DNA from: Marispirochaeta aestuarii
GTDB taxonomy: Bacteria > Spirochaetota > Spirochaetia > JC444 > Marispirochaetaceae
Length of the DNA stretch: 64,000 nt
Reading direction: 5' to 3'
Assembly: GCF_002087085.1 (NCBI RefSeq)
Contig: NZ_MWQY01000003.1
Span: 62,001 to 126,000, forward strand
Part shown: positions 1 to 64,000 of the stretch, piece by piece
Layout: each line of letters starts with the position of its first letter
Position numbering within the stretch: position 1 is the stretch's first letter
Notes under the pieces: model-generated
Databases searched by the model: none
What the model was told of the DNA's origin: nothing
What the model saw: the letters and a program-made list of their open reading frames with translations, nothing else
Translations under genes and position numbers: made by a program

Positions 1-1265
1 ATAATAAGCAGGCCTGTTCCTGCGGCAAGAATAACCAGATTACCCGTCCATATTGCAATCCAGGGCGACAAGTCGGAACGGATTCCCAGGGTTTGTCCGG
101 CAAAAAGAAGGCCCCAGTACATCATACACACAAAGAGCCCGATTCCGAAACCGATTGATCTTCCTCCCTTCCGGGTCAATACTCCGGCGGGGAAGGCGAA
201 GAGCAGAAAAATAACACAGGCCGCCGGCAGGGCAATCTTCTTGTGGTATTCCAGAAGGTGCATCTGGAGGGAGCGATCCCGAATATCCCGTTCCCTGGCG
301 GTCCGAAGCTGTTCCTGTCTGGCAGCGATCTTCGTGCCGGGCAGCTTTTTTCCTGATAGAAAGGTCTCCAGATAGAGAGCCGCAAGGTCTGTCTCAAGCT
401 GATCGACCTGCATCTGATTATGCATTGTCCTTTGGGATAATTGTTCCCTTTTTTCTTTAATAACAGCGAGAATATCCCTGATGCTTTTTTCCCGGGGAGT
501 CAGACTATGGACCGCAAGACTGATATCCTTCAGCAGGATATTGTACTCCATGATATCGGCGCTGGAATATTCATAGAATCCCCGTCGTTTCTGATCGCTC
601 ACGATGCTGACCACATCGTACAAACGGAGACTTATTACGCCCCCGCTTCCGTAATTCTTATCCAGGACTCCCCTGGAGGCATTGATTGTTCGACGGTTTT
701 TTTTCTCGTCCCGGTCAAAGATCACGATATCTTCGATACTCCCCGATTCTACCTTGCCCGTTGCTATAACCCTGTCGCGGTAGCGTTTAATCGAATAAGC
801 TTCAAGCTCCAGCGCCGGATTGCTGTAGAGAATTTCCCGGTACAGGGTGTTGAACCTCATGGTTCCGGCGGGAAGAAGTACATCGTTGGAAAAATAGGCA
901 AGGACGCCAAAGATCAGTCCCAGGGTAAAAATGGGCAGTGCGATTGTTTTCAGGGGTATCCCCGCCGACTGCATGGCAAGAATCTCGTTATCCCCCACCA
1001 GCCTGCCGACCGCCATCAGACCCCCTACCAGGGCGGAAAAGGGAAAACTGTAGGAGATAATATTAGGTACAGCGTATACTATGAGCCGCAGGACATCCCC
1101 CGGAGCGACGTTCTTTGACAGGATCTCTTCCGCCATAAGCAGAATCTGATTTATGAAGAAGATAAAAAAGAAGAACAGAAAAACAACAGCGAAGGAAAGG
1201 ATAAACTCCCCCGCCACATATCTGAATAGTATTGTTTTTCTCCGTATTACAGCTAAATCAGACAC
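1..1265 (-). CDS. lptF: LptF/LptG (YjgP/YjgQ) family LPS-transport permease, C-terminus outside window
   Basis: Inner-membrane permease subunit of the Lpt system, which extracts lipopolysaccharide-type lipid from the inner membrane and passes it to a periplasmic bridge. About 421 residues are visible. There is a long hydrophobic first helix, the conserved segment [12 protein letters not shown] near residue 85, a soluble periplasmic region, and a second hydrophobic cluster near the window edge ([14 protein letters not shown]). I chose the GTG at 1265 because it overlaps the end of dut by 8 nt and the protein then begins shortly before the first membrane helix. It follows dut in the same direction. 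LptF and LptG are hard to tell apart; the permease family is clear. If the host makes no LPS, as in some spirochaetes, the substrate may be another envelope lipid (inference). Confidence 0.85.
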
Positions 1266-1704
1266 CGGTCGATCCGAAACCTCCTGTTCCCCGCTCAGTA
1301 CCTGGCAGTCGGCTCTTCTCCTCAAAAACTGCCTGTATTACCGGAGCAAAGACTATCTGAGCGATCCTCTCTCCCGGCAGGATAGTCACCTCTTCGGCGG
1401 AGAGATTAACCATGATGACCTTGATTTCTCCGCGGTAATCGGCATCGATAGTACCGGGGCTGTTGAGCACCGTCAGCCCCCGTCTGAGGGCGAGGCCTGA
1501 TCGGGGACGGACCTGGGCTTCGAATCCAGGGGGAATCTCCAGAAAAAGACCAGTGGGGATCAGCGCTCGTTCCAGACTTTTAAGAACGACTGCACCATCA
1601 AGAGCCGCTTTCAGGTCTGCGCCGGAGGATACCTCTGTCGAGTATACAGGAGCCCCAGATTCAGGAAGAATCGCTGGTACCCGAATCGAGCCTGTTGAAT
1701 CCAT
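1258..1704 (-). CDS. dut: dUTP diphosphatase (trimeric dUTPase)
   Basis: Hydrolyses dUTP to dUMP and pyrophosphate, keeping uracil out of DNA and supplying dUMP for thymidylate synthesis. The 148-residue product has all five trimeric dUTPase motifs: SGADL (26-31), PRSGLA (67-72), [10 protein letters not shown] (84-93) with the catalytic Asp and Tyr, RIAQIVF, and a C-terminal glycine-rich [10 protein letters not shown] arm. The ATG at 1704 has AAGGAG 8 nt upstream; a longer reading frame to 1752 would run through a terminator-like hairpin and is not needed. Its end overlaps the start of the lptF-like gene. Confidence 0.95.
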
Positions 1705-1719
1705 TGCCAGTCTCCTTGT

Positions 1720-1757
1720 AAAAAAGCGGATTGCCCCGGTAAGACAGGACAATCCGC
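1720..1757 (-). terminator. Intrinsic terminator between pnp and dut
   Basis: On the minus strand an 8-bp perfect inverted repeat (GCGGATTG at 1757-1750, CAATCCGC at 1733-1726) is followed at once by six T. The T run ends only a few bases before the ribosome binding site of dut, so the element would end most pnp transcripts and limit read-through into dut and lptF. Confidence 0.75.
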
Positions 1758-1798
1758 TGAATCTTTTTCTGATCCATGGGGATCATACGGGGGTCAGG

Positions 1799-3919
1799 CT
1801 ATCGCCTTTTCTGCCCCTGATTACCGCTGTTGCTTTTATCGGGATCGATGGCATCGATATAACTTAAGTTTATTCTTCCCATCCTGTCGATCTCTATCAG
1901 CTTGACCGGGATTTCCTGATCAACCTTAAGTACATCAGAGACAGAATTAACCCGTTCCCGGGAAAGCTTTGAAATGTGAACAAGCCCCTCTTTACCGGGA
2001 AGTATTTCGACAAAAGCACCGAAATCCATGATTCTCTTTACCGTGCCCTGGTAGATAGTCCCGATTTCCGGCTCCTCAACGATTCCGCGAACCATCGCTT
2101 CACCGGCCTCGGCGCTTGCCTGATCCCTGCCAAAGATGGTGACGAGACCGCTGTCGTCGATGTTGATGCTTGCACCGGAGCGCTCGCTTATGCCTTTGAT
2201 CACCTTGCCGCCGGGTCCGATAACAGCGCCGATCTTGTCCTCGTCAACCTTGAGAGTAATAATCTTCGGTGCATATTCGGACATGTTGCCCTGATGAGAA
2301 CTGATTGTTTCGTTCATTATACCGAGGATATGCATCCGGCCCTTTTTAGCCTGACTGAGAGCAGTGGCCATGATCTCCTGGGATACCCCGGAAATCTTGA
2401 TATCCATCTGAAAAGCAGTAATCCCGTCTTCAGTTCCTGCGACTTTAAAATCCATGTCGCCCAGATGGTCTTCTTCACCAAGAATATCCGAAAGAACCAC
2501 CGTTTTTTCCGGAGAGCTTATCAGGCCCATGGCAATACCAGCTACGGGTTTCTTTATCGGAACCCCGGCGCTCTGCAATGAAAGGGAGCTGCCGCATACG
2601 GTAGCCATGGATGAAGAACCGTTGGACTCAAGTATCTCAGATACTACCCGTACGGTATAGGGAAAATCCTCTTTTTTGGGAAGGACCCCTTCAATGGCAC
2701 GCTGCGCAAGATGTCCATGCCCGATTTCCCGTCGCCCGGTACCCATACGTCCCGTTTCCCCTACTGAAAAGGGAGGGAAGTTATAGTGAAGCATGAAGTT
2801 TTCATAGCTTTTGTCGCCGTCTATGTCGTCTACGATTTTTTCATCAGAAACAGTCCCCAGGGTCGTTACAGCCAGAGCCTGTGTTTCTCCCCGGGTAAAA
2901 AGGGCGCTTCCGTGGGTACGGGGCAGAACCCGTATTTCACAGCTGATAGGCCGGATATCTTCAACACTCCGCCCGTCAGTACGTTTACCGTTTTTCAGGA
3001 TGGAGGATCGAACAATGGTGTACTCCAGTTCCTCAAAGATCTTGTCTACCTTTCCGTAGTCCTCTTCTTCAAGTTTTTCCTCGAAGGCCTTGAGGGTCTC
3101 TTCCTTGACAGCTTTAATGGCTGCATAACGCTCAAATTTCCCCAGTACGAAGCAGGCTTCCTCGAGTTTCGGTGTGGCAAATGATTTAATCTCGTCTTCC
3201 AGAGCAAAGACCTCTTCAACCTCCACCAGGGGAAGTTTCTCTTTGCCGGCCTTTTCCCGGAGTTCGAGCTGTGCGGCACAAATCTTCTTGATTTCTACTT
3301 CCGCCAGCGCGATAGCCTCCAGCATTCTTTCCTCGGCAACCTCTTTGGCTCCGCCCTCCACCATGGTTATACCTTCACTGGTACCCGCAACAACGATGTC
3401 CAGTTCGCTTCGTGCAATCTGATCGAAGGTGGGATTTACGATAAGCTCACCGTCGACGGAACTGATCCGCACGGCAGCCACCGGTCCCTCGAAGGGAATA
3501 TCGGAGATAACAACCGCCGCGGATGCAGCGACCATGGCGATAATATCAGGAGGATTGATCTGGTCGGCGGAAACCACCGTGGGAACAACCTGAATGTCAC
3601 GTTTAAAGGCCTTATGAAAAAGGGGACGCATCGGCCGGTCAATCAGGCGGCAGACAAGAATCTCCTTATCCTTGGGACGTCCCTCTCTCTTGAGAAAGCC
3701 CCCGGGAATCTTACCTGCGGCATAGTACTTTTCGTTATATTCAACTTGCAGGGGAACGTAATCCAATCCTTCCACCGGCTTGTCACTGCAGCATACCGTC
3801 GCAAGAACAGCACTGCCTTCGTAGCGCGCAAAAACGGCACCATTAGCCTGTTTGGCCATTTTGCCGGTTTCGAGGATTAGTTCGCCACTCCCCATGGGAA
3901 TGGTAACTGAATGAATCAT
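1799..3919 (-). CDS. pnp: Polyribonucleotide nucleotidyltransferase (PNPase)
   Basis: Phosphorolytic 3'-5' exoribonuclease of RNA decay, working as a trimer. The 706 residues match the usual length of about 700. Order: first RNase PH domain, helical linker, second RNase PH domain, KH domain ([12 protein letters not shown], about 560-620) and S1 domain ([17 protein letters not shown], about 630-695). The second RNase PH domain holds [16 protein letters not shown] and [14 protein letters not shown], the acidic active-site region. It follows rpsO with a 15-nt gap, the widespread rpsO-pnp arrangement, and is followed by a terminator. Confidence 0.98.
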
Positions 3920-3934
3920 TATACTGTATCCTTA

Positions 3935-4201
3935 TTATTTTCTGAGGTTCAATCGGCCGAGCAGAGAACGATAGGTATCAAGATCCTTTCTCTGCAGATA
4001 TTTAAGCAGCTTGCGCCTCTGTCCGACCATCTTCAGCAACCCCCGGCGTGAAGCATGGTCCTTCTTATTCGTCTTAAAGTGTTCGGTAAGGTCTTCTATT
4101 CTTTTAGTAAGCAGCGCGATCTGCACCTCGGTGGCTCCGCTGTCTTTATCGTTTTTTCCAAACTCTTTAATGACATCCTGTTTCGCTTCCTTAGCTAACA
4201 T
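3935..4201 (-). CDS. rpsO: 30S ribosomal protein S15
   Basis: Primary 16S rRNA-binding protein of the small-subunit platform. The 88-residue product has the S15 core ([13 protein letters not shown]-like region, then [28 protein letters not shown]). Two ATG codons are in tandem (4204 and 4201). The AAAGGAG sequence gives better spacing to the second, so 4201 is used; the first would add one Met. It has its own promoter and a hairpin-bearing leader, and precedes pnp. Confidence 0.97.
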
Positions 4202-4291
4202 CATTTTCTCCTTTAACTCTCTTAAGTCCTTTGCTTTCTCATTTATGAGCGAAACCTGCTCTTAATTTTCATCCGTGTTTACGGTATTTTC

Positions 4292-4317
4292 CTAATTCAC
4301 TAAGCTAAAAGAATTAG
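4292..4317 (-). repeat. Inverted repeat in the rpsO leader
   Basis: A 7-bp perfect inverted repeat (CTAATTC/GAATTAG) with a 12-nt loop lies in the predicted 5' untranslated RNA of rpsO. S15 represses its own mRNA through leader structures in several bacteria, and rpsO-pnp leaders are RNase III targets in E. coli. Either role here is inference. Confidence 0.4.
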
Positions 4318-4337
4318 CAGTAAATTTTCTCCCTTAG

Positions 4338-4365
4338 AGTGTACTGAAAATCCTTAAAAAGTCAA
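4338..4365 (-). promoter_or_regulatory. Sigma70-type promoter for rpsO-pnp
   Basis: Minus strand TTGACT (4365-4360), 16-nt spacer, TACACT (4343-4338). The -35 box overlaps the TGA stop of truB. It would give an rpsO leader of roughly 130 nt, allowing rpsO-pnp to be expressed apart from the nusA-infB-truB run. Confidence 0.6.
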
Positions 4366-5249
4366 TCTCTCAAAGCACCGTTGACCATTCCATACACCCA
4401 GCGCCCTTCCTTCTTTTTGAGGAGTCCCAGGAATCGTCCATCACTGTCAAAACAGACCAGGGGTGTTGCGGCTTCAATTTCCGCAAGAAAACCGGCATCC
4501 TTCAGGGACCTTCCAAGAAGAAAACTCTCCACTTCGGCATCAGGGATACGTATCCCCGTTATTCCAAGGAGAGCTTCCATTGAATTCCGGTCGTCCAGTA
4601 CCGGTGTATCCTCATCTATCTCATCCACCCCGATGGCATCTTCAATCCGGGCCCTTCCAACCTGCAGACGCCTCAGACTTTTTACATACGCCACGGTTCC
4701 CAGGGAATATGCGATATCCCGTGCCAGAGAGCGGATGTAGGTTCCTTTGGAACAGGCCACCCGCACCGAAAGGAAAGGTGCTGTATAGCCTGTAATCTCC
4801 AGGGAGTCAATAAAAATGCGTCGGAAAGGCATATCCGGCACCTCTCCCTTCAAAGCACGCTTATATGCCCGGGTACCATCTATATGCACAGCCGAGTACA
4901 GAGGCGGCTTCTGCAGTATTTCGCCCCTGAATCCGACAAGTGCTGATTCCAGATCCTCCAGAACAGGGATTCCTCCCTCGGCACACACCGCCCCCTCGGG
5001 ATCGAGGGTTTCCGTTTCCCGGCCGAACTCGAAAACAGCCTCGTAAACCTTGTCCTGCTCGGTCAGATATGATGACAGCCGGGTAAAAGAGCCTGCAAGA
5101 CAGACCAGAAGCCCGGAGGCAAATTTGTCGAGGGTACCGGTATGACCCGCTTTTCCGGCTTTAAGTCTGCGACCGGCAAAGCGGACAGTATCGCTTGAAG
5201 TAAACCCTTCGTTTTTGTCTATCAGGATAATGCCGTTTTTCCCGCTCAT
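4362..5249 (-). CDS. truB: tRNA pseudouridine(55) synthase
   Basis: Makes pseudouridine 55 in the T-loop of most tRNAs. The 295 residues carry the TruB signature KAGHTGTLDKFASGLL near residue 35, with the catalytic Asp in TLDKFA, plus YSAVHIDGTRAYKRA and CSKGTYIRSLARDI, typical of the family. Its start overlaps the end of rbfA by 4 nt, suggesting translational coupling. Confidence 0.97.
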   Translation of the reverse strand: MSGKNGIILIDKNEGFTSSDTVRFAGRRLKAGKAGHTGTLDKFASGLLVCLAGSFTRLSSYLTEQDKVYEAVFEFGRETETLDPEGAVCAEGGIPVLEDLESALVGFRGEILQKPPLYSAVHIDGTRAYKRALKGEVPDMPFRRIFIDSLEITGYTAPFLSVRVACSKGTYIRSLARDIAYSLGTVAYVKSLRRLQVGRARIEDAIGVDEIDEDTPVLDDRNSMEALLGITGIRIPDAEVESFLLGRSLKDAGFLAEIEAATPLVCFDSDGRFLGLLKKKEGRWVYGMVNGALRD

Positions 5250-5596
5250 TTATCCTCGAGTTCATCCAGCTTATGGACCATCCTGACCCCCCGTTCAATG
5301 GAGCCATCCTGGTAAAACGTCAGTTTCGGAGTATTCCGCAACCTCAGCTTCTTGCCCAAACGTGCCTGGATAAACCCGGCAGCATGATTAAGTGCCTTAA
5401 CCGCGTTCTCTACGGATTGAGGATTTTCAAAACTTGATACGTAGACCTTTGCATAACCGGTATCCTTGGACACTACAACCTCGGTCACGGATATAAAGCT
5501 GGATACCCTGTGGTCCTTTACAATTCCAGTAAGGATCATCTCGCTTATCGCATGCTGGATAAGCGAGGCAACCCGTTTCAGTCGATATTCTGACAT
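5246..5596 (-). CDS. rbfA: Ribosome-binding factor A
   Basis: Late 30S maturation factor that binds near the 16S rRNA 5' helix. The 116-residue KH-like protein begins with the RbfA pattern YRLKRVASLIQHAISEMI and contains KVYVSSFENPQSVENAVKAL and LRNTPKLTFYQDGSIERG. It sits between infB and truB, the standard order, with 1-nt and 4-nt overlaps. Confidence 0.96.
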   Translation of the reverse strand: MSEYRLKRVASLIQHAISEMILTGIVKDHRVSSFISVTEVVVSKDTGYAKVYVSSFENPQSVENAVKALNHAAGFIQARLGKKLRLRNTPKLTFYQDGSIERGVRMVHKLDELEDK

Positions 5597-8136
5597 TACT
5601 TCTCGTTTGTGCTCAGCTTCTTGGCGATCTCTTTGACCTCGATGACCTCAAACTGGTCGCCCACCTGAACGTCAAGGTAGTTTTCGATTCCAATACCGCA
5701 TTCATATCCGGCAGCTACCTCTTTGGCATCATCCTTGAAGCGCCTGAGAGAGGTAATCTTTCCGGTGTGTATTTCTATACCGTCCCGGACCACATGCACG
5801 GTAGCACCCCGTATTACCTTTCCGCTGGTGACGTAACAACCGGCGATAAGTCCGATCTTCGGTACCTTGAAGGTTTCCCGGACTTCCACGGTACCGATGG
5901 TCTCTTCCCTGAGCTCGGGGGCCAGCATACCTTCCATTGCATCCCGTATATCATCTACGGCATCGTAGATAATGGTGTACTTCCGGATCTCCACCTTCTC
6001 CTGTTCGGCCAGGGCCTGAGCCTTCGGTGTAGGCCGCACATGGAAAGCGATTATGATCGCGTCTGAGGCGGCGGCAAGACTTACATTGGATTCGGTAACC
6101 GCACCTGCGGATGCATCGATTACATTGAGTCGTATTTCCGGCGTACTCAGGCGCTCAAGAGCCATCTGCAGGGCTTCCACGGAACCGTGTACGTCGCCCT
6201 TGATAATTACCTTGAGTTCCTGAACCTCACCCTGCTGTATGGAGTCATACAGGTTGTCCAGGGTTACCTTCTTGACATTCTTGGCTTCACCGGCTTTTTC
6301 AAGTTCCTGGCGCTTGGCACCGACCTGCCGGGCGATCTTCTCGGATTCGGTAACCTGGAAGGGATCGCCTGCGCTGGGTGTTCCGGTAAAACCAAGGACC
6401 TCCACCGGTGTTGCCGGCGTGGCCTTGTCCAGTTTATTCCCCTTGTCGTCGAACATGGCCCGGACCTTTCCGGGAAAAACTCCGGCTACAAAAGCATCGC
6501 CTACAGAAAGAGTACCGCGTTCGACGATAACTGTACCGACAATACCGCGTCCATGATCAACCTTGGACTCTATGATCCGACCTTCCGCACGGCAGTCATA
6601 ATTTGCCTTAAGCTCCATCAGCTCGGCCTGAAGGTTTATCGTCTCCAGCAGCTCCGGTATCCCGTCTCGCGTCATGGCGGATACCTCGCAGAAGAGGGTT
6701 GTTCCGCCCCAGGACTCCGGCATCAAACCGTGCTCTGAAAGCTGCTGTTTAACCCGGTCGGGATTGGCCTCGGGGAGATCTATCTTGTTTATGGCAACAA
6801 TGATTGGCACCTCAGCCGCTTTTGCATGATTGATGGCTTCCACCGTCTGCGGCATTACGCCGTCATTGGCAGCAACGACCAGAACAACAATATCGGTAAC
6901 CTGTGCACCCCTGGCCCTCATCTGAGTAAAGGCTTCATGACCCGGGGTATCGAGGAATACAACCTCTCCGGCCCCGTCTGCAAGGGTAACCTTGTAGGCA
7001 CCTATATGCTGTGTTATACCGCCGAACTCTCCGCCGACAACGTCGGTGGTCCGTATGCTGTCCAGAAGTTTGGTCTTACCGTGATCGACATGCCCCATAA
7101 TGGTGACGATGGGCGGACGGGCTTTCAGATCATCCTCTCCACTCTTATCACTCTCGATGAGGGTCTCGTCGTAGAGACTCACGATTTTTACCCTGGCCCC
7201 GTATTCTTCTGCCAGAAGCTGGGCTGTTTCGGAATCGATCTGCTGGTTTATGGTAACCATCATTCCCATTCCCATGAGCTTGGAGATTAATTCACCTGCC
7301 TTGAGGTTCATCTTCCTGGCCAGTTCGGAAACGGTAATGACTTCCATAATATCTATCTCTTTGGGTACCGGATTAACCTTCTTGATGGGACGTTTCTTTA
7401 TATGAAAATCCCTCTCCTCGACCTCTTCCTTCCGGCTCTTCTGGTAGGCCGCCTTCTTCTTGGCCTTGAAGAATTTCTTCCCGCTTTTTCCTTTTCCTTC
7501 TTCCTGAGTCGGAGCAGGCGGTGCTCCGCCTCCGGCAGGCGGTCCGGGGCGTCTGAAACCGCCGCCCGGGCGTGACGGTCCACCGGGCCTTCCCTGTCCG
7601 GGACCGGAAGGGCCTCTTCTGGGAGGACGATCGTTGCTCCGTTCCCGTCGATCCTGGGTCTGCGGACGGGATTCCCTCTGGAATCGGGTTTCCCCCGAGC
7701 GCATACGGGTGTACCCGCCGGTACGTCCCTTCTGGGTGGGCCGGATCTCTTCGGTTTTGGAAGCGGCAGTCTCTTTTCTTACCGGTTTGTCAGTTTTTTC
7801 CTGCCCGGTCTCCCTGGGAGGAGCCTTTGTTTCTGCCTTTTCCTCGGTTTTTTGCGGAGGAGCCGCTGCGGCTTCTTCAGGTTTTTTCTGCAGAGACGGC
7901 TCAGGGGCGGCACTCTTCAGCGTCTCGTCCTGAACTGCCTGCTTCTCTTCCTGACCTGACTCCACGGCAGACGCATCTTCTTTTTTTGCGACCACACGAG
8001 GAACGGGCTTCTTCTTTTTCTTTACGACTACAACCCGCTTTTTTTCATGTTTCTCGTCGGATGAAATTTCCTCTGGTTTCTTGTGCTTTATAAGGGTTGC
8101 CTTCGGTTTCTTCTTGTTTTCCTGTTCTTCAGCCAT
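5596..8136 (-). CDS. infB: Translation initiation factor IF-2
   Basis: GTPase that brings initiator tRNA to the 30S subunit. In the 846 residues, about 260 N-terminal residues are low-complexity (Lys, Glu, Pro, Arg and Gly rich). An IF2_N domain follows (EVITVSELARKMNLKAGELI), then the G domain from about 345 with G1 GHVDHGKT, G3 DTPGHEAF and G4 NKID, and then the C-terminal beta barrels. It lies between nusA (41-nt gap) and rbfA, as in most bacteria. The long charged N-terminal tail is variable in the family. Confidence 0.98.
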   Translation of the reverse strand: MAEEQENKKKPKATLIKHKKPEEISSDEKHEKKRVVVVKKKKKPVPRVVAKKEDASAVESGQEEKQAVQDETLKSAAPEPSLQKKPEEAAAAPPQKTEEKAETKAPPRETGQEKTDKPVRKETAASKTEEIRPTQKGRTGGYTRMRSGETRFQRESRPQTQDRRERSNDRPPRRGPSGPGQGRPGGPSRPGGGFRRPGPPAGGGAPPAPTQEEGKGKSGKKFFKAKKKAAYQKSRKEEVEERDFHIKKRPIKKVNPVPKEIDIMEVITVSELARKMNLKAGELISKLMGMGMMVTINQQIDSETAQLLAEEYGARVKIVSLYDETLIESDKSGEDDLKARPPIVTIMGHVDHGKTKLLDSIRTTDVVGGEFGGITQHIGAYKVTLADGAGEVVFLDTPGHEAFTQMRARGAQVTDIVVLVVAANDGVMPQTVEAINHAKAAEVPIIVAINKIDLPEANPDRVKQQLSEHGLMPESWGGTTLFCEVSAMTRDGIPELLETINLQAELMELKANYDCRAEGRIIESKVDHGRGIVGTVIVERGTLSVGDAFVAGVFPGKVRAMFDDKGNKLDKATPATPVEVLGFTGTPSAGDPFQVTESEKIARQVGAKRQELEKAGEAKNVKKVTLDNLYDSIQQGEVQELKVIIKGDVHGSVEALQMALERLSTPEIRLNVIDASAGAVTESNVSLAAASDAIIIAFHVRPTPKAQALAEQEKVEIRKYTIIYDAVDDIRDAMEGMLAPELREETIGTVEVRETFKVPKIGLIAGCYVTSGKVIRGATVHVVRDGIEIHTGKITSLRRFKDDAKEVAAGYECGIGIENYLDVQVGDQFEVIEVKEIAKKLSTNEK

Positions 8137-8177
8137 AGTTCCTCGGTTGATCTTATGGATTCCGTATCAAGAATCCA

Positions 8178-9632
8178 TTACTCTTCTTCCTCTGATATTT
8201 CAAAGCTCAAACCAACACCGCAATTAGGACACGTTGTCATGTCGACGCTTATCGGATGTCCGCACTCAGGACACTCATAGGACTCATCCTCTTCAGATTC
8301 GAAGAAGTCTTCTGTATCGTCATTTTCTTCTTCTTCCTCGATAATGTCAACATTGTCATTAATAATAGCAGTAATGGTTTCCACATCTTTCGAGTCAAGC
8401 CCCTCAATTTCAGCCATTTCTTCGGGACTGAGATTGATAAGGTCCTCAATCAACTCGATCTTATTATCCTTCAGGGTTTCCACTATGTGTTCCGGAATAT
8501 CCGGAAGTTCAGCAATGCTGGTTATCTCTTCCTCTTCTTCCACGTCACTGAAAAGGGCTTCCATTGCCTTCTTGCTCTCCGCGGCAATATCCATCTCTTC
8601 GAACTGGGCTATTGTCTTGACATCGATATTCCAGTCAACAAGACGGTTTGCAAGCCGCACATTCAGGCCCTGCTTGCCGATCGCCAGAGAAAGCTGGTTC
8701 TCTTCAACAACCGCAAGGGCCTGTCTTTTTGCCTCGTCCAGAACAACAACGGTGTCGACTTCAGCGGGAGAAAGGGCGTTCTTGATGAAATCCCGGGGAT
8801 TATTGTCATACTTCAGGATGTCGATTTTTTCCCCTTCGAGTTCTCTGACGATTGCCTGGATACGAACGCCCTTCATCCCAACGCAGGCCCCCACGGGATC
8901 GACATCTTCACGGTTTGAATAGACCGCGAGCTTTGTCCGATAGCCGGGTTCCCGGACGATCTTGAAGATCTCCACGGTTTTATCATAAACCTCGGGCACC
9001 TCCAGCTCAAAAATTCGCCGGACAAAATCGGTATGGGTTCTGGACAGCACGATCTGCAGGCCGGAGGTTGTTTTATTCACCTCGTAAATCAGGGCTTTGA
9101 TTCTGTCGTTGGGGCGGTAAATCTCCCGGGGAGACTGATATCGTTTGGGAAGAATACCCTCAACCCGTCCAAGATCCACAAAGATATTCCCGTTCCGTTC
9201 CCTCTGATAGTAGCCGATGATCATTTCGCCTACCTTCTCCTGGAATTCGGAATAGAGGGTATCCTTCTGGATATCCCTGAGGGTCTGCTTGGCCTTCTGT
9301 TTGGCACTCTGCACTGCAACACGATCAAATTCCTGAGGATTTATCTCGATCAGCAGCTCGTCTCCGAGCTCACACTCTTCGTTAAGTTCCAGAGCCTCTT
9401 CCAGGGCAATCTCGGTCACCTCGTCATAGACGTCTTCAACAATCTGTTTACGGGCGAATAAGGCCACCTCATCGCCTTCTTCATCAAAACGCACAACCGC
9501 ATTGTCGCACTGTCCGAATTTCTTCTTGTAGGCCGCCAGCAGGAAGTCTTCTATTGTCTTTTTAACCAGGTCTTCCGATATTCCCCGATCCTGTACTATC
9601 GATCGTATCGCGTCTGCTAATCCAGAGGCCAT
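8178..9632 (-). CDS. nusA: Transcription factor NusA with an extra C-terminal zinc ribbon
   Basis: RNA polymerase-binding factor that controls pausing, termination and antitermination. In the 484 residues the N-terminal domain is followed by S1 (about 135-200), two KH domains (VGACVGMKGVRIQAIVREL, then LAIGKQGLNVRLANRLVDW), a helix-hairpin-helix-like stretch (LSPEEMAEIEGLDSKDVETI) and a very acidic linker. The last 31 residues hold four cysteines (454, 457, 468, 471) in a CPECG-x10-CPNCG zinc ribbon ending in EEEE. The ribbon is not part of the standard NusA layout. It lies directly after rimP. Confidence 0.96.
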   Translation of the reverse strand: MASGLADAIRSIVQDRGISEDLVKKTIEDFLLAAYKKKFGQCDNAVVRFDEEGDEVALFARKQIVEDVYDEVTEIALEEALELNEECELGDELLIEINPQEFDRVAVQSAKQKAKQTLRDIQKDTLYSEFQEKVGEMIIGYYQRERNGNIFVDLGRVEGILPKRYQSPREIYRPNDRIKALIYEVNKTTSGLQIVLSRTHTDFVRRIFELEVPEVYDKTVEIFKIVREPGYRTKLAVYSNREDVDPVGACVGMKGVRIQAIVRELEGEKIDILKYDNNPRDFIKNALSPAEVDTVVVLDEAKRQALAVVEENQLSLAIGKQGLNVRLANRLVDWNIDVKTIAQFEEMDIAAESKKAMEALFSDVEEEEEITSIAELPDIPEHIVETLKDNKIELIEDLINLSPEEMAEIEGLDSKDVETITAIINDNVDIIEEEEENDDTEDFFESEEDESYECPECGHPISVDMTTCPNCGVGLSFEISEEEE

Positions 9633-9644
9633 GTATGATACCCC

Positions 9645-10115
9645 CTACCCTTCAGATATTTTCGCTTTAACAATTTCTGCTCTCCCGTATCGTCTCTCTC
9701 CGTCACCGACAGTGAGAACTATTTCATCATCGTCCGCATGGATCAGATCACCCTGCACCCATTCGCTTGAATCTTCCGTCAGCACGCGTATTCTTCGGCC
9801 GGTAAAAATGGCGAATTCACGAAAGAATTTTATATTCCTGCTGATACCCGGAGAAGATATCTCCAGGCTTATATCCCGTGAATCAAGAGCCACCTCAAGA
9901 CGGGGCATAACGGTCCTGTATACCTTGGTACAGTCATCCAGAGAAACACCTTCCGAGCTGTAGATGTAAATAACAACCTGAACGGAACCTTTCACAGGGC
10001 GGCACTGGGCCTCCACAACCGAAAAACCCATCCCCTGGATTATATCCACCGTCGATTCAAGTTCAGGACTTATTCCTGTTCCTTCCTTCATACAATCAGG
10101 CGAAGAATCCGCCAT
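9645..10115 (-). CDS. rimP: Ribosome maturation factor RimP
   Basis: Needed for 30S subunit maturation. The 156-residue protein has the RimP features GMSFVVEAQCRPVKGSVQVVIYI in outline, GVSLDDCTKVYR, and LEISSPGISRNIK. The ATG at 10115 has AAAAGGA unusually close to it; a Met seven residues later lacks a ribosome binding site. First gene of the rimP-nusA-infB cluster, behind a leader with promoter and hairpin. Confidence 0.95.
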   Translation of the reverse strand: MADSSPDCMKEGTGISPELESTVDIIQGMGFSVVEAQCRPVKGSVQVVIYIYSSEGVSLDDCTKVYRTVMPRLEVALDSRDISLEISSPGISRNIKFFREFAIFTGRRIRVLTEDSSEWVQGDLIHADDDEIVLTVGDGERRYGRAEIVKAKISEG

Positions 10116-10190
10116 TTCCTTTTATATAGAGTAGGGGTCTGCCGGCATACACCCTGGCAGAACAAGGTGCAGCTGCAAGGTCCCCTGTAT

Positions 10191-10218
10191 AAAAAAAAGA
10201 GTCGCCGGGGACTCTTTT
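10191..10218 (-). terminator. Terminator downstream of comF, within the rimP-nusA leader
   Basis: On the minus strand a GAGTC/GACTC stem around a GC-rich loop, extended by A-T pairs, is followed by eight T. It ends comF transcripts. Because a promoter lies upstream of it at 10,251-10,279, it may also act as an attenuator for rimP-nusA (inference). Confidence 0.8.
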
Positions 10219-10250
10219 CTGTTCCGCTGCAATTCAACTGTCGTAAATAA

Positions 10251-10279
10251 ATAGTATCAAGCTTGGAAAGACTAGTCAA
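10251..10279 (-). promoter_or_regulatory. Sigma70-type promoter ahead of rimP-nusA
   Basis: Minus strand TTGACT (10279-10274), 17-nt spacer, TACTAT (10256-10251). The -35 box overlaps the TAG stop of comF. Transcripts would start near 10,244 and run through the terminator hairpin at 10,191-10,218 before reaching rimP. Confidence 0.6.
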
Positions 10280-10970
10280 TAGCAAAGACGATCCAGACCA
10301 TCACGCGGGAACCTCCCCCCTCGATGGCTGCAGAAGCTGCACGAATGCTGGCGCCGGTGGTCCGGATATCATCAAGAAGGACAATACTTTGACAAGTCTT
10401 TTTTCCTGTATAGTGGAATACGCTTCGGCTGTTCGCCTCCCTCGCCTTCCTGTTGAGTTTTTTCTGTTCCTTTCCTGCGCTTCGTACAAGTAGTTGCGGA
10501 CAAACCGCAAGCCCCTGGTCCCTGAGCCTGGCAGTCACCTGCTCCATATGCCCCCATCCGTTTCGCCGGCGGGATTTCCGTCCGGAAGGCACAGGGACAA
10601 TCAAAGCCTGCTTCTCTTCTGCTGTCAGATCCCTAAGAATTTCTTCCGCCAGGATCCCCGAAAGGGACTTTATTCCATCGAATTTGTAGCGCTGGAGAAG
10701 GACCCGTGCAGCTCCGCGGTAATAAAAGATTCCCCGTCCGGGGGGACCGGGATTTTCCTGCTCCCTGCAGTTCATACACACGCGATTCTCACTTGTCAGG
10801 GTAAGACCGCACTGAAGACATCGCCGCCCCCGTATTCTTCCAGACCGGAGTTCAGTATGACAGGAAGCACAGAGCAGGTTCTCGCAGTTCAAGGGCAATT
10901 GCCGTCCGCATATTGCACATATCCGGGGAAACAGAAAATCCAGCATCGGAGGGATTACGCTGCGTTTCAC
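10272..10970 (-). CDS. comF: ComF-family phosphoribosyltransferase-like protein
   Basis: ComF/GntX family: an N-terminal double zinc finger of CxxC pairs (CAICG, CASC, CLQCG, CMNC) within the first 70 residues and a C-terminal PRTase fold with the PRPP-binding loop VLLDDIRTTGAS near residue 200. ComF works in DNA uptake in competent bacteria; in others the role is unknown. The 232-residue length is normal. It is the last gene of the tamB-bamA-ompH-mutS run, 32 nt after mutS, and is followed by a terminator. Nothing else here points to competence. Confidence 0.88.
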   Translation of the reverse strand: MKRSVIPPMLDFLFPRICAICGRQLPLNCENLLCASCHTELRSGRIRGRRCLQCGLTLTSENRVCMNCREQENPGPPGRGIFYYRGAARVLLQRYKFDGIKSLSGILAEEILRDLTAEEKQALIVPVPSGRKSRRRNGWGHMEQVTARLRDQGLAVCPQLLVRSAGKEQKKLNRKAREANSRSVFHYTGKKTCQSIVLLDDIRTTGASIRAASAAIEGGGSRVMVWIVFAID

Positions 10971-11002
10971 ATGAGTATAAACCGGAGCACCAGTCCGACG
11001 CT

Positions 11003-13576
11003 TCAGATTTTCAGGGTTTTTTGTAAACGGGCCAGAAAGTTGAGGGCCTCCAGAGGTGTAGTGGAATCAATCTTCAGATTCTTTATTTCCTGGATCACCA
11101 TATCGTCAGCACCGAACAGGTCATGCTGAATCTCCCCCGCCCCGGGAGGGAGTACGGTGAGTTGAGCACCGTCGTCGAGTCCTCCCAGGATTTCCGCCGC
11201 CCTGCGAATGACCTGGTCGGGGATACCCGCCAGACGGGCTACATGAATACCGTAGGAACCGGCTGCAGCCCCCTCTTTCAAGCGTTTGAGGAAGATGATC
11301 TCCCCTTCTTTTTCCAGAACCTCCATATGAAGATTCCGGAGCCCCGGATTTTCAATGGAGGTAAGTTCATGATAGTGGGTGGCAAAGAGGGTGTTCACCT
11401 TTTTTTCCAGAATATACTCGGAAACAGCCCAGGCTATGGAGAGACCGTCGTTGGTACTGGTCCCCCTCCCTACTTCGTCCATTATAACCAGGCTCGAATT
11501 ACTCATGTAGCGCAGGATGTTGGCCGTCTCATTCATTTCCACCAGGAAGGTGGATTCTCCCCGGGCCAGGTTATCCGAAGCGCCGACCCGGCAGAAGATC
11601 CTGTCCACAAGGCCGATCTCCGCACGGGCCGCCGGAACGAAGGAACCGATCTGAGCCATGAGAACAATCAGAGCGGTCTGACGCAGCACCGTTGATTTAC
11701 CCGCCATATTGGGTCCGGTAATCAGAGCGAAAGGAGGATCCTCCCCCCCGAGGCGCAGGGAGTTGGGGATGAAATCCCCCGGAGGCAGATGCTTTTCCAC
11801 TACCGGATGCCTGCCCTCTTCAATGATGATTCCCCCGGAGCCACCTACCTGGGGCCGGATAAAACCGTGCACCGTGGCTGCATAGGCGAAACTGGCGAGG
11901 GCATCCATCTCGGCAAGATATTCTGCGCAGGCGTAGAGTTCATCCAGAGAGGTGCGCACCTTTTCCCGGAGTTCCAGAAAGACCTCGCGCTCCAGTTCTA
12001 TCGCCCTCTCGGCGGCACTGTTTACCTCGGTCTCGATGTGAATAAGCTCATCCGTGGTAAAACGTTCGCTTCCCACCAGAGACTGGCGGCGGATAAAATG
12101 CTCCGGGACGGCTTTCAGGTTAGATTTCGTTATTTCAAAAAAATATCCGATAATCTTGTTGTATTTTATCCTGAGATTCGCAATCCCCGAGGATGCTCTC
12201 TCCCGTTCAAGATACTCGTCCAGAACCCGTTTCCGATCCCTGCGGGCGTTTCGCAGCCTGTCGAGTTCTTTGTGGTAACCCGGGGCGATCAGGCGCCCCT
12301 CGGTGAGCAGAATGGAAGGATCTTCATGGAGGGACTCGGACAGAAGCTCCGTCAGCCGGTCGAGCGTCATTTCCTGCTCAGGCGACAGTGCGGGGAGGGC
12401 CTCTTTATTACCGCAGCCCTGCAGGAGTCCGGGAATTCGCCTGGCACTGCTCAGGGTATTCCGGATGGATAGAAGGTCCTTGGCGTGGGCCTTCTGCAGA
12501 GCGACCCGGGTGGCAAGGCGCTGGAGGTCAAGAACGCCGCCGAGCTCGTCCCGGATTGATCCCAGGAGAATCTGGTTGCGATACAGGGCCTCCAGGGCAT
12601 CGAGCCTGCTGTTTATCTGCTCCATGTTCCGGAGGGGATGAAGCAGACGGCTCCTGATTCTCCTTGCCCCCAGGGAGGTACGACTGTAATCCAGGACCTC
12701 CAGCAGGGTATACTGCTCGCTGCCGTCGTTCAGGTTGCGTACCAGCTCCAGATTGCGCTGGGTGGCGGTATCGAGTCCAACGTAGGTTTCATCGGTATAA
12801 CGTTCCATGGAACGTATGTGATCGAGCAGAGTTTTAGAGGTCTCCCCCACATACTCGAGGACCGCAGCCGTGGTCATGACAAGGGGATCATCCTGGTCTA
12901 TACCGAAACCCTTCAGATTGGCAGTGCCGAACTGGCGGCAGAGACGCTGAAAAGCGTCGGTCTGATCGAAATGCCAGTCGGGAATCCGGTTTATTACCAT
13001 GGATTTTCTGTCGCCGATAATCTGCCGCAGGACCTGGTCTTCATCGTAGAGAGACTCCTGCAGCAGGACCTCCTTGGGATCCAGACGGTTCAATTCCAGG
13101 GAAAGGTATTCGTGAAACCGCTCCTTTTTAACAGACGTCGCTTTGAAATCCCCGGTGGAGAGGTCCAGGTAGGCGAAACAGGCGGTACTTCCGTAGATTC
13201 CGAAGGAGAAGAGATAATTATTCCGGCGATTGTCCAGATAATCCTCTTCCAGAACTGTTCCGGGGGTAATGATCTCCACAACTTCCCGCTCGGCAATCCC
13301 TTTTCCTTTTGGGGGAAGGGCCGTCTGCTCACAGACAGCGATCTTCTTTCCCGCCTTCAGAAGCCGTCCGATGTAGGCGGAAGCGGCATGATAGGGAATG
13401 CCGCACATGGGTATGTTGTGCCGTTTGGTCAAGGTAATATTGAGGATCCCGGAGACTTCCCTGGCGTCCTGTTCGAACATTTCATAGAAGTCCCCGAGGC
13501 GAAAGAAGAGAATGGCGTCGCGGTTTTCCTGTTTGATGCGCCTGTATTGGCGCATCATGGGGGTTGTATCTGACAT
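11003..13576 (-). CDS. mutS: DNA mismatch repair protein MutS
   Basis: Recognises mispairs and small loops and starts repair with MutL. The 857 residues show the N-terminal mismatch-binding domain (MRQYRRIKQENRDAILFFRLGDFYEMF, split here only in description), connector, core, lever and clamp regions, and the ATPase with Walker A GPNMAGKST near residue 620, Walker B VIMDEVGRGTS and the FATHYHEL switch. The FxE mismatch motif is FYE at about residue 30. It is cotranscribed with the outer-membrane assembly genes upstream, an arrangement without an obvious functional link. Confidence 0.98.
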   Translation of the reverse strand: MSDTTPMMRQYRRIKQENRDAILFFRLGDFYEMFEQDAREVSGILNITLTKRHNIPMCGIPYHAASAYIGRLLKAGKKIAVCEQTALPPKGKGIAEREVVEIITPGTVLEEDYLDNRRNNYLFSFGIYGSTACFAYLDLSTGDFKATSVKKERFHEYLSLELNRLDPKEVLLQESLYDEDQVLRQIIGDRKSMVINRIPDWHFDQTDAFQRLCRQFGTANLKGFGIDQDDPLVMTTAAVLEYVGETSKTLLDHIRSMERYTDETYVGLDTATQRNLELVRNLNDGSEQYTLLEVLDYSRTSLGARRIRSRLLHPLRNMEQINSRLDALEALYRNQILLGSIRDELGGVLDLQRLATRVALQKAHAKDLLSIRNTLSSARRIPGLLQGCGNKEALPALSPEQEMTLDRLTELLSESLHEDPSILLTEGRLIAPGYHKELDRLRNARRDRKRVLDEYLERERASSGIANLRIKYNKIIGYFFEITKSNLKAVPEHFIRRQSLVGSERFTTDELIHIETEVNSAAERAIELEREVFLELREKVRTSLDELYACAEYLAEMDALASFAYAATVHGFIRPQVGGSGGIIIEEGRHPVVEKHLPPGDFIPNSLRLGGEDPPFALITGPNMAGKSTVLRQTALIVLMAQIGSFVPAARAEIGLVDRIFCRVGASDNLARGESTFLVEMNETANILRYMSNSSLVIMDEVGRGTSTNDGLSIAWAVSEYILEKKVNTLFATHYHELTSIENPGLRNLHMEVLEKEGEIIFLKRLKEGAAAGSYGIHVARLAGIPDQVIRRAAEILGGLDDGAQLTVLPPGAGEIQHDLFGADDMVIQEIKNLKIDSTTPLEALNFLARLQKTLKI

Positions 13577-13588
13577 CGAAAGGCCGGA

Positions 13589-14110
13589 TCAGCCTCCGGC
13601 GTTTCTCATGAGCCGCTGTATGACAAGATCGGTAATATCAGCGTCCTTGGAAAAAAAGAGGATATTGGGATCCTGCGCCTTGTAGATTACCGCGTAGCCT
13701 TCCTGCTCCGCCACATAACCGATGGCCTGCAGGATCTCCGAAGAGAGAGATGATGATGCCTGCATGCTCTCCTTCAGACGGTTGATGCGGTTTGTCATTA
13801 CACTGTGATAGTCCTTCAGGTATTCCTGTTTTTCATCGATCTGCTTTTCAATCCTCAAAACCAGAGACTCGTTGCTGTTTCGCTGGGCGTCCAGCTTGTC
13901 TTCCTTGAGCTTGTCAATCTGATTGATGATGTTACGCCGTTCTTCCTCGTAGGTGGTCTGAAGTTCTTCGATTTTCCTGAAGGAGACGGACTCCCGGAAG
14001 TACTGACTGAAAATCTTTGAAAGATCGACAACCCCGACCCGGGATATAACCTGGCTGTACCCTGAACTGAGAACAAGGGTCAGCAGAAGCGCAGAAATAA
14101 TTCGTTTCAT
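13589..14110 (-). CDS. OmpH/Skp-family periplasmic chaperone
   Basis: Probable periplasmic holdase for unfolded outer-membrane proteins. The 173-residue precursor has a signal peptide (residues 1-19, cleaved near GYS-Q), then the family start VGVVDLSKIFSQYF, then a long charged coiled coil (about 45-125), ending with the small body region (AVIYKAQDPNILFFSKDADITDLVIQRL in outline). It lies directly after bamA, the usual skp position, and 12 nt before mutS. Confidence 0.85.
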   Translation of the reverse strand: MKRIISALLLTLVLSSGYSQVISRVGVVDLSKIFSQYFRESVSFRKIEELQTTYEEERRNIINQIDKLKEDKLDAQRNSNESLVLRIEKQIDEKQEYLKDYHSVMTNRINRLKESMQASSSLSSEILQAIGYVAEQEGYAVIYKAQDPNILFFSKDADITDLVIQRLMRNAGG

Positions 14111-14174
14111 CTATCCTTTCCTTTGCCTGGATAAATTGTAATGTTCCCTTCCAGCGATTACTACTATACCCGTT

Positions 14175-16676
14175 CTACATGGTCATGGTAAAGGCAATTA
14201 TGAAATCAAGACCTGAATCGGGATCATCCTCATCCTTGAAAAGAGGTCCCGGCTGCCATTCGATTCCGTCATCAAGGATCTTGAAGCGTTTGGCAAAATA
14301 GAATCCCAGGGGAATACCGGGGATGGTAAGCTTCAAACCGCTTCCCAGGGTAAACTTGAAATCTTCGAGCTGCATGTCCCGGAACTCCTCCAGCCCCAGG
14401 TGGGGATCATTTTCGTCCCGGAGATACATCACTGTTGCACTCGCGAAGTTATCGAACCAGAGGAACTGCTCAAATATGGGAAAGGTCAGATTGAGCCTGC
14501 TGTCCCATCTGCTCTGCCCCCCCAGGACCCTGGGCCATCCGAGGGCGACGGTCATGCCGTCGATATAGAGCAGGTCGGCGTCTGTTGCCGCCAGATCACC
14601 GTTGAACTGGGGCAGAATAAAGGCGAATTCGGTATGAAAACCGAGGATCGAACGAAAGCGATAACTCTTGCCGATTATTGTATCCAGCAGGGTAAAATAG
14701 ATATCCCCGGTGGTGGTGGAGCGCAGGTAATCCCGGGTCGACGGAAGAAAACCTCCGGTATAGGTAAACCGCTGGTTCAGATAGTAACCCTTTGAGGGAT
14801 TATAGATGAGGTCTCTGGTATCGAAGGAGAGGGAGGTCCACAAACGGGTAATGGGAAGCCAGGTTTCCAGGTTATCCCGGACGTCGGAGCTATAGGGACG
14901 GTATACCTCGTCGTCGTACCAGATATAGTTCAGGGATGTGGAAAGTCCGGTACCGAGACCGATCCGTCCGAGCCAGGTATTCCAGGTATAGCCGGTGCTG
15001 ACCCCCAGAGAGGCTTCGTAGGAATCATATTCCATAAGATAGTCTGAGTTGACCCCCTCACCATTCTCGATGGCCCACTCGTACTCTTCATAACTGTCGT
15101 AGGGATCCGGTGCACCGATGTTGTTCGGCGCTATCAGATCCTGATAGGCACCGTCGATCAGGAGGTGTTCAAAACCGAAGTTGATGCCTCCGTACCAGCG
15201 ATGGCCAAAAAGCCAATTTTCCTTGAATGCAAGGTCGATGCTCTGGCTCTGGGTCGAAACTTCAGCCCCGATGGAGATCTCCTGGCCCCGGCCGAGGAAG
15301 TTTTTGTCCGCCAGATTGATAAAGCCCACCATGGGAAACCCGGTAATACCCCCGGTAAAGGAGATACCGAAGTTGAGATCGATGGTTTTACCCTCTTCCA
15401 CGTTGATAACCAGGTCCATGAGGTTATCCACACTGCCGGCAGGGGTTTCGGGATTAACGGCTGAGAAATACTGGGTGTTGTAAAGATTCTGCAGCCCCTG
15501 GACAATCTTTTCCCTGGAAAAAACGTCCCCCACTTCAAGGGGAATTTCCCGCTCGATTACATGGTCTTTTGTTTTTGTGTTTCCCTTTATGATGATATTC
15601 TCAATGTGGGCCCGTCCTCTTTCGACGATTTCCACCACATAGGAGATACTGCGTTCCTGCTCGTTACGGATTTCCCGCCGGTCTATCTGGTTGAATATGT
15701 AACCGTCGTCAAAGTAGAGGTTCGCCACGCGGGTAAAGTCGGCCTGCAGGGCAGTCCGGTTCAAAACCGCACCCTTTTCCTGGCGAATGAGCTCCTGAAG
15801 TTCTTCGTCGGTGAACAGGGTATTTCCCTGAAACTCCACACCTCCGTAGGTGTACTGGGAGCCCTCTTCTATATAGAAGGTGATGTCCACATAGTTTCTG
15901 TCCTCGTCCTCCTGTTCGGGGGTGGGAGTCTGCCGTACTTCGACAATCTGGGCGTCCACGTAGCCCCGTTCCCAGTAGTAGGAGAGAATAATGCGCTTGT
16001 CCTGTTCAATGGTGCTTTCCTGGTATATACCGCTGGAGAAGAGTCCCTGTTCCTTGGTCTCGAGGCGCCGTTTAAGGGTGCTGTCGGAGACGAAACTGTT
16101 TCCGGAAAAGTAGATATTTTTAATACGGGTCTGAGCACCTTCGTTTACGTCGAAATAGACGACAGCCCGACCCTCCTGGTTTTTTTCAAAACGTCCGCTT
16201 ACCTCGGCATCGGGGTAGCCTTTTTCGATATAGAGGGTACGAATGGCCTCGGCATCAAGACGGACCTTGTTGCGGGTTACCATATCGTCCCGTTTGAGAA
16301 GTACGGTATCGAGGATCTCAGAATCCCGCAGGTTTTTATTACCGTTTATGATAATCTCATCAACCAGGGGTCGTTCCTTTACGGTGAACTCGATTACAAC
16401 GGAATCCGTACCCTGACTGCCTTCCACCGCATCGATGGAATAGCTTTCAAAATAGTCCAGGGCAAAAATCTTGCTTTGGAGCTCCCAGGAAAGGGTATCG
16501 GTAAAGGGTTCGCCGATATACTGGTTGGTTATACCTTCAAGATCATATTCACTGACGGACAAAAGACCCTCGAAGCGGATATCCTCGATGGGTTTCCCTA
16601 CCCACCAGTTATCTTCCTGGGTCCACGCGCTAAGACAGAGTATTAATAGTACAAAAACAAGCAGCGTCTTACGCAT
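14175..16676 (-). CDS. bamA: Outer-membrane protein assembly factor BamA
   Basis: Omp85 protein that folds beta-barrel proteins into the outer membrane. The 833-residue precursor has a signal peptide (1-19), five POTRA domains (roughly 30-420; for example VDEIIINGNKNLRDSEI and IENIIIKGNTKTKDHVIEREI) and a 16-strand barrel from about 430, with FTGGITGFPMVGFINLADKNFLGRG at its start. The last residues are FIIAFTMTM, so the final residue is Met, not the usual aromatic beta-signal residue. It follows tamB after 10 nt and precedes ompH. Confidence 0.95.
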   Translation of the reverse strand: MRKTLLVFVLLILCLSAWTQEDNWWVGKPIEDIRFEGLLSVSEYDLEGITNQYIGEPFTDTLSWELQSKIFALDYFESYSIDAVEGSQGTDSVVIEFTVKERPLVDEIIINGNKNLRDSEILDTVLLKRDDMVTRNKVRLDAEAIRTLYIEKGYPDAEVSGRFEKNQEGRAVVYFDVNEGAQTRIKNIYFSGNSFVSDSTLKRRLETKEQGLFSSGIYQESTIEQDKRIILSYYWERGYVDAQIVEVRQTPTPEQEDEDRNYVDITFYIEEGSQYTYGGVEFQGNTLFTDEELQELIRQEKGAVLNRTALQADFTRVANLYFDDGYIFNQIDRREIRNEQERSISYVVEIVERGRAHIENIIIKGNTKTKDHVIEREIPLEVGDVFSREKIVQGLQNLYNTQYFSAVNPETPAGSVDNLMDLVINVEEGKTIDLNFGISFTGGITGFPMVGFINLADKNFLGRGQEISIGAEVSTQSQSIDLAFKENWLFGHRWYGGINFGFEHLLIDGAYQDLIAPNNIGAPDPYDSYEEYEWAIENGEGVNSDYLMEYDSYEASLGVSTGYTWNTWLGRIGLGTGLSTSLNYIWYDDEVYRPYSSDVRDNLETWLPITRLWTSLSFDTRDLIYNPSKGYYLNQRFTYTGGFLPSTRDYLRSTTTGDIYFTLLDTIIGKSYRFRSILGFHTEFAFILPQFNGDLAATDADLLYIDGMTVALGWPRVLGGQSRWDSRLNLTFPIFEQFLWFDNFASATVMYLRDENDPHLGLEEFRDMQLEDFKFTLGSGLKLTIPGIPLGFYFAKRFKILDDGIEWQPGPLFKDEDDPDSGLDFIIAFTMTM

Positions 16677-16686
16677 ACCGGCTCCT

Positions 16687-19600
16687 TTAGAATGATAACG
16701 ACCACGAGAGCCCCACCTTCGCAGTGGTAATACTGGAAACTATATCACGAAAATCCGGATACACCGCCACATCGAGCAGGAAAAATGGTGTTTTCCATTC
16801 CAACGATATTTCCGTTTCCAGAGAATAGATATCCTCTCCGCTATAAGTGGAAAAAAACTGCTCGTTCGACTGAACCTGAAGCATGGCTTCAAGAAAAACA
16901 TCGTCGCCAAAGTACTTTCCCAAAAATAGGGTTGTGTTGTCAAGATAGCGTCCCAACTGATTCGATGGTATGCTTCCGTGCTGGGTACTCTGCTCCTCCA
17001 CAACCATCCGGTCCAACAGAATATTCTGCAGAATCTGAGTTCGTATACTGAAAAGATCGAGATTGAATATCTCTTTCATGGACTGTTCAAAGGACCGCAC
17101 AATTCCCAGCTGGCCGATTAATAAATCGCTGGTCTGAATAAGGGCATCCGAAGGGGTAATCGGTTCGCCCGTACTGCCGCCGAAAATCGAGTACCCCAGC
17201 AGGGCTGCTATTTCGGCATCTGTTTTACTCGGCGTCGCTTCAAAACGGGGTGAAAACTGACTGAAAGGCCGCTCATCCACAACCAGAAAGATCTGTACAC
17301 TCTTCCCTTCCTCGTCGATCTCCCGCAGTTCCGCCCGGGCGGAGAGCAGCGGATCAAACTTGATTTCGTTTTCATTGAACCTGACCGCTCCTTCGGTAAT
17401 AAAGAAGTTCCGCTGAAAATAGAGGATAATCCCTCCCTGGATTTCCACGTCCCCCAGCACCGCCAGGGTTTCACTGCCGCTGTCGTATTTCACCGTCATC
17501 TCCTGACCTGTTTTCGCAAAACTGCGCAGGATCGGAAGATTTGCCGACGGCCAGAGAAACTCCACGCTGCGACCCGTTATAAAGGTAAAATCGGTGCGCA
17601 GGGTGTGGGGCGAAGACGGAGGCGGAGTGGGCAGTTCTTCATTGGTAAGGGTGAGTACCGCAGAACTCAGTGTCAGTCGTCCGCCCAGTTCCGTACCGCT
17701 CCGGTCTCCCAGGATATTGAAACTGCCGATGGCATAGCCGTCCAGCTTGAGCTGGCCGATATCGGTTTTTACATGTACCCCGCGGTTTGGTCCTGTCCTT
17801 ATGCGTATGTCGTAGGTTGCCGGTACCCAGTGCTCCATGGCAAAGGACAGATCGGCGTTGACGCTTCCGGTTCCCACCGGAAGAGAAAGATTGTTTATCG
17901 ACAAGGTCTTCTCTTCAAGCCGAAGCTGACCGTCAAAGGGTCCGACTGCCTCGGGAATTACCGGTGATTCAGCGGATATATCCCGGGCAAAGAGAAGACC
18001 GTCAAAATCCGGATCGTTCATGGGGCCGCTGACCTTTATGTTTTCCCCGCTGACGGTTCCGCTGTTCAGGTAAAAATACGGAAAGCGGAAGCCTCCCTGC
18101 AAAGGCTCGACATCAAGGGTGATTTGTTCCAGTTCGGCATTGATGTTTCCCTCTTCCAGGCTTCCATTCAAACGAAGCTGAAGAGGCAGGGGTTCAACCA
18201 GGGCCAGGGAGAACTCCCTGTTTTTATCAAGGGTACCAGACACCGAATTCCCGGGACCGCCGTAAAAAGCAAACAGTTCTCCGTCATACCCGAAACTTAT
18301 TTCCCAGGGCTCTTTTTGATCGTTTCCCAGCTGGATGTCCCGCACCGAAAGTCTGCCGTCGAAGGGATTTCTGATAATCTCGTCCAGACCCAGACGCTGC
18401 GGGATTGCGGCAGTATCCATGCTCAGTTCCACGGTACTTCTGAGCATGTCCTCCTGGAAGGGCAAACGCAACTCTCCGCGAAACTCCACATCCCCTTCCT
18501 GAAAACGGAGGGCGCCCCTTCCCTGCTGCAGGTTCATTCCGAGATATTCCAGTTCGAATTCCCGAATATCCATACGCTCGGAATCAAGGGTGAATACCGT
18601 TCTGAAGTTGAAGGGATCCTGATTCAGCTCCCCTTCTTCGAGTTCAAAACGTGCATAAATATCCGGCTGTTCCAGGGCACCGGTCAGGGTAACATCCCCG
18701 GAGAAGTTCCCCTGTACCGGGGACTCGCCAAAGCGGCGCAGGGGTGCGTTCCTGACGGAGAAATCGGACTCCAGCTGACCGTCCTCCAGGGAGAGGACTG
18801 CCTGATACTGCTCTTCACTGTCCCTGGAAAAAAGCTGAAGCCAGCCATCACCCCGGAGGGAAAGAAAATCCCCGGGTATGAAGCTGTCCAGGGCAAAATA
18901 CCCGTTTCCCCTGACAGCGGAAATATCATCAGAATATTCAATATTGTAGATATTTATCCGGTTGGGGTCGGCTACCATGGAGAGACTCAGCGAGTCGTCC
19001 CCCCGGGTGAAGGGGAAATTCCGCAGGGAAGAATTCTCGAACCTGACCAGCCAGTATCCGAAATCCCTGTAGTATCCCCGGGAGGTAAGATCAAGGTGAG
19101 AGGTTTCACGGGTGAAGGGTATGGGGAAATCCCGGGTTTTAATGTAAAATCGCCTGGTATCTCCAAGATCGATCAGGAATGTTTCTATGTAATCTCCCTG
19201 CAGGACCAGACGTCCGTCTCCGTAGCTTCCACGGACCTGGTAGGGAATATCCTGAAGAGTGGCCGTCGCGGCAAATCGGATACCTTCGTCCGGGTCGGAC
19301 TGCAGATTTACTGCGCCTTTTGCCTGGTACTGATTATACAGCAGCGAATCCACGTTCAAATCAAAACCTTCGTTGCTCCCGCTGAACTGAAAGGTAATCC
19401 TCCGGTTGGGATCCTGCGGATGATCCACCAGGGCATTGGGAAGATAAAATGCGTAATTGTCCCCCTCCTGGTAATGGAAAAAAGAACTGCTCCATCGCAG
19501 ATTCTGCCGATTCAGCAGTTCGGGGGTCTGCCGGCCGGAGAAAAGCCTGACACTGGCATCAAGGGGAATGTCCTGGATTCGTCCGGTGTTCTGCAGAAAA

Positions 19601-21033
19601 CCCGTGTCGGCATAAAAACCGCCTTCAAGACTGACATAGCCGCGGCCGGTATCGGCTGATTCCACAGGGACCAGGAAATCATACTCCCAATCATCTCCGT
19701 TCCGACCGATATTCCCGCTCAGGCCCGGAAAAAGCACATCCCCCACTCTGAGTCCCCCGCCTGCTGTTACGGTGGATCCTGAACGCCGGAAGTCAAGATC
19801 GCCGTTCAGGAAAGCCCCGGTGGGAAGAATCACGTCCCGCAGCCTCAAGCCCCCCGAAGGAAGGAGTGAATCCATCAGGATGTCCCCCTGAAAGGTCAGT
19901 CTTCCCCTGTCAGATTCTATATAGAGCGGATTCATCGCAATGCGCCGGGTATTTCCCTCAAAATTAATCCGCCCGTCAAACAGAACGGGAAGTTCACTCC
20001 GGGACAGGTCGAAAAGCAGATCCCCCCGGTAATCCAGATCAGACAAATCGAGGTTAAAGGCTGCTTCCGCATTTCCGCTCAGAACAGCGTCGAACCAGGG
20101 TCTGTAATCTGTAAGAGCTCCCCGGGGAAGGAAAAAACCTGAAGGACGGAAATCCTCACCCAGGAAGCTGAGTCTGAGTCTCCGTCCGGCCGCTTCGTAC
20201 GCCAGCTCAAGATCAAAGGGTTCCCGATCCTGGATTTTTCGTACCTGAACCCGGGAGGGAGAATATTCAACGAAGAAGGTAATTCGAGGCAGATCAAAGA
20301 GACTGCTCTGGATATCCCGCATCATAAGGGAAAAATCACCCCGCCGTCCCGACAGATCCATCCCCCCGGACGCAGACAGATAGGACTGAAATTCGCTGAA
20401 CAGGGTATCGGAGCGGCTGTCGGAATACCCGGCGTCTCCCCGGACCTCAAAGCTGAACCTTTTTTCTTCGCGGTGTATATCGAAGAAAAGCCGATCGATA
20501 CGGGCTATCCTCCCACCGTCGACAAAGGAGAATGAGAGGTTTCGCCCGCTGATGACCAGGCCTTTATTGAGTTTTTCTCCAAACAACTCCCCCGCCGGGC
20601 CTGGTGTGGGGGAAGTCGTCAGGTCCCGGACAAGACGGAGGAGGTCCTGATCCTGCTGCAAATTAAAACCCAGGGCGGTATTTTCCAAGCGGATCTCCCG
20701 CACTGCCTGCAGAGGTTCCCCGGAAAAGAGATCAAACAGATTATAGGTGATCCTCAGTTTACGGATGACTAGCAGCGCTTCATCCGGAGATCCGGGATCG
20801 AATATTTTCAGATCCCGTATTTCCAGGTGCCGGAATACCGCCGGAGAAATACTGCTGTAGGTAATGTTTCTGCCTGTTCTTCCTTCCAGATATTCAATCA
20901 GCTGATGCCGGAACTCAAGCATGCTCCGGTCCAGGGCCTTCTGAAAGGGCCAGAGAATGACAACGGTAAGACCGATGAGCAAGAGAAGCAACAGAACCTG
21001 TATTATATGTATATTCCGCCGTGACAATGCCAT
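16687..21033 (-). CDS. tamB: TamB-like inner-membrane protein (translocation/assembly module)
   Basis: Very long (1,448-residue) AsmA/TamB-type protein spanning the periplasm. One N-terminal membrane helix (about 9-28), a long repetitive beta-rich groove, and the C-terminal TamB (DUF490) domain from about 1,080, ending VGLSWSLSF with a terminal aromatic residue. In proteobacteria TamB works with the Omp85 protein TamA in envelope assembly and phospholipid transport. Here it directly precedes bamA, as in many phyla lacking TamA, so a partnership with BamA is likely (inference). No duplicated domains or frameshifts are seen. Confidence 0.9.
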   Translation of the reverse strand: MALSRRNIHIIQVLLLLLLIGLTVVILWPFQKALDRSMLEFRHQLIEYLEGRTGRNITYSSISPAVFRHLEIRDLKIFDPGSPDEALLVIRKLRITYNLFDLFSGEPLQAVREIRLENTALGFNLQQDQDLLRLVRDLTTSPTPGPAGELFGEKLNKGLVISGRNLSFSFVDGGRIARIDRLFFDIHREEKRFSFEVRGDAGYSDSRSDTLFSEFQSYLSASGGMDLSGRRGDFSLMMRDIQSSLFDLPRITFFVEYSPSRVQVRKIQDREPFDLELAYEAAGRRLRLSFLGEDFRPSGFFLPRGALTDYRPWFDAVLSGNAEAAFNLDLSDLDYRGDLLFDLSRSELPVLFDGRINFEGNTRRIAMNPLYIESDRGRLTFQGDILMDSLLPSGGLRLRDVILPTGAFLNGDLDFRRSGSTVTAGGGLRVGDVLFPGLSGNIGRNGDDWEYDFLVPVESADTGRGYVSLEGGFYADTGFLQNTGRIQDIPLDASVRLFSGRQTPELLNRQNLRWSSSFFHYQEGDNYAFYLPNALVDHPQDPNRRITFQFSGSNEGFDLNVDSLLYNQYQAKGAVNLQSDPDEGIRFAATATLQDIPYQVRGSYGDGRLVLQGDYIETFLIDLGDTRRFYIKTRDFPIPFTRETSHLDLTSRGYYRDFGYWLVRFENSSLRNFPFTRGDDSLSLSMVADPNRINIYNIEYSDDISAVRGNGYFALDSFIPGDFLSLRGDGWLQLFSRDSEEQYQAVLSLEDGQLESDFSVRNAPLRRFGESPVQGNFSGDVTLTGALEQPDIYARFELEEGELNQDPFNFRTVFTLDSERMDIREFELEYLGMNLQQGRGALRFQEGDVEFRGELRLPFQEDMLRSTVELSMDTAAIPQRLGLDEIIRNPFDGRLSVRDIQLGNDQKEPWEISFGYDGELFAFYGGPGNSVSGTLDKNREFSLALVEPLPLQLRLNGSLEEGNINAELEQITLDVEPLQGGFRFPYFYLNSGTVSGENIKVSGPMNDPDFDGLLFARDISAESPVIPEAVGPFDGQLRLEEKTLSINNLSLPVGTGSVNADLSFAMEHWVPATYDIRIRTGPNRGVHVKTDIGQLKLDGYAIGSFNILGDRSGTELGGRLTLSSAVLTLTNEELPTPPPSSPHTLRTDFTFITGRSVEFLWPSANLPILRSFAKTGQEMTVKYDSGSETLAVLGDVEIQGGIILYFQRNFFITEGAVRFNENEIKFDPLLSARAELREIDEEGKSVQIFLVVDERPFSQFSPRFEATPSKTDAEIAALLGYSIFGGSTGEPITPSDALIQTSDLLIGQLGIVRSFEQSMKEIFNLDLFSIRTQILQNILLDRMVVEEQSTQHGSIPSNQLGRYLDNTTLFLGKYFGDDVFLEAMLQVQSNEQFFSTYSGEDIYSLETEISLEWKTPFFLLDVAVYPDFRDIVSSITTAKVGLSWSLSF

Positions 21034-21134
21034 TATATAATCCGGGCCATCCGGGTCTGGACTGAACTCACCATACTATTGTACCAATATACTACACTAT
21101 TGATGGGGATCGCTGCCATGCCGCGGAGGAACTG

Positions 21135-21746
21135 ATGGAAAAAATCAACAACTTCTTTGTTATTGAAGGACTGGACGGATCCGGAACTACAACCCAGCTT
21201 CATCGCATCGGCCGAAGAAGCGAGGGCCTTTCTCCGGTGCTTTTTCCAACCTTTGAACCGACGGACAACCCCATTGGACAACTGATACGAAAAATCCTCC
21301 ATAAGGAAGTGACGGTTCCCCATGATACCCTGATGCGCCTTTTTTCCGCGGACCGCTCCCTTCATCTCTTCGAAAAAAACCATGGGATTCTGGACCGTAT
21401 AGCCTCGGGAGAAACAGTCCTCTCGGATCGTTATCTTTTTTCCAGTGTTGCCTATCAGTCCCTCTATGCCTCCCTGGATGATGTCCTTCAGCTTAACCAC
21501 TTTCCTCTTCCCCAGCGGGTTTTTTTTATTGAACTGTCGCCGGAACTCTGTGCTTCCCGCCGAAAAACCCGCTCCAAAGAGGAACTCTTTGACGAAACGG
21601 AGATGCAGCGAAAGATCCGGGACAACTATTACCGTGCCTTCGAATGTTTCCCGGACCTTGATATTCAGATTATCGACGGGAGCGCCTCCATAGATGAGAT
21701 AACACGGATTATCTGGAGATCCCTGCCGTATCCGCCGATAGAATAA
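21135..21746 (+). CDS. tmk: Thymidylate kinase with altered P-loop
   Basis: Phosphorylates dTMP to dTDP. The 203-residue protein has the Tmk layout: P-loop EGLDGSGTTTQ (11-21), FEPTDNPIG, LFSADR, SDRYLFSSVAYQ (the DR-Y motif) and the lid-like TRSKEELFD. The Walker A lysine position (residue 18) is Thr, not Lys, which is unusual for the family. GGAGG lies 5 nt before the ATG. It is divergent from tamB and followed by a secreted-protein gene 2 nt later. Confidence 0.88.
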   Translation: MEKINNFFVIEGLDGSGTTTQLHRIGRRSEGLSPVLFPTFEPTDNPIGQLIRKILHKEVTVPHDTLMRLFSADRSLHLFEKNHGILDRIASGETVLSDRYLFSSVAYQSLYASLDDVLQLNHFPLPQRVFFIELSPELCASRRKTRSKEELFDETEMQRKIRDNYYRAFECFPDLDIQIIDGSASIDEITRIIWRSLPYPPIE

Positions 21747-21748
21747 AT

Positions 21749-22351
21749 GTGAGGACTCTGGTAATTCTTCTTTTATCAATACTTGTTTTCCCACAGGTGG
21801 CGTCCGCCTACCCGGTACAATATGCGGAGCAATTCTACAAGCTGTTCCATACCCAGTTGTACCGGTATCCGGAGAATTACGAGGAAAACATCTGGTACCT
21901 AGAACGGGCCCTCACGTCCGATTTCTGCAACCCTCTGTATGCCCTTGGCCGCCCCATCAACGATTCCACGGACTGGGCAAAGTACCGGGCACTTTTCAAA
22001 ATGCACGTCAATCTGAAAATAATCGAACAGTATCGTGGGCTTGCAGCCAAGTTCAATCGGGAGAAGGCCTACTTTTTTAATGCTCCCTGGAAAGAGGAAA
22101 ACCTGGAAAGCCTTAAAATCGCTGAGCACTTTTTCAGGGCAGCCCTCTATTACTGGCCCGAGGCCCGTCGATGGGCCCGGAATGCTTCCACAAAACCCTG
22201 GGATCATTACGAGGGGATTGAGGCCTGGGAAGATGAACGCTACAGGATAATGCAGGGTGAGCTGGATTACGGTGAAATAATCCGTATGGACCTGGAACAC
22301 CTTGGCAGAGTCAGGGCCGAGTTTGAGGCCATGGATGAAAACACCTACTGA
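21749..22351 (+). CDS. Secreted protein of unknown function
   Basis: I do not recognise the family. The 200-residue precursor starts with GTG and has a clear signal peptide (VILLLSILVFPQVASA, cleaved near residue 20). The mature part is rich in Trp, Tyr, Arg and Glu (YRYPENYEENIWYLERAL, FFRAALYYWPEARRW) and looks all-helical, with TPR-like spacing of aromatic residues. It begins 2 nt after tmk, with no good ribosome binding site of its own, so translation is probably coupled. Its 3' end overlaps the convergent queA by 7 nt. Confidence 0.8.
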   Translation: MRTLVILLLSILVFPQVASAYPVQYAEQFYKLFHTQLYRYPENYEENIWYLERALTSDFCNPLYALGRPINDSTDWAKYRALFKMHVNLKIIEQYRGLAAKFNREKAYFFNAPWKEENLESLKIAEHFFRAALYYWPEARRWARNASTKPWDHYEGIEAWEDERYRIMQGELDYGEIIRMDLEHLGRVRAEFEAMDENTY

Positions 22352-23358
22352 ATGAACATGGCATCTCCATAGGAGAAAAAACGATACTCCTTCCGTACGG
22401 CCTCTGCATATGCCTCCAGAATGACTTCTCTCCCTGCAAAGGCTGACACCATCACCAGCAGGCTGGAACCGGGGGTGTGAAAGTTGGTAAACATATGATC
22501 CACTATTTTGAATCTGTAACCCGGTGAAATAAAAAGATCCGTCGAATTCCTGCCCGCAGCCAGTTTTCCTTCAGAAAAAGCGGATTCCAGGGTCCGAACC
22601 GTGGTCGTACCCACCGCAACGACAGGGCGCTTCTCTCTTCGTGCCCGGTTCACCGCATCCGCTGTTTCGACGGATACCTCGTACTCCTCCGTATGCATAC
22701 GGTGGTCAGACAGGTGCTCAGTACGGATAGGCGCAAAGGTCCCTATTCCCACATGCAGGGTAACGTAGCGTATCTCTGCCCGTTCCCGAATACGGTGGAG
22801 AATTGCCGGGGTAAAATGAAGACCCGCGGTGGGTGCGGCGACTGAGCCTTCCTCCCGGGAATAGACGGTCTGGTAGCGTTCGCTGTCGCTTTCGTCCGCA
22901 GAACGCCGAATATACGGAGGAAGAGGAATGGCTCCATTGCGTTCCAGGTAGGCCTTATCCAGGGGAGGATCAAAACGCAGGATGCCCCGATCTCCGGGTT
23001 TATCCACAAGAACAGCCTCCACCCCTTCGGGAAAACTGTAGCGACGGCCGATCTTCTGCCGCTTGCGCCTCTGAACCACGGCATCCCACAGCCCGGGCTC
23101 CCTCTCTTTCAGCAGCAGGAACTCCACGCTGCCGCCGTTTTCGGTTCTGCCGAAGATCCTGGATTTTCTTACCCGGGTATTGTTGAATACAACAAGACTG
23201 TTCTCCGGGAGGAGTTCAGGAAATTCCGCCATAACATGGTCGGAGCTTGTGCCTGTTTTTCTGTCCAGCAGCAGTAATCTGGATTCTCCCCGGTGCTCCG
23301 GAGGAAACTGGGCAATCAGATGTTCCGGTAAATCAAAAGAGAAATCCCTGGTCAGCAC
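22345..23358 (-). CDS. queA: tRNA preQ1(34) S-adenosylmethionine ribosyltransferase-isomerase
   Basis: Transfers and isomerises the ribosyl group of S-adenosylmethionine to preQ1 in tRNA, giving epoxyqueuosine. The 337 residues include [15 protein letters not shown] at the N-terminus, [40 protein letters not shown] and [19 protein letters not shown] chose the GTG at 23358: GGGAG lies 6 nt upstream and the N-terminus then aligns with QueA. A TTG at 23376 would add six residues. It is the last gene of the yebC-ruvCAB run and overlaps ruvB by 26 nt. Confidence 0.95.
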
Positions 23359-24367
23359 TCCGCTCTCCCGCTTCAATTTTCAGGTGTTCATAAGCCAGGT
23401 CGGTTACCATCCTACCCCGGGGAGTCCGCTGAAGGAAACCCCGCTGAATCAGGTAGGGTTCATAAAAATCTTCAAGAGATTCAATGGCCTCCCCCACGGA
23501 TATGGCGAGAGTTTCGGCACCCACGGGACCTCCGTTATAGCGGCTGATGATGGTAGCGAGGATCTGCCTGTCCAGGCGTTCAAGACCGTACTCGTCGATC
23601 TCCAGCCGCCCCAGCCCCTCCTCCACTATCTTCTCCGTTACAGTTCCGTCACCGGATTTTCCCAGAATCTGCGCAAAATCCCGCATCCTTTTCAGCAGCC
23701 TGTTTGCGACCCGCGGGGTTCCTCTGGCACTCATAGCCAGCCTGGCCACAGCGCCGGGGGTTACGGAGGTTTCCAGAATACCGGCTGTACGCCTGATTAT
23801 CTTTTCCAGGTCAGCGGTCTCGTAGAAGTTCATACGGAAGGAGATTCCAAAACGGCTGTACAGGGGACCCGCCACCTGACCTGCCTTTGTGGTTGCCCCT
23901 ATCAGGGTAAAATGGGGAATCTGGATTCGGATTGTCCTGGCAGCCGGCCCCTGTCCGATAACCCAGTCTATCTCGTTGTCTTCCATGGCGATGTAGAGCA
24001 TCTCCTCCACAACCGGCTTAAGACGGTGGATTTCGTCGATGAAAAAGACCGAGTTCTCCGTAAGAGAAGTCAAAATCCCCGCCAGGTCCTTCGGTTTGTC
24101 CAGGGCAGGAGCAGAGGTCGCTTTGAACTCCGCCTTCATTTCGGCAGCCACGATTCCCGCCAGGGTTGTCTTGCCCAGCCCCGGAGGTCCGGCCAGAAAG
24201 AGGTGATCCAGAGCCTCGCCTCGCTCCCGGGCGGCGCGGATAAAGACCGACAGGTTCTCCTTAAGTGAAGGCTGACCCAGGAATTCTCCCAGGGTGGCAG
24301 GCCGCAGGGAGAGCTCTTTTTCGTCCTCCGCAGTAAAATCGCCCCGCAGGAAGCTGTCATTCTCCAT
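23333..24367 (-). CDS. ruvB: Holliday junction branch migration ATPase RuvB
   Basis: Hexameric AAA+ motor that drives branch migration with RuvA. The 344 residues begin with the RuvB pattern [12 protein letters not shown] and carry Walker [10 protein letters not shown], Walker [10 protein letters not shown], sensor [18 protein letters not shown] and the C-terminal winged helix ([13 protein letters not shown]). It starts 1 nt after ruvA. Confidence 0.98.
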
Positions 24368-24368
24368 G

Positions 24369-24962
24369 CTATGCTCCTGCGCCCCGGCTCAACAGGACGA
24401 TGGCTTCCCGCATGAGGCGCCCTTCGGCTTCTTCTTTGTCGATATCCTCGGGAAGCTTATTAATCAGGGACCGGACCGCTTCGGCGGCGGCGTTCCGGTC
24501 AAAGCCCATATCCGCAAGGGCCGATATTATATCTCCGTGGGGGCCGCCGGCTGCAGCATCGGCAGAGACAATGGTACCCTGCAGGGCAAGGATGATCTTC
24601 TGGGCAGTCTTTTTTCCGAGCCCCGGAATTGAGCTCAAAGATGCAATATCTCCCTCCTCAATGGCACTCGCCAGACGACGGGAAGGAAGACCGGAAAGGA
24701 TCTTTACTGCCAGACTGGGGCCTACACCGGAAACCTTCAGAAGTTTCGTGAAAACCGTCCTCTCGGTCTCGTCGGCAAAGCCGTAGAGTTTCATGGCATC
24801 TTCTTTATGGTGAAGATATACAAGAAGACGCTGACGGGAGCCGGGCTGCAGAGATTGAAGTGCGCCGCTTGTTACAGACAGGATATATTCGACCCCGCCC
24901 ACATCAATGCAGCATTCGGAGCTGCGTATCTCGGTTATTGTTCCAGTAAGACTGTTGTACAT
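24369..24962 (-). CDS. ruvA: Holliday junction branch migration protein RuvA
   Basis: Binds four-way junctions and loads RuvB. The 197 residues begin MYNSLTGTI, with an OB-fold domain, helix-hairpin-helix pairs ([19 protein letters not shown] and [16 protein letters not shown]) and a C-terminal RuvB-binding domain ([16 protein letters not shown]). The start at 24962 overlaps the ruvC stop (TAATG); a longer frame to 25016 would lie inside ruvC and adds non-family sequence. Confidence 0.97.
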
Positions 24963-25462
24963 TAATCTTCTTTCCCCTCTGCCGTCTGTTCCGGAGACAG
25001 GTAGTTGTACCGGCAAACCGCAGCTGCAAGAGCATCAGCGGCATGATCCGGCCTGGGAGGATCCTTTAAACCGAGGATGAGCCGGAGGAGCTCCTGCATC
25101 TGCTCCTTGTCAGCCCTGCCGACCCCTGCAACTGCCTGTTTAATCATGGGGGGAGAGAATGCCTCCACCCTCAGGTCCAGCTCTTCGCAGGTAACAAGGA
25201 CCACCCCCATAGCCTGGGCGACGGGTATCGCGGAGGTCTGGTTCTTGGCAAAATAGATGCTCTCTATTCCGACGATCTCCGGTTTATATTTTCGGATAAT
25301 ATCTATGAGCTCCCGCCGAATAGTCAAAAGACGACGCCCGTTCAACTCCCTGGCCGAAGTAGTGATACTCCCGTGGGAAACATGCCGCAGTCTGCTGCCT
25401 CTGGCGTCGATTATACCCCAGCCCGTATTGGCCAATCCCGGATCAATCCCGAGGACCCTCAT
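24962..25462 (-). CDS. ruvC: Crossover junction endodeoxyribonuclease RuvC
   Basis: Resolves Holliday junctions. The 166 residues begin RVLGIDPGLANTGWGII with the first catalytic Asp, then GIESIYFAKN (Glu), and end with RPDHAADALAAAVC (two more acidic residues). It overlaps yebC and ruvA by 1 nt each (TAATG), so the whole block is tightly coupled. Confidence 0.98.
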   Translation of the reverse strand: MRVLGIDPGLANTGWGIIDARGSRLRHVSHGSITTSARELNGRRLLTIRRELIDIIRKYKPEIVGIESIYFAKNQTSAIPVAQAMGVVLVTCEELDLRVEAFSPPMIKQAVAGVGRADKEQMQELLRLILGLKDPPRPDHAADALAAAVCRYNYLSPEQTAEGKED

Positions 25463-26208
25463 TAATCTTCAGGCATCTCGAAGTCATCGGGGATATCGAT
25501 ATTCGTTGAAACCGACTGAACGTCATCATGATCGTCAATACGCTCGATGAGCCGCATGACCTTGGCGGTGGATTCGGTGTCCAGACTTACATAGGCTTCC
25601 GGAACCAGGCTTACCTCGGCCATCTCTTCGGTGAATCCTGCGCCCTGCAGGGCTGTAAGGACCTCTTCGAAGCTTTCAGGCTCGGTGGTGACCTCGATAC
25701 TGTCTCCCTCGTGACTGACATCTTCGGCGCCTGCCTCGAGGGCTGCTTCAAAAATGGCTTCTTCAGAATACTCGGCCGCATTGTAGGCAATAATGCCCTT
25801 GCGCTTGAAAAGGTAGGAGACACATCCTGTTTCTCCGAGGCTGCCGCCTCCCTTGGTGAGGATACTCCGGATATCCGCGGCGGTTCTGTTTTTGTTATCC
25901 GTAAGAGCCTCGATCATGATGGCGACCCCGCCGGGTCCATAGGCTTCATAGGTAAGTTCGATATAATCGACCCCTTCTATTTCACCTGTTCCCTTTTTTA
26001 TAGCCCGGGCGATATTATCCTTGGGCATATTGGCCGCCTTGGCCTTGAGCACCGCAGTCCTCAGCCGAGGATTGGCTTCTTCGTCTCCACCGCCCATTCT
26101 GGCTGCAACGGTAATCTCCTTTATAATCTTGGAGAAAATCTTTCCCCGTTTGGCGTCCGCAGCGCCCTTTTTATGCTTAATAGATGCCCATTTACTGTGA
26201 CCGGACAT
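25462..26208 (-). CDS. yebC: YebC/PmpR family regulatory protein
   Basis: Family reported both as DNA-binding regulators and as translation factors that relieve ribosome stalling (TACO1 relatives). The 248 residues start with the family signature [22 protein letters not shown], then [33 protein letters not shown] and the acidic tail. The ATG at 26208 has AAGGAG 5 nt upstream; a longer frame to 26412 would run into the hemW gene and lacks support. First gene of the ruvCAB-queA operon, with its own promoter. Confidence 0.96.
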
Positions 26209-26239
26209 ACTGTCTCCTTGTTTATTCTCGAGTGGGATA

Positions 26240-26268
26240 ATTGTAACACAGAACAGTAGCATAGACAA
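26240..26268 (-). promoter_or_regulatory. Sigma70-type promoter for yebC-ruvCAB-queA
   Basis: Minus strand TTGTCT (26268-26263), 17-nt spacer, TACAAT (26245-26240), about 32 nt before the yebC start. A second, perfect TTGACA -35 box at 26282-26277 overlaps the hemW stop codon, with TACTGT 18 nt downstream; either could be used. Confidence 0.55.
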
Positions 26269-26278
26269 AAAATTGCTG

Positions 26279-27412
26279 TCAAGCAAAGGGATTAAGGGAT
26301 TCCAGCTCCTTCCAGGCATCGAGAAAGAACCTGTCCTGAATCCAGAAGGCTTCCGGACCAAGAGCAAGCCTGCCCGCTTCAGTATCGATGGAAAGACTGT
26401 CCGCCCAGACACCCAGGGTTCGGGGGATAATGTCCCGGAGGCTGTGTCCGAAGCGTCTTTCGATCTTTTCCAGGGAAATTCCGCGCACCTGCCGAAACCC
26501 CATAAAGAGGTGTTCGATAAAAAATTCTACAGCGGAAGGGTATTCTATCTCCGTGTAATCCTCCGGTTTTCCCCTCAGATAAAGATTCAGGTCAGGTCGG
26601 ACACTCTGATGCATCCAGCTATCATTCCCGTATAAAAGTGAAACCGCCCCGGGGCCAATACCCAGGTATGGTTCCATCTCCCAGTATGACCGGTTGTGCA
26701 GGCTCTCATTTCCAGGCTTTGCATAGTTGCTTACCTCGTAATGCAGGAAACCCCTGGACTCAATATCCCGGGGCAGACTGTCATTCCGCGCTCCGATCTT
26801 CCCGGTGCGAAGAGCAAGGGGAGTACCCTCCTCGAGGCTGAGATCGTAGAGAGATATATGCTCAATTCCCGAAAGGGGCAGCATGGCCAGCTCCTCCTCC
26901 AGGAGCAGGGACGCACTTTCCGGGAGTCCGCGAATCAGGTCGATACTGAGCTTCCCCTTCCAGTTTTTCCCGAGCAGATCGAAAGCGGCGTACACCGATT
27001 TCAGACTGCCCCGTCTTCCCAGGAACTTCCTGGAGGGCCCGTGAATGCTCTGTACCCCCATACTTAACCGGGTTACCGGATAAGCGGAAAAGAGGTCCAG
27101 ATGATCCCTGCTCAGGGATTCAGGATTAACTTCAACGGTCCACTCAAGGGGAAGCTTCCCCCCTGCCCTGGCTATGGCGGAGAAAATCATCTCCAGAGAT
27201 TCCGGTGTCAGACTTGTGGGAGTGCCTCCGCCGATATAGACCGTGGGAAACTCATCAATCTTCAGCCTGTCACAAAAAAAGCTCAGCTGCCTGACAAGCG
27301 CCCTGGTAAAGGCTTCTTTATCCTCTCTGCTTCGGCAGTCCAGGGAAAAAAAATCGCAGTAATCGCACTTTGCACTGCAAAAAGGTATGTGAACATACAG
27401 AGCCGGTTTCAT
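26279..27412 (-). CDS. hemW: HemW-like radical SAM protein (heme chaperone)
   Basis: Radical SAM protein of the HemN family. The 377 residues begin [23 protein letters not shown], with the CxxxCxxC iron-sulfur motif at about residues 12-19, then [10 protein letters not shown] and EVNPESLS. HemW binds and hands over heme; true HemN (coproporphyrinogen dehydrogenase) is longer and has extra N-terminal residues. Length and N-terminus favour HemW. The start at 27412 lacks a clear ribosome binding site but overlaps the end of the upstream gene region, suggesting coupling. Confidence 0.9.
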
Positions 27413-27420
27413 GCCGGTGT

Positions 27421-28170
27421 TCAGAAAAAAGGAAGAGGCCAATAGGTGAACAGGATCTTCCCCAGGACCGCCCTCAGGGGAACCGGTCCCCACAGGCGGG
27501 AATCGTCCATTACTCCACGGTTGTCGCAGAGCAGAAAATACTCATTCTCCCGGAGCACTATCCGGGAGAAATCGGAGTTTCCAGGGTAAGCTGATTCCCA
27601 GCCGGGGATTCCTTCAGGAAGCGTGAGAGAGTATTCTTCCTTTGTCAGCCTATCCTCCCTCAGAAACTCATCCTCCCCGGAGGGCCTGCAAAACACCCTC
27701 CCGTCTTTCATATAGAGGGTGTCGCCGGGGATCCCGATGATCCTGCGGACAATCAGGGAATCGCCGCGGTGTGCGCCAAGGATGGACTCCATGTTGATCT
27801 TCTGAAAACTGATTATTCCAAGAACCCTGTCCAGAGCGATGAACCAGGGGGAAGGAGAAGAATCGTATCCAGGCCGGGCGAGGACAAGATCTCCCCTTTC
27901 CGGCCTTCCGGCGGCAAAATAACGTTTCTGAGAAAGGCCGAAACTCAAACCATAGGGGAGCGCCGCACCAAGCAGGCGGTCACCGTTATGGAGAGCAGGC
28001 TCCATTGCCTCTCCGCGCATCTCCAGGCTGCTTATACCGGCAATCGATAGAAGGCCGACAAAAATAAAAAACCCGGCCGCTGTAATAAGGATTTTTTTTA
28101 TCCGGGTCCGCTGTTTTTTGCCCCGCACATAAGCTGAATAGCGGGAGAAGCCGCCGTTTTGCTGAAACAT
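27421..28170 (-). CDS. Signal peptidase I homologue lacking the catalytic Ser and Lys
   Basis: S26-family membrane protein of 249 residues: one N-terminal membrane helix (about 27-45), then SPase box B (EMRGEAMEPALHNGD), box D (VRRIIGIPGDTLYM) and box E (YFLLCDNRGVMDDSRLWGPVP). In active enzymes box B has Ser before Met and box D begins with a catalytic Lys; here these are Ala55 (codon GCA) and Arg142. Fold and spacing look intact, so it is probably not a decaying gene but a non-proteolytic paralogue (inference). It is divergent from smpB and precedes hemW by 8 nt. A catalytically complete SPase I would be expected elsewhere in the genome. Confidence 0.85.
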   Translation of the reverse strand: MFQQNGGFSRYSAYVRGKKQRTRIKKILITAAGFFIFVGLLSIAGISSLEMRGEAMEPALHNGDRLLGAALPYGLSFGLSQKRYFAAGRPERGDLVLARPGYDSSPSPWFIALDRVLGIISFQKINMESILGAHRGDSLIVRRIIGIPGDTLYMKDGRVFCRPSGEDEFLREDRLTKEEYSLTLPEGIPGWESAYPGNSDFSRIVLRENEYFLLCDNRGVMDDSRLWGPVPLRAVLGKILFTYWPLPFF

Positions 28171-28268
28171 GATAGAAGACGCTATCAGAAAAATCCTCTC
28201 CCTTCAACTGCTGCACAGGCCATGTACTTGCGTAAACCCGGGAATTTACCGTAGACTCACAGACCTGT

Positions 28269-28724
28269 ATGGAAGGCAAAAAGATCCTGGCGGACAACAG
28301 AAAGGCCCGCTTCAACTACATGGTCCTCGATTCTCTCGAATGCGGTATAGCCCTGCAGGGTACCGAGGTAAAATCCATGCGGGCCGGAAAATTCTCTTTT
28401 ACAGACGCCTACGCCCGCATACGCAACGGTGAACTGTGGCTGGTTGGATTTCATATCACCCCCTATGAGTTCGGGAATATTTTCAACCATGAACCGGTAC
28501 GGGAACGCCGGCTTCTGGCGCACAAAGACGAAATCAAGCGTCTGCAGCGCAAGGTTGACGAGAAAGGTCTGACTCTGGTACCCCTGAAGTTCTATCTGAA
28601 GGGGGGTATTGTAAAACTTGAACTGGGAGTCTGCCAGGGAAAGAAACTCCATGACAAGCGGCAGTCCATCAAGGAACGGGATGACAAGCGCGCCGCGGAC
28701 AGGGAGTTCAAGCAGCGGCTGTAA
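28269..28724 (+). CDS. smpB: SsrA-binding protein SmpB
   Basis: Binds the tRNA-like end of tmRNA and brings it to stalled ribosomes. The 151 residues begin KKILADNRKARFNY, contain GIALQGTEVKSMRAGKFSF and HITPYEFGNIFNHEP, and end in the basic tail needed for function (DKRQSIKERDDKRAADREFK). It lies 71 nt upstream of its partner RNA gene, ssrA, on the same strand. Confidence 0.97.
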   Translation: MEGKKILADNRKARFNYMVLDSLECGIALQGTEVKSMRAGKFSFTDAYARIRNGELWLVGFHITPYEFGNIFNHEPVRERRLLAHKDEIKRLQRKVDEKGLTLVPLKFYLKGGIVKLELGVCQGKKLHDKRQSIKERDDKRAADREFKQRL

Positions 28725-28729
28725 ACTAC

Positions 28730-28758
28730 TTGATGATTCAGTATCATTTGCGTATATT
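28730..28758 (+). promoter_or_regulatory. Sigma70-type promoter for ssrA
   Basis: TTGATG (28730-28735), 17-nt spacer, TATATT (28753-28758). Transcription would start about 30 nt before the mature tmRNA 5' end, consistent with 5' trimming by RNase P. Confidence 0.6.
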
Positions 28759-28795
28759 ATGGAAGATCCCTGACGTGCAGAACAGTCATCAGATG

Positions 28796-29149
28796 GGGGG
28801 TGTCAAGGTTTCGACTGCGAGATGCAGAGTCATGGGTTGCAGGTGGAGCGGTTAACTCCTTAAACTGCCACAAACAATAACTGCTGACAATTACGAAGCA
28901 GACTACGCAATCGCGGCTTAATTAAGCCTCGTCGGGTACCCGGGATGCCGCCTTGAAGCCCGGTGTGCTTGTAATAAACCAGGGCTTACCTGAGCAGAGG
29001 CCTGTGCTGCCCGGGGACATTCAAGCAGGCTCTGGAATCGGGAAGGGCTGCCGGCTCTCCTCACCCGGTCCGAGATTAAAGAGACGGCTAAACCTGTAGA
29101 GATCTATGGCATGCCTTGTAGGACGCGGGTTCGACTCCCGCCACCTCCA
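28796..29149 (+). ncRNA. ssrA: Transfer-messenger RNA (tmRNA)
   Basis: Rescues stalled ribosomes. The 5' end GGGGGTG pairs with CACCTCC at 29142-29148 (one G-U), forming the 7-bp acceptor stem. The conserved TCAAGGTTTCGAC-type D-arm region follows the 5' strand, and the T-arm GCGGG-TTCGACT-CCCGC lies at 29125-29141. The tag frame is 28883-28918 and reads ADNYEADYAIAA, then TAA. The discriminator A (29149) is followed by TTA, so CCA is not encoded. The prophage begins directly after it. Confidence 0.95.
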
Positions 29150-29160
29150 TTAGATAAATG
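29118..29160 (+). other. Probable left attachment site (attL) at the ssrA 3' end
   Basis: The T-arm and acceptor 3' strand of tmRNA are a common target of tyrosine integrases. Phage genes with an integrase start right after it. The exact core cannot be fixed without attR, which lies beyond the right edge. Confidence 0.5.
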
Positions 29161-29189
29161 TTGACGTATTAACAACTTAGGGTTATACT
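29161..29189 (+). promoter_or_regulatory. Strong sigma70-type promoter at the prophage left end
   Basis: TTGACG (29161-29166), exactly 17-nt spacer, TATACT (29184-29189): one mismatch from consensus in each box. It starts 12 nt after tmRNA and would drive the lipoprotein, YopX-like and integrase genes. Confidence 0.7.
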
Positions 29190-29198
29190 TATCTTGTA

Positions 29199-29234
29199 CG
29201 TATCAGTTATGCTATCATTATATGCACTGATACG
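29199..29234 (+). repeat. 9-bp inverted repeat in the lipoprotein leader
   Basis: CGTATCAGT (29199-29207) and ACTGATACG (29226-29234) are perfect inverted copies 18 nt apart, starting at about +3 of the predicted transcript and ending just before the AGGAGG ribosome binding site. It could be an operator, an RNA hairpin hiding the ribosome binding site, or an integrase arm site. Confidence 0.55.
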
Positions 29235-29250
29235 CGCAGGAGGGTATATC

Positions 29251-30423
29251 ATGAAAAACAAAATGTTGCTTACTTTGCTGATCTTAGTACTTTTTGTCGC
29301 TTGCTCCGGCGGTGGTGCCGGTAGCGAAAGGGCCCCGCTTGTGAGCGTAAACCTTGCCGGGGCTGACGGGTATCTCCGGGTCTGGAATAGTCCCGCTGTC
29401 CTGAACGCCGTGAAAGACGCGGAAGTCAAAGAGGTGGTCTGGACTGACGAGAAAGGTGTCGAGGTCAGTGTCCCGGTCACTGAGTCAAAGCTGCTGTCTA
29501 CCGATTACATGGTCTTACAGTACAGCTATGATGATTCCACCACGTCAGCGGTAGCTGACATTGTAACAGGTGAGCTGGTTGAAATCCCGGCCCCTGGTAA
29601 CTGGTCGGAGATTAAATACCGTAATAACCGCATGTACTACGTCAGCGGAGGGGCGGTCCTGAACGTTGACCCGGCTACAGGGGAATCGTTCAAACTGAAT
29701 GACAGCGATACCGTACCCGCCGGATACATGGTTCTAAGCGAGACGGAAACGCCCTTTATCCTGACCGGCAGCTTTAAGCGGTCATACCCCGGCGGCGTCT
29801 CACGTGAGCTTTCCGGCAGTCCTGCGGCCCTGCGACTGTATGAAGGTCTTTCCGGTGCTGAATCCGGGGGCTTGAAATCTCACTCCCTGATCTATGACGA
29901 GACCGCCGATACCTATTATATGATCCATTGGGGTGGCAATGCGTATTGGGAACAGATCATCGCTGACAACGGAAGCGTCACCGAGGGGCCGTCAACCGCC
30001 CTTTCTCACCCCTTCGCAACCGGAGCCCGGCGGGTAGGCTACGGAACGCCGACCGCTGACAATTCAGTATTTGCCGATTATGAGCATGTTTACACCCTGT
30101 CGGTTTCCGGCGGATCAATCACACTAAATGAAGCATACACCGCGACAAACTCCGGCCTGTCGGTTACAGAATCAAAATACGTGGATGGCCTCTACTATTA
30201 CCAGTCAAACACAATCAATAATATGGTCTACCAGATCAGGGAATCAAATCTGGTTGACACCGACAGGGTGCTTGTCGAGGCCGGGATTTATGACCTCGAA
30301 GATTGGGACGTTGTGGCCGGGGAGCTCTTCTGGATTGACGATACGGGCTCATGGGTTATGGATTTAGCCACCGGGGATGTATCGGCGTATCAGGCGAGTG
30401 CAGTTGAGGCGGTGACGGAATGA
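29251..30423 (+). CDS. Prophage-encoded lipoprotein, beta-propeller-like
   Basis: Not recognised as a named family. The 390-residue precursor begins MKNKMLLTLLILVLFVACSG, a spirochaete-type lipoprotein signal with Cys at residue 18, followed by a Gly/Ser-rich tether. The mature part is beta-rich with repeated short strands (DGYLRVWN, MYYVSGGAVLNVDPATGE, ELFWIDDTGSWVMDLATGD), suggesting a beta-propeller. AGGAGG lies 7 nt before the ATG. It is the first gene of the plus-strand operon next to ssrA and is not a virion gene by position, so it may be expressed in the lysogen and alter the cell surface, for example to block superinfection (inference). Confidence 0.8.
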   Translation: MKNKMLLTLLILVLFVACSGGGAGSERAPLVSVNLAGADGYLRVWNSPAVLNAVKDAEVKEVVWTDEKGVEVSVPVTESKLLSTDYMVLQYSYDDSTTSAVADIVTGELVEIPAPGNWSEIKYRNNRMYYVSGGAVLNVDPATGESFKLNDSDTVPAGYMVLSETETPFILTGSFKRSYPGGVSRELSGSPAALRLYEGLSGAESGGLKSHSLIYDETADTYYMIHWGGNAYWEQIIADNGSVTEGPSTALSHPFATGARRVGYGTPTADNSVFADYEHVYTLSVSGGSITLNEAYTATNSGLSVTESKYVDGLYYYQSNTINNMVYQIRESNLVDTDRVLVEAGIYDLEDWDVVAGELFWIDDTGSWVMDLATGDVSAYQASAVEAVTE

Positions 30424-30755
30424 GAGAGATTAAGTTTCGGGCATGGACTGGTAAGAAGTTCGTATACGGCTCGCGTGATGATGAAGTGAATCCTTCATGG
30501 GTGCTGGCTATGTGCAATGCGAACGGCATTGAGCCAGAACAATTCACCGGTCTCAAGGACAAGAACGGCAAAGAGATTTATGAGGGTGATATTATAGAGC
30601 ATTATTCTGGTTTAGTTCCAAAAGGCGCTGATCCATACGTGAAGCAAATCGTAAGATGGAATCGATACCGTTGGGACGGCATAAACAATTTCAATGTATC
30701 AAAGATCATCGGCAACATCCACGAAAACCCGGAGCTATTGGAGAAGGCCGTCTAA
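30420..30755 (+). CDS. YopX-family phage protein
   Basis: The 111-residue protein has the YopX signature: start MREIKFRAWTGKKFVYG, then FTGLKDKNGKEIYEGDIIEH and the end KIIGNIHENPELLE. YopX proteins are common in temperate phages of many phyla; their function is not known. It overlaps the lipoprotein stop by 4 nt (ATGA) and ends right before the integrase start, so the three genes form one coupled operon. Confidence 0.88.
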   Translation: MREIKFRAWTGKKFVYGSRDDEVNPSWVLAMCNANGIEPEQFTGLKDKNGKEIYEGDIIEHYSGLVPKGADPYVKQIVRWNRYRWDGINNFNVSKIIGNIHENPELLEKAV

Positions 30756-31997
30756 ATGCCCCGATACCGCGATTCAGACTATACAATTTACCCGCGGAAA
30801 TTCAAAGACAAAACCGTATGGTACTACTACGCCTATGTCGACGGGGTGCGGCAACCTGGAAAATCAACCAGCATAGGCTACACGCGGGAACGTGATAGGG
30901 CGAAAACCAGAAAGCAGGCAGAGGGGAAAGTCCGGGAATTGCTGGAATACGGGAAAGGGCTTTCCGGGCCTACCCTGCGCCAGTGGGTCGAACAGCGCAA
31001 TTTCTGGGACTGGCACAGGTCGGATTATATCCGGGGAATACTGGCCCGGTCGCCGAAAGATAAACCGGGGATCACACAAAGTTATTGCCGTGATGCTCAG
31101 CGGGTGACGGAAAGCAAAATCCTGCCCTACCACGGCGATAAACAGATTGACAGAATCACCGCGATGGACTGCGAGGATTTGCTTTTCGAGTGGCAGGCAA
31201 CCGGGCGGGCGAATAAGACGGTAAATAACTGGAAATCGGTCTATTCAACAATCCTGGGTGAATACGAAAGGGTCCAGTTAATGAAGGACGCGCGCTCCCT
31301 GTACCGCAACCCGTGGCGGCAGGTTCGCCCGTTGGCCGTGGAAAAAAATAAGCGTGGGGGGCTCTCGCTCGATGAGGCCCGCCGGCTACTTGAGGTACCT
31401 GTTGACGATAAGTACAGCGCGGTATATTACCCCGCCATGAAGCTTGCTTTTATGACGGGGCTCCGTATTTCCGAGGTCTGCGGCATTGTCTCCGGGGACG
31501 TTAAGGATGTCGAGGTCAAACGTGGGGATCGGGTGCTTACGATGAGTTACCTGGAAATTGACCAGCAGTACAACCAAAAAATGAAGCGCCGTACACTGGT
31601 AAAAGACAAAGAGGTCCGGCAGATACCTATCACCCCGGGGATGCGCAAAGAGTTGCAGCCGTTCATGGGGAAAAAAGATCAGTACCTTTTCAGCTTCCAT
31701 CCGCGCCGGGAAATTCCGATTACTGCTAACCGTCTGCGGGACTGGTTTTATAAGCGCCTTGAATCGGTCGGGATAGGCGAGGAAGAACGAAAGAAGCGGA
31801 ATATCGTTTTCCATTCTACCCGCCGGTTCTTTAATACGCTTTTACGCCGTGCCCATGTTGACGATACAATCATCAGGCGGTTTACCGGTCACGATTCAGA
31901 GGCAATGACAGAGCACTATACGGATTACATTGTCCAGGATTTGCCGCTCATTGAACAAGCCCAGCGGAAATTCTTGGAAGGAAAAATCAAGGAGTGA
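30756..31997 (+). CDS. int: Tyrosine-type site-specific integrase
   Basis: Catalyses integration and excision at the ssrA site. The 413 residues comprise an N-terminal arm-binding part (IYPRKFKDKTVWYYYAYVDG), a SAM-like core-binding domain (about 110-200) and a catalytic domain with R237 (TGLRISEVCG), H353 and R356 (HSTRRF), H379 (TGHDSE) and the nucleophile Y388 (HYTDY). Intact. It is transcribed away from ssrA in an operon with the lipoprotein gene and converges with the long minus-strand phage block. Confidence 0.95.
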   Translation: MPRYRDSDYTIYPRKFKDKTVWYYYAYVDGVRQPGKSTSIGYTRERDRAKTRKQAEGKVRELLEYGKGLSGPTLRQWVEQRNFWDWHRSDYIRGILARSPKDKPGITQSYCRDAQRVTESKILPYHGDKQIDRITAMDCEDLLFEWQATGRANKTVNNWKSVYSTILGEYERVQLMKDARSLYRNPWRQVRPLAVEKNKRGGLSLDEARRLLEVPVDDKYSAVYYPAMKLAFMTGLRISEVCGIVSGDVKDVEVKRGDRVLTMSYLEIDQQYNQKMKRRTLVKDKEVRQIPITPGMRKELQPFMGKKDQYLFSFHPRREIPITANRLRDWFYKRLESVGIGEEERKKRNIVFHSTRRFFNTLLRRAHVDDTIIRRFTGHDSEAMTEHYTDYIVQDLPLIEQAQRKFLEGKIKE

Positions 31998-32040
31998 ACC
32001 TTTCCGGTACTATTTCTGAAATGGAAACGGTTTAGTTCGT

Positions 32041-32068
32041 GAGCGAAATTTATATACTTTTTTCGCTC
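32041..32068. repeat. 7-bp inverted repeat after int
   Basis: GAGCGAA and TTCGCTC flank an AT-rich loop with a T run on the plus strand. It may act as a weak terminator for the integrase transcript; the T run is inside the hairpin, not after it. Confidence 0.3.
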
Positions 32069-32072
32069 AAAT

Positions 32073-32096
32073 AAAAAAAGCCGGGACAAGCCCGGC
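32073..32096 (-). terminator. Terminator of the long minus-strand phage transcript
   Basis: GCCGGG and CCCGGC form a 6-bp all-GC stem with a 5-nt loop, followed on the minus strand by seven T. It lies 30 nt beyond the last minus-strand phage gene. Confidence 0.85.
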
Positions 32097-32125
32097 AGTG
32101 ATCAAAAGCGCGGAGAAGGACGCTT

Positions 32126-32374
32126 TTAATCGGGATAGTCTTTTGTTAATTTAAGATACCGTTCCCGTGCTGTGGTCTCGGAAACGCCGATTACTTTTGA
32201 CAATTGTGATTTGTTTTTCACTTTCCAGTATTTCAAAAGGATCGCGTCTTCTTCGGCCGACCATATCTTATGCTGAAACTTTGACGTGTCCTCAATCTCT
32301 GCAATCTTCGCCATCATGTCTTCTGATATTTCCAGCGTATCAGGCATTGTTATTTCTGCTCTTCCGTCAGACAT
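32126..32374 (-). CDS. Small helix-turn-helix protein (SANT/Myb-like)
   Basis: The 82-residue protein has an acidic N-terminal half and a C-terminal IWSAEEDAILLKYWKVKNKSQL...VSETTARERYLKL segment: the spaced Trp residues and the second helix-turn-helix resemble SANT/Myb or sigma-like DNA-binding domains. AAGGAG precedes the ATG. It is the last gene of the minus-strand block and overlaps the phosphoesterase gene by 25 nt. It may be a regulator, but no target is apparent. Confidence 0.7.
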   Translation of the reverse strand: MSDGRAEITMPDTLEISEDMMAKIAEIEDTSKFQHKIWSAEEDAILLKYWKVKNKSQLSKVIGVSETTARERYLKLTKDYPD

Positions 32375-33159
32375 AGATATTCTCTCCTTGCATAGTGTTT
32401 AATCGGCATCAGAAAAGGCCGGATAAATGCTTCCCTGGATTTCTGGTCAATTTCAATTAGGCTGATACCGAAATCATATTTCCACGTTCTAAGCTTCCGG
32501 GTAAAGCTGGACTGCCGCGGGCCTCTCATTTGCAGAGCGGGGGCAATGTAGACGATACGCATAAAGCCGCGCCTGGAGTCTGCTGTCTCGACTTTAAAAC
32601 AATAATGATCGTGAGCTCTGAGCAGGATGTCAGCTGACTGGTAATCTTCGAATTCAGCCTGCAAAATATCGTTTATCAATTCTTTCTGCATTTGCGTTTG
32701 CTGGCCGTAGGGGATATCGCTTCTCCCGACTACATGCCGGACGTGGATCTTTCTGCCATAGACTTCAAGCCTCAATTCGTCGTGGGCCTTGAGTCCGAAA
32801 GCGCCAGCTAAAATGTCCTCATACGCTGTATCACCGTCAGTGTGGAAACCGGTTCCCTTGACGATATGTATGCGGTCAGCTTTCGGCAGGCTGATTATCT
32901 GCTCAGCCATCCGGCACTGTTCGCCGATATCTGTTGTCAGGTGTGATGTGGTTTCTTTTTTTCCGGGGCCGTCGATTGCGTCGCCGTTGACAATTAAATC
33001 ATCAACTGGGCCTATCTGCTCGACAATTGACTGGTAAAAATGCCATGCGGGAATTTGCCAACTGGTGCAATCGTTCCTGTGCCAATCCGGAGGCGTTAAT
33101 CCGAGCAAGTGCCCGCAGTGCATATCGTTGATCAAAAGAGTCCTGTGGTATCTCGGCAT
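32350..33159 (-). CDS. Phage metallophosphoesterase-like protein
   Basis: The 269 residues carry most calcineurin-type metal motifs: DMHCGH (Asp-x-His) at the N-terminus, VNGDAIDG (GD), and RAHDHY near residue 195. The usual GNHD motif is replaced by GTGFHTDG. Such proteins occur in phages as predicted phosphatases or nucleases of unknown target. It lies beyond the tail genes and before the small helix-turn-helix gene. The metal site looks at least partly intact, but activity cannot be judged. Confidence 0.7.
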   Translation of the reverse strand: MPRYHRTLLINDMHCGHLLGLTPPDWHRNDCTSWQIPAWHFYQSIVEQIGPVDDLIVNGDAIDGPGKKETTSHLTTDIGEQCRMAEQIISLPKADRIHIVKGTGFHTDGDTAYEDILAGAFGLKAHDELRLEVYGRKIHVRHVVGRSDIPYGQQTQMQKELINDILQAEFEDYQSADILLRAHDHYCFKVETADSRRGFMRIVYIAPALQMRGPRQSSFTRKLRTWKYDFGISLIEIDQKSREAFIRPFLMPIKHYARREYLCLTEEQK

Positions 33160-33162
33160 AGG

Positions 33163-33591
33163 CTACTTTTTAAGCGCATTCCTCAGATCGCGCATTTCGG
33201 TTGTAAAGTGTTCAAACTGGCTTGACCACATCTGGAAAAGTTTCGTCTGTTCTTTCTCAAAGGCGGCTTTCCATTCGATATGATTATCCCTGAGACTGCC
33301 AAGCGACTGCGCAAAGGTGTCCATATATTTTGACAGGTTATCGACGTTGCGGGTAAGGTCCGTTATCTTGGCGCCTAATTCATCTTTCAGGACGTCAACT
33401 TTCCCGTCAATCTCGGATATGTCGTTTTCAATTTCAACGCGATTTTCCTCCAAGTTGCGGATCCGTGGCTCAAGGCCGGCTACGACCTTTTCGATTGTCG
33501 AGAGCATCAGCCAGGATTTGATTATCAACGCGATTGAGGCTATAAGCGTAACGGGTATTCCGATAGCAACAAGTTGATCGATAAATTCCAT
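33163..33591 (-). CDS. Membrane-anchored coiled-coil phage protein
   Basis: The 142 residues have one N-terminal membrane helix (VAIGIPVTLIASIALIIKSW) and a long heptad-rich coiled coil (about 35-95, IENDISEIDGKVDVLKDELG). Family not recognised. The topology resembles phage holins and infection-exclusion proteins, but nothing in the sequence decides between them. Gaps to its neighbours are 3 nt and 13 nt. Confidence 0.7.
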   Translation of the reverse strand: MEFIDQLVAIGIPVTLIASIALIIKSWLMLSTIEKVVAGLEPRIRNLEENRVEIENDISEIDGKVDVLKDELGAKITDLTRNVDNLSKYMDTFAQSLGSLRDNHIEWKAAFEKEQTKLFQMWSSQFEHFTTEMRDLRNALKK

Positions 33592-33604
33592 TCTTCTTTA
33601 CCCC

Positions 33605-33988
33605 CTACACTGCAACAATTTTATAAACAAAAAAGATCAGCTCCATGGTGGTTGGCCGATTGTTTCCGAGCGTGGTATCTATCTCGCCGCGAATCGAAAG
33701 ACGCCTTTCCGCTTTGGCAATTTTTACGCCCTGCTCAATGGTAAAAACATCAGCATCCTCTGCGGTCAAATCGTCTCCTTCGAGATTAACAATAACCGGG
33801 TTGGCAGAATCTACGGCCACATCTTCCCGACTGTTTTTCACATTCCCGTTTTTGTCGGTCAGCGTCCATGTGACAGTGCCAGCATTCGGGGTTGTTGCCG
33901 CCTTCGCTTCATCCCTGAAAGTAAACTCAGGCGAATAGCTACTCCCTGCCGGGACTGACACACGGTCTATCTGGTAGGCGTTCGGCAT
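33605..33988 (-). CDS. Phage protein with Ig-like beta-sandwich features
   Basis: The 127-residue protein has alternating beta-strand pattern (GTVTWTLTDKNGNVKNS, PVIVNLEGDDLTAEDADVFTIE) typical of small Ig-like or BppU-like baseplate/fibre domains. No signal peptide. It directly adjoins the next gene (33,989), in the fibre region, and is probably a minor virion protein. Confidence 0.65.
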   Translation of the reverse strand: MPNAYQIDRVSVPAGSSYSPEFTFRDEAKAATTPNAGTVTWTLTDKNGNVKNSREDVAVDSANPVIVNLEGDDLTAEDADVFTIEQGVKIAKAERRLSIRGEIDTTLGNNRPTTMELIFFVYKIVAV

Positions 33989-34429
33989 TTAGTCCTCCGT
34001 GATATCCAGTTCACCAGCTCCGAATTCGGGTGTTATGCCGTTTGATACATTCAGGGTTGCCGAAAGAGCGCCAGAGTATAGGAGCTTGCCGGTTCCGGTT
34101 TCGGAAGTCCCGATGCCGAAGTATGTAATCGCGTTTGTTCCTCCGGTACACGCCCCGAAAGTTATAGCCGCAGCATTGGCCGCAGCGTTCCCGGTAACGG
34201 TCCAGCCGCCGGAAGTACGAGCAACCGAGACGCGACCATATCCGGTATAGTCCGCTTCCGACGTTGACTGGTTCCCCGCCTCTCCTGGGTCCGCAGTATG
34301 CAGACTGACGTAAAGCACCCCGGCAGCAGATGATCCACGCAGTCCGGTAGCATCGCCGACGTTTGCAATATTCGTATTGTTAAGCAGCAGCAGTAAAAGC
34401 TCATTCTCAAAGGTATTGGATTTGCTCAT
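33989..34429 (-). CDS. Phage tail-fibre-associated protein
   Basis: The 146 residues match a common phage family: start MSKSNTFENELLLLLLNNTNI, then LYVSLHTADPGEAGNQSTSEADYTGYGRVSV in outline, then GGWTVTGN. These proteins are found with fibre genes in many temperate phages and are usually annotated as tail fibre or structural protein. It is followed by the Ig-like protein and preceded by the large fibre gene. Confidence 0.8.
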   Translation of the reverse strand: MSKSNTFENELLLLLLNNTNIANVGDATGLRGSSAAGVLYVSLHTADPGEAGNQSTSEADYTGYGRVSVARTSGGWTVTGNAAANAAAITFGACTGGTNAITYFGIGTSETGTGKLLYSGALSATLNVSNGITPEFGAGELDITED

Positions 34430-34442
34430 TTCATCCCCTCAC

Positions 34443-36821
34443 TTAATTCAAGTTGCGGCCCCGTACGGATGCCGTTATTCCTGTTCGCAAAACAGAGCAA
34501 GCAATACCGGTGCCCTGCCGCGTAAACTCAATTGTGATTTCCCCTATCGGGATATTTGCCCCGTCGCGGAGTGTACCGGTTAATGTTGCGACGCCTGCCG
34601 CCTGCCCTGATAAAGCGCCGACACCGGAAAGCGTACCGGTGATGGTAACCGTACCGGCTGACAGGCCAGATAATGCGCCTTTTGCTTGTAAAGTCCCGGT
34701 GACGACCGAAGAACCGGCCGCAACTCCTTGTAGGTTTCCGGTCGGTGCCGCGTTGTGGAGAGTACCGGAGGCAATACACGACCCCTCGGATAACCCGTTC
34801 AGTGATCCGACGCCGAAAAGGAGCGCTGTAATATCGCACGTACCGGCCGCAGAACCGGAGAGAGATCCAGTACCAGAGAGAATTGCCGAGACGGTCGCAA
34901 GCCCGTAAGCTGATCCAGACAAACTACCAGTGCCGGTCAGGACGCCGGAAAGAACGGATGCCCCTTCGGAGGCCCCGGACAATGCACCTGTGCCGGTAAG
35001 AGTACCCGATGCCGTGGACGTGCCCTCCGATGTGCCAGAGATTGCGCCTGATCCTCCGCCCTCGGTGCGATAGATAAAATCAACGTATGTTGTGTAGGTA
35101 GAATCCCCGTCGTCCTCAGTGTAAAGCACCGGAAAATAGTCAGCGTTGGATGGGAGGACCGGAGCTACATTCGGGTGTCCGCTGGGTGCAGAGTCATTGA
35201 CAATTACCTCAGCGCTCCATCCAGCATCATACGATCTGCGGCATATATCGCCGTCACTGTTGACATATAGACAGTAGACAACCCCGTCATCCTGGTAGCC
35301 GATTGCGGGTTCAGAATTAAACGTACCGGGAGTTGCGAGCGTAACCGGACTACTCCACGAGTTCCCCCATGTTTTATGAGCATGCCGGATAACGTACGTT
35401 CCATCGACCTGATCTGCCCAGACTACATGTATAGTGCCGTCACTATCGATAGTAGCTCCGAACTGCCGGGTGAGAGCGTCACTTGACGCAGTTGTAATGT
35501 AATCAGTGTCAGCGTCAAAACTGTCTACGCCGTCCCAACGATACAGATAAAATCTACATCCGCCCGTCCTCTGCTCATAGACAACAAGCGCGGGCCTGCC
35601 GTCTGCAACGACCATCCCCACGCGATGCTCAGTATCAAACGTGTCTCCGGTGTTATAGGTAGCTGTAAACGTCTCACCGTTATCGCCGGAATAGTGCACA
35701 TAGATAAGGTCTGCTCCGGACTGCGAAACAACCCGATCTGATATCCATAGATTTGTACCGTCTGCGACCATGCCTCCGCACGACCCAGTATTACCTGCCC
35801 CCCATGGATTAAGAGCGGCGTCGTCGGCACTGACATGGTGCGCTCCGAGGTAGACTGAGGCAAAAAACTTGCGGTATGTAATTCCACCGGCACCGTTACG
35901 ATCAGCTGTATGCAAATATCCGGCAGAATCAATCCATACTGTAGTATGATAGTTAAAATCAAAATCGCCGACCGGGTGCCATGTCGCGCCCCAGTCGTTG
36001 GAGAAAAAAATGTCGTTGCCGGTCGCCTGCACCACTGCCCAGATATTCCAGGGGTACGTCTGATGAGGGATTATTTTGTATCGTGGAAGGGCCAGCGTCG
36101 CATCGTCTGTTACATCAGTCGCAAGAGGTACGCGTCCTGTCGGTGTTGCCGGCTCTGTTGTTTTAAGGGCATCGTCAGGAGTTCCACTTGTCGGGTTATC
36201 TCCGCTGTTGAGCGTATATGTGCCACTGAGCGTGATCCCGCCCTCGTCATCGATAATGTCGCCTGCGAATGGACAGTGTACGATCAGATCAGTAGTCGAG
36301 ATATTCTGAGGATCAACACCGGCAAGGTATGCATCCGCCTCAGCTGGAGTTAAAACTCTGTCCCAGATAGCAAGCTGTGCAAGCGATCCGTCAAAATATG
36401 ATCCGGGAGAAGAGTCGTTAAAACGCCCAAGAGCTAATTGATTAACGTTATCAGGCGTTAGTCCGTTGCTACCAGAGACAACTTCAATTTCACCGTCTGT
36501 CCCCATTAAACGGAGTGTCGTGTCATCGGCCTCGAAAATTATGACTACCCTGCGCCATACGCCGGTAGCTATTGTGCCGGTACTACGGACATTATTTATC
36601 ACACTATCACGGGCGCCAGCTTCGATTACATTGCCCTCACCGTGATTAAAGTAGATGTACCCCAACCAGTCTGCTGATTGACTCGTATTTGCGATGCAAA
36701 ATAGTGTCCCGTCTGATAGACTGTCAAGTTTAAATGACAGTGCGACGGTAAAAGGGTAACCAGTTACCGGAGTTGAGCTATCTATGTATTGTGAGCTGCC
36801 AGCGTCAAACTGTATACCCAT
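34443..36821 (-). CDS. Large tail fibre/spike: LamG + Asp-box propeller + Gly/Ser repeats
   Basis: 792 residues from the ATG at 36821 (GAGG upstream); a longer frame to 37022 has an arginine-rich non-family extension and no support. N-terminus: concanavalin/LamG-like domain (FDAGSSQYIDSS to LTPAEADAYLAG, about 1-175). Middle: beta-propeller with two Asp boxes (SNDWGATW and SGDNGETF), as in sialidases and tailspikes. C-terminus: seven and a half degenerate 20-residue repeats. This suggests a receptor-binding protein that binds or cuts a surface glycan (inference). Confidence 0.8.
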   Translation of the reverse strand: MGIQFDAGSSQYIDSSTPVTGYPFTVALSFKLDSLSDGTLFCIANTSQSADWLGYIYFNHGEGNVIEAGARDSVINNVRSTGTIATGVWRRVVIIFEADDTTLRLMGTDGEIEVVSGSNGLTPDNVNQLALGRFNDSSPGSYFDGSLAQLAIWDRVLTPAEADAYLAGVDPQNISTTDLIVHCPFAGDIIDDEGGITLSGTYTLNSGDNPTSGTPDDALKTTEPATPTGRVPLATDVTDDATLALPRYKIIPHQTYPWNIWAVVQATGNDIFFSNDWGATWHPVGDFDFNYHTTVWIDSAGYLHTADRNGAGGITYRKFFASVYLGAHHVSADDAALNPWGAGNTGSCGGMVADGTNLWISDRVVSQSGADLIYVHYSGDNGETFTATYNTGDTFDTEHRVGMVVADGRPALVVYEQRTGGCRFYLYRWDGVDSFDADTDYITTASSDALTRQFGATIDSDGTIHVVWADQVDGTYVIRHAHKTWGNSWSSPVTLATPGTFNSEPAIGYQDDGVVYCLYVNSDGDICRRSYDAGWSAEVIVNDSAPSGHPNVAPVLPSNADYFPVLYTEDDGDSTYTTYVDFIYRTEGGGSGAISGTSEGTSTASGTLTGTGALSGASEGASVLSGVLTGTGSLSGSAYGLATVSAILSGTGSLSGSAAGTCDITALLFGVGSLNGLSEGSCIASGTLHNAAPTGNLQGVAAGSSVVTGTLQAKGALSGLSAGTVTITGTLSGVGALSGQAAGVATLTGTLRDGANIPIGEITIEFTRQGTGIACSVLRTGITASVRGRNLN
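34564..35024 (-). repeat. Tandem 60-bp coding repeats in the large fibre gene
   Basis: About 7.5 in-frame copies of a 20-residue unit with consensus GxxxxxGTLxGxGALSGxxx. Copies differ at many positions, so the repeat is old rather than newly expanded; one copy has a 3-residue insertion. Confidence 0.8.
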
Positions 36822-36844
36822 AAGTTCCTCAGGTTCCTCCTGCC

Positions 36845-37294
36845 CTACATCCCCGAATCCCGCAAGCCCTGTATTTTCTTTAAGTCCGTCTCCTCTTGCC
36901 ACGGGAAATACCCGAAAGGGCCGTCTTGAGTGACGGGTACCTCCTCGGTAGAATATGCGAGCGATGAATAGGTTACATTCCCGCCGCCATCGGTGTGTTT
37001 GTATCTCAGGGCGACATACCAAGGGACTCTCGGATAGAGTGCAATCTGCATTTGTGTTGCTGTGGTTATGCCGAAGAAAGTCAGGTTTTCAATCGGCTGA
37101 ACTTCAATGTCGCTTCCGGGATATCCGTAGACTTCATATTCAATCATATCCCCCGGGAGGAATGGATTTCCGTCTGCGTCCTCAATTATCGCGTTCCATT
37201 CCAATGTCGGATGTGAATTGTAAAATACCTGCTCCTGCGAAAAAGCGAAAAATAAAAGAAGCGTAAAAATCAAAACGAATAAAATCTTTTTCAT
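36845..37294 (-). CDS. Secreted phage protein of unknown function
   Basis: The 149-residue precursor begins MKKILFVLIFTLLLFFAFSQ, a signal peptide cleaved near residue 20. The mature part has fibronectin-like beta pattern (PTLEWNAIIEDADGNPF, YEVYGYPGSDIEVQPIENL, YVALRYKHTDGGGNVTY). Not recognised. It lies in the lysis/envelope cluster, overlapping the holin-like gene by 4 nt. Confidence 0.75.
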   Translation of the reverse strand: MKKILFVLIFTLLLFFAFSQEQVFYNSHPTLEWNAIIEDADGNPFLPGDMIEYEVYGYPGSDIEVQPIENLTFFGITTATQMQIALYPRVPWYVALRYKHTDGGGNVTYSSLAYSTEEVPVTQDGPFGYFPWQEETDLKKIQGLRDSGM

Positions 37295-37458
37295 GACATA
37301 ATCTCCCTAATTAAAATCAATCCAGCGGTTGCCATAGATGCGGCAATACCGACGGTGTTCCCAATGCTTCCCGGATCGCCTCCGGTCAGCACAAAAACAA
37401 TCACGCAAACAATCGCACAAGCAAGCGCGCTCCTATTCACTATCTTTTTTATTTTCAT
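37291..37458 (-). CDS. Small membrane protein, holin candidate
   Basis: The 55-residue protein starts at the ATG with GAGGAG upstream (37458), not at 37521. Two membrane helices (ALACAIVCVIVFVLTGG and VGIAASMATAGLILIREI) separated by a short loop, and a charged N-terminus: class II holin shape. Its place right after the spanin genes supports a lysis role; this rests on topology and context only. Confidence 0.65.
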   Translation of the reverse strand: MKIKKIVNRSALACAIVCVIVFVLTGGDPGSIGNTVGIAASMATAGLILIREIMS

Positions 37459-37729
37459 ATTCTCCTCGTATGCGAAAATATTTTTCTTCCGTTGCTCGAA
37501 CATCCAGGTAATATTCGGCAATCTGAATCCACAGCTCAGATGGTATTGTCACCGTCTGGCCGTCCTCTGAATATTTGACCCCGAAAGGATCAGGCGGCCT
37601 GGGAAAATCAATCTCCGGCGGGAGTATCGTTTCCGTCACTGTCTGCGGCGAGCTTATGCATGATGTCAGTAGCAGACCGAGCAGGATGATCGCTATTGCG
37701 AATCTTCCGCTTTTTTTTAGCAGTGTCAC
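37433..37729 (-). CDS. Rz1-like outer-membrane spanin (lipoprotein)
   Basis: The 98-residue protein has a lipoprotein signal (IAIILLGLLLTSC, Cys at about 24) and a proline-rich start of the mature part (ILPPEIDFPRPPDP), the Rz1 hallmark. It starts inside the Rz-like gene in another frame and overlaps it by 122 nt, the classic overlapping spanin arrangement. With its partner it would fuse inner and outer membrane at lysis, in keeping with a diderm host. Confidence 0.8.
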   Translation of the reverse strand: MTLLKKSGRFAIAIILLGLLLTSCISSPQTVTETILPPEIDFPRPPDPFGVKYSEDGQTVTIPSELWIQIAEYYLDVRATEEKYFRIRGEYENKKDSE

Positions 37730-37925
37730 GGTTTACCTCCTCAATTGCGTGTATTATGTGATCCCTACGCCTCACCTCTTCGGTTAGCCTGTGGACTTCC
37801 TTCCGGTGTTCCCGGCGCTCAATGTCGCGCTCTTTGACTATTCCGGCGGTATGTTTAAGCTGTTTTATCCAGAGGAAAAATCCGCCCCCTGAAAGCAAGG
37901 TTGCAATTAAAGCCCATGTCAACAC
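37608..37925 (-). CDS. Rz-like inner-membrane spanin
   Basis: The 105-residue protein has one N-terminal membrane helix (MLTWALIATLLSGGGFFLWI) and a charged periplasmic coiled coil (about 25-75, RREHRKEVHRLTEEVRRRDH). Size, topology and overlap with the lipoprotein gene fit an i-spanin. The sequence itself has no distinctive motif. Confidence 0.8.
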   Translation of the reverse strand: MLTWALIATLLSGGGFFLWIKQLKHTAGIVKERDIERREHRKEVHRLTEEVRRRDHIIHAIEEVNRDTAKKKRKIRNSDHPARSATDIMHKLAADSDGNDTPAGD

Positions 37926-37926
37926 T

Positions 37927-38253
37927 TTATGCCTCCCATGTGCATTGACCCGCTACCGCTCGCCACGTATCGCCGTATTCGCGGTTGTGAAGAGTTACAG
38001 TTAATTTGACATTTCGTAGCAGCAGGTGGTAATGGTCATAATCAAAGGTCTCAAACTCGCGGACCATTTCGTCAGCCTCGAAGATATAAAGCATGTTGTC
38101 GGCTGGTTGCCAGATAGGGACAACTGGTTCCGGCTCAGGCTCAGGGATAATTTCTGGCTCATCGATTGCCACTGGAGCAGTTTCCAACTCCATCGGCTGT
38201 GCGCAAGCTGACAGGATCAGCGCAAGGCTAATCAATTTTAACAATGTGGTCAT
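37927..38253 (-). CDS. Small phage lipoprotein
   Basis: The 108-residue precursor has a lipoprotein signal (LLKLISLALILSAC, Cys 17) and an acidic proline-rich linker (EIIPEPEPEPVVPIW), followed by a short domain. Not recognised. It is next to the spanins, so it may be a further lysis or exclusion factor. It overlaps the next gene upstream by 26 nt. Confidence 0.75.
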   Translation of the reverse strand: MTTLLKLISLALILSACAQPMELETAPVAIDEPEIIPEPEPEPVVPIWQPADNMLYIFEADEMVREFETFDYDHYHLLLRNVKLTVTLHNREYGDTWRAVAGQCTWEA

Positions 38254-38443
38254 AACCGGTTTCCCGCTTGAGGATTATCGCCCTGAGTTTTACGTTCTTC
38301 AAAATCAAGTCTCTGTTTTCCTCGGTCACTTCGACGGACTTCACCTCTTCTAAGATTTCACGTTGCTGGTCAACCGTCTCGCCTTCTACGTCGACCGGCA
38401 CCGTTTCATATTCGCCGGTTTTTTTCAAAATCTTCGCTATCAT
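38228..38443 (-). CDS. Small acidic phage protein
   Basis: The 71 residues are charged (VPVDVEGETVDQQREILEEVKSVEVTEENRDLILKNVK in outline) with no signal peptide or motif I recognise. It sits between the fibre gene and the lipoprotein gene in the minus-strand block. AGGAG lies upstream of the ATG. Confidence 0.65.
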   Translation of the reverse strand: MIAKILKKTGEYETVPVDVEGETVDQQREILEEVKSVEVTEENRDLILKNVKLRAIILKRETGYDHIVKID

Positions 38444-38452
38444 AAAATCTCC

Positions 38453-39511
38453 TTATGCTACGTATGAGCGGCCCCACAGATACATGTAGGCTGCTATGTT
38501 TCTGGGCCTGGTCTCACCGTCGGTTGTTGCCGAGGTGCGGGCGTTGGGCGACCCTGAAGAATCTAAAGAAACCAAGAATCTATTATAGCTACCTGAAGTA
38601 GCAGCAACCCCATCTGCAATGGCTGTCTGGTAAAAAGCGCCAGTAGCGGGTGCAATAGCTGATCCAGACGCTACAATAACGTCTCCCGTTATCCTCTGCA
38701 TCTGATCGAGCTTCCGAAAACCGCTTACCCTGTCCGACCCCTCTGACATGATTGCGTATCCGTCAACGGGGAAAAGTCTCGCCGTGGTTGTCGACCCTGC
38801 GACCCGGTGCCGGTAGAACGAGGCGACGGCTGTCACTCCGCCGGAATTGTCGGATGCTGCATAGGCGAAAGATATCGTTCTGGATGCTGCGTCAACGTCG
38901 GTAATGGCGTAATCCCCCGCGGCAATGTCTCCAATAGCCGATGCAAGCGTGATGGTCTGCCAGTTTCCATATCCGCCATGTGCCACGGTGTCTTCCGACA
39001 GGACTCCAAGGATTGCGAGCTCGGCGGTAGTGTTGGCAAAGGTCAGTGTTGCAACGTTCGAGACTATCGCCCAATTGGTGACGTCAAACTGGTATTTCTC
39101 CCCCGTTTTGTTGTGCATGTAATAAGCGGGTCGCGCCCTAAGTACCGGCACAAGGTCGGGCCAGTTGGTCGCGGAAATATCAAGATGGTCTTCGATACTG
39201 GACAGGCACACCGCAGGGTTGAAATCTTCAGGGTTGTCTTTATCGAAGGCGGCCGGGGCTTCGTATTCCTCGGAGAAAAAAACCTCTCCAAGCTTTTTAC
39301 CGTATTTAATCGCCATTCCTTTTATTGCCGATAGAATGTATGTATTCGATCCGTCGGCCTCGGCAATTGAAAATTCATCTTGAACGCCGATAAGCTCCCG
39401 CTGTACGTCGTTCGCCCATTGAGCGGTGACAACCGTTCCGTCGGGGTTTGTTATCGGGTCGTAGTCTGCAAACTCATTTGATACATGCCCTGGTCCTGCT
39501 ATTTTTCTCAT
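38453..39511 (-). CDS. Tail fibre protein with collar-like C-terminus
   Basis: The 352 residues start with the baseplate-associated pattern (VTAQWANDVQRELIGVQDEF, seen in many fibre proteins) and end with TDGETRPRNIAAYMYLWG, the receptor-facing tip common to many tail fibres (consensus ETRPRNIA). The middle is beta-rich and Ala/Ser/Thr-rich. It directly follows the Mu gp48-like gene, the usual fibre position. Confidence 0.85.
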   Translation of the reverse strand: MRKIAGPGHVSNEFADYDPITNPDGTVVTAQWANDVQRELIGVQDEFSIAEADGSNTYILSAIKGMAIKYGKKLGEVFFSEEYEAPAAFDKDNPEDFNPAVCLSSIEDHLDISATNWPDLVPVLRARPAYYMHNKTGEKYQFDVTNWAIVSNVATLTFANTTAELAILGVLSEDTVAHGGYGNWQTITLASAIGDIAAGDYAITDVDAASRTISFAYAASDNSGGVTAVASFYRHRVAGSTTTARLFPVDGYAIMSEGSDRVSGFRKLDQMQRITGDVIVASGSAIAPATGAFYQTAIADGVAATSGSYNRFLVSLDSSGSPNARTSATTDGETRPRNIAAYMYLWGRSYVA

Positions 39512-39514
39512 TGT

Positions 39515-40144
39515 CTACTCCTTGCCTACTTCTGCAAGCCCGGTCACACCGAGCCCTACCATGGCGGTGTCGGTGATACCAAGTACCGTCACGTCATAGA
39601 CCGCCGTATGTGTCAGCGGTGCTATCCTATCTAAGATATTTTGAATTCCGTTAAGGTCATACGGTGTTGAGATTTCGCCGGTGACGCGGTAATAATAGAC
39701 GGGATATGTCCCGTCCATAGCTCCGGCAGGTACCCAAGATTGATAATCGGTCGTTACCATCTTGCCGATCATGCCGATACCTACCTGGTTAATCGGTTCT
39801 ATTTCCACCTCTTCGATGGTTACGTTCGGATACGCAACCTGTAAGACAGCCTCGATGTATTCTTTCGATTGGCCACCGATCGCAGTAAATGCCTGCTTTG
39901 CCCGCTTCCGTAGTGTCGCCGTCGATTGTGTCGGGTCATAGGTAATTCCGAGCTGTGCATACCATTGCTGTAGCGTATCGGTGGCGGTGCCTGGGTTGCT
40001 CTCGGTGATAACGTCCATTAGGAATTCCCGGAGGCGTTCCAAGGAAAGCGCGAGGGCGTCAACCAACTGTCCGATATTTCCGAACAGTTGCCACGGGTGG
40101 CCAGGTGGGAAAAGGCTTCTCAATGTCGAGCGCATTATACCCAT
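39515..40144 (-). CDS. Mu gp48-like tail protein (YmfQ/DUF2313)
   Basis: The 209 residues contain LFPPGHPWQLFG and ITESNPGTATDTLQQWYAQLGI, then the ARxxAQAF-like AKQAFTAIGGQSKEYIEAVLQ, as in the YmfQ/gp48 baseplate family (P2 gpI position). It overlaps the gp47-like gene by 10 nt. Confidence 0.85.
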   Translation of the reverse strand: MGIMRSTLRSLFPPGHPWQLFGNIGQLVDALALSLERLREFLMDVITESNPGTATDTLQQWYAQLGITYDPTQSTATLRKRAKQAFTAIGGQSKEYIEAVLQVAYPNVTIEEVEIEPINQVGIGMIGKMVTTDYQSWVPAGAMDGTYPVYYYRVTGEISTPYDLNGIQNILDRIAPLTHTAVYDVTVLGITDTAMVGLGVTGLAEVGKE

Positions 40145-41220
40145 GATAATGTCCTCAAAACGGCAAGTTCTGAATCATCCAGTTCATACGATGCGATAGA
40201 AGAGCCTCCCGCATTCTTCAGTACCACCGTGGCGACCAGGGCCCCGGCGTCGGCGGTGATTTTTGCGATCTCAACTTGACTGACGGTGTGTAGGTCGTTC
40301 GGCTGATCGTCGTACTGCAATGGACGGCGGCTGTACATATAATTTTCAATTGCCGTTTCAATCGCCGCTTTTACTGCTGCGGTGTTCGGTGATAAATTGC
40401 TGATGTCAACGTCAAAGTTTAATTCACTAAACGCCACTGCAGACACTTGAGCATTAAGCGGTTTTCGTTCCGGGTCGCTGACGTAGTTTTCTACCTCGGT
40501 CAATTTCGTCGAGTCCGGGATTCTGTCTGCTGGGTCATCAACGTCCAGGAGCGGATAAATATTTACAAAACCGGCCGACGGCTGAAAAGCGAAAGCCTCG
40601 GCGATGCCGGAAACCTCAGTTGCCCATAGAACATAGTCCGCAACGGATCCGCCCTGTGGTATGTTCTGCTGACGGTAAAGGATGCGGGAACGAAAAGCCG
40701 AAAGCGTTTCCTGATCTGCGCCGGACTGCGTGACCGAGGCAACGGTAATTGTATTATCAACTCCTGCCTGCGGGGTGACGATTGAAAGGGTGTCGGCAAC
40801 ATCAAGGTGTACCGCTTCTCCGCCTTCGAGTGATTCAAGTTTTAGCGTGCCGGTGGTGGTAAAGGTGAGCGCATCTGTGACCTGATAAACATTTCCGCTA
40901 TCCTGGAAAAGTGTTCCTATTGCAATGGTTGCCCCTGATCCTGTGACGGTCGCAGTGCCTATCCATTTTTGAGCCGGCGTCCTTGTTAGTCCGTATTCTT
41001 GCCCCCGGAGTGATAGGGCGTCATCGTCCATCGTTGCTGTAAAAATCTGGTCGTATAACCATGCCCCGACCCGGTAGAGAAGATGAAGCGCCCCGGCTAA
41101 TGCGGCAGCGAGTACACGCCAGACAGCGCGGGGAAGCAGTGGGGCTTCCTGCCCGGTTTGCGTTTCAATGTCTGATAATATCTGGTCTCTGATTTCCGCG
41201 ATGGTAGGAATCGTTATCAT
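40135..41220 (-). CDS. Baseplate J-like protein (Mu gp47)
   Basis: The 361 residues carry the baseplate J pattern: IRDQILSDIETQTGQEAPLLPRAV in outline, then RRAHGLYDQIFTATMD-like, GLTRTPAQKWIGTATVTG and GADQETLSAFRSRIL. The protein is a wedge component linking baseplate and fibres. It overlaps the gp46-like gene by 4 nt. Confidence 0.92.
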   Translation of the reverse strand: MITIPTIAEIRDQILSDIETQTGQEAPLLPRAVWRVLAAALAGALHLLYRVGAWLYDQIFTATMDDDALSLRGQEYGLTRTPAQKWIGTATVTGSGATIAIGTLFQDSGNVYQVTDALTFTTTGTLKLESLEGGEAVHLDVADTLSIVTPQAGVDNTITVASVTQSGADQETLSAFRSRILYRQQNIPQGGSVADYVLWATEVSGIAEAFAFQPSAGFVNIYPLLDVDDPADRIPDSTKLTEVENYVSDPERKPLNAQVSAVAFSELNFDVDISNLSPNTAAVKAAIETAIENYMYSRRPLQYDDQPNDLHTVSQVEIAKITADAGALVATVVLKNAGGSSIASYELDDSELAVLRTLSWV

Positions 41221-41621
41221 GCTATTTCAACCTCCTGGGCGTTCCAGTTCAAGGCGTATGCGTATGTTTCAATGTTCTCCGGCTTGACAATTTTCACGCG
41301 TAAATCCAGCCGCCCGCCCGGTTCGATTTCAGCCTCTACTATCACCTCATCCGCAATCCCTGAATCAGTCAGCCATGCGATGGCAGAGCGTACCGATTCG
41401 ATTACATCGTTCCGGGTGTTGACCGTGACAGGGCCATTCATCGCCTGCGGCAGTGTTGACGTGTAGCGTTCGTCTTTCGGCGTTGCGAGATTTCCCCACC
41501 ATGGCCCGGTAAAGATTGACAGGTAAACTGCGTTAAAAAGTCCGTCCGTCATTTCCGGCTTGCCATTTACTATGGTTATTTCACCGCCGTCACGGGTCGG
41601 TGTAATTTTCAGGTCTGCCAT
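41217..41621 (-). CDS. Mu gp46-like baseplate protein
   Basis: The 134 residues fit the GP46 family (gpW/gp25-type baseplate wedge): the NAVYLSIFTGPWWGN-like and SDGIADEVIVEAEIEPGGRLDLRVKI-like segments. It lies between the gp45-like and gp47-like genes. Confidence 0.85.
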   Translation of the reverse strand: MADLKITPTRDGGEITIVNGKPEMTDGLFNAVYLSIFTGPWWGNLATPKDERYTSTLPQAMNGPVTVNTRNDVIESVRSAIAWLTDSGIADEVIVEAEIEPGGRLDLRVKIVKPENIETYAYALNWNAQEVEIA

Positions 41622-42118
41622 TATCCCCCCGTCTTGACCGTTGTGGTCTCTGCTGCTGAGATATCCAGCGTGATGCTTCCGGGAGTGCCGGAGCCGTCAA
41701 GTTTTGTTCCGAGTACCGTATTAAGCGCGGTAATCATTCCATGTACTGCGGTGTCGAGTTCATCGAAAGTGACCAGCCGTTTATCTGATCCGTTAATTTC
41801 AATCGTGCCGTCAGCCTTGAGATGTATCCGCGCCGCCTCAGTATCGCCTGCGGTGTTGGTTGAGTAGACAACCGTCTCCCCTGCCGCCGGGTTAATCTCG
41901 ACCCTGTAATTATGCGCGGCTACTACAATGCGCCGGTTGCCTAATGGAATTTCGATAACCTGATCATTAACCGTCGGCGCTGATGCAATCCCCGGATTAT
42001 GGTACATCTCAAGTTCTCGTTCAGCGATTGCCGTCTGCGTTTTAATGAGTACCGCTTTTCCCGGAGCAGTTCCCCGGCGGGCGTACCGGATGCCGGTTAC
42101 TTTGCTTAATCCTCCCAC
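41621..42118 (-). CDS. Mu gp45-like baseplate spike protein
   Basis: The 165 residues match the gp45 spike family: an OB-like start (GKAVLIKTQTAIAERELEMYH), a middle EIPLGNRRIVVAAHNYRVEI, and a beta-helical repeat region (AARIHLKADGTIEING), probably the cell-puncturing trimer. It overlaps the gp44-like gene by 13 nt. Confidence 0.85.
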   Translation of the reverse strand: MGGLSKVTGIRYARRGTAPGKAVLIKTQTAIAERELEMYHNPGIASAPTVNDQVIEIPLGNRRIVVAAHNYRVEINPAAGETVVYSTNTAGDTEAARIHLKADGTIEINGSDKRLVTFDELDTAVHGMITALNTVLGTKLDGSGTPGSITLDISAAETTTVKTGG

Positions 42119-43170
42119 GGCATATCCTCCGGGTATGTGTTCGAGTAGGTACCGGGAAGCGTCAGATCAAGCGTAGTTATCCTGCCTGATGATTCGTCCA
42201 TCGAAAATGTGGCCTGCTTAATTAAAAAGAGGGATGGCTTAATGATAAAAGCGCCGGGGGCCTTGAGCCTGATTACTTCCCCTGCCCGCCAGAATGCGCC
42301 GTCATGTTTCCATCCTTTGACGATTACCTGTGGGGTGTAACTTGATATCCACGCGCGGGATCGTGCGAGTTTCGCCGCTGCCGAATAGTCCGCGCTCTCC
42401 TGCTCCGGCTGTATAATTTTCTTCCCACGGATTGCCGGGGCCATGCGCCGATCCGTGACGGTTGCCGATATGTCGGGATTTCCGTCAGATGAGGCGACAA
42501 TGATGTATTCGTGATGCAGGGTGGTAACGTCATGACCGGCTGAAACAGATACAACATTCTTTTCCCCCTCGATGATGTCGGCCACCGGTGCACTGTCTGC
42601 GATGTTGACAAACTCAAGGCGGCCGGTTGCGGTCGGTCGGCCGAATAAACCATTAGCCGCAGCGAGTTGAGATAAGAATTCATAAACCGTTTGCCCCGGT
42701 GTAATCTGCACATCGGCAAGCGGGGCGGTATCGGGGATGGCCTTCACTGTGTAGGGGTGCGCGATTTTTGCGGCTATCTGATTAAAGGTGAGCCCGGTAA
42801 ACTGAAAAGGCGGGCCTGCTGACCAGTCGATAAGTACGCCGGTGATTGACCGGCCCTGAATATTCATTGACCGATTCTCAGGGTCTGTCACAAGAGACAG
42901 CGCTTCAAGGTAGCCGGTAATCAATTTTTCATCGTCCGCCCAGACTACAACCTGCTGAGACTGATACGGGCGAAAGCGCCGTATATTATCTGGCGTTGGA
43001 TTCCAGGGAACGGAAAATGAAAAAGCATCTGCGCCTGAGTCAATCGAGCGGATAACTGACAAGCCAGACCAGCCGGTTATCCTTTCGCCACGGTTTACCT
43101 GCCCTACCTGATCGCCTCCGATTTCAATTATGATCCGGGGGTCACTCATACCAGCGGACCTCCCGGCCAT
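42106..43170 (-). CDS. Mu gp44-like baseplate hub protein
   Basis: The 354 residues begin SDPRIIIEIGGDQVGQVNRG and contain SGADAFSFSVPWNP, ENRSMNIQGRSITGVLIDW and AANGLFGRPTATGRLEFV, like the gp44/gpD hub family. It lies between the gp43-like and gp45-like genes with overlaps of 29 and 13 nt. Confidence 0.9.
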   Translation of the reverse strand: MAGRSAGMSDPRIIIEIGGDQVGQVNRGERITGWSGLSVIRSIDSGADAFSFSVPWNPTPDNIRRFRPYQSQQVVVWADDEKLITGYLEALSLVTDPENRSMNIQGRSITGVLIDWSAGPPFQFTGLTFNQIAAKIAHPYTVKAIPDTAPLADVQITPGQTVYEFLSQLAAANGLFGRPTATGRLEFVNIADSAPVADIIEGEKNVVSVSAGHDVTTLHHEYIIVASSDGNPDISATVTDRRMAPAIRGKKIIQPEQESADYSAAAKLARSRAWISSYTPQVIVKGWKHDGAFWRAGEVIRLKAPGAFIIKPSLFLIKQATFSMDESSGRITTLDLTLPGTYSNTYPEDMPWED

Positions 43171-44383
43171 TCGGAATAGTTAGAATTTCATTTCCGGTCA
43201 GGCGGTTATAGGCGATAAACTCAGACAGGGTATCTTCGAGATTGTCTATATCGGAATATAATTCGTAGACCAGCGCCAGGGGGTTTATCGACCGGTCAAG
43301 GGTTCGACGCTTTTCAGTCGGCAGGTTAAGCGCCCGGTCAACAAGGTTTGAAATTGCGCGGGCTGATGCCTGTTCTGCTGCGGCCCTTGATGCATAATCC
43401 GATTTGAAATTTCCCGCTGCTTCTATCGCTTCAACTGCTGTGGAGATATTGGCATTGAGCGCGTTCAGCGTGTCGATAATATCGGCCGCTTGAGAGCGTG
43501 TTGTTATCGTGCCGTCAATCGTCGCCTCGGCTGCGGCTGCCTGTATCGCATTTGCTTGAGCGGTATTGATAAGGCCGACCATTTCGCCGTATGCAAGCGT
43601 CTGGCTTTCAAAACCTGCGATTATAGTTGAATAGGTCGCGCTGTAGCCTTCAATCTTCGATTGTACATTTGTCACCGTTCGGGCCGGGAGACGATAGAGC
43701 GTCAACAACTCCTGCATCAGATCAGCGGGGGCAGTTACAAGATCGTCAATATTATTTGTGACCGAAGTGATAACCGCTTCTATGTCTGCCTGCAATCCAT
43801 CGACCGCCGCAGAGACAGAAGCAAAAGCCGTTTTGAACCGGGCCATGTTTCTGACAACGGCATCCTTTAGTCCGGCTATGCCTTTCGGGTCGGTCAGTTC
43901 TTCGCCGTCAAGTCCGTCGGTGATTGCGGATGCGGCAGTATCGGCATCGGCGGTAATCTGTAAATCGGGGGCAGCTTCGATTGTCGGGTATTCATCGGCG
44001 TCCTCGGGTGCGGTAATAAAATCAACTTCAAAAACCGCCCGTCCTGCGCCGTTGACAAATTCTTCTGTCTGCGTTCTGGGATTAGGGAGTACGCGGACAT
44101 TTCCCCACCGCGGATGATTCAGAAATCCAGGGCCGGTTTCAAGGAGTGCGTCCCAGAAGCGATCACCTTCGAGATCGTAATCTTGCCCGGTAATGTAGCA
44201 GCGTACCGGATAGGTAATTGTCCGCTGTCCTAGGTCCTGGACGGTTCCACCTTTCGCGCCGGGGCTCTCTGTTACCGGTGCTTTCTTCCCGCCGCTTCGT
44301 GACAGGTCGTCAAATTGCAGGGTAAAAGATTTACCGGAAGGTGAGGTATAAACCATGTCGCGGAGGCGGTCATTAAAACTCAT
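43142..44383 (-). CDS. Mu gp43-like protein (DNA circularisation N-terminal domain)
   Basis: The 413 residues begin with the gp43 family pattern (YTSPSGKSFTLQFDDLSRSG, then DLGQRTITYPVRCYITG and FWDALLETGPGFLNHPRWG). The family is named for a Mu role in DNA circularisation, but its position in contractile tails indicates a baseplate/hub structural role. It follows the tape measure gene and overlaps it by 4 nt. Confidence 0.88.
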   Translation of the reverse strand: MSFNDRLRDMVYTSPSGKSFTLQFDDLSRSGGKKAPVTESPGAKGGTVQDLGQRTITYPVRCYITGQDYDLEGDRFWDALLETGPGFLNHPRWGNVRVLPNPRTQTEEFVNGAGRAVFEVDFITAPEDADEYPTIEAAPDLQITADADTAASAITDGLDGEELTDPKGIAGLKDAVVRNMARFKTAFASVSAAVDGLQADIEAVITSVTNNIDDLVTAPADLMQELLTLYRLPARTVTNVQSKIEGYSATYSTIIAGFESQTLAYGEMVGLINTAQANAIQAAAAEATIDGTITTRSQAADIIDTLNALNANISTAVEAIEAAGNFKSDYASRAAAEQASARAISNLVDRALNLPTEKRRTLDRSINPLALVYELYSDIDNLEDTLSEFIAYNRLTGNEILTIPNGREVRWYE

Positions 44384-45765
44384 CTGCCCCCCAGGTAGCC
44401 ATAGTTAAGATTAACCCCAGGAGCAATCCCACGCTGTCGTACCGTCGACCCGTTCGGGAGTCCGCCTATATTGACGTCAACCGTGGATTTCGATTCCGAG
44501 TAAGACCGGGATTCTGCCATGCCCTGATTTGCAGAGAGTAAGCCCCGCATTTCGGGACGGCTCCCGCCACGGTTCCCGAAGTATTCCCGGCTCTCCGGAG
44601 TAGAGTCAGCACCGAGCCCGCCGATAAAATCGCCGACCGCCCGAACAGGTGTCATGATGGCATCCACGATAGCAAGGATCCGGCGCTTTGCATCCTCAAA
44701 AGATTGCAGGACGCCGCCCCAGAGGGCCTGGAAGAATGCTTTTATCGGCTCCCAATATTTGATAATGAGGACGGCCGCTCCACCGATAGCCGCAGCGAGT
44801 AATCCCCATGGCGTTGTCAGCGATAAGAGCCGCCCGGCAGCCATGGCCTTTTTTACCGCCTTGATCGCTTCGATCAGACCACGGGTTCCGACGATAGCCG
44901 AGGTCACAAGCTTGAACGCGCCGGCTCCAGCCAGGACTGCGGGAATAACCCCGCTCCTCCAGTTCTGAGCCAGCCAGCGGCCGGCGTTCGCAATCCTGGT
45001 TATGGTCTCCTGGATCCTCTGGTTTATAAGATCCTGGTTCAGGGCGACAAAATCGGCCATGCGTTGAATGAACGGCTGCATAGCATTTACCAGCGGGGCG
45101 ATTGCGTTATTTTTTACGGCAGTCATAGAGTTTTTTAAATTCGTCATCGAGTCAATAAATCTCTCGGACGATTTTGCCGCGTTTGTGGAAATAACGTTTC
45201 CATATTTCCGCGCCTCTTCCCGGAGGGCTTCAATCCCGGCGGTTCCATTTTCGGCCATGACAATGAGTTCTTGACCGGCCCGACCGAAAGCCGCTTGAGC
45301 CAGGGCCGCCCGATCCATCGGGTTTTCAATCGCGGCCATCTGTTCTACCAGTATGGAGAACGCCTGTTCATTCGATTCTGCAAGTTTCAGCTGTTTAGCC
45401 AGTGCGGGATTCTGTTTATTAAGTAGCGTGGTCAAGGTTCCCGTACCGGCTCGGAGGTCGCCGACATTCTTATTCAGCCGTTCCATGGCGGTAGTAAAGG
45501 ATTCAGCGGATACCCCGGAGCGGTCGGCGGCAAACCGGAGTTCCTGGAATGATTCAGCCGATAGACCGAGACGCCGGGAGGTCTTGGCGATTTCGTCCCC
45601 GGCTTCTGCGAATTTCATAGTAGACCGGGCCACGGCAAAGGTGGCCGCCGCCATCCCTGCCCCGGCTGCGAGTGCAAACCGTTTGACGTTCTGCTGCATC
45701 CTGCGGATAGGACCAGAGAGACGGTCAACTGCATTAAATGTCGTCGAGACTGTCGGCTTAGGCAC
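44380..45765 (-). CDS. Tail tape measure protein
   Basis: The 461 residues contain a tape-measure N-terminal region (ATFAVARSTMKFAEAGDEIAKTSRRLGLSAESFQELRFAADRSGV, in outline), coiled-coil stretches and hydrophobic helices (AGAGAFKLVTSAIVG, GLLAAAIGGAAVLII). A short tape measure predicts a short tail; true Mu-type proteins are longer. It precedes the gp43-like gene. Confidence 0.88.
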   Translation of the reverse strand: MPKPTVSTTFNAVDRLSGPIRRMQQNVKRFALAAGAGMAAATFAVARSTMKFAEAGDEIAKTSRRLGLSAESFQELRFAADRSGVSAESFTTAMERLNKNVGDLRAGTGTLTTLLNKQNPALAKQLKLAESNEQAFSILVEQMAAIENPMDRAALAQAAFGRAGQELIVMAENGTAGIEALREEARKYGNVISTNAAKSSERFIDSMTNLKNSMTAVKNNAIAPLVNAMQPFIQRMADFVALNQDLINQRIQETITRIANAGRWLAQNWRSGVIPAVLAGAGAFKLVTSAIVGTRGLIEAIKAVKKAMAAGRLLSLTTPWGLLAAAIGGAAVLIIKYWEPIKAFFQALWGGVLQSFEDAKRRILAIVDAIMTPVRAVGDFIGGLGADSTPESREYFGNRGGSRPEMRGLLSANQGMAESRSYSESKSTVDVNIGGLPNGSTVRQRGIAPGVNLNYGYLGGR

Positions 45766-46453
45766 TGAGTCCCCTCCTGCGTAAGCGTCTGACTGCTACC
45801 TGGTTAAACTTCGCCCGGATATATTGCGGTGTGCCATATCGCTTAATCGCGTCGTCGTGAAAATTAGTGTCTTTTAGTTTCACCTCTTCGTGTTCCAGGG
45901 TTCTCAGCATCGTAAGCCGTTTGTTTTTATTTTTCCGTTCGTACAGACCACGTGGACGGCCGTCGCCTTTCGGGGTGCCGATGAAGAATTTCCCGGTATC
46001 GCCGTACTCGCCATCTTTGAGACTGTCGCCGCCGCCGATGCGGTAACGCTTGGCGATTGCCTTTAGAATGTCCTGCGACGTACGGGCCTTGCTGGTAGGA
46101 ATCGGGAGGGCCCCATCTTTCCCCTTGATCGTCTGTCCGCCTTCCTGCGTCCAGAGATAAGACGAAAAGGTTCCGGTCCTGGAAAACATGCGGTCAATGT
46201 TCCTGCCACGTGCTTTATTAAGTGCTTGATATGGCCGCGCCCTGCTGGATTTCATCGAGTTAATCGTGTATTTCGTCCGTACACGTAACCGGCGCTTGAC
46301 GTTTTTTATCTGCTGCTTTGTTGAGGCGTCGGCAACGATATTCAAGGTTTCTGCGATGGCTTCCGGGAGTACAGTTTTCCCGGCCATGTCGAGCGCGAGC
46401 ATAGCGGAACGAGTATCTATGTCTGTCGGGAATGCTACGCCCTTACTTGCCAT
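45758..46453 (-). CDS. Basic phage protein between tail chaperone and tape measure
   Basis: The 231 residues start at the ATG at 46453, which overlaps the end of the frameshift frame. It is rich in Arg and Lys (KNVKRRLRVRTKYTINSMK, RLTMLRTLEHEEVKLK) with a start like that of minor structural proteins in other phages. The function is not known. A gene in this position between chaperone and tape measure is not in Mu. Confidence 0.7.
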   Translation of the reverse strand: MASKGVAFPTDIDTRSAMLALDMAGKTVLPEAIAETLNIVADASTKQQIKNVKRRLRVRTKYTINSMKSSRARPYQALNKARGRNIDRMFSRTGTFSSYLWTQEGGQTIKGKDGALPIPTSKARTSQDILKAIAKRYRIGGGDSLKDGEYGDTGKFFIGTPKGDGRPRGLYERKNKNKRLTMLRTLEHEEVKLKDTNFHDDAIKRYGTPQYIRAKFNQVAVRRLRRRGLSA

Positions 46454-46972
46454 ACGCCTTTGCGTCCCTCTCGTAGAGCTTGACCGCTCCGTCATACCAT
46501 CCGATAAGTTCGGATACTTTGAGCCGCCCGATTTCCGACGGCTGGAACTTGAATCTGTCGGCGACCGTAAGGGATGCGTCCCAAAGGTCAGCCGCCGACA
46601 TCATGAGAAAAAACCCATTACCGCCGCAGCAAGGTTCATATCCCGCGCTTTCATGCGCCCGAGTACACCTTCCGGTTGCCCGACCATCTGCGATAAAAGG
46701 CGGAGGCTCATTGCGAATTCGTCTTTGATCTTTTGCGCCTGCCTGAGCTGTTCGACGGTAGGTTCCGAGACTTCCAGCATGGTGAGGGTGTCGCCGTTCT
46801 CAAGATTGATAGGTTTTACCAGTTCGATAATGAAAGTCTCTGATCCTTCGGAATATGTAATTCTGCCCGCTTCGATTGCCCGGATAAGCCTGTCCCTGTC
46901 TGCGGTTATTACGGTGTCAAATTTCTCTTCCCAACTTTCAAGCAGCGCGATGGCCTTCTCCTGATCTGCCAT
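46443..46972 (-). CDS. Tail assembly chaperone, -1 frameshift fusion (G-T product)
   Basis: Ribosomes that slip back one base at 46,607-46,613 would add 54 residues in the -1 frame (starting CTC ATG ATG TCG, reading LMMSAADLWDASLTVADRFK in part and ending YERDAKAYGK) to the first 122 residues of the chaperone, giving a 176-residue protein. The downstream frame is open from the slip site to TAA at 46,445 and is too short to be listed alone. The layout equals lambda G/GT and P2 E/E'. Confidence 0.75.
46601..46972 (-). CDS. Tail assembly chaperone (G-type product)
   Basis: The 123-residue product ends MGFFS-stop inside the slippery sequence. It is acidic and helical (EKAIALLESWEEKFDTVITADRDRLI, EPTVEQLRQAQKIKDEFAMSLRLLSQMVG in outline), typical of chaperones that coat the tape measure during tail assembly. 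It lies between tube gene and tape measure region, the expected position. Confidence 0.8.
   Translation of the reverse strand: MADQEKAIALLESWEEKFDTVITADRDRLIRAIEAGRITYSEGSETFIIELVKPINLENGDTLTMLEVSEPTVEQLRQAQKIKDEFAMSLRLLSQMVGQPEGVLGRMKARDMNLAAAVMGFFS
46607..46613 (-). other. Slippery heptamer for programmed -1 frameshift
   Basis: Minus strand T TTT TTC in the frame of the upstream gene (GGT TTT TTC TCA TGA), matching the X XXY YYZ rule, six bases before the stop codon. This is a strong sequence signature for a -1 frameshift. Confidence 0.8.
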
Positions 46973-46983
46973 TTTGCTAACTC

Positions 46984-47358
46984 CTAAATCTGTTCAAACT
47001 TCGGGCCGGATGCGGTAATTTCTACCTGCCCGGTTCCGGTGTTGGCGTCCAGCACATCGACAATTACCAAGTCGCCCCGGTAGGTTGTCCCGTCCACAAG
47101 GGTCAGATAGCAGGGCACCTTGTCCCCGCTGTCCGCCGCTGCCTGCAAGAATTCCAGGTCTCCCCGGTCATGATCGAGCAGAACCGGTAGTCCGTCGAAG
47201 CCTCCAAGTTTCCGCCGCTGGGTTACGTGGATCCCGCCGTTCCCGGTTGCCTCGGTTTCGTTTTGGTAGCCAGAAGTCCTGAACGTTACGTCCGACCCGG
47301 TCACAACATCGAAGAGGCGGTTATTGATCGAACACTCTCGTATATCTCCGCTTTTCAT
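46984..47358 (-). CDS. Tail tube protein (Mu gpM-like)
   Basis: The 124 residues have the tube pattern of short beta-rich proteins (INNRLFDVVTGSDVTFRTSGYQNE, then GYQNETEATGNGGIHVTQRRKLGGFDGL in outline and DLVIVDVLDANTGTGQVEIT). It directly follows the sheath gene and precedes the chaperone, as in Mu-like tails. Confidence 0.85.
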   Translation of the reverse strand: MKSGDIRECSINNRLFDVVTGSDVTFRTSGYQNETEATGNGGIHVTQRRKLGGFDGLPVLLDHDRGDLEFLQAAADSGDKVPCYLTLVDGTTYRGDLVIVDVLDANTGTGQVEITASGPKFEQI

Positions 47359-47368
47359 TTTTTACTCC

Positions 47369-48844
47369 TTAATTGAGATAGCCCCATTCGAGCTTGACGG
47401 CGACGATACGGAGACCTGCGCTTGCAATGTCGGGAATTAGAAGGTCAATCCGTCCAGGGTTGTCACCGTTAATTACTGCGGTTGTTCCAGCCTTGATTGT
47501 GTCAAGGTCGGTGGAAAGTCCACGGGCTCCCCAATCTTCGATGAGGCCGAAAGCGCGAGCTTTAACCATGTTCGGGGTGACAGCGTAAGAAGGAGCCGCC
47601 CCGCCACCATTTGCAACCACTACGCCGCGATCAAAGGGCGATACAAGGAACGCCTGCTCGAGTGCGTAGATTTTGAATTGCAAGTTCGGGATGATGATGG
47701 TAAAGCGCCAGTCTTCCGTGTCCGCTCCGGCTGCCGTGGTAGTCCGCGTAGTGCAAAGGTCGCCGAAAGTAACGGTTCCGTCTTCCTGGTTGAAAGTGTG
47801 AGACCCACCCGCCTTTACTGCGGTGTCCCGCTCGGTGTAGGTCAGATCGTCATTGCCAGCGAGTACTCCGGGGATGGTCAGCGTTTTGACCGGTCGTCCT
47901 GGGGTCGCCTGCTGATACCTGGCAAAGGTAGCGGTTGCGGAAGCGGCAATCATATACGCCGGGGTGCTGGATCCGTGGACGGGGACGAAGGAAGTCCATT
48001 CGGAATTCCGATCATCTAGGGCGGTGATAAAGTTCGCATAAGTATCGGTGTATCCCACAATCCCGACAAAAGGCCGTTTGACACCGGGTGCTACCCGTGC
48101 GGCTCCTGCGGTTTCGAGTTCGCCGAGGGAAGTGTCATTGTTGTACGGACAGGCGATATCCGTATACCACGTGTTACCAAGGGCCGAGAGTGCGGTTGTC
48201 ATTGCCGGGTCGGTCGCTCCTGCTACAACGTCGCCGATGTCGGTTACTGTCGCAGTCACGCCGCCGGGGGTCTCGTCAGTGTCAAGCCGGTTGATTTCGA
48301 GCTTGATCTGATTTCCGCTTTCGCCTTTCCAGCGGACGGTAAAGGTCACGGTGCCGGTCACATTGGCCGCGGTCACGGGAAGGTCAAGTTTTGCATTGAC
48401 CGCCGCAGCGATGGCGGACCCGATATCATCGGCGCTATCACCGGCTGCAACTGCGACGGGTACACGTACGCCGCCGACATAGACGGCAAGGGTCCCGGCT
48501 TCTGCGGTCGTAACTGAAATTGCAATAGTCCCGGTGGCCGCTACCGCTCCGCCTGCGTCCGCAAGGGGAAGGGCATACACGGGAACGCCGCCGCCGTTGT
48601 CGAGAGCTGAGCCAATCATATTGGCAAGCATGGAGCCGCGCCCGTAGCGATCCCACGCATCTGATTTCGATAGGATCAACTGCGGGGTATTTACGGTCGG
48701 GGATTTCCCGGAGTTGTACTGTCCGGGTACAAGAATCTTTCGGGGGATAACGGCTGAACCGGTTCCCCTTTTGACGGCTTCCTGTTCGACGAAAACGGCC
48801 GAGGCTGCTGCCGTCGGGGAAACCAGATTAAAAGTGATAGACAT
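47369..48844 (-). CDS. Tail sheath protein (Mu gpL-like)
   Basis: The 491 residues are the contractile sheath subunit. Marks are the N-terminal RKILVPGQYNSGKSPTVNTPQLI segment, the middle domain VVAGATDPAMTTALSALGNTWYTDI, and the C-terminal core (GLSTDLDTIKAGTTAVINGDNPGRIDLLIPD in outline). It is the strongest evidence that the phage has a contractile tail. Confidence 0.92.
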   Translation of the reverse strand: MSITFNLVSPTAAASAVFVEQEAVKRGTGSAVIPRKILVPGQYNSGKSPTVNTPQLILSKSDAWDRYGRGSMLANMIGSALDNGGGVPVYALPLADAGGAVAATGTIAISVTTAEAGTLAVYVGGVRVPVAVAAGDSADDIGSAIAAAVNAKLDLPVTAANVTGTVTFTVRWKGESGNQIKLEINRLDTDETPGGVTATVTDIGDVVAGATDPAMTTALSALGNTWYTDIACPYNNDTSLGELETAGAARVAPGVKRPFVGIVGYTDTYANFITALDDRNSEWTSFVPVHGSSTPAYMIAASATATFARYQQATPGRPVKTLTIPGVLAGNDDLTYTERDTAVKAGGSHTFNQEDGTVTFGDLCTTRTTTAAGADTEDWRFTIIIPNLQFKIYALEQAFLVSPFDRGVVVANGGGAAPSYAVTPNMVKARAFGLIEDWGARGLSTDLDTIKAGTTAVINGDNPGRIDLLIPDIASAGLRIVAVKLEWGYLN

Positions 48845-48855
48845 ACGCTATCCTC

Positions 48856-49419
48856 CTACGGTTCTAATAGCGCAGACCATTTGTCTGCGGTTACAGATAT
48901 CGCTTCGAGGTCAGTACCGGTTCGCGCAGTCGGCGTCCATTCGGTAGTGACGGTCAATGTCAGTCGTCCGGCTGAGAGTCCTTTTTCTCCGAGGGCTTCG
49001 GGATGTAGCGCTATGATGCTTTCAAGTTCGCGCGTACCGATGGAATTAGCACCCATCGAGTAGTCAAGGTTATCCTGGGGGAAAAGAGCATTGAGAAGTT
49101 GATTACAGAGATACCGATATCGAACGCCGGCGGCCTCTGTTGCTTCGGTGTAGTCATCGCCTGATTTGTAGCCCTGCGCCTTGACCAGCATGTCAAAATG
49201 GTATGATGCTTTCATGTCGATCCGGCCGTTACTGGACTGTCTTTCCGGCCTTACGTCGCCCATGTGCATGATGACGTAAGCGATGGCTGAGCCGGTCGGT
49301 AAATCCCGAATACGGTCGGCGCAGACTACAAACTGATCAGTTGTCGGCTCTGCGGCTGAGTAGGTTTCGAGAATGGTTTTCAGGTTGTCGAAAAGTTTGT
49401 CAAAATCAGCTTTCGCCAT
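48856..49419 (-). CDS. Tail terminator-like protein
   Basis: The 187-residue protein lies just before the sheath gene, the usual place of the tail terminator/completion protein (Mu gp37 or gpU position). Helical start (FDKLFDNLKTILETYSAAEP), then beta-rich middle and a C-terminal RLTLTVTTEWTP strand. The family call comes mainly from position. Confidence 0.6.
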   Translation of the reverse strand: MAKADFDKLFDNLKTILETYSAAEPTTDQFVVCADRIRDLPTGSAIAYVIMHMGDVRPERQSSNGRIDMKASYHFDMLVKAQGYKSGDDYTEATEAAGVRYRYLCNQLLNALFPQDNLDYSMGANSIGTRELESIIALHPEALGEKGLSAGRLTLTVTTEWTPTARTGTDLEAISVTADKWSALLEP

Positions 49420-49744
49420 AGGGCTCCACCTCGAAAATTACGAAACGCATCGTTCGGTCGTGGTGCGGTGACATAACGCGCCCAGAGACGGTTGCCCCGT
49501 TTGCGTCCACGAATTCGGCTGTCCAGGTTTCCGCTATGTCGCTTACGCTTTCAGCCGGTACGGTGATGGTTGTTTTTGGATCGTAAATCTTCGCTCCGGT
49601 GTCTGGGTCGCTCTGCATATCAGTACGGCGGACCCATCCCTTGACGGGATAGTTATTTCCATCCGCGTCAGTGAGTAGGACGTCGTCACCGTCTCTGGTT
49701 GTGTTGTATGCAAAGTCGGCCCGTGCCTGAGCGCTGATACTCAC
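49406..49744 (-). CDS. Head-tail connector-like protein
   Basis: The 112 residues start with GTG in a GTGA overlap and are beta-rich (GDDVLLTDADGNNYPVKGWVRRTDMQSDPDTGA in outline), resembling lambda gpFII/gpZ-type or Mu gp36-like connector proteins. Position after the capsid genes and before the terminator supports this. Confidence 0.6.
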   Translation of the reverse strand: MSISAQARADFAYNTTRDGDDVLLTDADGNNYPVKGWVRRTDMQSDPDTGAKIYDPKTTITVPAESVSDIAETWTAEFVDANGATVSGRVMSPHHDRTMRFVIFEVEPYGES

Positions 49745-49875
49745 TTCTCAACCGTCTCCGCTTTCTTCTCTTTCTTCTCTTTAAGCAGTCCTGCGGCTTT
49801 GGCTTTTTCGTCGGGGATCTCCCCTGTGAATTTTTCCTTGCCGATGTAGACTACTTCGCCGGGCTTGAGTTTCAT
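49741..49875 (-). CDS. 44-residue lysine-rich phage protein
   Basis: Short gene (MKLKPGEVVYIGKEKFTGEI, then a Lys/Glu-rich tail) overlapping its neighbours by 4 nt each (ATGA and GTGA). Its conserved-looking start and tight coupling support it as real. Function unknown. Confidence 0.65.
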   Translation of the reverse strand: MKLKPGEVVYIGKEKFTGEIPDEKAKAAGLLKEKKEKKAETVEK

Positions 49876-50024
49876 TTTTCAGCCTTTTTGTTTTCGCTCT
49901 TGCTTTCAGGCTTCGCAGTGGACAGGATTTTTACCTTTCCCTTCTTCTCGTAGATGGCCGCAGCCGCTTCATTCATCACAGATTCAAAACCGTTCTTCTC
50001 GAAACGGACTTTTACGCTTTTCAT
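49872..50024 (-). CDS. 50-residue lysine-rich phage protein
   Basis: Short gene starting MKSVKVRFEKNGFESVMNEA with AAGGAG 6 nt before its ATG; the tail is rich in Lys and Glu. It lies 45 nt after the capsid gene and overlaps the next small gene by 4 nt. Function unknown. Confidence 0.65.
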   Translation of the reverse strand: MKSVKVRFEKNGFESVMNEAAAAIYEKKGKVKILSTAKPESKSENKKAEK

Positions 50025-50069
50025 TCTTCACTCCTTAAAATGGGGGCCGACAATGCGGCCCCCGGTTGT

Positions 50070-50966
50070 TTAGGCGTTAACAGTCTTAACTGCCAGAGTC
50101 GGGATTCCGTAACCGCCATTGCCGCGATAATCAGCGGAGTAGACCCACGTCTTGGTGTGAGGTGTCTTTTCAAGGCGGGGCCGTCCTTCCTGCCGTTTCT
50201 GATAAATCAAAGGCTTCACGATTTCACGGGAGGAAAGCAGGTACCAATCGGTTGAATCGTCAGCGTCAAGGCGGGGGTCGCCGATAACGGTGAACTTATT
50301 TGCAAACGGGTTGTAAGTGTCCACGCCGCCGGTGGCTGTCGGATCTGCCGGGCTGTAGACCAGAGACTCGAAATTGAACTGAAGAGCGACGGGGCAAACA
50401 ATCATGTTCCCGCGAGCGTTCAGCTTTTCGCCCTGGTCATCCGCAAATTTCGCCATAGCGACGAGGGCGGATATCAGGTCGGTTTTGAGGGCGGACAGGG
50501 TGACGCCGGTTCCGGCCAAGAGGTTGTCATTCGGTGCGGTACGGTCGGCGAAAAATGCGCTTCCGTCATAGGCAAGATCAGAATCCCCATTGATGAGGAG
50601 GTCGAACATCATCTTTTCGGGATGTACCATTATGCGCTGAGCGAGGGCTGCGGAGAACATGGACAGCGCTCCGGTCTGGTCATCATCAATGTCGTTCTCG
50701 TTAATCGGTACGCCGGTCGCCCAATCAAGGTTTTTGATTGTGTAGTCATAGGAGTTGAACTCTTTCGCATTCAGCTCCCCGACCCACTGTTTAACTGATG
50801 GCAATGCTCCAAGCCAACCAAGCTTTTCATAAGCCCCGTTAGACTGTATTTCCATAGCAGCGGCCATGATCCCGGGGTTTATGGCACGTGCCTTGTTGTA
50901 CTCCAGCATGGAGCGGGTAAACCCTGGGTAAAGCCCTTTTTCAATTACAATAGGATTAAAACTCAT
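50070..50966 (-). CDS. Major capsid protein (Mu gpT-like)
   Basis: The 298 residues match the Mu gpT family along YEKLGWLGALPSVKQWVGEL, YDYTIKNLDWATGVPINEND and LLINGDSDLAYDGSAFF. GGAGG precedes the ATG. It follows the decoration protein and protease genes, the standard capsid order. GpT-type capsid proteins have the HK97 fold. Confidence 0.92.
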   Translation of the reverse strand: MSFNPIVIEKGLYPGFTRSMLEYNKARAINPGIMAAAMEIQSNGAYEKLGWLGALPSVKQWVGELNAKEFNSYDYTIKNLDWATGVPINENDIDDDQTGALSMFSAALAQRIMVHPEKMMFDLLINGDSDLAYDGSAFFADRTAPNDNLLAGTGVTLSALKTDLISALVAMAKFADDQGEKLNARGNMIVCPVALQFNFESLVYSPADPTATGGVDTYNPFANKFTVIGDPRLDADDSTDWYLLSSREIVKPLIYQKRQEGRPRLEKTPHTKTWVYSADYRGNGGYGIPTLAVKTVNA

Positions 50967-50981
50967 ATTATCCTCCTTCCC

Positions 50982-51431
50982 TTACGCTGCCGGGTTGTCG
51001 ATGGCTACGGGGCACCGGAGGTCAAAGAGCAGATAGCCGCTCTTGTAATCCAGAGCCATATAGGCGAAGTACTGATTTGTTGCGGTGGCCGGAGCGTCTG
51101 CCATCGCGTCATCAGACGAATTGACGAAGAGAGCGCCAACGTCGGACTGAGCCGCGCCGCTGTGGGGTAGCCATACTTTCCCGCGCTTGACAACGCCCTT
51201 GATGGTGTTCGAGGTGCTGATTACTTTTGCGTCCACGCGGTCGCCATCGTCACACTCGCCGGTAAAAATCCCAGCTATCGCCTGAGATTCTGCGGTTGCG
51301 GCAACTGTCAGTTTTCCGCTCGAAAATGCCAGGATCGCCCCGGCATAGTAGGTGTCGGAATCGGCGAAAACGCCGGATATCTCATCCTGTGCGCCCACGA
51401 ATTCGCGGGCTACTCTTGCGCTAAGTGCCAT
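50982..51431 (-). CDS. Capsid decoration-like protein (DUF2190-like)
   Basis: The 149 residues resemble head decoration proteins between protease and capsid genes: AIAGIFTGECDDGDRVDAKV, KGVVKRGKVWLPHSG. Beta-rich, no signal peptide. Position between the protease and capsid genes agrees. Confidence 0.7.
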   Translation of the reverse strand: MALSARVAREFVGAQDEISGVFADSDTYYAGAILAFSSGKLTVAATAESQAIAGIFTGECDDGDRVDAKVISTSNTIKGVVKRGKVWLPHSGAAQSDVGALFVNSSDDAMADAPATATNQYFAYMALDYKSGYLLFDLRCPVAIDNPAA

Positions 51432-51434
51432 CGC

Positions 51435-52484
51435 TTACGCCTCCTTGCTGTACTTGCGATATTCGTCGAGGGTCATGCCTGCCAGCTTGGCGGCCTGGAT
51501 GTCCTCTTCGGTCAAAGCTTCGAGCCCTTCTGCGGTCTGCAGGTCCGGGGGATTTTCGCCGCTCAGTTTTCCGTCACGGACTGCAACGATTATCTGAGTC
51601 TGGACGTCGGCGAGTGCCTTACCGTCTGCTTTGGCTTTGGCGATTACCTCGGCCAGTTTCGGATTGCCGGGATCAGCTTCAAGCTGCTCATCGAGTGCTT
51701 TCTGCCGTGCCCTTTCCTGTTCCACTCCCGCCTGGATTCCGTCGTTAAAAACGGCCTCGTAAACGGCGGAGTGTTCCTTCCTCAAAAGTTCCCTATCCAT
51801 AGGAACCTCCGTATCTTCCGCCTTGTCGGCGGGGATTTGCGCCCGGCTCACGGCCGGTTTTTCTGCTTTGATTAAGGCGGCCGCCCGGTCGAGCTGCTGC
51901 CGTTCAGGTTCACTTTTAAAGATGTGTTTCATTGATTCGATTTCTGTTCTTGCCATTGCCACGGCGTCGTCTTTACTTTCTGCGCCATCGCCTGCTGGTT
52001 CGATTAAGTCGGCAAAACCGGCTTCTTTGATTTCTTCGCCGTAGAGCCATGTTTCAGCATCCATCATTGCCGAAAGCTCTTCCCGGTCTTTCCCGGTTTT
52101 CGTGGTGTAGGCTTTGAGGAGTAGCCCAGCGATGCCGTCGAGAATTTCCGCCTCTTTGCGCATATCGTTTTGATCCCCCATTGCAATTGACCATGGGTTA
52201 TGAATCATCCAGACTGCGTTGTCCTCGATGGTCACGCTGTCAGCGGCAAGGGGAATATAGGTCGCCATGGATGCGGCAAGTCCGATTACACGGGCGGTTA
52301 TTTTCCCGCCTGCGCGCCTGTAATCGCGGATCGCGTTATAAATTGCGAGCCCTTCATACACGGAGCCACCGGGGGAAGAAATTGTCAGGTCGATGTCGTC
52401 GCCGTTTGCCTCGTTGAGAGCGGCCCGAAAATCTGCGGCCATTACATCCCAGCCGATAACACCGTCAAGGTTTATCTGCTTCAT
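51435..52484 (-). CDS. ClpP-like prohead protease with scaffold-like C-terminus
   Basis: Head maturation protease. In the 349 residues the ClpP domain (1-165) has ISSPGGSVYEGLAIYN, the nucleophile motif VIGLAASMATYI (Ser), and MIHNPW (His). The C-terminal half is helical, acidic and Lys/Glu-rich (about 200-330), typical of a scaffold fused to the protease. It starts inside the upstream small membrane protein gene (4-nt overlap). Confidence 0.9.
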   Translation of the reverse strand: MKQINLDGVIGWDVMAADFRAALNEANGDDIDLTISSPGGSVYEGLAIYNAIRDYRRAGGKITARVIGLAASMATYIPLAADSVTIEDNAVWMIHNPWSIAMGDQNDMRKEAEILDGIAGLLLKAYTTKTGKDREELSAMMDAETWLYGEEIKEAGFADLIEPAGDGAESKDDAVAMARTEIESMKHIFKSEPERQQLDRAAALIKAEKPAVSRAQIPADKAEDTEVPMDRELLRKEHSAVYEAVFNDGIQAGVEQERARQKALDEQLEADPGNPKLAEVIAKAKADGKALADVQTQIIVAVRDGKLSGENPPDLQTAEGLEALTEEDIQAAKLAGMTLDEYRKYSKEA

Positions 52485-52714
52485 TTTTTAAGTCCCTCCA
52501 CTACGCCTACACCGAGAAGAGCTGTCCCTGCGTAAAGCAAAACTTTTCCAGCTTCGAGCGCCGTTGACGGGTCTCCGATTGCGCGGAAAATAGAAGCAAT
52601 GCCGAGGCTCAAAAGAAAAAGACCGCCGGATGATACAAGGGCAGTTCCGATTATTCGCTTGCTGGACCTGTTCCCGTTGGCGTCCTGGAATATTCCATTT
52701 TTTGTTTCTGTCAT
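52481..52714 (-). CDS. Small membrane protein in the head module
   Basis: The 77 residues have two membrane helices (IIGTALVSSGGLFLLSLGIASIF and AGKVLLYAGTALLGVGVV). It lies between a cysteine-peptidase-like gene and the prohead protease with 4-nt overlaps on both sides. Holin-like in shape, but at an odd position for a holin. Confidence 0.7.
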   Translation of the reverse strand: MTETKNGIFQDANGNRSSKRIIGTALVSSGGLFLLSLGIASIFRAIGDPSTALEAGKVLLYAGTALLGVGVVEGLKK

Positions 52715-53319
52715 TTTCCCTCCCCGTAAATAATTGCGTAGGGCTGAATGTTGAATGAGTATTCGTGCTTGCTGAGGTGCTGATTAAAACCGTTGTTATT
52801 GACGTAGAACTGCGGGTATGGATCGTTGATGATTAGCTGCTCTGTAAAATCGTCATAAGCAACAACAGCGATATAGTGGCCGGGTTTCTTTTTTGCTATC
52901 TGGACTGCTCTTCCGCTTGATACGATGTCCGCTATTTCCTGAAAATCGAAAATCCAGCGGAAAACGCACTCAACGCCGAAAACTTCCTTGACAGCTGTCG
53001 GGTAATACTGCGGGACTTCGTGCGGGGAATATTTCGTATCGTCCGGGCGTGTTTCTTTTCGCACCTCTGAGAGTACCGGCCAATTTCTTTGGTCATGGAA
53101 CCAGAGGGTAAGAACATCCTCCGGTTGTGGTGACCATCCTGCTGGGGTCAGTGTGTCGATTTCTGCGCCGATGGACGCAAGGCAATTTATTGCGGTGGTA
53201 GGCCCACAGGTGACGGCTGACTCTTCGGCCTTGTAGCGTCTCAGCACTTCCTCAAGCGCGTTGTTGACTTGCGTGTAATAGCGGTACGGATCATTCCAAT
53301 AGGGGGTGCCTTTAATCAC
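52711..53319 (-). CDS. C39-like (papain-fold) cysteine peptidase
   Basis: The 202 residues (GTG start at 53319, overlapping the portal stop by 8 nt; a longer frame to 53364 is less likely) have a Cys active-site block ESAVTCGPTTAINCLASIG (Cys38), a His block KKKPGHYIAVVAYDD, and an Asp/Asn block LIINDPYPQFYV. This fits Peptidase_C39_2. Role unknown; possible cell wall or capsid processing (inference). Confidence 0.75.
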   Translation of the reverse strand: MIKGTPYWNDPYRYYTQVNNALEEVLRRYKAEESAVTCGPTTAINCLASIGAEIDTLTPAGWSPQPEDVLTLWFHDQRNWPVLSEVRKETRPDDTKYSPHEVPQYYPTAVKEVFGVECVFRWIFDFQEIADIVSSGRAVQIAKKKPGHYIAVVAYDDFTEQLIINDPYPQFYVNNNGFNQHLSKHEYSFNIQPYAIIYGEGK

Positions 53320-54880
53320 TGCCGCCCCCTGGTGCCGGGTCGTCGGTCGGAGTATCGGGGGCAAGCTCCGGGTCTATCGGCTGGTTCGCCTCCCGCCTGA
53401 GTTCATTTTCTTTTTTCAGCCGTTCGATATTTTCGCGGAAAGACGATCCGTTATGTGCTTTTGCTTCCCGTTCGCCGGTCGTGTGGCCGAGGTCGATTCT
53501 TGTCTTTACCGCATTGACTTCTTTTACCGGGTCAACAACCGGGCGGCTGATTCCGTTCCATGTTCCGGCCAGCCATGCGCGACGGGCAATCGGGAGTGTC
53601 TTAAATCCAGGGGCCTTGATATTTCCGGCGTCAACCTCTTCGGAAAACCACGCCTCGAAAGCGGGGTCTAAAAATCCATAGGCAAAATCGGAACGGCGCC
53701 TGATTACGTTATTCCAGAAAAAGAGGATTTCCGCGCGGGCGGCTGAATAGCTTCCTTGGAATTTCTGCCGATAAACTGAGAGCGGCATACCAATAGCAGA
53801 GCAGATCATGTTTTCATGGATCTCAACAAAAGCGGCATAATTCGGGTTCGGGTGCTGAGGCTGGTACGCCTTCATGCTTTGACCCTTTCCTAGATTCTGC
53901 TGGATCAGAGCGCGTTTACCGATGCGGACTTCCCTGGGGCCGTCCTCCATGCCGTTGACGTTTGCCGAAAGGTCAGTACTCCCGGTAGGTTTTATCGGGA
54001 TTTTCTTTTCCCCGCCTATTGCCGTTTCAATCGACATAAGCCAGAGGGCCGACGCTATGGAATTCTCAATTTCCGTGATTGACATTTCTGTCAGCCGGTC
54101 GAGTTCGTAGACCATGGCTGAAAGTTCTGGAAAGCCTCTGAACTGTTCCGGGGTCTCCTGGTTGGCGTCGTAAATTACAAAACGGCGGCCAGAACGAGGG
54201 CCGAACATGGGAACGCGCTTAGGTGCTTCTGACCAATTTGACAGGTCATCACGTACATAGATTGCAACCATGTGCCCGGTCGAGTCGTATTCTATGCCTT
54301 CTTTGACAGTTGACTTCCGGGCCTTGATCGCTTCGAGTGTCGGGTTATCATAGGGCTGTTGTATTTGATCGTTATTCAGGATTTGCAGAGACAGTGGGTT
54401 CATTCTGGACGGCGAGTTCATGTAACGGCATATTGCGAAAGTCTCGCCTTCTTTGACCCGGAGCGCGTAGGTCGATGTCTGCAATTGCTGGAAGGTCAGC
54501 ATCCCTTTTATGTCAGACTCTTTTGATTCGCTGTATAACTGCCAGCGCTTCTCGACGTCCTCTGTCCACTGGTAGCGCTCTTCATCTGACCAGCCGGAAA
54601 CACCTGGAATCAGGTTCCATATCGGCGTACACTCACGGGTCAGGCCGGTATTTATTACGTTGTCAACCAACCTGCGGACAATTCCACGGGCAATCAGGGA
54701 ATCAGCATAGACGCCCCGGGCGTTTTCGCGTTGGCGGCTGTAATCGGTATATCCTGCCTCGTTGTAATGGATGTGTCCGTATTTTGCTTTGCCGGAATTG
54801 AACGTCCTGCCGTTGTTGTAGTCCGAATCGTGGACGCGCTGATAAACTACTTTAGGCCGTAGAAAATCAAAAAATCCCAT
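53312..54880 (-). CDS. Portal protein (lambda gpB family)
   Basis: Dodecameric DNA-entry channel. The 522 residues include RGIVRRLVDNVINTGLT, GYKLTxx-like YALRVKEGETFAICRY, HIHExxIC-like VEIHENMICSAIGMPLSVYRQKFQGSYSAARAE (in outline), and a glycine/proline-rich end, as in lambda-family portals. It starts at the stop of the gpW-like gene. Confidence 0.92.
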   Translation of the reverse strand: MGFFDFLRPKVVYQRVHDSDYNNGRTFNSGKAKYGHIHYNEAGYTDYSRQRENARGVYADSLIARGIVRRLVDNVINTGLTRECTPIWNLIPGVSGWSDEERYQWTEDVEKRWQLYSESKESDIKGMLTFQQLQTSTYALRVKEGETFAICRYMNSPSRMNPLSLQILNNDQIQQPYDNPTLEAIKARKSTVKEGIEYDSTGHMVAIYVRDDLSNWSEAPKRVPMFGPRSGRRFVIYDANQETPEQFRGFPELSAMVYELDRLTEMSITEIENSIASALWLMSIETAIGGEKKIPIKPTGSTDLSANVNGMEDGPREVRIGKRALIQQNLGKGQSMKAYQPQHPNPNYAAFVEIHENMICSAIGMPLSVYRQKFQGSYSAARAEILFFWNNVIRRRSDFAYGFLDPAFEAWFSEEVDAGNIKAPGFKTLPIARRAWLAGTWNGISRPVVDPVKEVNAVKTRIDLGHTTGEREAKAHNGSSFRENIERLKKENELRREANQPIDPELAPDTPTDDPAPGGGSD

Positions 54881-55116
54881 CAGCGTGTCACCTCGATGGA
54901 GACGATCCCGGCGGTGTTTTCGTAATCAAGATCGTTGAGGCGTTCGGCGAGATGGTCGCGGTAGGTTTTCAGATTCGGGAGGCTTTCCCGCGTAACCTGG
55001 ACGTCTCCCATGCCGTCATTCAGGCGGTAGGTTTTACCACCCGATATGACAGCATTAATGGCGCTGTCTACTGATTTGATCTGCTCTATTAGTTCGTCGC
55101 GAGTATATAACTCCAC
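54880..55116 (-). CDS. gpW-like head-tail joining protein
   Basis: The 78 residues are helical with a beta hairpin (LIEQIKSVDSAINAVISGGKTYRL, then VTRESLPNLKTYRDHLAERL), matching the short gpW-type connector family. It directly precedes the portal gene, the lambda order. GTGGAG lies upstream of the ATG. Confidence 0.75.
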   Translation of the reverse strand: MELYTRDELIEQIKSVDSAINAVISGGKTYRLNDGMGDVQVTRESLPNLKTYRDHLAERLNDLDYENTAGIVSIEVTR

Positions 55117-55140
55117 GTAATGATGTTATCATGTCATTAC
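55117..55140. repeat. 7-bp inverted repeat upstream of the gpW-like gene
   Basis: GTAATGA and TCATTAC flank a 10-nt loop; the left arm sits directly at the gene start region. It lies in one of the few non-coding gaps of the phage (about 100 nt), so it may be regulatory or an RNA hairpin. Nothing else is recognised in this gap. Confidence 0.35.
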
Positions 55141-55215
55141 ATTTAAGACGCCAAAAACGCTACATACGGCGTATTCGTTTTGTAAATAATCCTACATTTA
55201 GTGTTTGATTTTTTT

Positions 55216-55452
55216 CTAAGACACTATAGCCGAGTCTATGCGGTCAATTGCCCGGTCCATAATCTTGCGGATATCGGTAAACTCATCATGCAATTTCCGC
55301 AAAGTCCTTACCTGGGAAATCGTCAGTTCCGCCATTTCGTAAGTAGTCCAGCGGTATCCACACTCAACACATTGACGCCGCCGACGCGTTTCGCCAGGAG
55401 AGAGCCTTGTCTCAACAACGGTTGATTTCCCGCCGCATTTTATACAGTTCAT
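55216..55452 (-). CDS. Zinc-ribbon protein related to the NrdR N-terminus
   Basis: The 78 residues begin MNCIKCGGKSTVVETRLSPG, then ETRRRRQCVECGYRWTTYE: two CxxC pairs and the spacing of the NrdR zinc ribbon (C-x2-C, RRRRxCxxC, RFTTYE). The NrdR ATP-cone is missing. Such stand-alone ribbons occur in phages, usually called transcriptional regulators; function unknown. It is between terminase and the portal region. Confidence 0.8.
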   Translation of the reverse strand: MNCIKCGGKSTVVETRLSPGETRRRRQCVECGYRWTTYEMAELTISQVRTLRKLHDEFTDIRKIMDRAIDRIDSAIVS

Positions 55453-55459
55453 AGAATTA

Positions 55460-57412
55460 TCACCCCTCTAAATAATCCCAGAATTCATGCCATGAGAGGA
55501 CCGTGTCCTCTTCAAGATTTCCGTTTTCTTTTAACACTGCCTCGACGTATTCCCGGTATGCGTAGACCATTGCCAGCGCGTATTTGCGGCAGTCAAGCTG
55601 CTCATTTTTCCCGGTCTGGACCCATTTCAATTTTGCAACACCGCTTTTATCGCGTTCCATGACCCGCTGTTCATTAGTCAACTGGATAAAATGCTGACGC
55701 GGATAATCTGACGGAAAATGGCAATATCCGCGCGGTGTGTTTCCGCTTTCAAACTCGCCTTTTGCGATAAATGAATAAATCTCCTGTTTTAGCAGGTTGT
55801 CATTGACGTCAATACGAAAATGTTTATGCCCTATGCACTCGGTAGGCTGGATATATTTCCGATCCTTGTTCAAATAGGTCTGCCCCATGACAGGATGGAC
55901 GCCAGATTCAAACGTATCGCAGAACGAATACACGGTCTCGGTATTGTACCCTGAGTCAACTCCTGAAAGTGTCGGCTGCATTCCGGCGTATTTCGTGGTA
56001 ATGATTGACCGCAATGCTGACCAGCACGGAGACTCAAGATCGCCGGTATCGCCGGGAATAACCTCATACCGGATTGACCAGCTTTCAAAATCGCGGCCCC
56101 ATGCGACAACTTCACATTCTATGCGGGAATTCTCGCCACCCTGGACGTCTGCGCCAACGGTGATAATCAGCGGTTTCGCGTCTTCTGGAAGTGTGCCGGA
56201 AACGTATGTCTTATTGCGGGATAGTAGCGCCTCAATTTTCGGGCGTCCTCCGTAATCCTCGAAAGGTTCGCCAAGAAAAGTATTTACCCAGTTTTGCATT
56301 TTTAGTTTGGGCTTACCTTCGTGCTTTATTTGCAAGAATTCCACAACGGCATTTTCCCACGAGCGGAAACCGACCGGGGAAAGTAATCCAGGGATGTGGT
56401 AACTCCTCATACTTGGACGCCGTGGTTCCGCAGTTGGTCGCCATTCGCCGCGTGGAAGAAACCAGTCTTTATCCGCGTTCTCCCATTCCCCGCCGCATTT
56501 TTCGCATACGTAGCGGACAGATGATTCTATTATCTGACCGTCATCGTTGTAGGTAGCAATCAGGCGGTCATCTTCGTCATGTTCAAATTTTAATCCTCCA
56601 GGAGTGTCCTTTTCGCCCCATCGTAAAAACTGCATATGCCCGCAGTGCTTACACGGTACAAAGTATTTCCTCTGATCGCCTTCTTTGTAAAGTGAATAGA
56701 TTTTTGAGTTGTGCTTAAATAGTGGAGTGCTTCCCCATAAGATTTTGTAACTCTCGGAAAAAGCATCAACGCGCCGACGTATTAAATAAATTGGATCGCC
56801 TTCTTTTCCAGTGGAATCAGGGAAAGCGTCAACCTCGTCAACGTTTATTTTTTTAAAACTCATTGATCGAAGTTTTGCGCCTGAGTTCGGACCAGCTGCA
56901 ACCAGGAACCCGCCGGGAAATTCTTTCCGAGTTTTTATGTCTCCGGTTTTCCGCTGCCCTTCGCGTTTTGACTGTGCGCCGATCTTGTGACCAATACCGG
57001 AATTATTTATCATTGAGTCAATGCGGAGTTCCATTTGTGTATCGGCAAGTCCAGCGTCCCCGGTTACGTAAAGCATCGGGGCCGGGGCGATGTCGATTGT
57101 GTAGCCTATAAAGTTTTCAATCGCGCCAACGGTGAACATTATCTGTGTACCCTTTAAGACTGCCACCTCATGAATCGGAGAGCTTTCCGAAAGGCTGTCA
57201 ACTATCTCGCGCATATACGGGTTTACGTCGAAACTGTAAGGACCTGGATACGGCGTCAAACCTTCTGACAGCGTTCTATTTTCTTCGGCCCATTCTGAAA
57301 TTAAAACTCGTTCTATTTTGCGCGGAGTTCTTTCTAAAAGCTTAATAAGCCATTCAAGAGATTCGACGCGTTTTTGTTTTGTGAATAATTCGTCTTGAAT
57401 TATTTCAGTCAT
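55460..57412 (-). CDS. Terminase large subunit (lambda gpA family)
   Basis: DNA-packaging ATPase/nuclease of 650 residues: ILISEWAEENR-like start (LISEWAEENRTLSEGLTPYPG), ATPase Walker B-like VDEVDAFP, zinc-like CKHCGH and CEKCGG, and the nuclease region ITVGADVQGG, SGYNTETVYSF. It overlaps the small subunit gene by 8 nt. No frameshift or deletion is seen. Confidence 0.93.
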   Translation of the reverse strand: MTEIIQDELFTKQKRVESLEWLIKLLERTPRKIERVLISEWAEENRTLSEGLTPYPGPYSFDVNPYMREIVDSLSESSPIHEVAVLKGTQIMFTVGAIENFIGYTIDIAPAPMLYVTGDAGLADTQMELRIDSMINNSGIGHKIGAQSKREGQRKTGDIKTRKEFPGGFLVAAGPNSGAKLRSMSFKKINVDEVDAFPDSTGKEGDPIYLIRRRVDAFSESYKILWGSTPLFKHNSKIYSLYKEGDQRKYFVPCKHCGHMQFLRWGEKDTPGGLKFEHDEDDRLIATYNDDGQIIESSVRYVCEKCGGEWENADKDWFLPRGEWRPTAEPRRPSMRSYHIPGLLSPVGFRSWENAVVEFLQIKHEGKPKLKMQNWVNTFLGEPFEDYGGRPKIEALLSRNKTYVSGTLPEDAKPLIITVGADVQGGENSRIECEVVAWGRDFESWSIRYEVIPGDTGDLESPCWSALRSIITTKYAGMQPTLSGVDSGYNTETVYSFCDTFESGVHPVMGQTYLNKDRKYIQPTECIGHKHFRIDVNDNLLKQEIYSFIAKGEFESGNTPRGYCHFPSDYPRQHFIQLTNEQRVMERDKSGVAKLKWVQTGKNEQLDCRKYALAMVYAYREYVEAVLKENGNLEEDTVLSWHEFWDYLEG

Positions 57413-57917
57413 CTAAATTAACCTTGATTATTTTTCGCGCTTCCTCTTGTGCATTTTTTACCGTTTTGTCAATTGCTTTTTCAACTTCCTTTTCGATGCG
57501 ATCACGGAGAATTGTATCGCCTCGGCCTACACGATTTCCAATTTGAAGAAAATTATTTTTAATTCCTGAAATAAAAGAGCCGAAAGTTAAAGCCACATCA
57601 TGACGGAGAATTAAATGCTTGTCTTCCCGCGCTGCTTCCCTATCTTGTTTTTTTATTTGATTTTCTCTGTATAAAATATCTACTTTTATTTTTTCCTTTT
57701 CGAGTTCTTCGCGGTCTGATTCATCCAGGTCAGACGAGGCTGATCTTTTGAGTTGCAGAATTGCCTTTTCAATTAACGGCTCTGTAACCCAATCCCAGAC
57801 TTCCGGTTCAAGAAGGTCATATTTGCCGTCCTCGGTCTTACGCAAATTAGCCCTACTTACCGTAGACGGGGCACATCCTCTTAGCTCTGCAATCTGTGAC
57901 CTGCTGAGTAGTATCAT
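57405..57917 (-). CDS. Terminase small subunit (Nu1-like)
   Basis: The 170 residues start with a helix-turn-helix (LLSRSQIAELRGCAPSTVSRANLR) as in Nu1-type subunits that recognise the packaging site, followed by a long charged coiled coil. I used the ATG at 57917, which overlaps the previous small gene (ATGA); a longer frame to 57950 adds no known sequence. Confidence 0.8.
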   Translation of the reverse strand: MILLSRSQIAELRGCAPSTVSRANLRKTEDGKYDLLEPEVWDWVTEPLIEKAILQLKRSASSDLDESDREELEKEKIKVDILYRENQIKKQDREAAREDKHLILRHDVALTFGSFISGIKNNFLQIGNRVGRGDTILRDRIEKEVEKAIDKTVKNAQEEARKIIKVNLDD

Positions 57918-58093
57918 ATGCGTGCGTGCGCCCCCTTGACGATTCGGCACTGTGGTAAAATCTTCCGGGGTGTGGGGAAAGACCCATCACCGGGTACCCC
58001 CCGTCTCACAGTACCTTTTAATTGTGTGCCTGCGTGTACGTACACGTTTGCCCGTGGTGCGATCTTTAACCCATAGGTGGTGTCAATCTTCAT
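57914..58093 (-). CDS. Possible 59-residue phage protein
   Basis: Frame starting MKIDTTYGLKIAPRANVYVH with AGAAAGGG 6 nt upstream of the ATG; it overlaps the gene before it by 11 nt and the terminase small gene by 4 nt. Basic, Gly/Pro-rich, no family recognised. Tight overlaps support it; composition is less convincing. Confidence 0.5.
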   Translation of the reverse strand: MKIDTTYGLKIAPRANVYVHAGTQLKGTVRRGVPGDGSFPTPRKILPQCRIVKGAHARI

Positions 58094-58349
58094 CCATGGC
58101 CCTTTCTGTGGCGTGTGGGGGTTTTTCACTATGATTGCGGATTGCTTCGGCTCTCTCTTTCCAATCCTGGAACCGTTTGTATATGTTTTCTGACCCATCC
58201 TCTGAATCAATCTCTACCCAGAACTCTACCCCATCAGATTCATAGATATCAAAGAACTCATCAATCAATTCAATGATCTCCTCCCGCTCTTCTTGTCTGG
58301 CGATAGCAACGGCACTATCAATTTTGAGTTGCATGATCCCGCTTTTCAT
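58083..58349 (-). CDS. Small acidic phage protein
   Basis: The 88 residues (QEEREEIIELIDEFFDIYESDGVEFWVEIDSEDG in outline) are highly acidic with a basic C-terminal part. Starts at the ATG at 58349, which overlaps the stop of a 12-residue leader frame; a longer frame to 58415 overlaps that leader. Function unknown. Confidence 0.65.
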   Translation of the reverse strand: MKSGIMQLKIDSAVAIARQEEREEIIELIDEFFDIYESDGVEFWVEIDSEDGSENIYKRFQDWKERAEAIRNHSEKPPHATERAMDED

Positions 58350-58384
58350 AACGGCACCACCTGCGCCTGTTCCTCTTTGTCCAT
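58346..58384 (-). CDS. Possible 12-residue leader ORF
   Basis: MDKEEQAQVVPL, preceded by AGGAGG at ideal spacing and joined by TAATG to the upstream gene and by ATGA to the downstream gene. Its job may be to pass ribosomes along (translational coupling) or to be a coded leader peptide. Confidence 0.4.
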   Translation of the reverse strand: MDKEEQAQVVPL

Positions 58385-58536
58385 TAGTTCCTCCTGATAA
58401 TTTTAGTGGCGACATAGTACGCTAAAAAATATTCAGCTACAAAAAAAGCATATCTTTGTATCGAAAGGCTCTGAGATTCCCACACCGCAATTGACAAAGT
58501 GTTCATAATGAGTAAAGCCATGCAAATACGTGCCAT
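58384..58536 (-). CDS. 50-residue membrane protein
   Basis: Short gene MARICMALLIMNTLSIAVWE (N-terminal hydrophobic helix), then a second hydrophobic, aromatic stretch (YAFFVAEYFLAYYVA) and basic end. AGGAGG precedes it. It shares TAATG junctions with both neighbours. No family recognised. Confidence 0.6.
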   Translation of the reverse strand: MARICMALLIMNTLSIAVWESQSLSIQRYAFFVAEYFLAYYVATKIIRRN

Positions 58537-58889
58537 TATTTATTCCTCCTGATATTTTTCTTTTTTCCAAGGCCCTCAAATATCGCCTTGATTTTCTGCA
58601 TATTTTCCTCGATTTCTTCCTCCGTAAATTCCCGCTCTTCAATCTGCAAAACCGGGCTTTCAAGTTCCCTCCATTTTTGCTCAGGAATCGCCTTGAACGC
58701 CTTTTCAAGTTCCGCTACTCCCGGAGGCATCCTCAAAGACGGACTATGAACCATCACAACCTCAGCGAAAATAAGCGGCAGGCATTTCTCGCTTTTTTTG
58801 TTCAACCACATTGAGACGTATTTTTTTTGCGTTGGGGTGTAGTTACCGAAATACCCTTGCGCCTCGTTAATAAATTGTTCGGTTGTCAA
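58536..58889 (-). CDS. Phage protein of unknown function
   Basis: The 117 residues start with TTG (GGAG 8 nt upstream) and read TTEQFINEAQGYFGNYTPTQKKYV; the rest is charged and helical (EEREFTEEEIEENMQKIKAIFEGLGKKKN). Its ends overlap neighbours by 1-4 nt. It follows the DUF4373 replication protein and may be a replication or loading factor (inference from place only). Confidence 0.7.
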   Translation of the reverse strand: MTTEQFINEAQGYFGNYTPTQKKYVSMWLNKKSEKCLPLIFAEVVMVHSPSLRMPPGVAELEKAFKAIPEQKWRELESPVLQIEEREFTEEEIEENMQKIKAIFEGLGKKKNIRRNK

Positions 58890-59878
58890 AATATTATCTC
58901 CTCTGGATCGTACTCCTCTGCCGCTTCTGCTGCCTGGTACTGGTCAGCTAATGCCGTTACAACCTCCGGCCAGAACTGCACAATGCGCGAAGGTATCACC
59001 GGCGTTCCCCGGATCCTCTTATCGTTCCCGGTCTGCCGCATTTCAAGGAATTGAGAAAATACAGCCTTGGCAAGATCGCCCTCGTTGGTGTACGGCGTCT
59101 CCTTGTACAAGGCCCGGGTTTTCTTTGCGAGCTGATTTACCTGAGACCGCTCCTTGCCGTAGTTGGACCATGAGGTATGAGGCTGCACCCTGGTGATCAT
59201 TTCTTGCCACATTTGGGCTAAATCGTCTTTCATCGGGGCGATGTCTTTGGATTGTTTAGAATCGGATTGTACCGCAGGTAGAGACTCCGCAGGAGGCTCC
59301 GGCTGTGCCGTCTCCACTTCTCCTATACTCTCTATACTCTCCTCTACTCTACTCTGTTCGGGGGTTCGCGTCATATTTCCGACATATTGCCGACATATTG
59401 CAGCGGTTTCATATTCTTCCGGTATTTCTTGGTGATTCTGGCAATCCTGGGAAAATGCTGTCATATTACCGGAAATTGCCGTCAATATGCCGTCAGTTTC
59501 AGCAATTACATTCTCTCTGCTGGGTAATTTTACCTTTCTCCGGCGATACAGCTCGGATAATTCTTGGACAAAATCCTCAGAATAGATTACATTTCTTTCT
59601 TCCCAGAGATCCTTGTCCAGCTTCCCAGATCTGACCATGTCGCCGATCATTACGCGGATTTCATTCTCAGTGAGGCCACAATATTCGTTGAATCTGTCCT
59701 TGTCGAAGTCTTCAACATAGGGGTAATAGTGCCCCGGCGATTGTGCAAGCCAGCGTAAAATCTGAGTAAAAAAACCGATGCCAGCAAGCCCGTATTTCTT
59801 TTGGAGGATAAAAAGCGTTCTACCATCTCGGACAAAAAACGGGAAGTATTCAACGGTGTCCTTAATCTTGTTTGCCAT
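58886..59878 (-). CDS. Phage replication protein with DUF4373 domain
   Basis: The 330 residues begin KIKDTVEYFPFFVRDGRTLF, then KKYGLAGIGFFTQILRWLA and FNEYCGLTENEIRVMIGDMV, the DUF4373 (Lin1244/Lin1753-like) N-terminal domain of phage replication initiators. The linker is Pro/Ser/Glu rich; the C-terminal part is helical. Probably recruits the replication machinery to the phage origin; the origin is not identified. The ATG at 59878 has GGAAGGG upstream. Confidence 0.8.
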   Translation of the reverse strand: MANKIKDTVEYFPFFVRDGRTLFILQKKYGLAGIGFFTQILRWLAQSPGHYYPYVEDFDKDRFNEYCGLTENEIRVMIGDMVRSGKLDKDLWEERNVIYSEDFVQELSELYRRRKVKLPSRENVIAETDGILTAISGNMTAFSQDCQNHQEIPEEYETAAICRQYVGNMTRTPEQSRVEESIESIGEVETAQPEPPAESLPAVQSDSKQSKDIAPMKDDLAQMWQEMITRVQPHTSWSNYGKERSQVNQLAKKTRALYKETPYTNEGDLAKAVFSQFLEMRQTGNDKRIRGTPVIPSRIVQFWPEVVTALADQYQAAEAAEEYDPEEIIF

Positions 59879-59879
59879 T

Positions 59880-60110
59880 CTACCCTTCCAGTAATTTCGT
59901 TTCGCACATTTCAATAAACTTGTCGCTTACGTGTTCATACATATCAGTGCCGTCATGGTTTTTTATTTCCAGGTCTTCAACATAAGGGTCAATTTCCCTG
60001 GTGCCGTTCGGTACGTCTGGGTCGCCTTCCCAATCGCCTGAAATAATCACGCCGGAAATATCAAATCCGTAAAAATAGGCGCTTACTCTTTCGCGTGCTG
60101 GTCTCTTCAT
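59880..60110 (-). CDS. Small phage protein
   Basis: The 76 residues contain SAYFYGFDISGVIISGDWEG and an acidic end (MYEHVSDKFIEMCETKLLEG). No motif recognised. It overlaps the next gene by 4 nt and ends 2 nt before the DUF4373 gene start. Confidence 0.65.
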   Translation of the reverse strand: MKRPARERVSAYFYGFDISGVIISGDWEGDPDVPNGTREIDPYVEDLEIKNHDGTDMYEHVSDKFIEMCETKLLEG

Positions 60111-60367
60111 TTAATCTCCAACTTCTCGCCGCAGAATAGACAGTCCCCGGGGAAATCTTCGCTGAGGTGATCGTTCCACTCGTTGCAGTGTGGACAATAG
60201 AGCGGATGGAAGTCTTTAACGATCTTCATAAAATGCCGTCCAAATCCTTCGCAGTTTTTCCGGGATAACGCCTCTTTATTTTTCATGCGGATTTCCTGCC
60301 AGTGGTCCGTTATTTTTTCAAACGGCTTCGGGATCAACTCAGCTACGTCGCCTTCGTGTGTTGCCAT
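60107..60367 (-). CDS. Small phage zinc-ribbon protein
   Basis: The 86 residues include CPHCNEW at about 58 and CLFCGEK near the end: a CxxC-x17-CxxC zinc ribbon. Helical N-terminal part (IPKPFEKITDHWQEIRMKN). Start at 60367 (the second of two ATG codons, better ribosome-binding-site spacing). Unknown function. Confidence 0.7.
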   Translation of the reverse strand: MATHEGDVAELIPKPFEKITDHWQEIRMKNKEALSRKNCEGFGRHFMKIVKDFHPLYCPHCNEWNDHLSEDFPGDCLFCGEKLEIK

Positions 60368-60543
60368 CATTTCCCCCACAAATTGTACTTGTCTTTAATT
60401 CTCAACATTGCCATGCTTTCGGCAACGTCGCGCTTTTTATCTCCGTCATATTCCATGATCGCTGCGCGTTCTTCCGTCTCTTCTGCGTGTTGCGGATACG
60501 TGCCTAAGAATTTACGGAATGCTACATTTAGAACCTTTGACAC
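60367..60543 (-). CDS. 58-residue phage protein
   Basis: Starts GTG; MSKVLNVAFRKFLGTYPQHA, then a charged helical tail (EETEERAAIMEYDGDKKRDV, ESMAMLRIKDKYNLWGK). An AAGG site precedes it. It overlaps the gene before it by 16 nt and the next by 3 nt. Not recognised. Confidence 0.6.
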   Translation of the reverse strand: MSKVLNVAFRKFLGTYPQHAEETEERAAIMEYDGDKKRDVAESMAMLRIKDKYNLWGK

Positions 60544-60737
60544 CCGCCGCCTACCTTGTATTTCTGCTTTTCCTCGTCGCTGAGTTTTAGAAATCCGGCA
60601 ATGTCATTGAGAAACTTTTCACCCCGGCGTTTGTATAATTCGCCGTCTTTTCTGATCGGCCATGGACCACCATAGCCGTATTCAAACGTCCAGCCGTTAA
60701 ACTCGTAAATCGTTGCGAAACACATAAACCCGCTCAT
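60528..60737 (-). CDS. Conserved phage protein ending VGGGC
   Basis: The 69 residues (FNGWTFEYGYGGPWPIRKDG, then KKRRGEKFLNDIAGFLKLSDEEKQKYKVGGGCQ in outline) resemble a small protein widespread in phages, with the signature of a Gly-Pro-Trp-Pro stretch, Arg-Lys-Asp-Gly and a terminal VGGGC-x-x. Function unknown. Confidence 0.7.
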   Translation of the reverse strand: MSGFMCFATIYEFNGWTFEYGYGGPWPIRKDGELYKRRGEKFLNDIAGFLKLSDEEKQKYKVGGGCQRF

Positions 60738-60949
60738 GTGATAACCTCATAAATAGACTTGTGCTTATTCACATTGCGGATTATTCGCCCGGTCTTTTTG
60801 CGGTAGTCTCTGACGTAGCGCAAATAGGTGTCGGGATAATGTGTTTCATTCAGCATCCATTTGACCTTGAGATACAGGTCAAACCCGGTAAACCGTTCCC
60901 CTGGTTTGTAGGCGTCAAGGATTTGAAACGTTGCGGCTTTTGCGTTCAT
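60734..60949 (-). CDS. Small phage protein, winged-helix-like
   Basis: The 71 residues start at the ATG at 60949 (AGGGGG upstream); the frame to 60982 is less supported. The sequence TFQILDAYKPGERFTGFDLYLKVK is like a small winged helix. It overlaps the next gene by 4 nt (ATGA). Confidence 0.65.
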   Translation of the reverse strand: MNAKAATFQILDAYKPGERFTGFDLYLKVKWMLNETHYPDTYLRYVRDYRKKTGRIIRNVNKHKSIYEVIT

Positions 60950-61082
60950 GAATAATCCCCCTGATTTTCTGGCTGATTGCAAAGATCGTCATGAGCGTGA
61001 AAGTTGAAATTGCAAGGCCCATGAAGAAGATTACAAAAATGTCAACTAAAACGCGTGCCGTCTGGTCAAGTAGTTCAATCAT
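60915..61082 (-). CDS. 55-residue membrane protein
   Basis: Short gene with AAAGGAG upstream: MIELLDQTARVLVDIFVIFF, then GLAISTFTLMTIFAI and a basic end. One long or two short membrane helices. It overlaps the next gene upstream by 4 nt and the gene downstream by 35 nt. Not recognised. Confidence 0.6.
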   Translation of the reverse strand: MIELLDQTARVLVDIFVIFFMGLAISTFTLMTIFAISQKIRGIIHERKSRNVSNP

Positions 61083-61291
61083 TTTTCACGCTCCTTTAGC
61101 ATGGCATCGGCCATTGCGTAGCAAATTGCTGGAGTGGCCTTTTCTAATTCCTCATGCGTACCTTTTGCGGTCGCGTAACTCGTCATAAGGCCAGACAAAG
61201 CATGGGCGGCAAAATAATCGCGCAGGGTCATGCCATCACTTCCCTTGTCTCCTGGTGTCGGGAACGCCGGTCCGCCTGTTTCTTTACTCAT
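61079..61291 (-). CDS. Conserved small phage protein (GGPAFP/GMTLRDYFA)
   Basis: The 70 residues begin SKETGGPAFP and contain DGMTLRDYFAAHAL, a signature common in small hypothetical proteins of temperate phages. Function unknown. It follows the M23 peptidase gene with an 8-nt overlap. Confidence 0.75.
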   Translation of the reverse strand: MSKETGGPAFPTPGDKGSDGMTLRDYFAAHALSGLMTSYATAKGTHEELEKATPAICYAMADAMLKEREK

Positions 61292-61850
61292 AAATTACCC
61301 CCGGATTTTTCAAAAACTCGTAGTGAAGATGACCAACCTTACCGGCCGTCATTCCAGTATTTCCCATAATTCCAATGGTCTCACCCGCTGACACTTTCCA
61401 CCCCTCGTGGACGTAGGTAACGTCTAAATGCGCATACCTGCTTATTCCGTCGTCATGTAGGATCTCAATATAGCCGCCGTAAACTGGATGGCCTGCATAA
61501 TACCCATCAGGCGGTGGATAATGCGTTACGACAACACCTGATTTGACGGCGACTATTTCGGCACCATTCGGCGCTGAGTAGTCAGTACCGTAGTGGATAG
61601 CCGGCTTACCCGTGAAAGGCGATTCGCGAATTCCGAATTCACTTGTCAGCCAGTGTTTGCCTTTTATCGGGAATGTTGGTTTTTGCGCATTCTCTGGATG
61701 TATCATTTTTGATACATTGCTGACCTGCGCCATCGTCCCGGCTTCCGCTCCGCCCTGGGCCTGTTCCTTCGGGGCAGTCCATATTGCAAGTGACAGCGCC
61801 GCATTCAGGGCAAGGCTGATTATGAGACTTGGTAAAATCAATTTTTTCAT
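61284..61850 (-). CDS. M23 (LytM) family peptidase, membrane anchored
   Basis: The 188 residues (ATG at 61850 with AGGAG 7 nt upstream) have an N-terminal hydrophobic helix (LILPSLIISLALNAALSLAIW) and the M23 domain: TSEFGIRESPFTG, HYGTDYSAP (first zinc His and Asp), YAHLD, and HLHYEF (HxH). Such enzymes cut peptidoglycan crosslinks and could be the endolysin or help release or entry. The position in the early region, away from the spanins, is unusual for an endolysin. Confidence 0.82.
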   Translation of the reverse strand: MKKLILPSLIISLALNAALSLAIWTAPKEQAQGGAEAGTMAQVSNVSKMIHPENAQKPTFPIKGKHWLTSEFGIRESPFTGKPAIHYGTDYSAPNGAEIVAVKSGVVVTHYPPPDGYYAGHPVYGGYIEILHDDGISRYAHLDVTYVHEGWKVSAGETIGIMGNTGMTAGKVGHLHYEFLKNPGVIYE

Positions 61851-62094
61851 TCTGTAACTCCTCGATATTTTCAAGGCACCTGATAACCATGGCGCCAGTC
61901 TGGATGAGTTCGTATTTCACTTTTTCGATATTATCCCCGTGGTAAACCGTGTTAAGCGCTGCCCGTATTGATTCCCCGGATTCTTCATTCATTACGCTTA
62001 CCATGTGGATTAAATCTTCCGGGAAATACGGATGCTTATTTTTTGCGTTGTATAATTCGTGTTCGATTAAGCGGTAGTATTGGTGGTGGCTCAT
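61639..62094 (-). CDS. MazG-like nucleotide pyrophosphohydrolase-type protein
   Basis: The 151 residues have a MazG-like core (MVSVMNEESGESIRAALNT, then ELIQTGAMVIRCLENI): an E-x-x-E pair and the AMxxRxLE helix. The C-terminal tail carries CPECG and CNMDC zinc-like spacing. The last 212 nt overlap the M23 gene in another frame. MazG proteins in phages may lower ppGpp or dUTP/dITP levels. Confidence 0.7.
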   Translation of the reverse strand: MSHHQYYRLIEHELYNAKNKHPYFPEDLIHMVSVMNEESGESIRAALNTVYHGDNIEKVKYELIQTGAMVIRCLENIEELQNEKIDFTKSHNQPCPECGAVTCNMDCPEGTGPGRSGSRDDGAGQQCIKNDTSRECAKTNIPDKRQTLADK

Positions 62095-62723
62095 TTGTAA
62101 ATATTCTCCTGTATTTCCTTAACCTGGAACAATTCCGCCTGTGCTATGTGGCGCTTGTAGCGGTCCTCCTGTGCTTGCCAGTAGTCCTGGTCAAGTTCGC
62201 ATCCCTCGAAATCGAAGCCGAGATCATGGCAGGCGATGCGGATTGAGCCGCTTCCTACGTGGGAATCGAATATTGTCTGTCCTGGTTTTGCGTAGTTTTT
62301 CAAGATCCACTTATAGAGGGCTACGGGCTTTTGGGTGGGGTGGATGCGTTTTTCTTTTTGTGGCCGCATTCTAAAAAAACGTGCGCTTTGATTAAATGAT
62401 GTCCATGCATATTCCCCATCGGCAAAGCTTATACCTTGAGGTTGTTTTTTGTCCCAAATTAAAAAACATCTTGTTGGTTGTAAATTGTAATAATTACCGC
62501 CCCAAATTATTTGATTTTCACTTACCCTAAAAAGTTCATTGAAATATCTTTGGTCCGGTAAAAATAAATCCCATTTTTTACCAGCGCCACCATAATGCCC
62601 AAGCCTCCCTGAGCTGTTTATGTCTATCCCATACGGCGGATCAACAATCGCCAATTCATAGGCGTTATTGGGTAAGTCCTTCATGAACTCCATGCAGTCG
62701 CACAGGTGGACGATGTTTTTCAT
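62091..62723 (-). CDS. Phage DNA methyltransferase
   Basis: The 210 residues have the catalytic DPPY motif (VDPPYGIDINSSG) near residue 28, then IHPTQKPVALYKWI and the SAM-binding FDSHVGSGSIRIAC with FEGCELD. Order (catalytic motif first, SAM motif last) is of the beta class, N6-adenine or N4-cytosine. Motif I reads DSHVGSGS, where the family usually has DPFxGSGT. It overlaps the second methyltransferase gene by 4 nt. Confidence 0.88.
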   Translation of the reverse strand: MKNIVHLCDCMEFMKDLPNNAYELAIVDPPYGIDINSSGRLGHYGGAGKKWDLFLPDQRYFNELFRVSENQIIWGGNYYNLQPTRCFLIWDKKQPQGISFADGEYAWTSFNQSARFFRMRPQKEKRIHPTQKPVALYKWILKNYAKPGQTIFDSHVGSGSIRIACHDLGFDFEGCELDQDYWQAQEDRYKRHIAQAELFQVKEIQENIYK

Positions 62724-63505
62724 GCGTTCACCCGCCTTCTATTTTTCCGTTCACAAAAAAGCGACGGCTGTGAAAAGGTCAAAATCTGTTCATTACATGC
62801 TTTGCAGAATTCTTTTTTTATCTCGAAACCGTACGCTCTCCGGTTCAGATTTTTAGCGGCCAATAAAGTTGTCCCGCTGCCAGCCACCGGGTCAATGACA
62901 ACTTCGTCCTCGTCGGTAAATAATTCAATCAGCCTTTCAAGAAGCTGTACGCTCTTCTGCGTCGGGTGTACTTTTGGCGTCTCGTTGTCCCTCGGGTACT
63001 CCATGCAGTTGAAAACCATGTTTCCATGATTGTTAAATTTCGGGAGTTTATCCCGGTAGAAAATCAACGCATATTCTGAATTACCCACAACGCGCATATT
63101 GGCTTTTAAAACCTGGGGGCTGTATTTCTTGTAAAAAACCATGTTGATGTATTTTGGAAAGCCGTGTTTTTTGGCAAGCTCGATCAGCCCGAATTGCTGC
63201 TCAAAGGAACAGAAAATAATCATGGCTCCTGCTTTGCCTTTTTCTTTTGGTTCTGGCTTGAGAAGTTTTCCGCAGAAATGGAAATACTCCGCTATCTTGA
63301 AATTCTTGTCAGTATCGAAAAACTGCTTCCCCGCAAGTTTTGATTCACCGTTTGCGTTATCCCCTCCCTCATACCACATTGGATTTGACGCATAGGCATT
63401 ATTCCCGAGATTGTACGGGATATCCGCAATTATTAACTGAGCCTTTGGAATCCCGTATAATTTATAGTTAGAAAAATGGTCGTTAAATAATTGTATTCTT
63501 TCCAT
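62720..63505 (-). CDS. Second phage DNA methyltransferase
   Basis: The 261 residues have a DIPYNLG motif (in place of DPPY) at about 28, then VHPTQKSVQLLERLI and SAM-binding VIDPVAGSGTTLLAAKNLNRRAYGFEI (in outline). Beta-class order as in its neighbour. GAGGGGA precedes the ATG. No restriction enzyme is seen nearby, so both methyltransferases probably protect phage DNA from host restriction or mark it. Confidence 0.87.
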   Translation of the reverse strand: MERIQLFNDHFSNYKLYGIPKAQLIIADIPYNLGNNAYASNPMWYEGGDNANGESKLAGKQFFDTDKNFKIAEYFHFCGKLLKPEPKEKGKAGAMIIFCSFEQQFGLIELAKKHGFPKYINMVFYKKYSPQVLKANMRVVGNSEYALIFYRDKLPKFNNHGNMVFNCMEYPRDNETPKVHPTQKSVQLLERLIELFTDEDEVVIDPVAGSGTTLLAAKNLNRRAYGFEIKKEFCKACNEQILTFSQPSLFCERKNRRRVNA

Positions 63506-63553
63506 GTCCCCTCAATGCGCCCCGGAAAACCGGGGCTTTACCAACCTGGCCTA

Positions 63554-64000
63554 TTAAATGCGCTGACGGATATCTTTCCGGCAGATAACCTTAACGCCTT
63601 CTCCGAGAGCTTCTTGCGCTCGGTCTTTCATCGAACGTACCGCCGCGCCGATTGCTTTTGTGTCGGGGATGAGATATGCGGGGTTAATTTTTGCCTTATC
63701 GACAATCTCAAATTCCCATACGTCAACCGTGTAAGTGCCTTTTGCAAGTTCAGGCTCCGGCGGCTTAACGTACGTGATAGGCTTATCAAGGATTTCCTCT
63801 TCTCCTGTTTCGACTGCCTCGGCAAGTCTCCGCTCTTCTTCTTCGCGCCTTCGCCTTGCCTCTTCTTCTCTTCGCTGTCTTTCCTGCTCGGTAAGGTATG
63901 CGGATATCTGGCTTTTTACCGTTCTTTCAGCTTTTCCGAGTGGTACAGTAAAATGCTCAATTTTCTGGACAACAGCTTTCCGCTCTGCTTCGGCGGCCTT
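63554..64000 (-). CDS. Phage early protein with charged coiled coil (5' end outside window)
   Basis: 149 residues are visible, open to the right edge: KAERTVKSQISAYLTEQ, an Arg/Glu-rich helix (RQRREEEARRRREEEERRLA) and a C-terminal domain (TYTVDVWEFEIVDKAKI, LIPDTKAIGAAVRSMK). Similar proteins with a coiled coil plus a C-terminal GVKV-type domain lie next to recombination genes in many phages. Function unknown. Confidence 0.75.
   Translation of the reverse strand, partial: KAAEAERKAVVQKIEHFTVPLGKAERTVKSQISAYLTEQERQRREEEARRRREEEERRLAEAVETGEEEILDKPITYVKPPEPELAKGTYTVDVWEFEIVDKAKINPAYLIPDTKAIGAAVRSMKDRAQEALGEGVKVICRKDIRQRI

Follow-up and report, generated by a model that had tools for sequence, protein, structure and literature searches.

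The region studied here belongs to a 64,000-nt stretch of the Marispirochaeta aestuarii genome (referred to as the window), in which the host genes smpB and ssrA are followed on the same strand by genes for a lipoprotein, a YopX-family protein and a tyrosine integrase (Table 1). The three frames behind ssrA were intact and tightly packed; the lipoprotein and YopX genes overlap by 4 nt (ATGA) and the integrase gene starts directly after the YopX stop codon with zero gap, which is the layout that the first-pass annotation of this DNA had described. The YopX protein scored 52.8 bits against its Pfam family, well within PF09643 at a curated cut-off of 22.4. The GC content of the lipoprotein gene (0.538) resembles that of the host and of int, and that of the YopX gene was 0.449.

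Table 1. Features at the ssrA end of the prophage (positions are those of the window)
Feature	Position	Strand	Basis or remark
smpB (SsrA-binding protein), host gene 5′ of ssrA	28269..28724	+	ORF list; sequence plus smpB-ssrA order
ssrA (tmRNA), integration target, intact	28796..29149	+	ARAGORN; Rfam RF00023
attL core, 22-bp ssrA 3′ end	29128..29149	+	repeat at attR; same-genus empty sites
Promoter-like site TTGACG-17-TATACT	29161..29189	+	place fits int promoter-like site of G371
Inverted repeat with 12-nt-spaced TATCA (29201-29205, 29213-29217), proposed integrase arm-type (P′) sites	29199..29234	+	putative binding
Shine-Dalgarno AGGAGG of the lipoprotein gene	29238..29243	+	sequence
Lipoprotein, 390 aa, signal peptide MKNKMLLTLLILVLFVAC, cargo	29251..30423	+	no relatives found; lipobox by eye
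YopX-family protein, 111 aa, cargo	30420..30755	+	PF09643 5e-14; phrog_98 3.9e-28
Tyrosine integrase, 413 aa, ssrA-type family	30756..31997	+	PF00589; alignments; model; fold matches
Intrinsic terminator-like site, end of leftward phage operon, convergent with int	32080..32096	-	

A temperate, contractile-tailed phage sits in the 3′ end of ssrA, and the region described here forms its attL side. A second copy of the 22-bp ssrA end was found 41.7 kb away, outside the window (G000:C3:132802-132823), and represents attR; what had been called a prophage edge thus proved to be attL. The prophage enclosed by the two copies is 41,674 bp long, and genes for terminase, portal, protease, tail sheath, tape measure and baseplate were located within its borders. 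In two genomes of the same genus (G397 and G419) the ssrA site was empty, and an ordinary empty site also resulted when both prophage flanks were joined, so that both features expected of an ssrA-integrated prophage were observed, borders that directly repeat the 3′ end of ssrA and an unoccupied site in relatives. The ssrA gene itself was recognized as intact by ARAGORN despite the insertion. A terminator lies directly 3′ of ssrA in both G397 and G419, and here a hairpin with a T run (-18.7 kcal/mol, z -3) was found directly behind attR; integration has therefore displaced the terminator of ssrA beyond attR. A third att-like match in the same genome (C3:134262) is located within a host gene, so it was not accepted as a border. 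In G419 a second copy of the terminator and of the last part of the att core lies about 170 nt 3′ of ssrA (L083:1320-1500), which is likely the trace of an earlier element. Beside the tail genes of the present prophage, an 859-aa frame (window 34443-37022) was noticed whose C-terminus carries Gly/Ser/Thr-rich repeats; it gave no PHROG match and is possibly a tail fibre.

The catalytic domain of the integrase was recognized by PF00589 (5.5e-16), and R237, H353, R356, H379 and Y388 were invariant in the alignments, which are the R, H-x-x-R, H and Y catalytic residues of tyrosine integrases of the lambda/Tn916 type. Profile matches were obtained with Tn1549 and lambda Int. In such integrases an N-terminal domain of three strands plus a helix is expected for arm binding, and the predicted structure showed these elements within residues 9-64 (pLDDT mostly >80); when the whole model was used as query, lambda Int aligned to it from residue 9.

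The promoter that had been reported near the end of the tmRNA was confirmed as a promoter-like site in the 101-nt stretch between ssrA and the lipoprotein gene. Its hexamers TTGACG (29161-29166) and TATACT (29184-29189) are separated by a 17-nt spacer, begin 11 nt beyond the tmRNA end and match the consensus at 10 of 12 positions; the site was the best in 4 kb, and equal scores were reached in 2.2% of shuffled leaders. The perfect 9-bp inverted repeat reported just before AGGAGG was likewise recovered (CGTATCAGT, 29199-29207, and ACTGATACG, 29226-29234, with a loop of 18 nt). It begins about 2-3 nt past the point where the transcript should start, 3 nt separate its end from AGGAGG, and 2.7% of dinucleotide shuffles of the leader contained its equal. 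Each of these two elements, taken alone, is only moderately unusual; they are credible because both recur at the same place in relatives.

Integrase relatives at ssrA were found in the spirochaete genomes G371, G411 and G130 (50-58% identity) and, more distantly related, in G245. In three phage contigs (L009, L058 and L060) an ssrA-end (attP) block precedes int; only the L009 contig came up again in a contig scan with the integrase. The attR partners were located in G371 (39.0 kb), G130 (29.7 kb) and G245 (38.4 kb), and an att-core match in G411 (C94) was ruled out as attR by its location among host genes. At nearly all located loci int begins about 100 nt past the core and is preceded by a comparable leader. 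Such leaders often contain a promoter-like site and repeats with a 12-nt period, which in some cases occur again near attR, and the ssrA-to-lipoprotein stretch has the length and layout of these leaders. The leader of G371 carries TTGATA-17-TATGAT at nearly the same offset as here, together with an inverted repeat of 8 bp (loop 18); that of G245 has an inverted repeat of 10 bp (loop 16). Direct repeats 12 nt apart were found in the leaders of G371 (TGTAAGCAGATATGTAAGCAGA), G130 (TGTGACCTATACTGTGACCT) and L009 (ATGGCTAGCAGAATGGCTAGCAGAA), and the pattern was not clearly present in those of L058 and L060. When eight leaders were summed, the best period was 12, with a score of 56, and none of 500 shuffles scored above 52. 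The repeat with this spacing in the present prophage comprises only 5 nt (TATCA), and the sequence of the arm sites varies between phages.

Putative arm-type repeats flank the core on both sides clearly in G371 and more weakly in this prophage. In G371, AAGCAGATATG is common to both att arms, and the right arm contains it twice in tandem. When the rest of the 41.7 kb of the present prophage was compared with the repeat arm, AGTATCAGATATG near attR matched best (2 mismatches in 13, P ~0.03), and the GTATCAGATATG site before attR is the candidate right-arm site. Similar tests for a right-arm motif were negative or not clear in L009, L058 and L060, and only one of three half-sites was matched in G130. 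Three head-to-tail ATGTCCCCTT-like copies with a 10-nt period were also seen 20-50 bp before the attR core (L005:8752-8785) and are possible excisionase or further integrase sites. Near attR of the G371 prophage (L077:1135-3136), a gene for a non-specific endonuclease and, judged by eye, one for a mutator-type transposase were present, so this element may be decaying or rearranged.

Since a similar leader precedes int in relatives, the promoter and the inverted repeat are best read as an int promoter over integrase arm-type sites. We give a probability of about 0.6 to the overall reading that, on this attL side of an ssrA phage, the leader is the P′ arm with the int promoter over arm-type sites, the int transcript carries the lipoprotein and YopX genes as cargo that is expressed partly by read-through from ssrA, and the lipoprotein alters the envelope. 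The P′ arm would correspond to the roughly 100 nt after the core, with the promoter beside and over the sites; the inverted repeat at 29199-29234 would be composed of such sites, to which the N-terminal domain of the integrase is predicted to bind. An integrase bound there, over its own promoter, is proposed to recombine and also to lower that promoter. Arm-type sites are the best reading of the leader from the combined evidence, to which this prophage alone lends moderate support.

The gap between att and int did not exceed 181 nt at 21 of the 23 loci where the att site could be placed. Genes were present in this slot in only two loci with different contents, namely the present prophage (1606 nt) and L058, where about 660 nt accommodate a DUF551 protein and a frame of 53 aa, and the lipoprotein and YopX genes have therefore been added to a standard module. 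They would have been inserted between the leader and int, a position from which they would share the int transcript. No terminator was found between ssrA and the lipoprotein gene, and the stretch holds no run of four T, so read-through from ssrA may express the lipoprotein; tmRNA 3′ processing could limit it.

The lipobox of the lipoprotein appeared spirochaete-like by eye, and the protein is probably exported and anchored; most likely it alters the envelope of the lysogen. Searches of 393 genomes of the phylum, 4 of the order, phage records and viral contigs returned no relatives apart from this very prophage among the contigs, and no match was obtained in Pfam, PHROGs or PADLOC. Three "TG-E/D" stretches seen by eye suggest a beta-propeller, and the single-sequence model (pLDDT 36.7) was useless for fold. 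Because it has neither a relative nor a useful model, the function of this protein is a guess, and the leading guess, offered tentatively and at less than even odds, is that it excludes related phages. The two cargo genes could instead be recent passengers without function in the lysogen. The absence of lipoprotein relatives fits that explanation, as do the DUF551 content of the slot in L058 and its emptiness in most relatives, but both frames are intact and closely packed with int, and the signal peptide and ribosome site are also intact, which makes it rather unlikely.

The inverted repeat might also be the operator of a CI-like phage repressor or another regulator and not an integrase site. 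Its perfect 9-bp arms lie where transcription is expected to begin, a place at which a bound repressor would prevent it; however, its only close match elsewhere in the prophage adjoins attR and not the repressor or early-gene region, and the same kind of repeat occurs in both att arms of G371. We therefore regard an operator as unlikely and an integrase site as the better reading of this repeat. The first-pass annotation had suggested that the module could be a surface-conversion system, and its prophage edge, operon-like layout and cargo genes were upheld. In a dedicated system of this type, the promoter and an inverted-repeat operator would serve the lipoprotein, with int carried along; a shared transcript layout, a good Shine-Dalgarno sequence and a second lipoprotein gene behind a CI-like repressor near attR speak for it. 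On the other side, relatives at ssrA that lack the lipoprotein have a promoter-like site and repeats in a similar leader before int, and the lipoprotein-YopX-integrase trio, looked for in other spirochaete prophages, was found only in this one and is no recurrent module; at six other YopX loci of the class, which are short, no integrase of the same family was seen beside YopX. A dedicated system of this kind is thus very unlikely. A hairpin in the 5′ leader RNA that tunes translation or stability is the least probable explanation. A structure of -14 kcal/mol predicted at the transcript 5′ end speaks for it, but this is no more stable than shuffles (z -0.96) and leaves the ribosome site outside the stem, and the hairpin was dropped as the main reading.

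The second lipoprotein gene (L005:7316-8002, on G000:C3 outside the window; 228 aa, GC 0.342) lies on the + strand directly after the CI-like repressor gene and is followed by a terminator-like hairpin. No credible relatives were found in 395 genomes of the class; a weak PADLOC match to type I specificity subunits was taken as chance, and neither lipoprotein gave a credible match among solved structures. It is a good candidate for a lysogen-expressed conversion gene, and once the phage is circular, attP would have one of the two lipoprotein genes on either side. Genes for a lipoprotein-like and a membrane protein also adjoin attR in the G130 prophage at ssrA (L078:3282-4379 and 4481-5224).

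On present evidence, the feature is real and combines known parts in a variant layout; it does not amount to a new surface-conversion system. Most of the arrangement is ordinary, and only the placement of cargo in front of the integrase gene is unusual. A natural misreading is corrected here, since a good promoter with an inverted repeat at the edge of a prophage can belong to the machinery of the integration site itself. If expression is confirmed, the prophage would have a simple way to couple the expression of cargo to integration at ssrA, and the lipoprotein would be a candidate exclusion protein in a spirochaete prophage outside Borrelia. It is conceivable, if quite doubtful, that cargo can be placed repeatedly in the slot between leader and int, with the integrase repressing when the phage is excised and ssrA read-through driving expression when it is integrated, so that integration switches on a phage-excluding envelope lipoprotein.

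The individual parts have counterparts in known systems. The attP of ICEMlSymR7A contains several arm-type motifs, and its PintS promoter lies within attP and is autoregulated by IntS (PMC11963761); motif and element differ from those described here, where binding is predicted from the sequence. In Streptococcus pyogenes, a prophage integrated behind ssrA interferes with the termination of ssrA transcripts and links its own cargo to transcription of that gene (PMC9951164); one terminator is left before its cargo, whereas none was found here, where read-through is likewise proposed. The ssrA-specific integrated elements of Dehalococcoides (PMC2764846) share with our region an integrase gene adjoining ssrA and a direct repeat of about 20 bp of ssrA at the far end, but here the element is a contractile-tailed prophage in which two cargo genes separate int from ssrA. 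Surface lipoproteins borne by prophages are already known (PMC3952083, PMC3303823). The cp32 prophages of Borrelia carry the lipoprotein conversion genes mlp and rev (PMC3303823) and are, like the present one, spirochaete prophages with lipoprotein genes; they are circular plasmid prophages and are not at ssrA. Ltp of Streptococcus thermophilus phage TP-J34 is a superinfection-exclusion lipoprotein made by the prophage and encoded beside int (PMC3952083). As here, judging by gene order and signal peptide, its gene lies in the lysogeny module, adjoining int and in the same direction. Ltp has 142 aa compared with 390 aa here, and the att site here falls between the repressor region and the lipoprotein gene; the likeness is one of gene layout, and no sequence relation was found through phage-record and solved-structure searches. 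Surface conversion or phage exclusion is a plausible candidate role of the lipoprotein.
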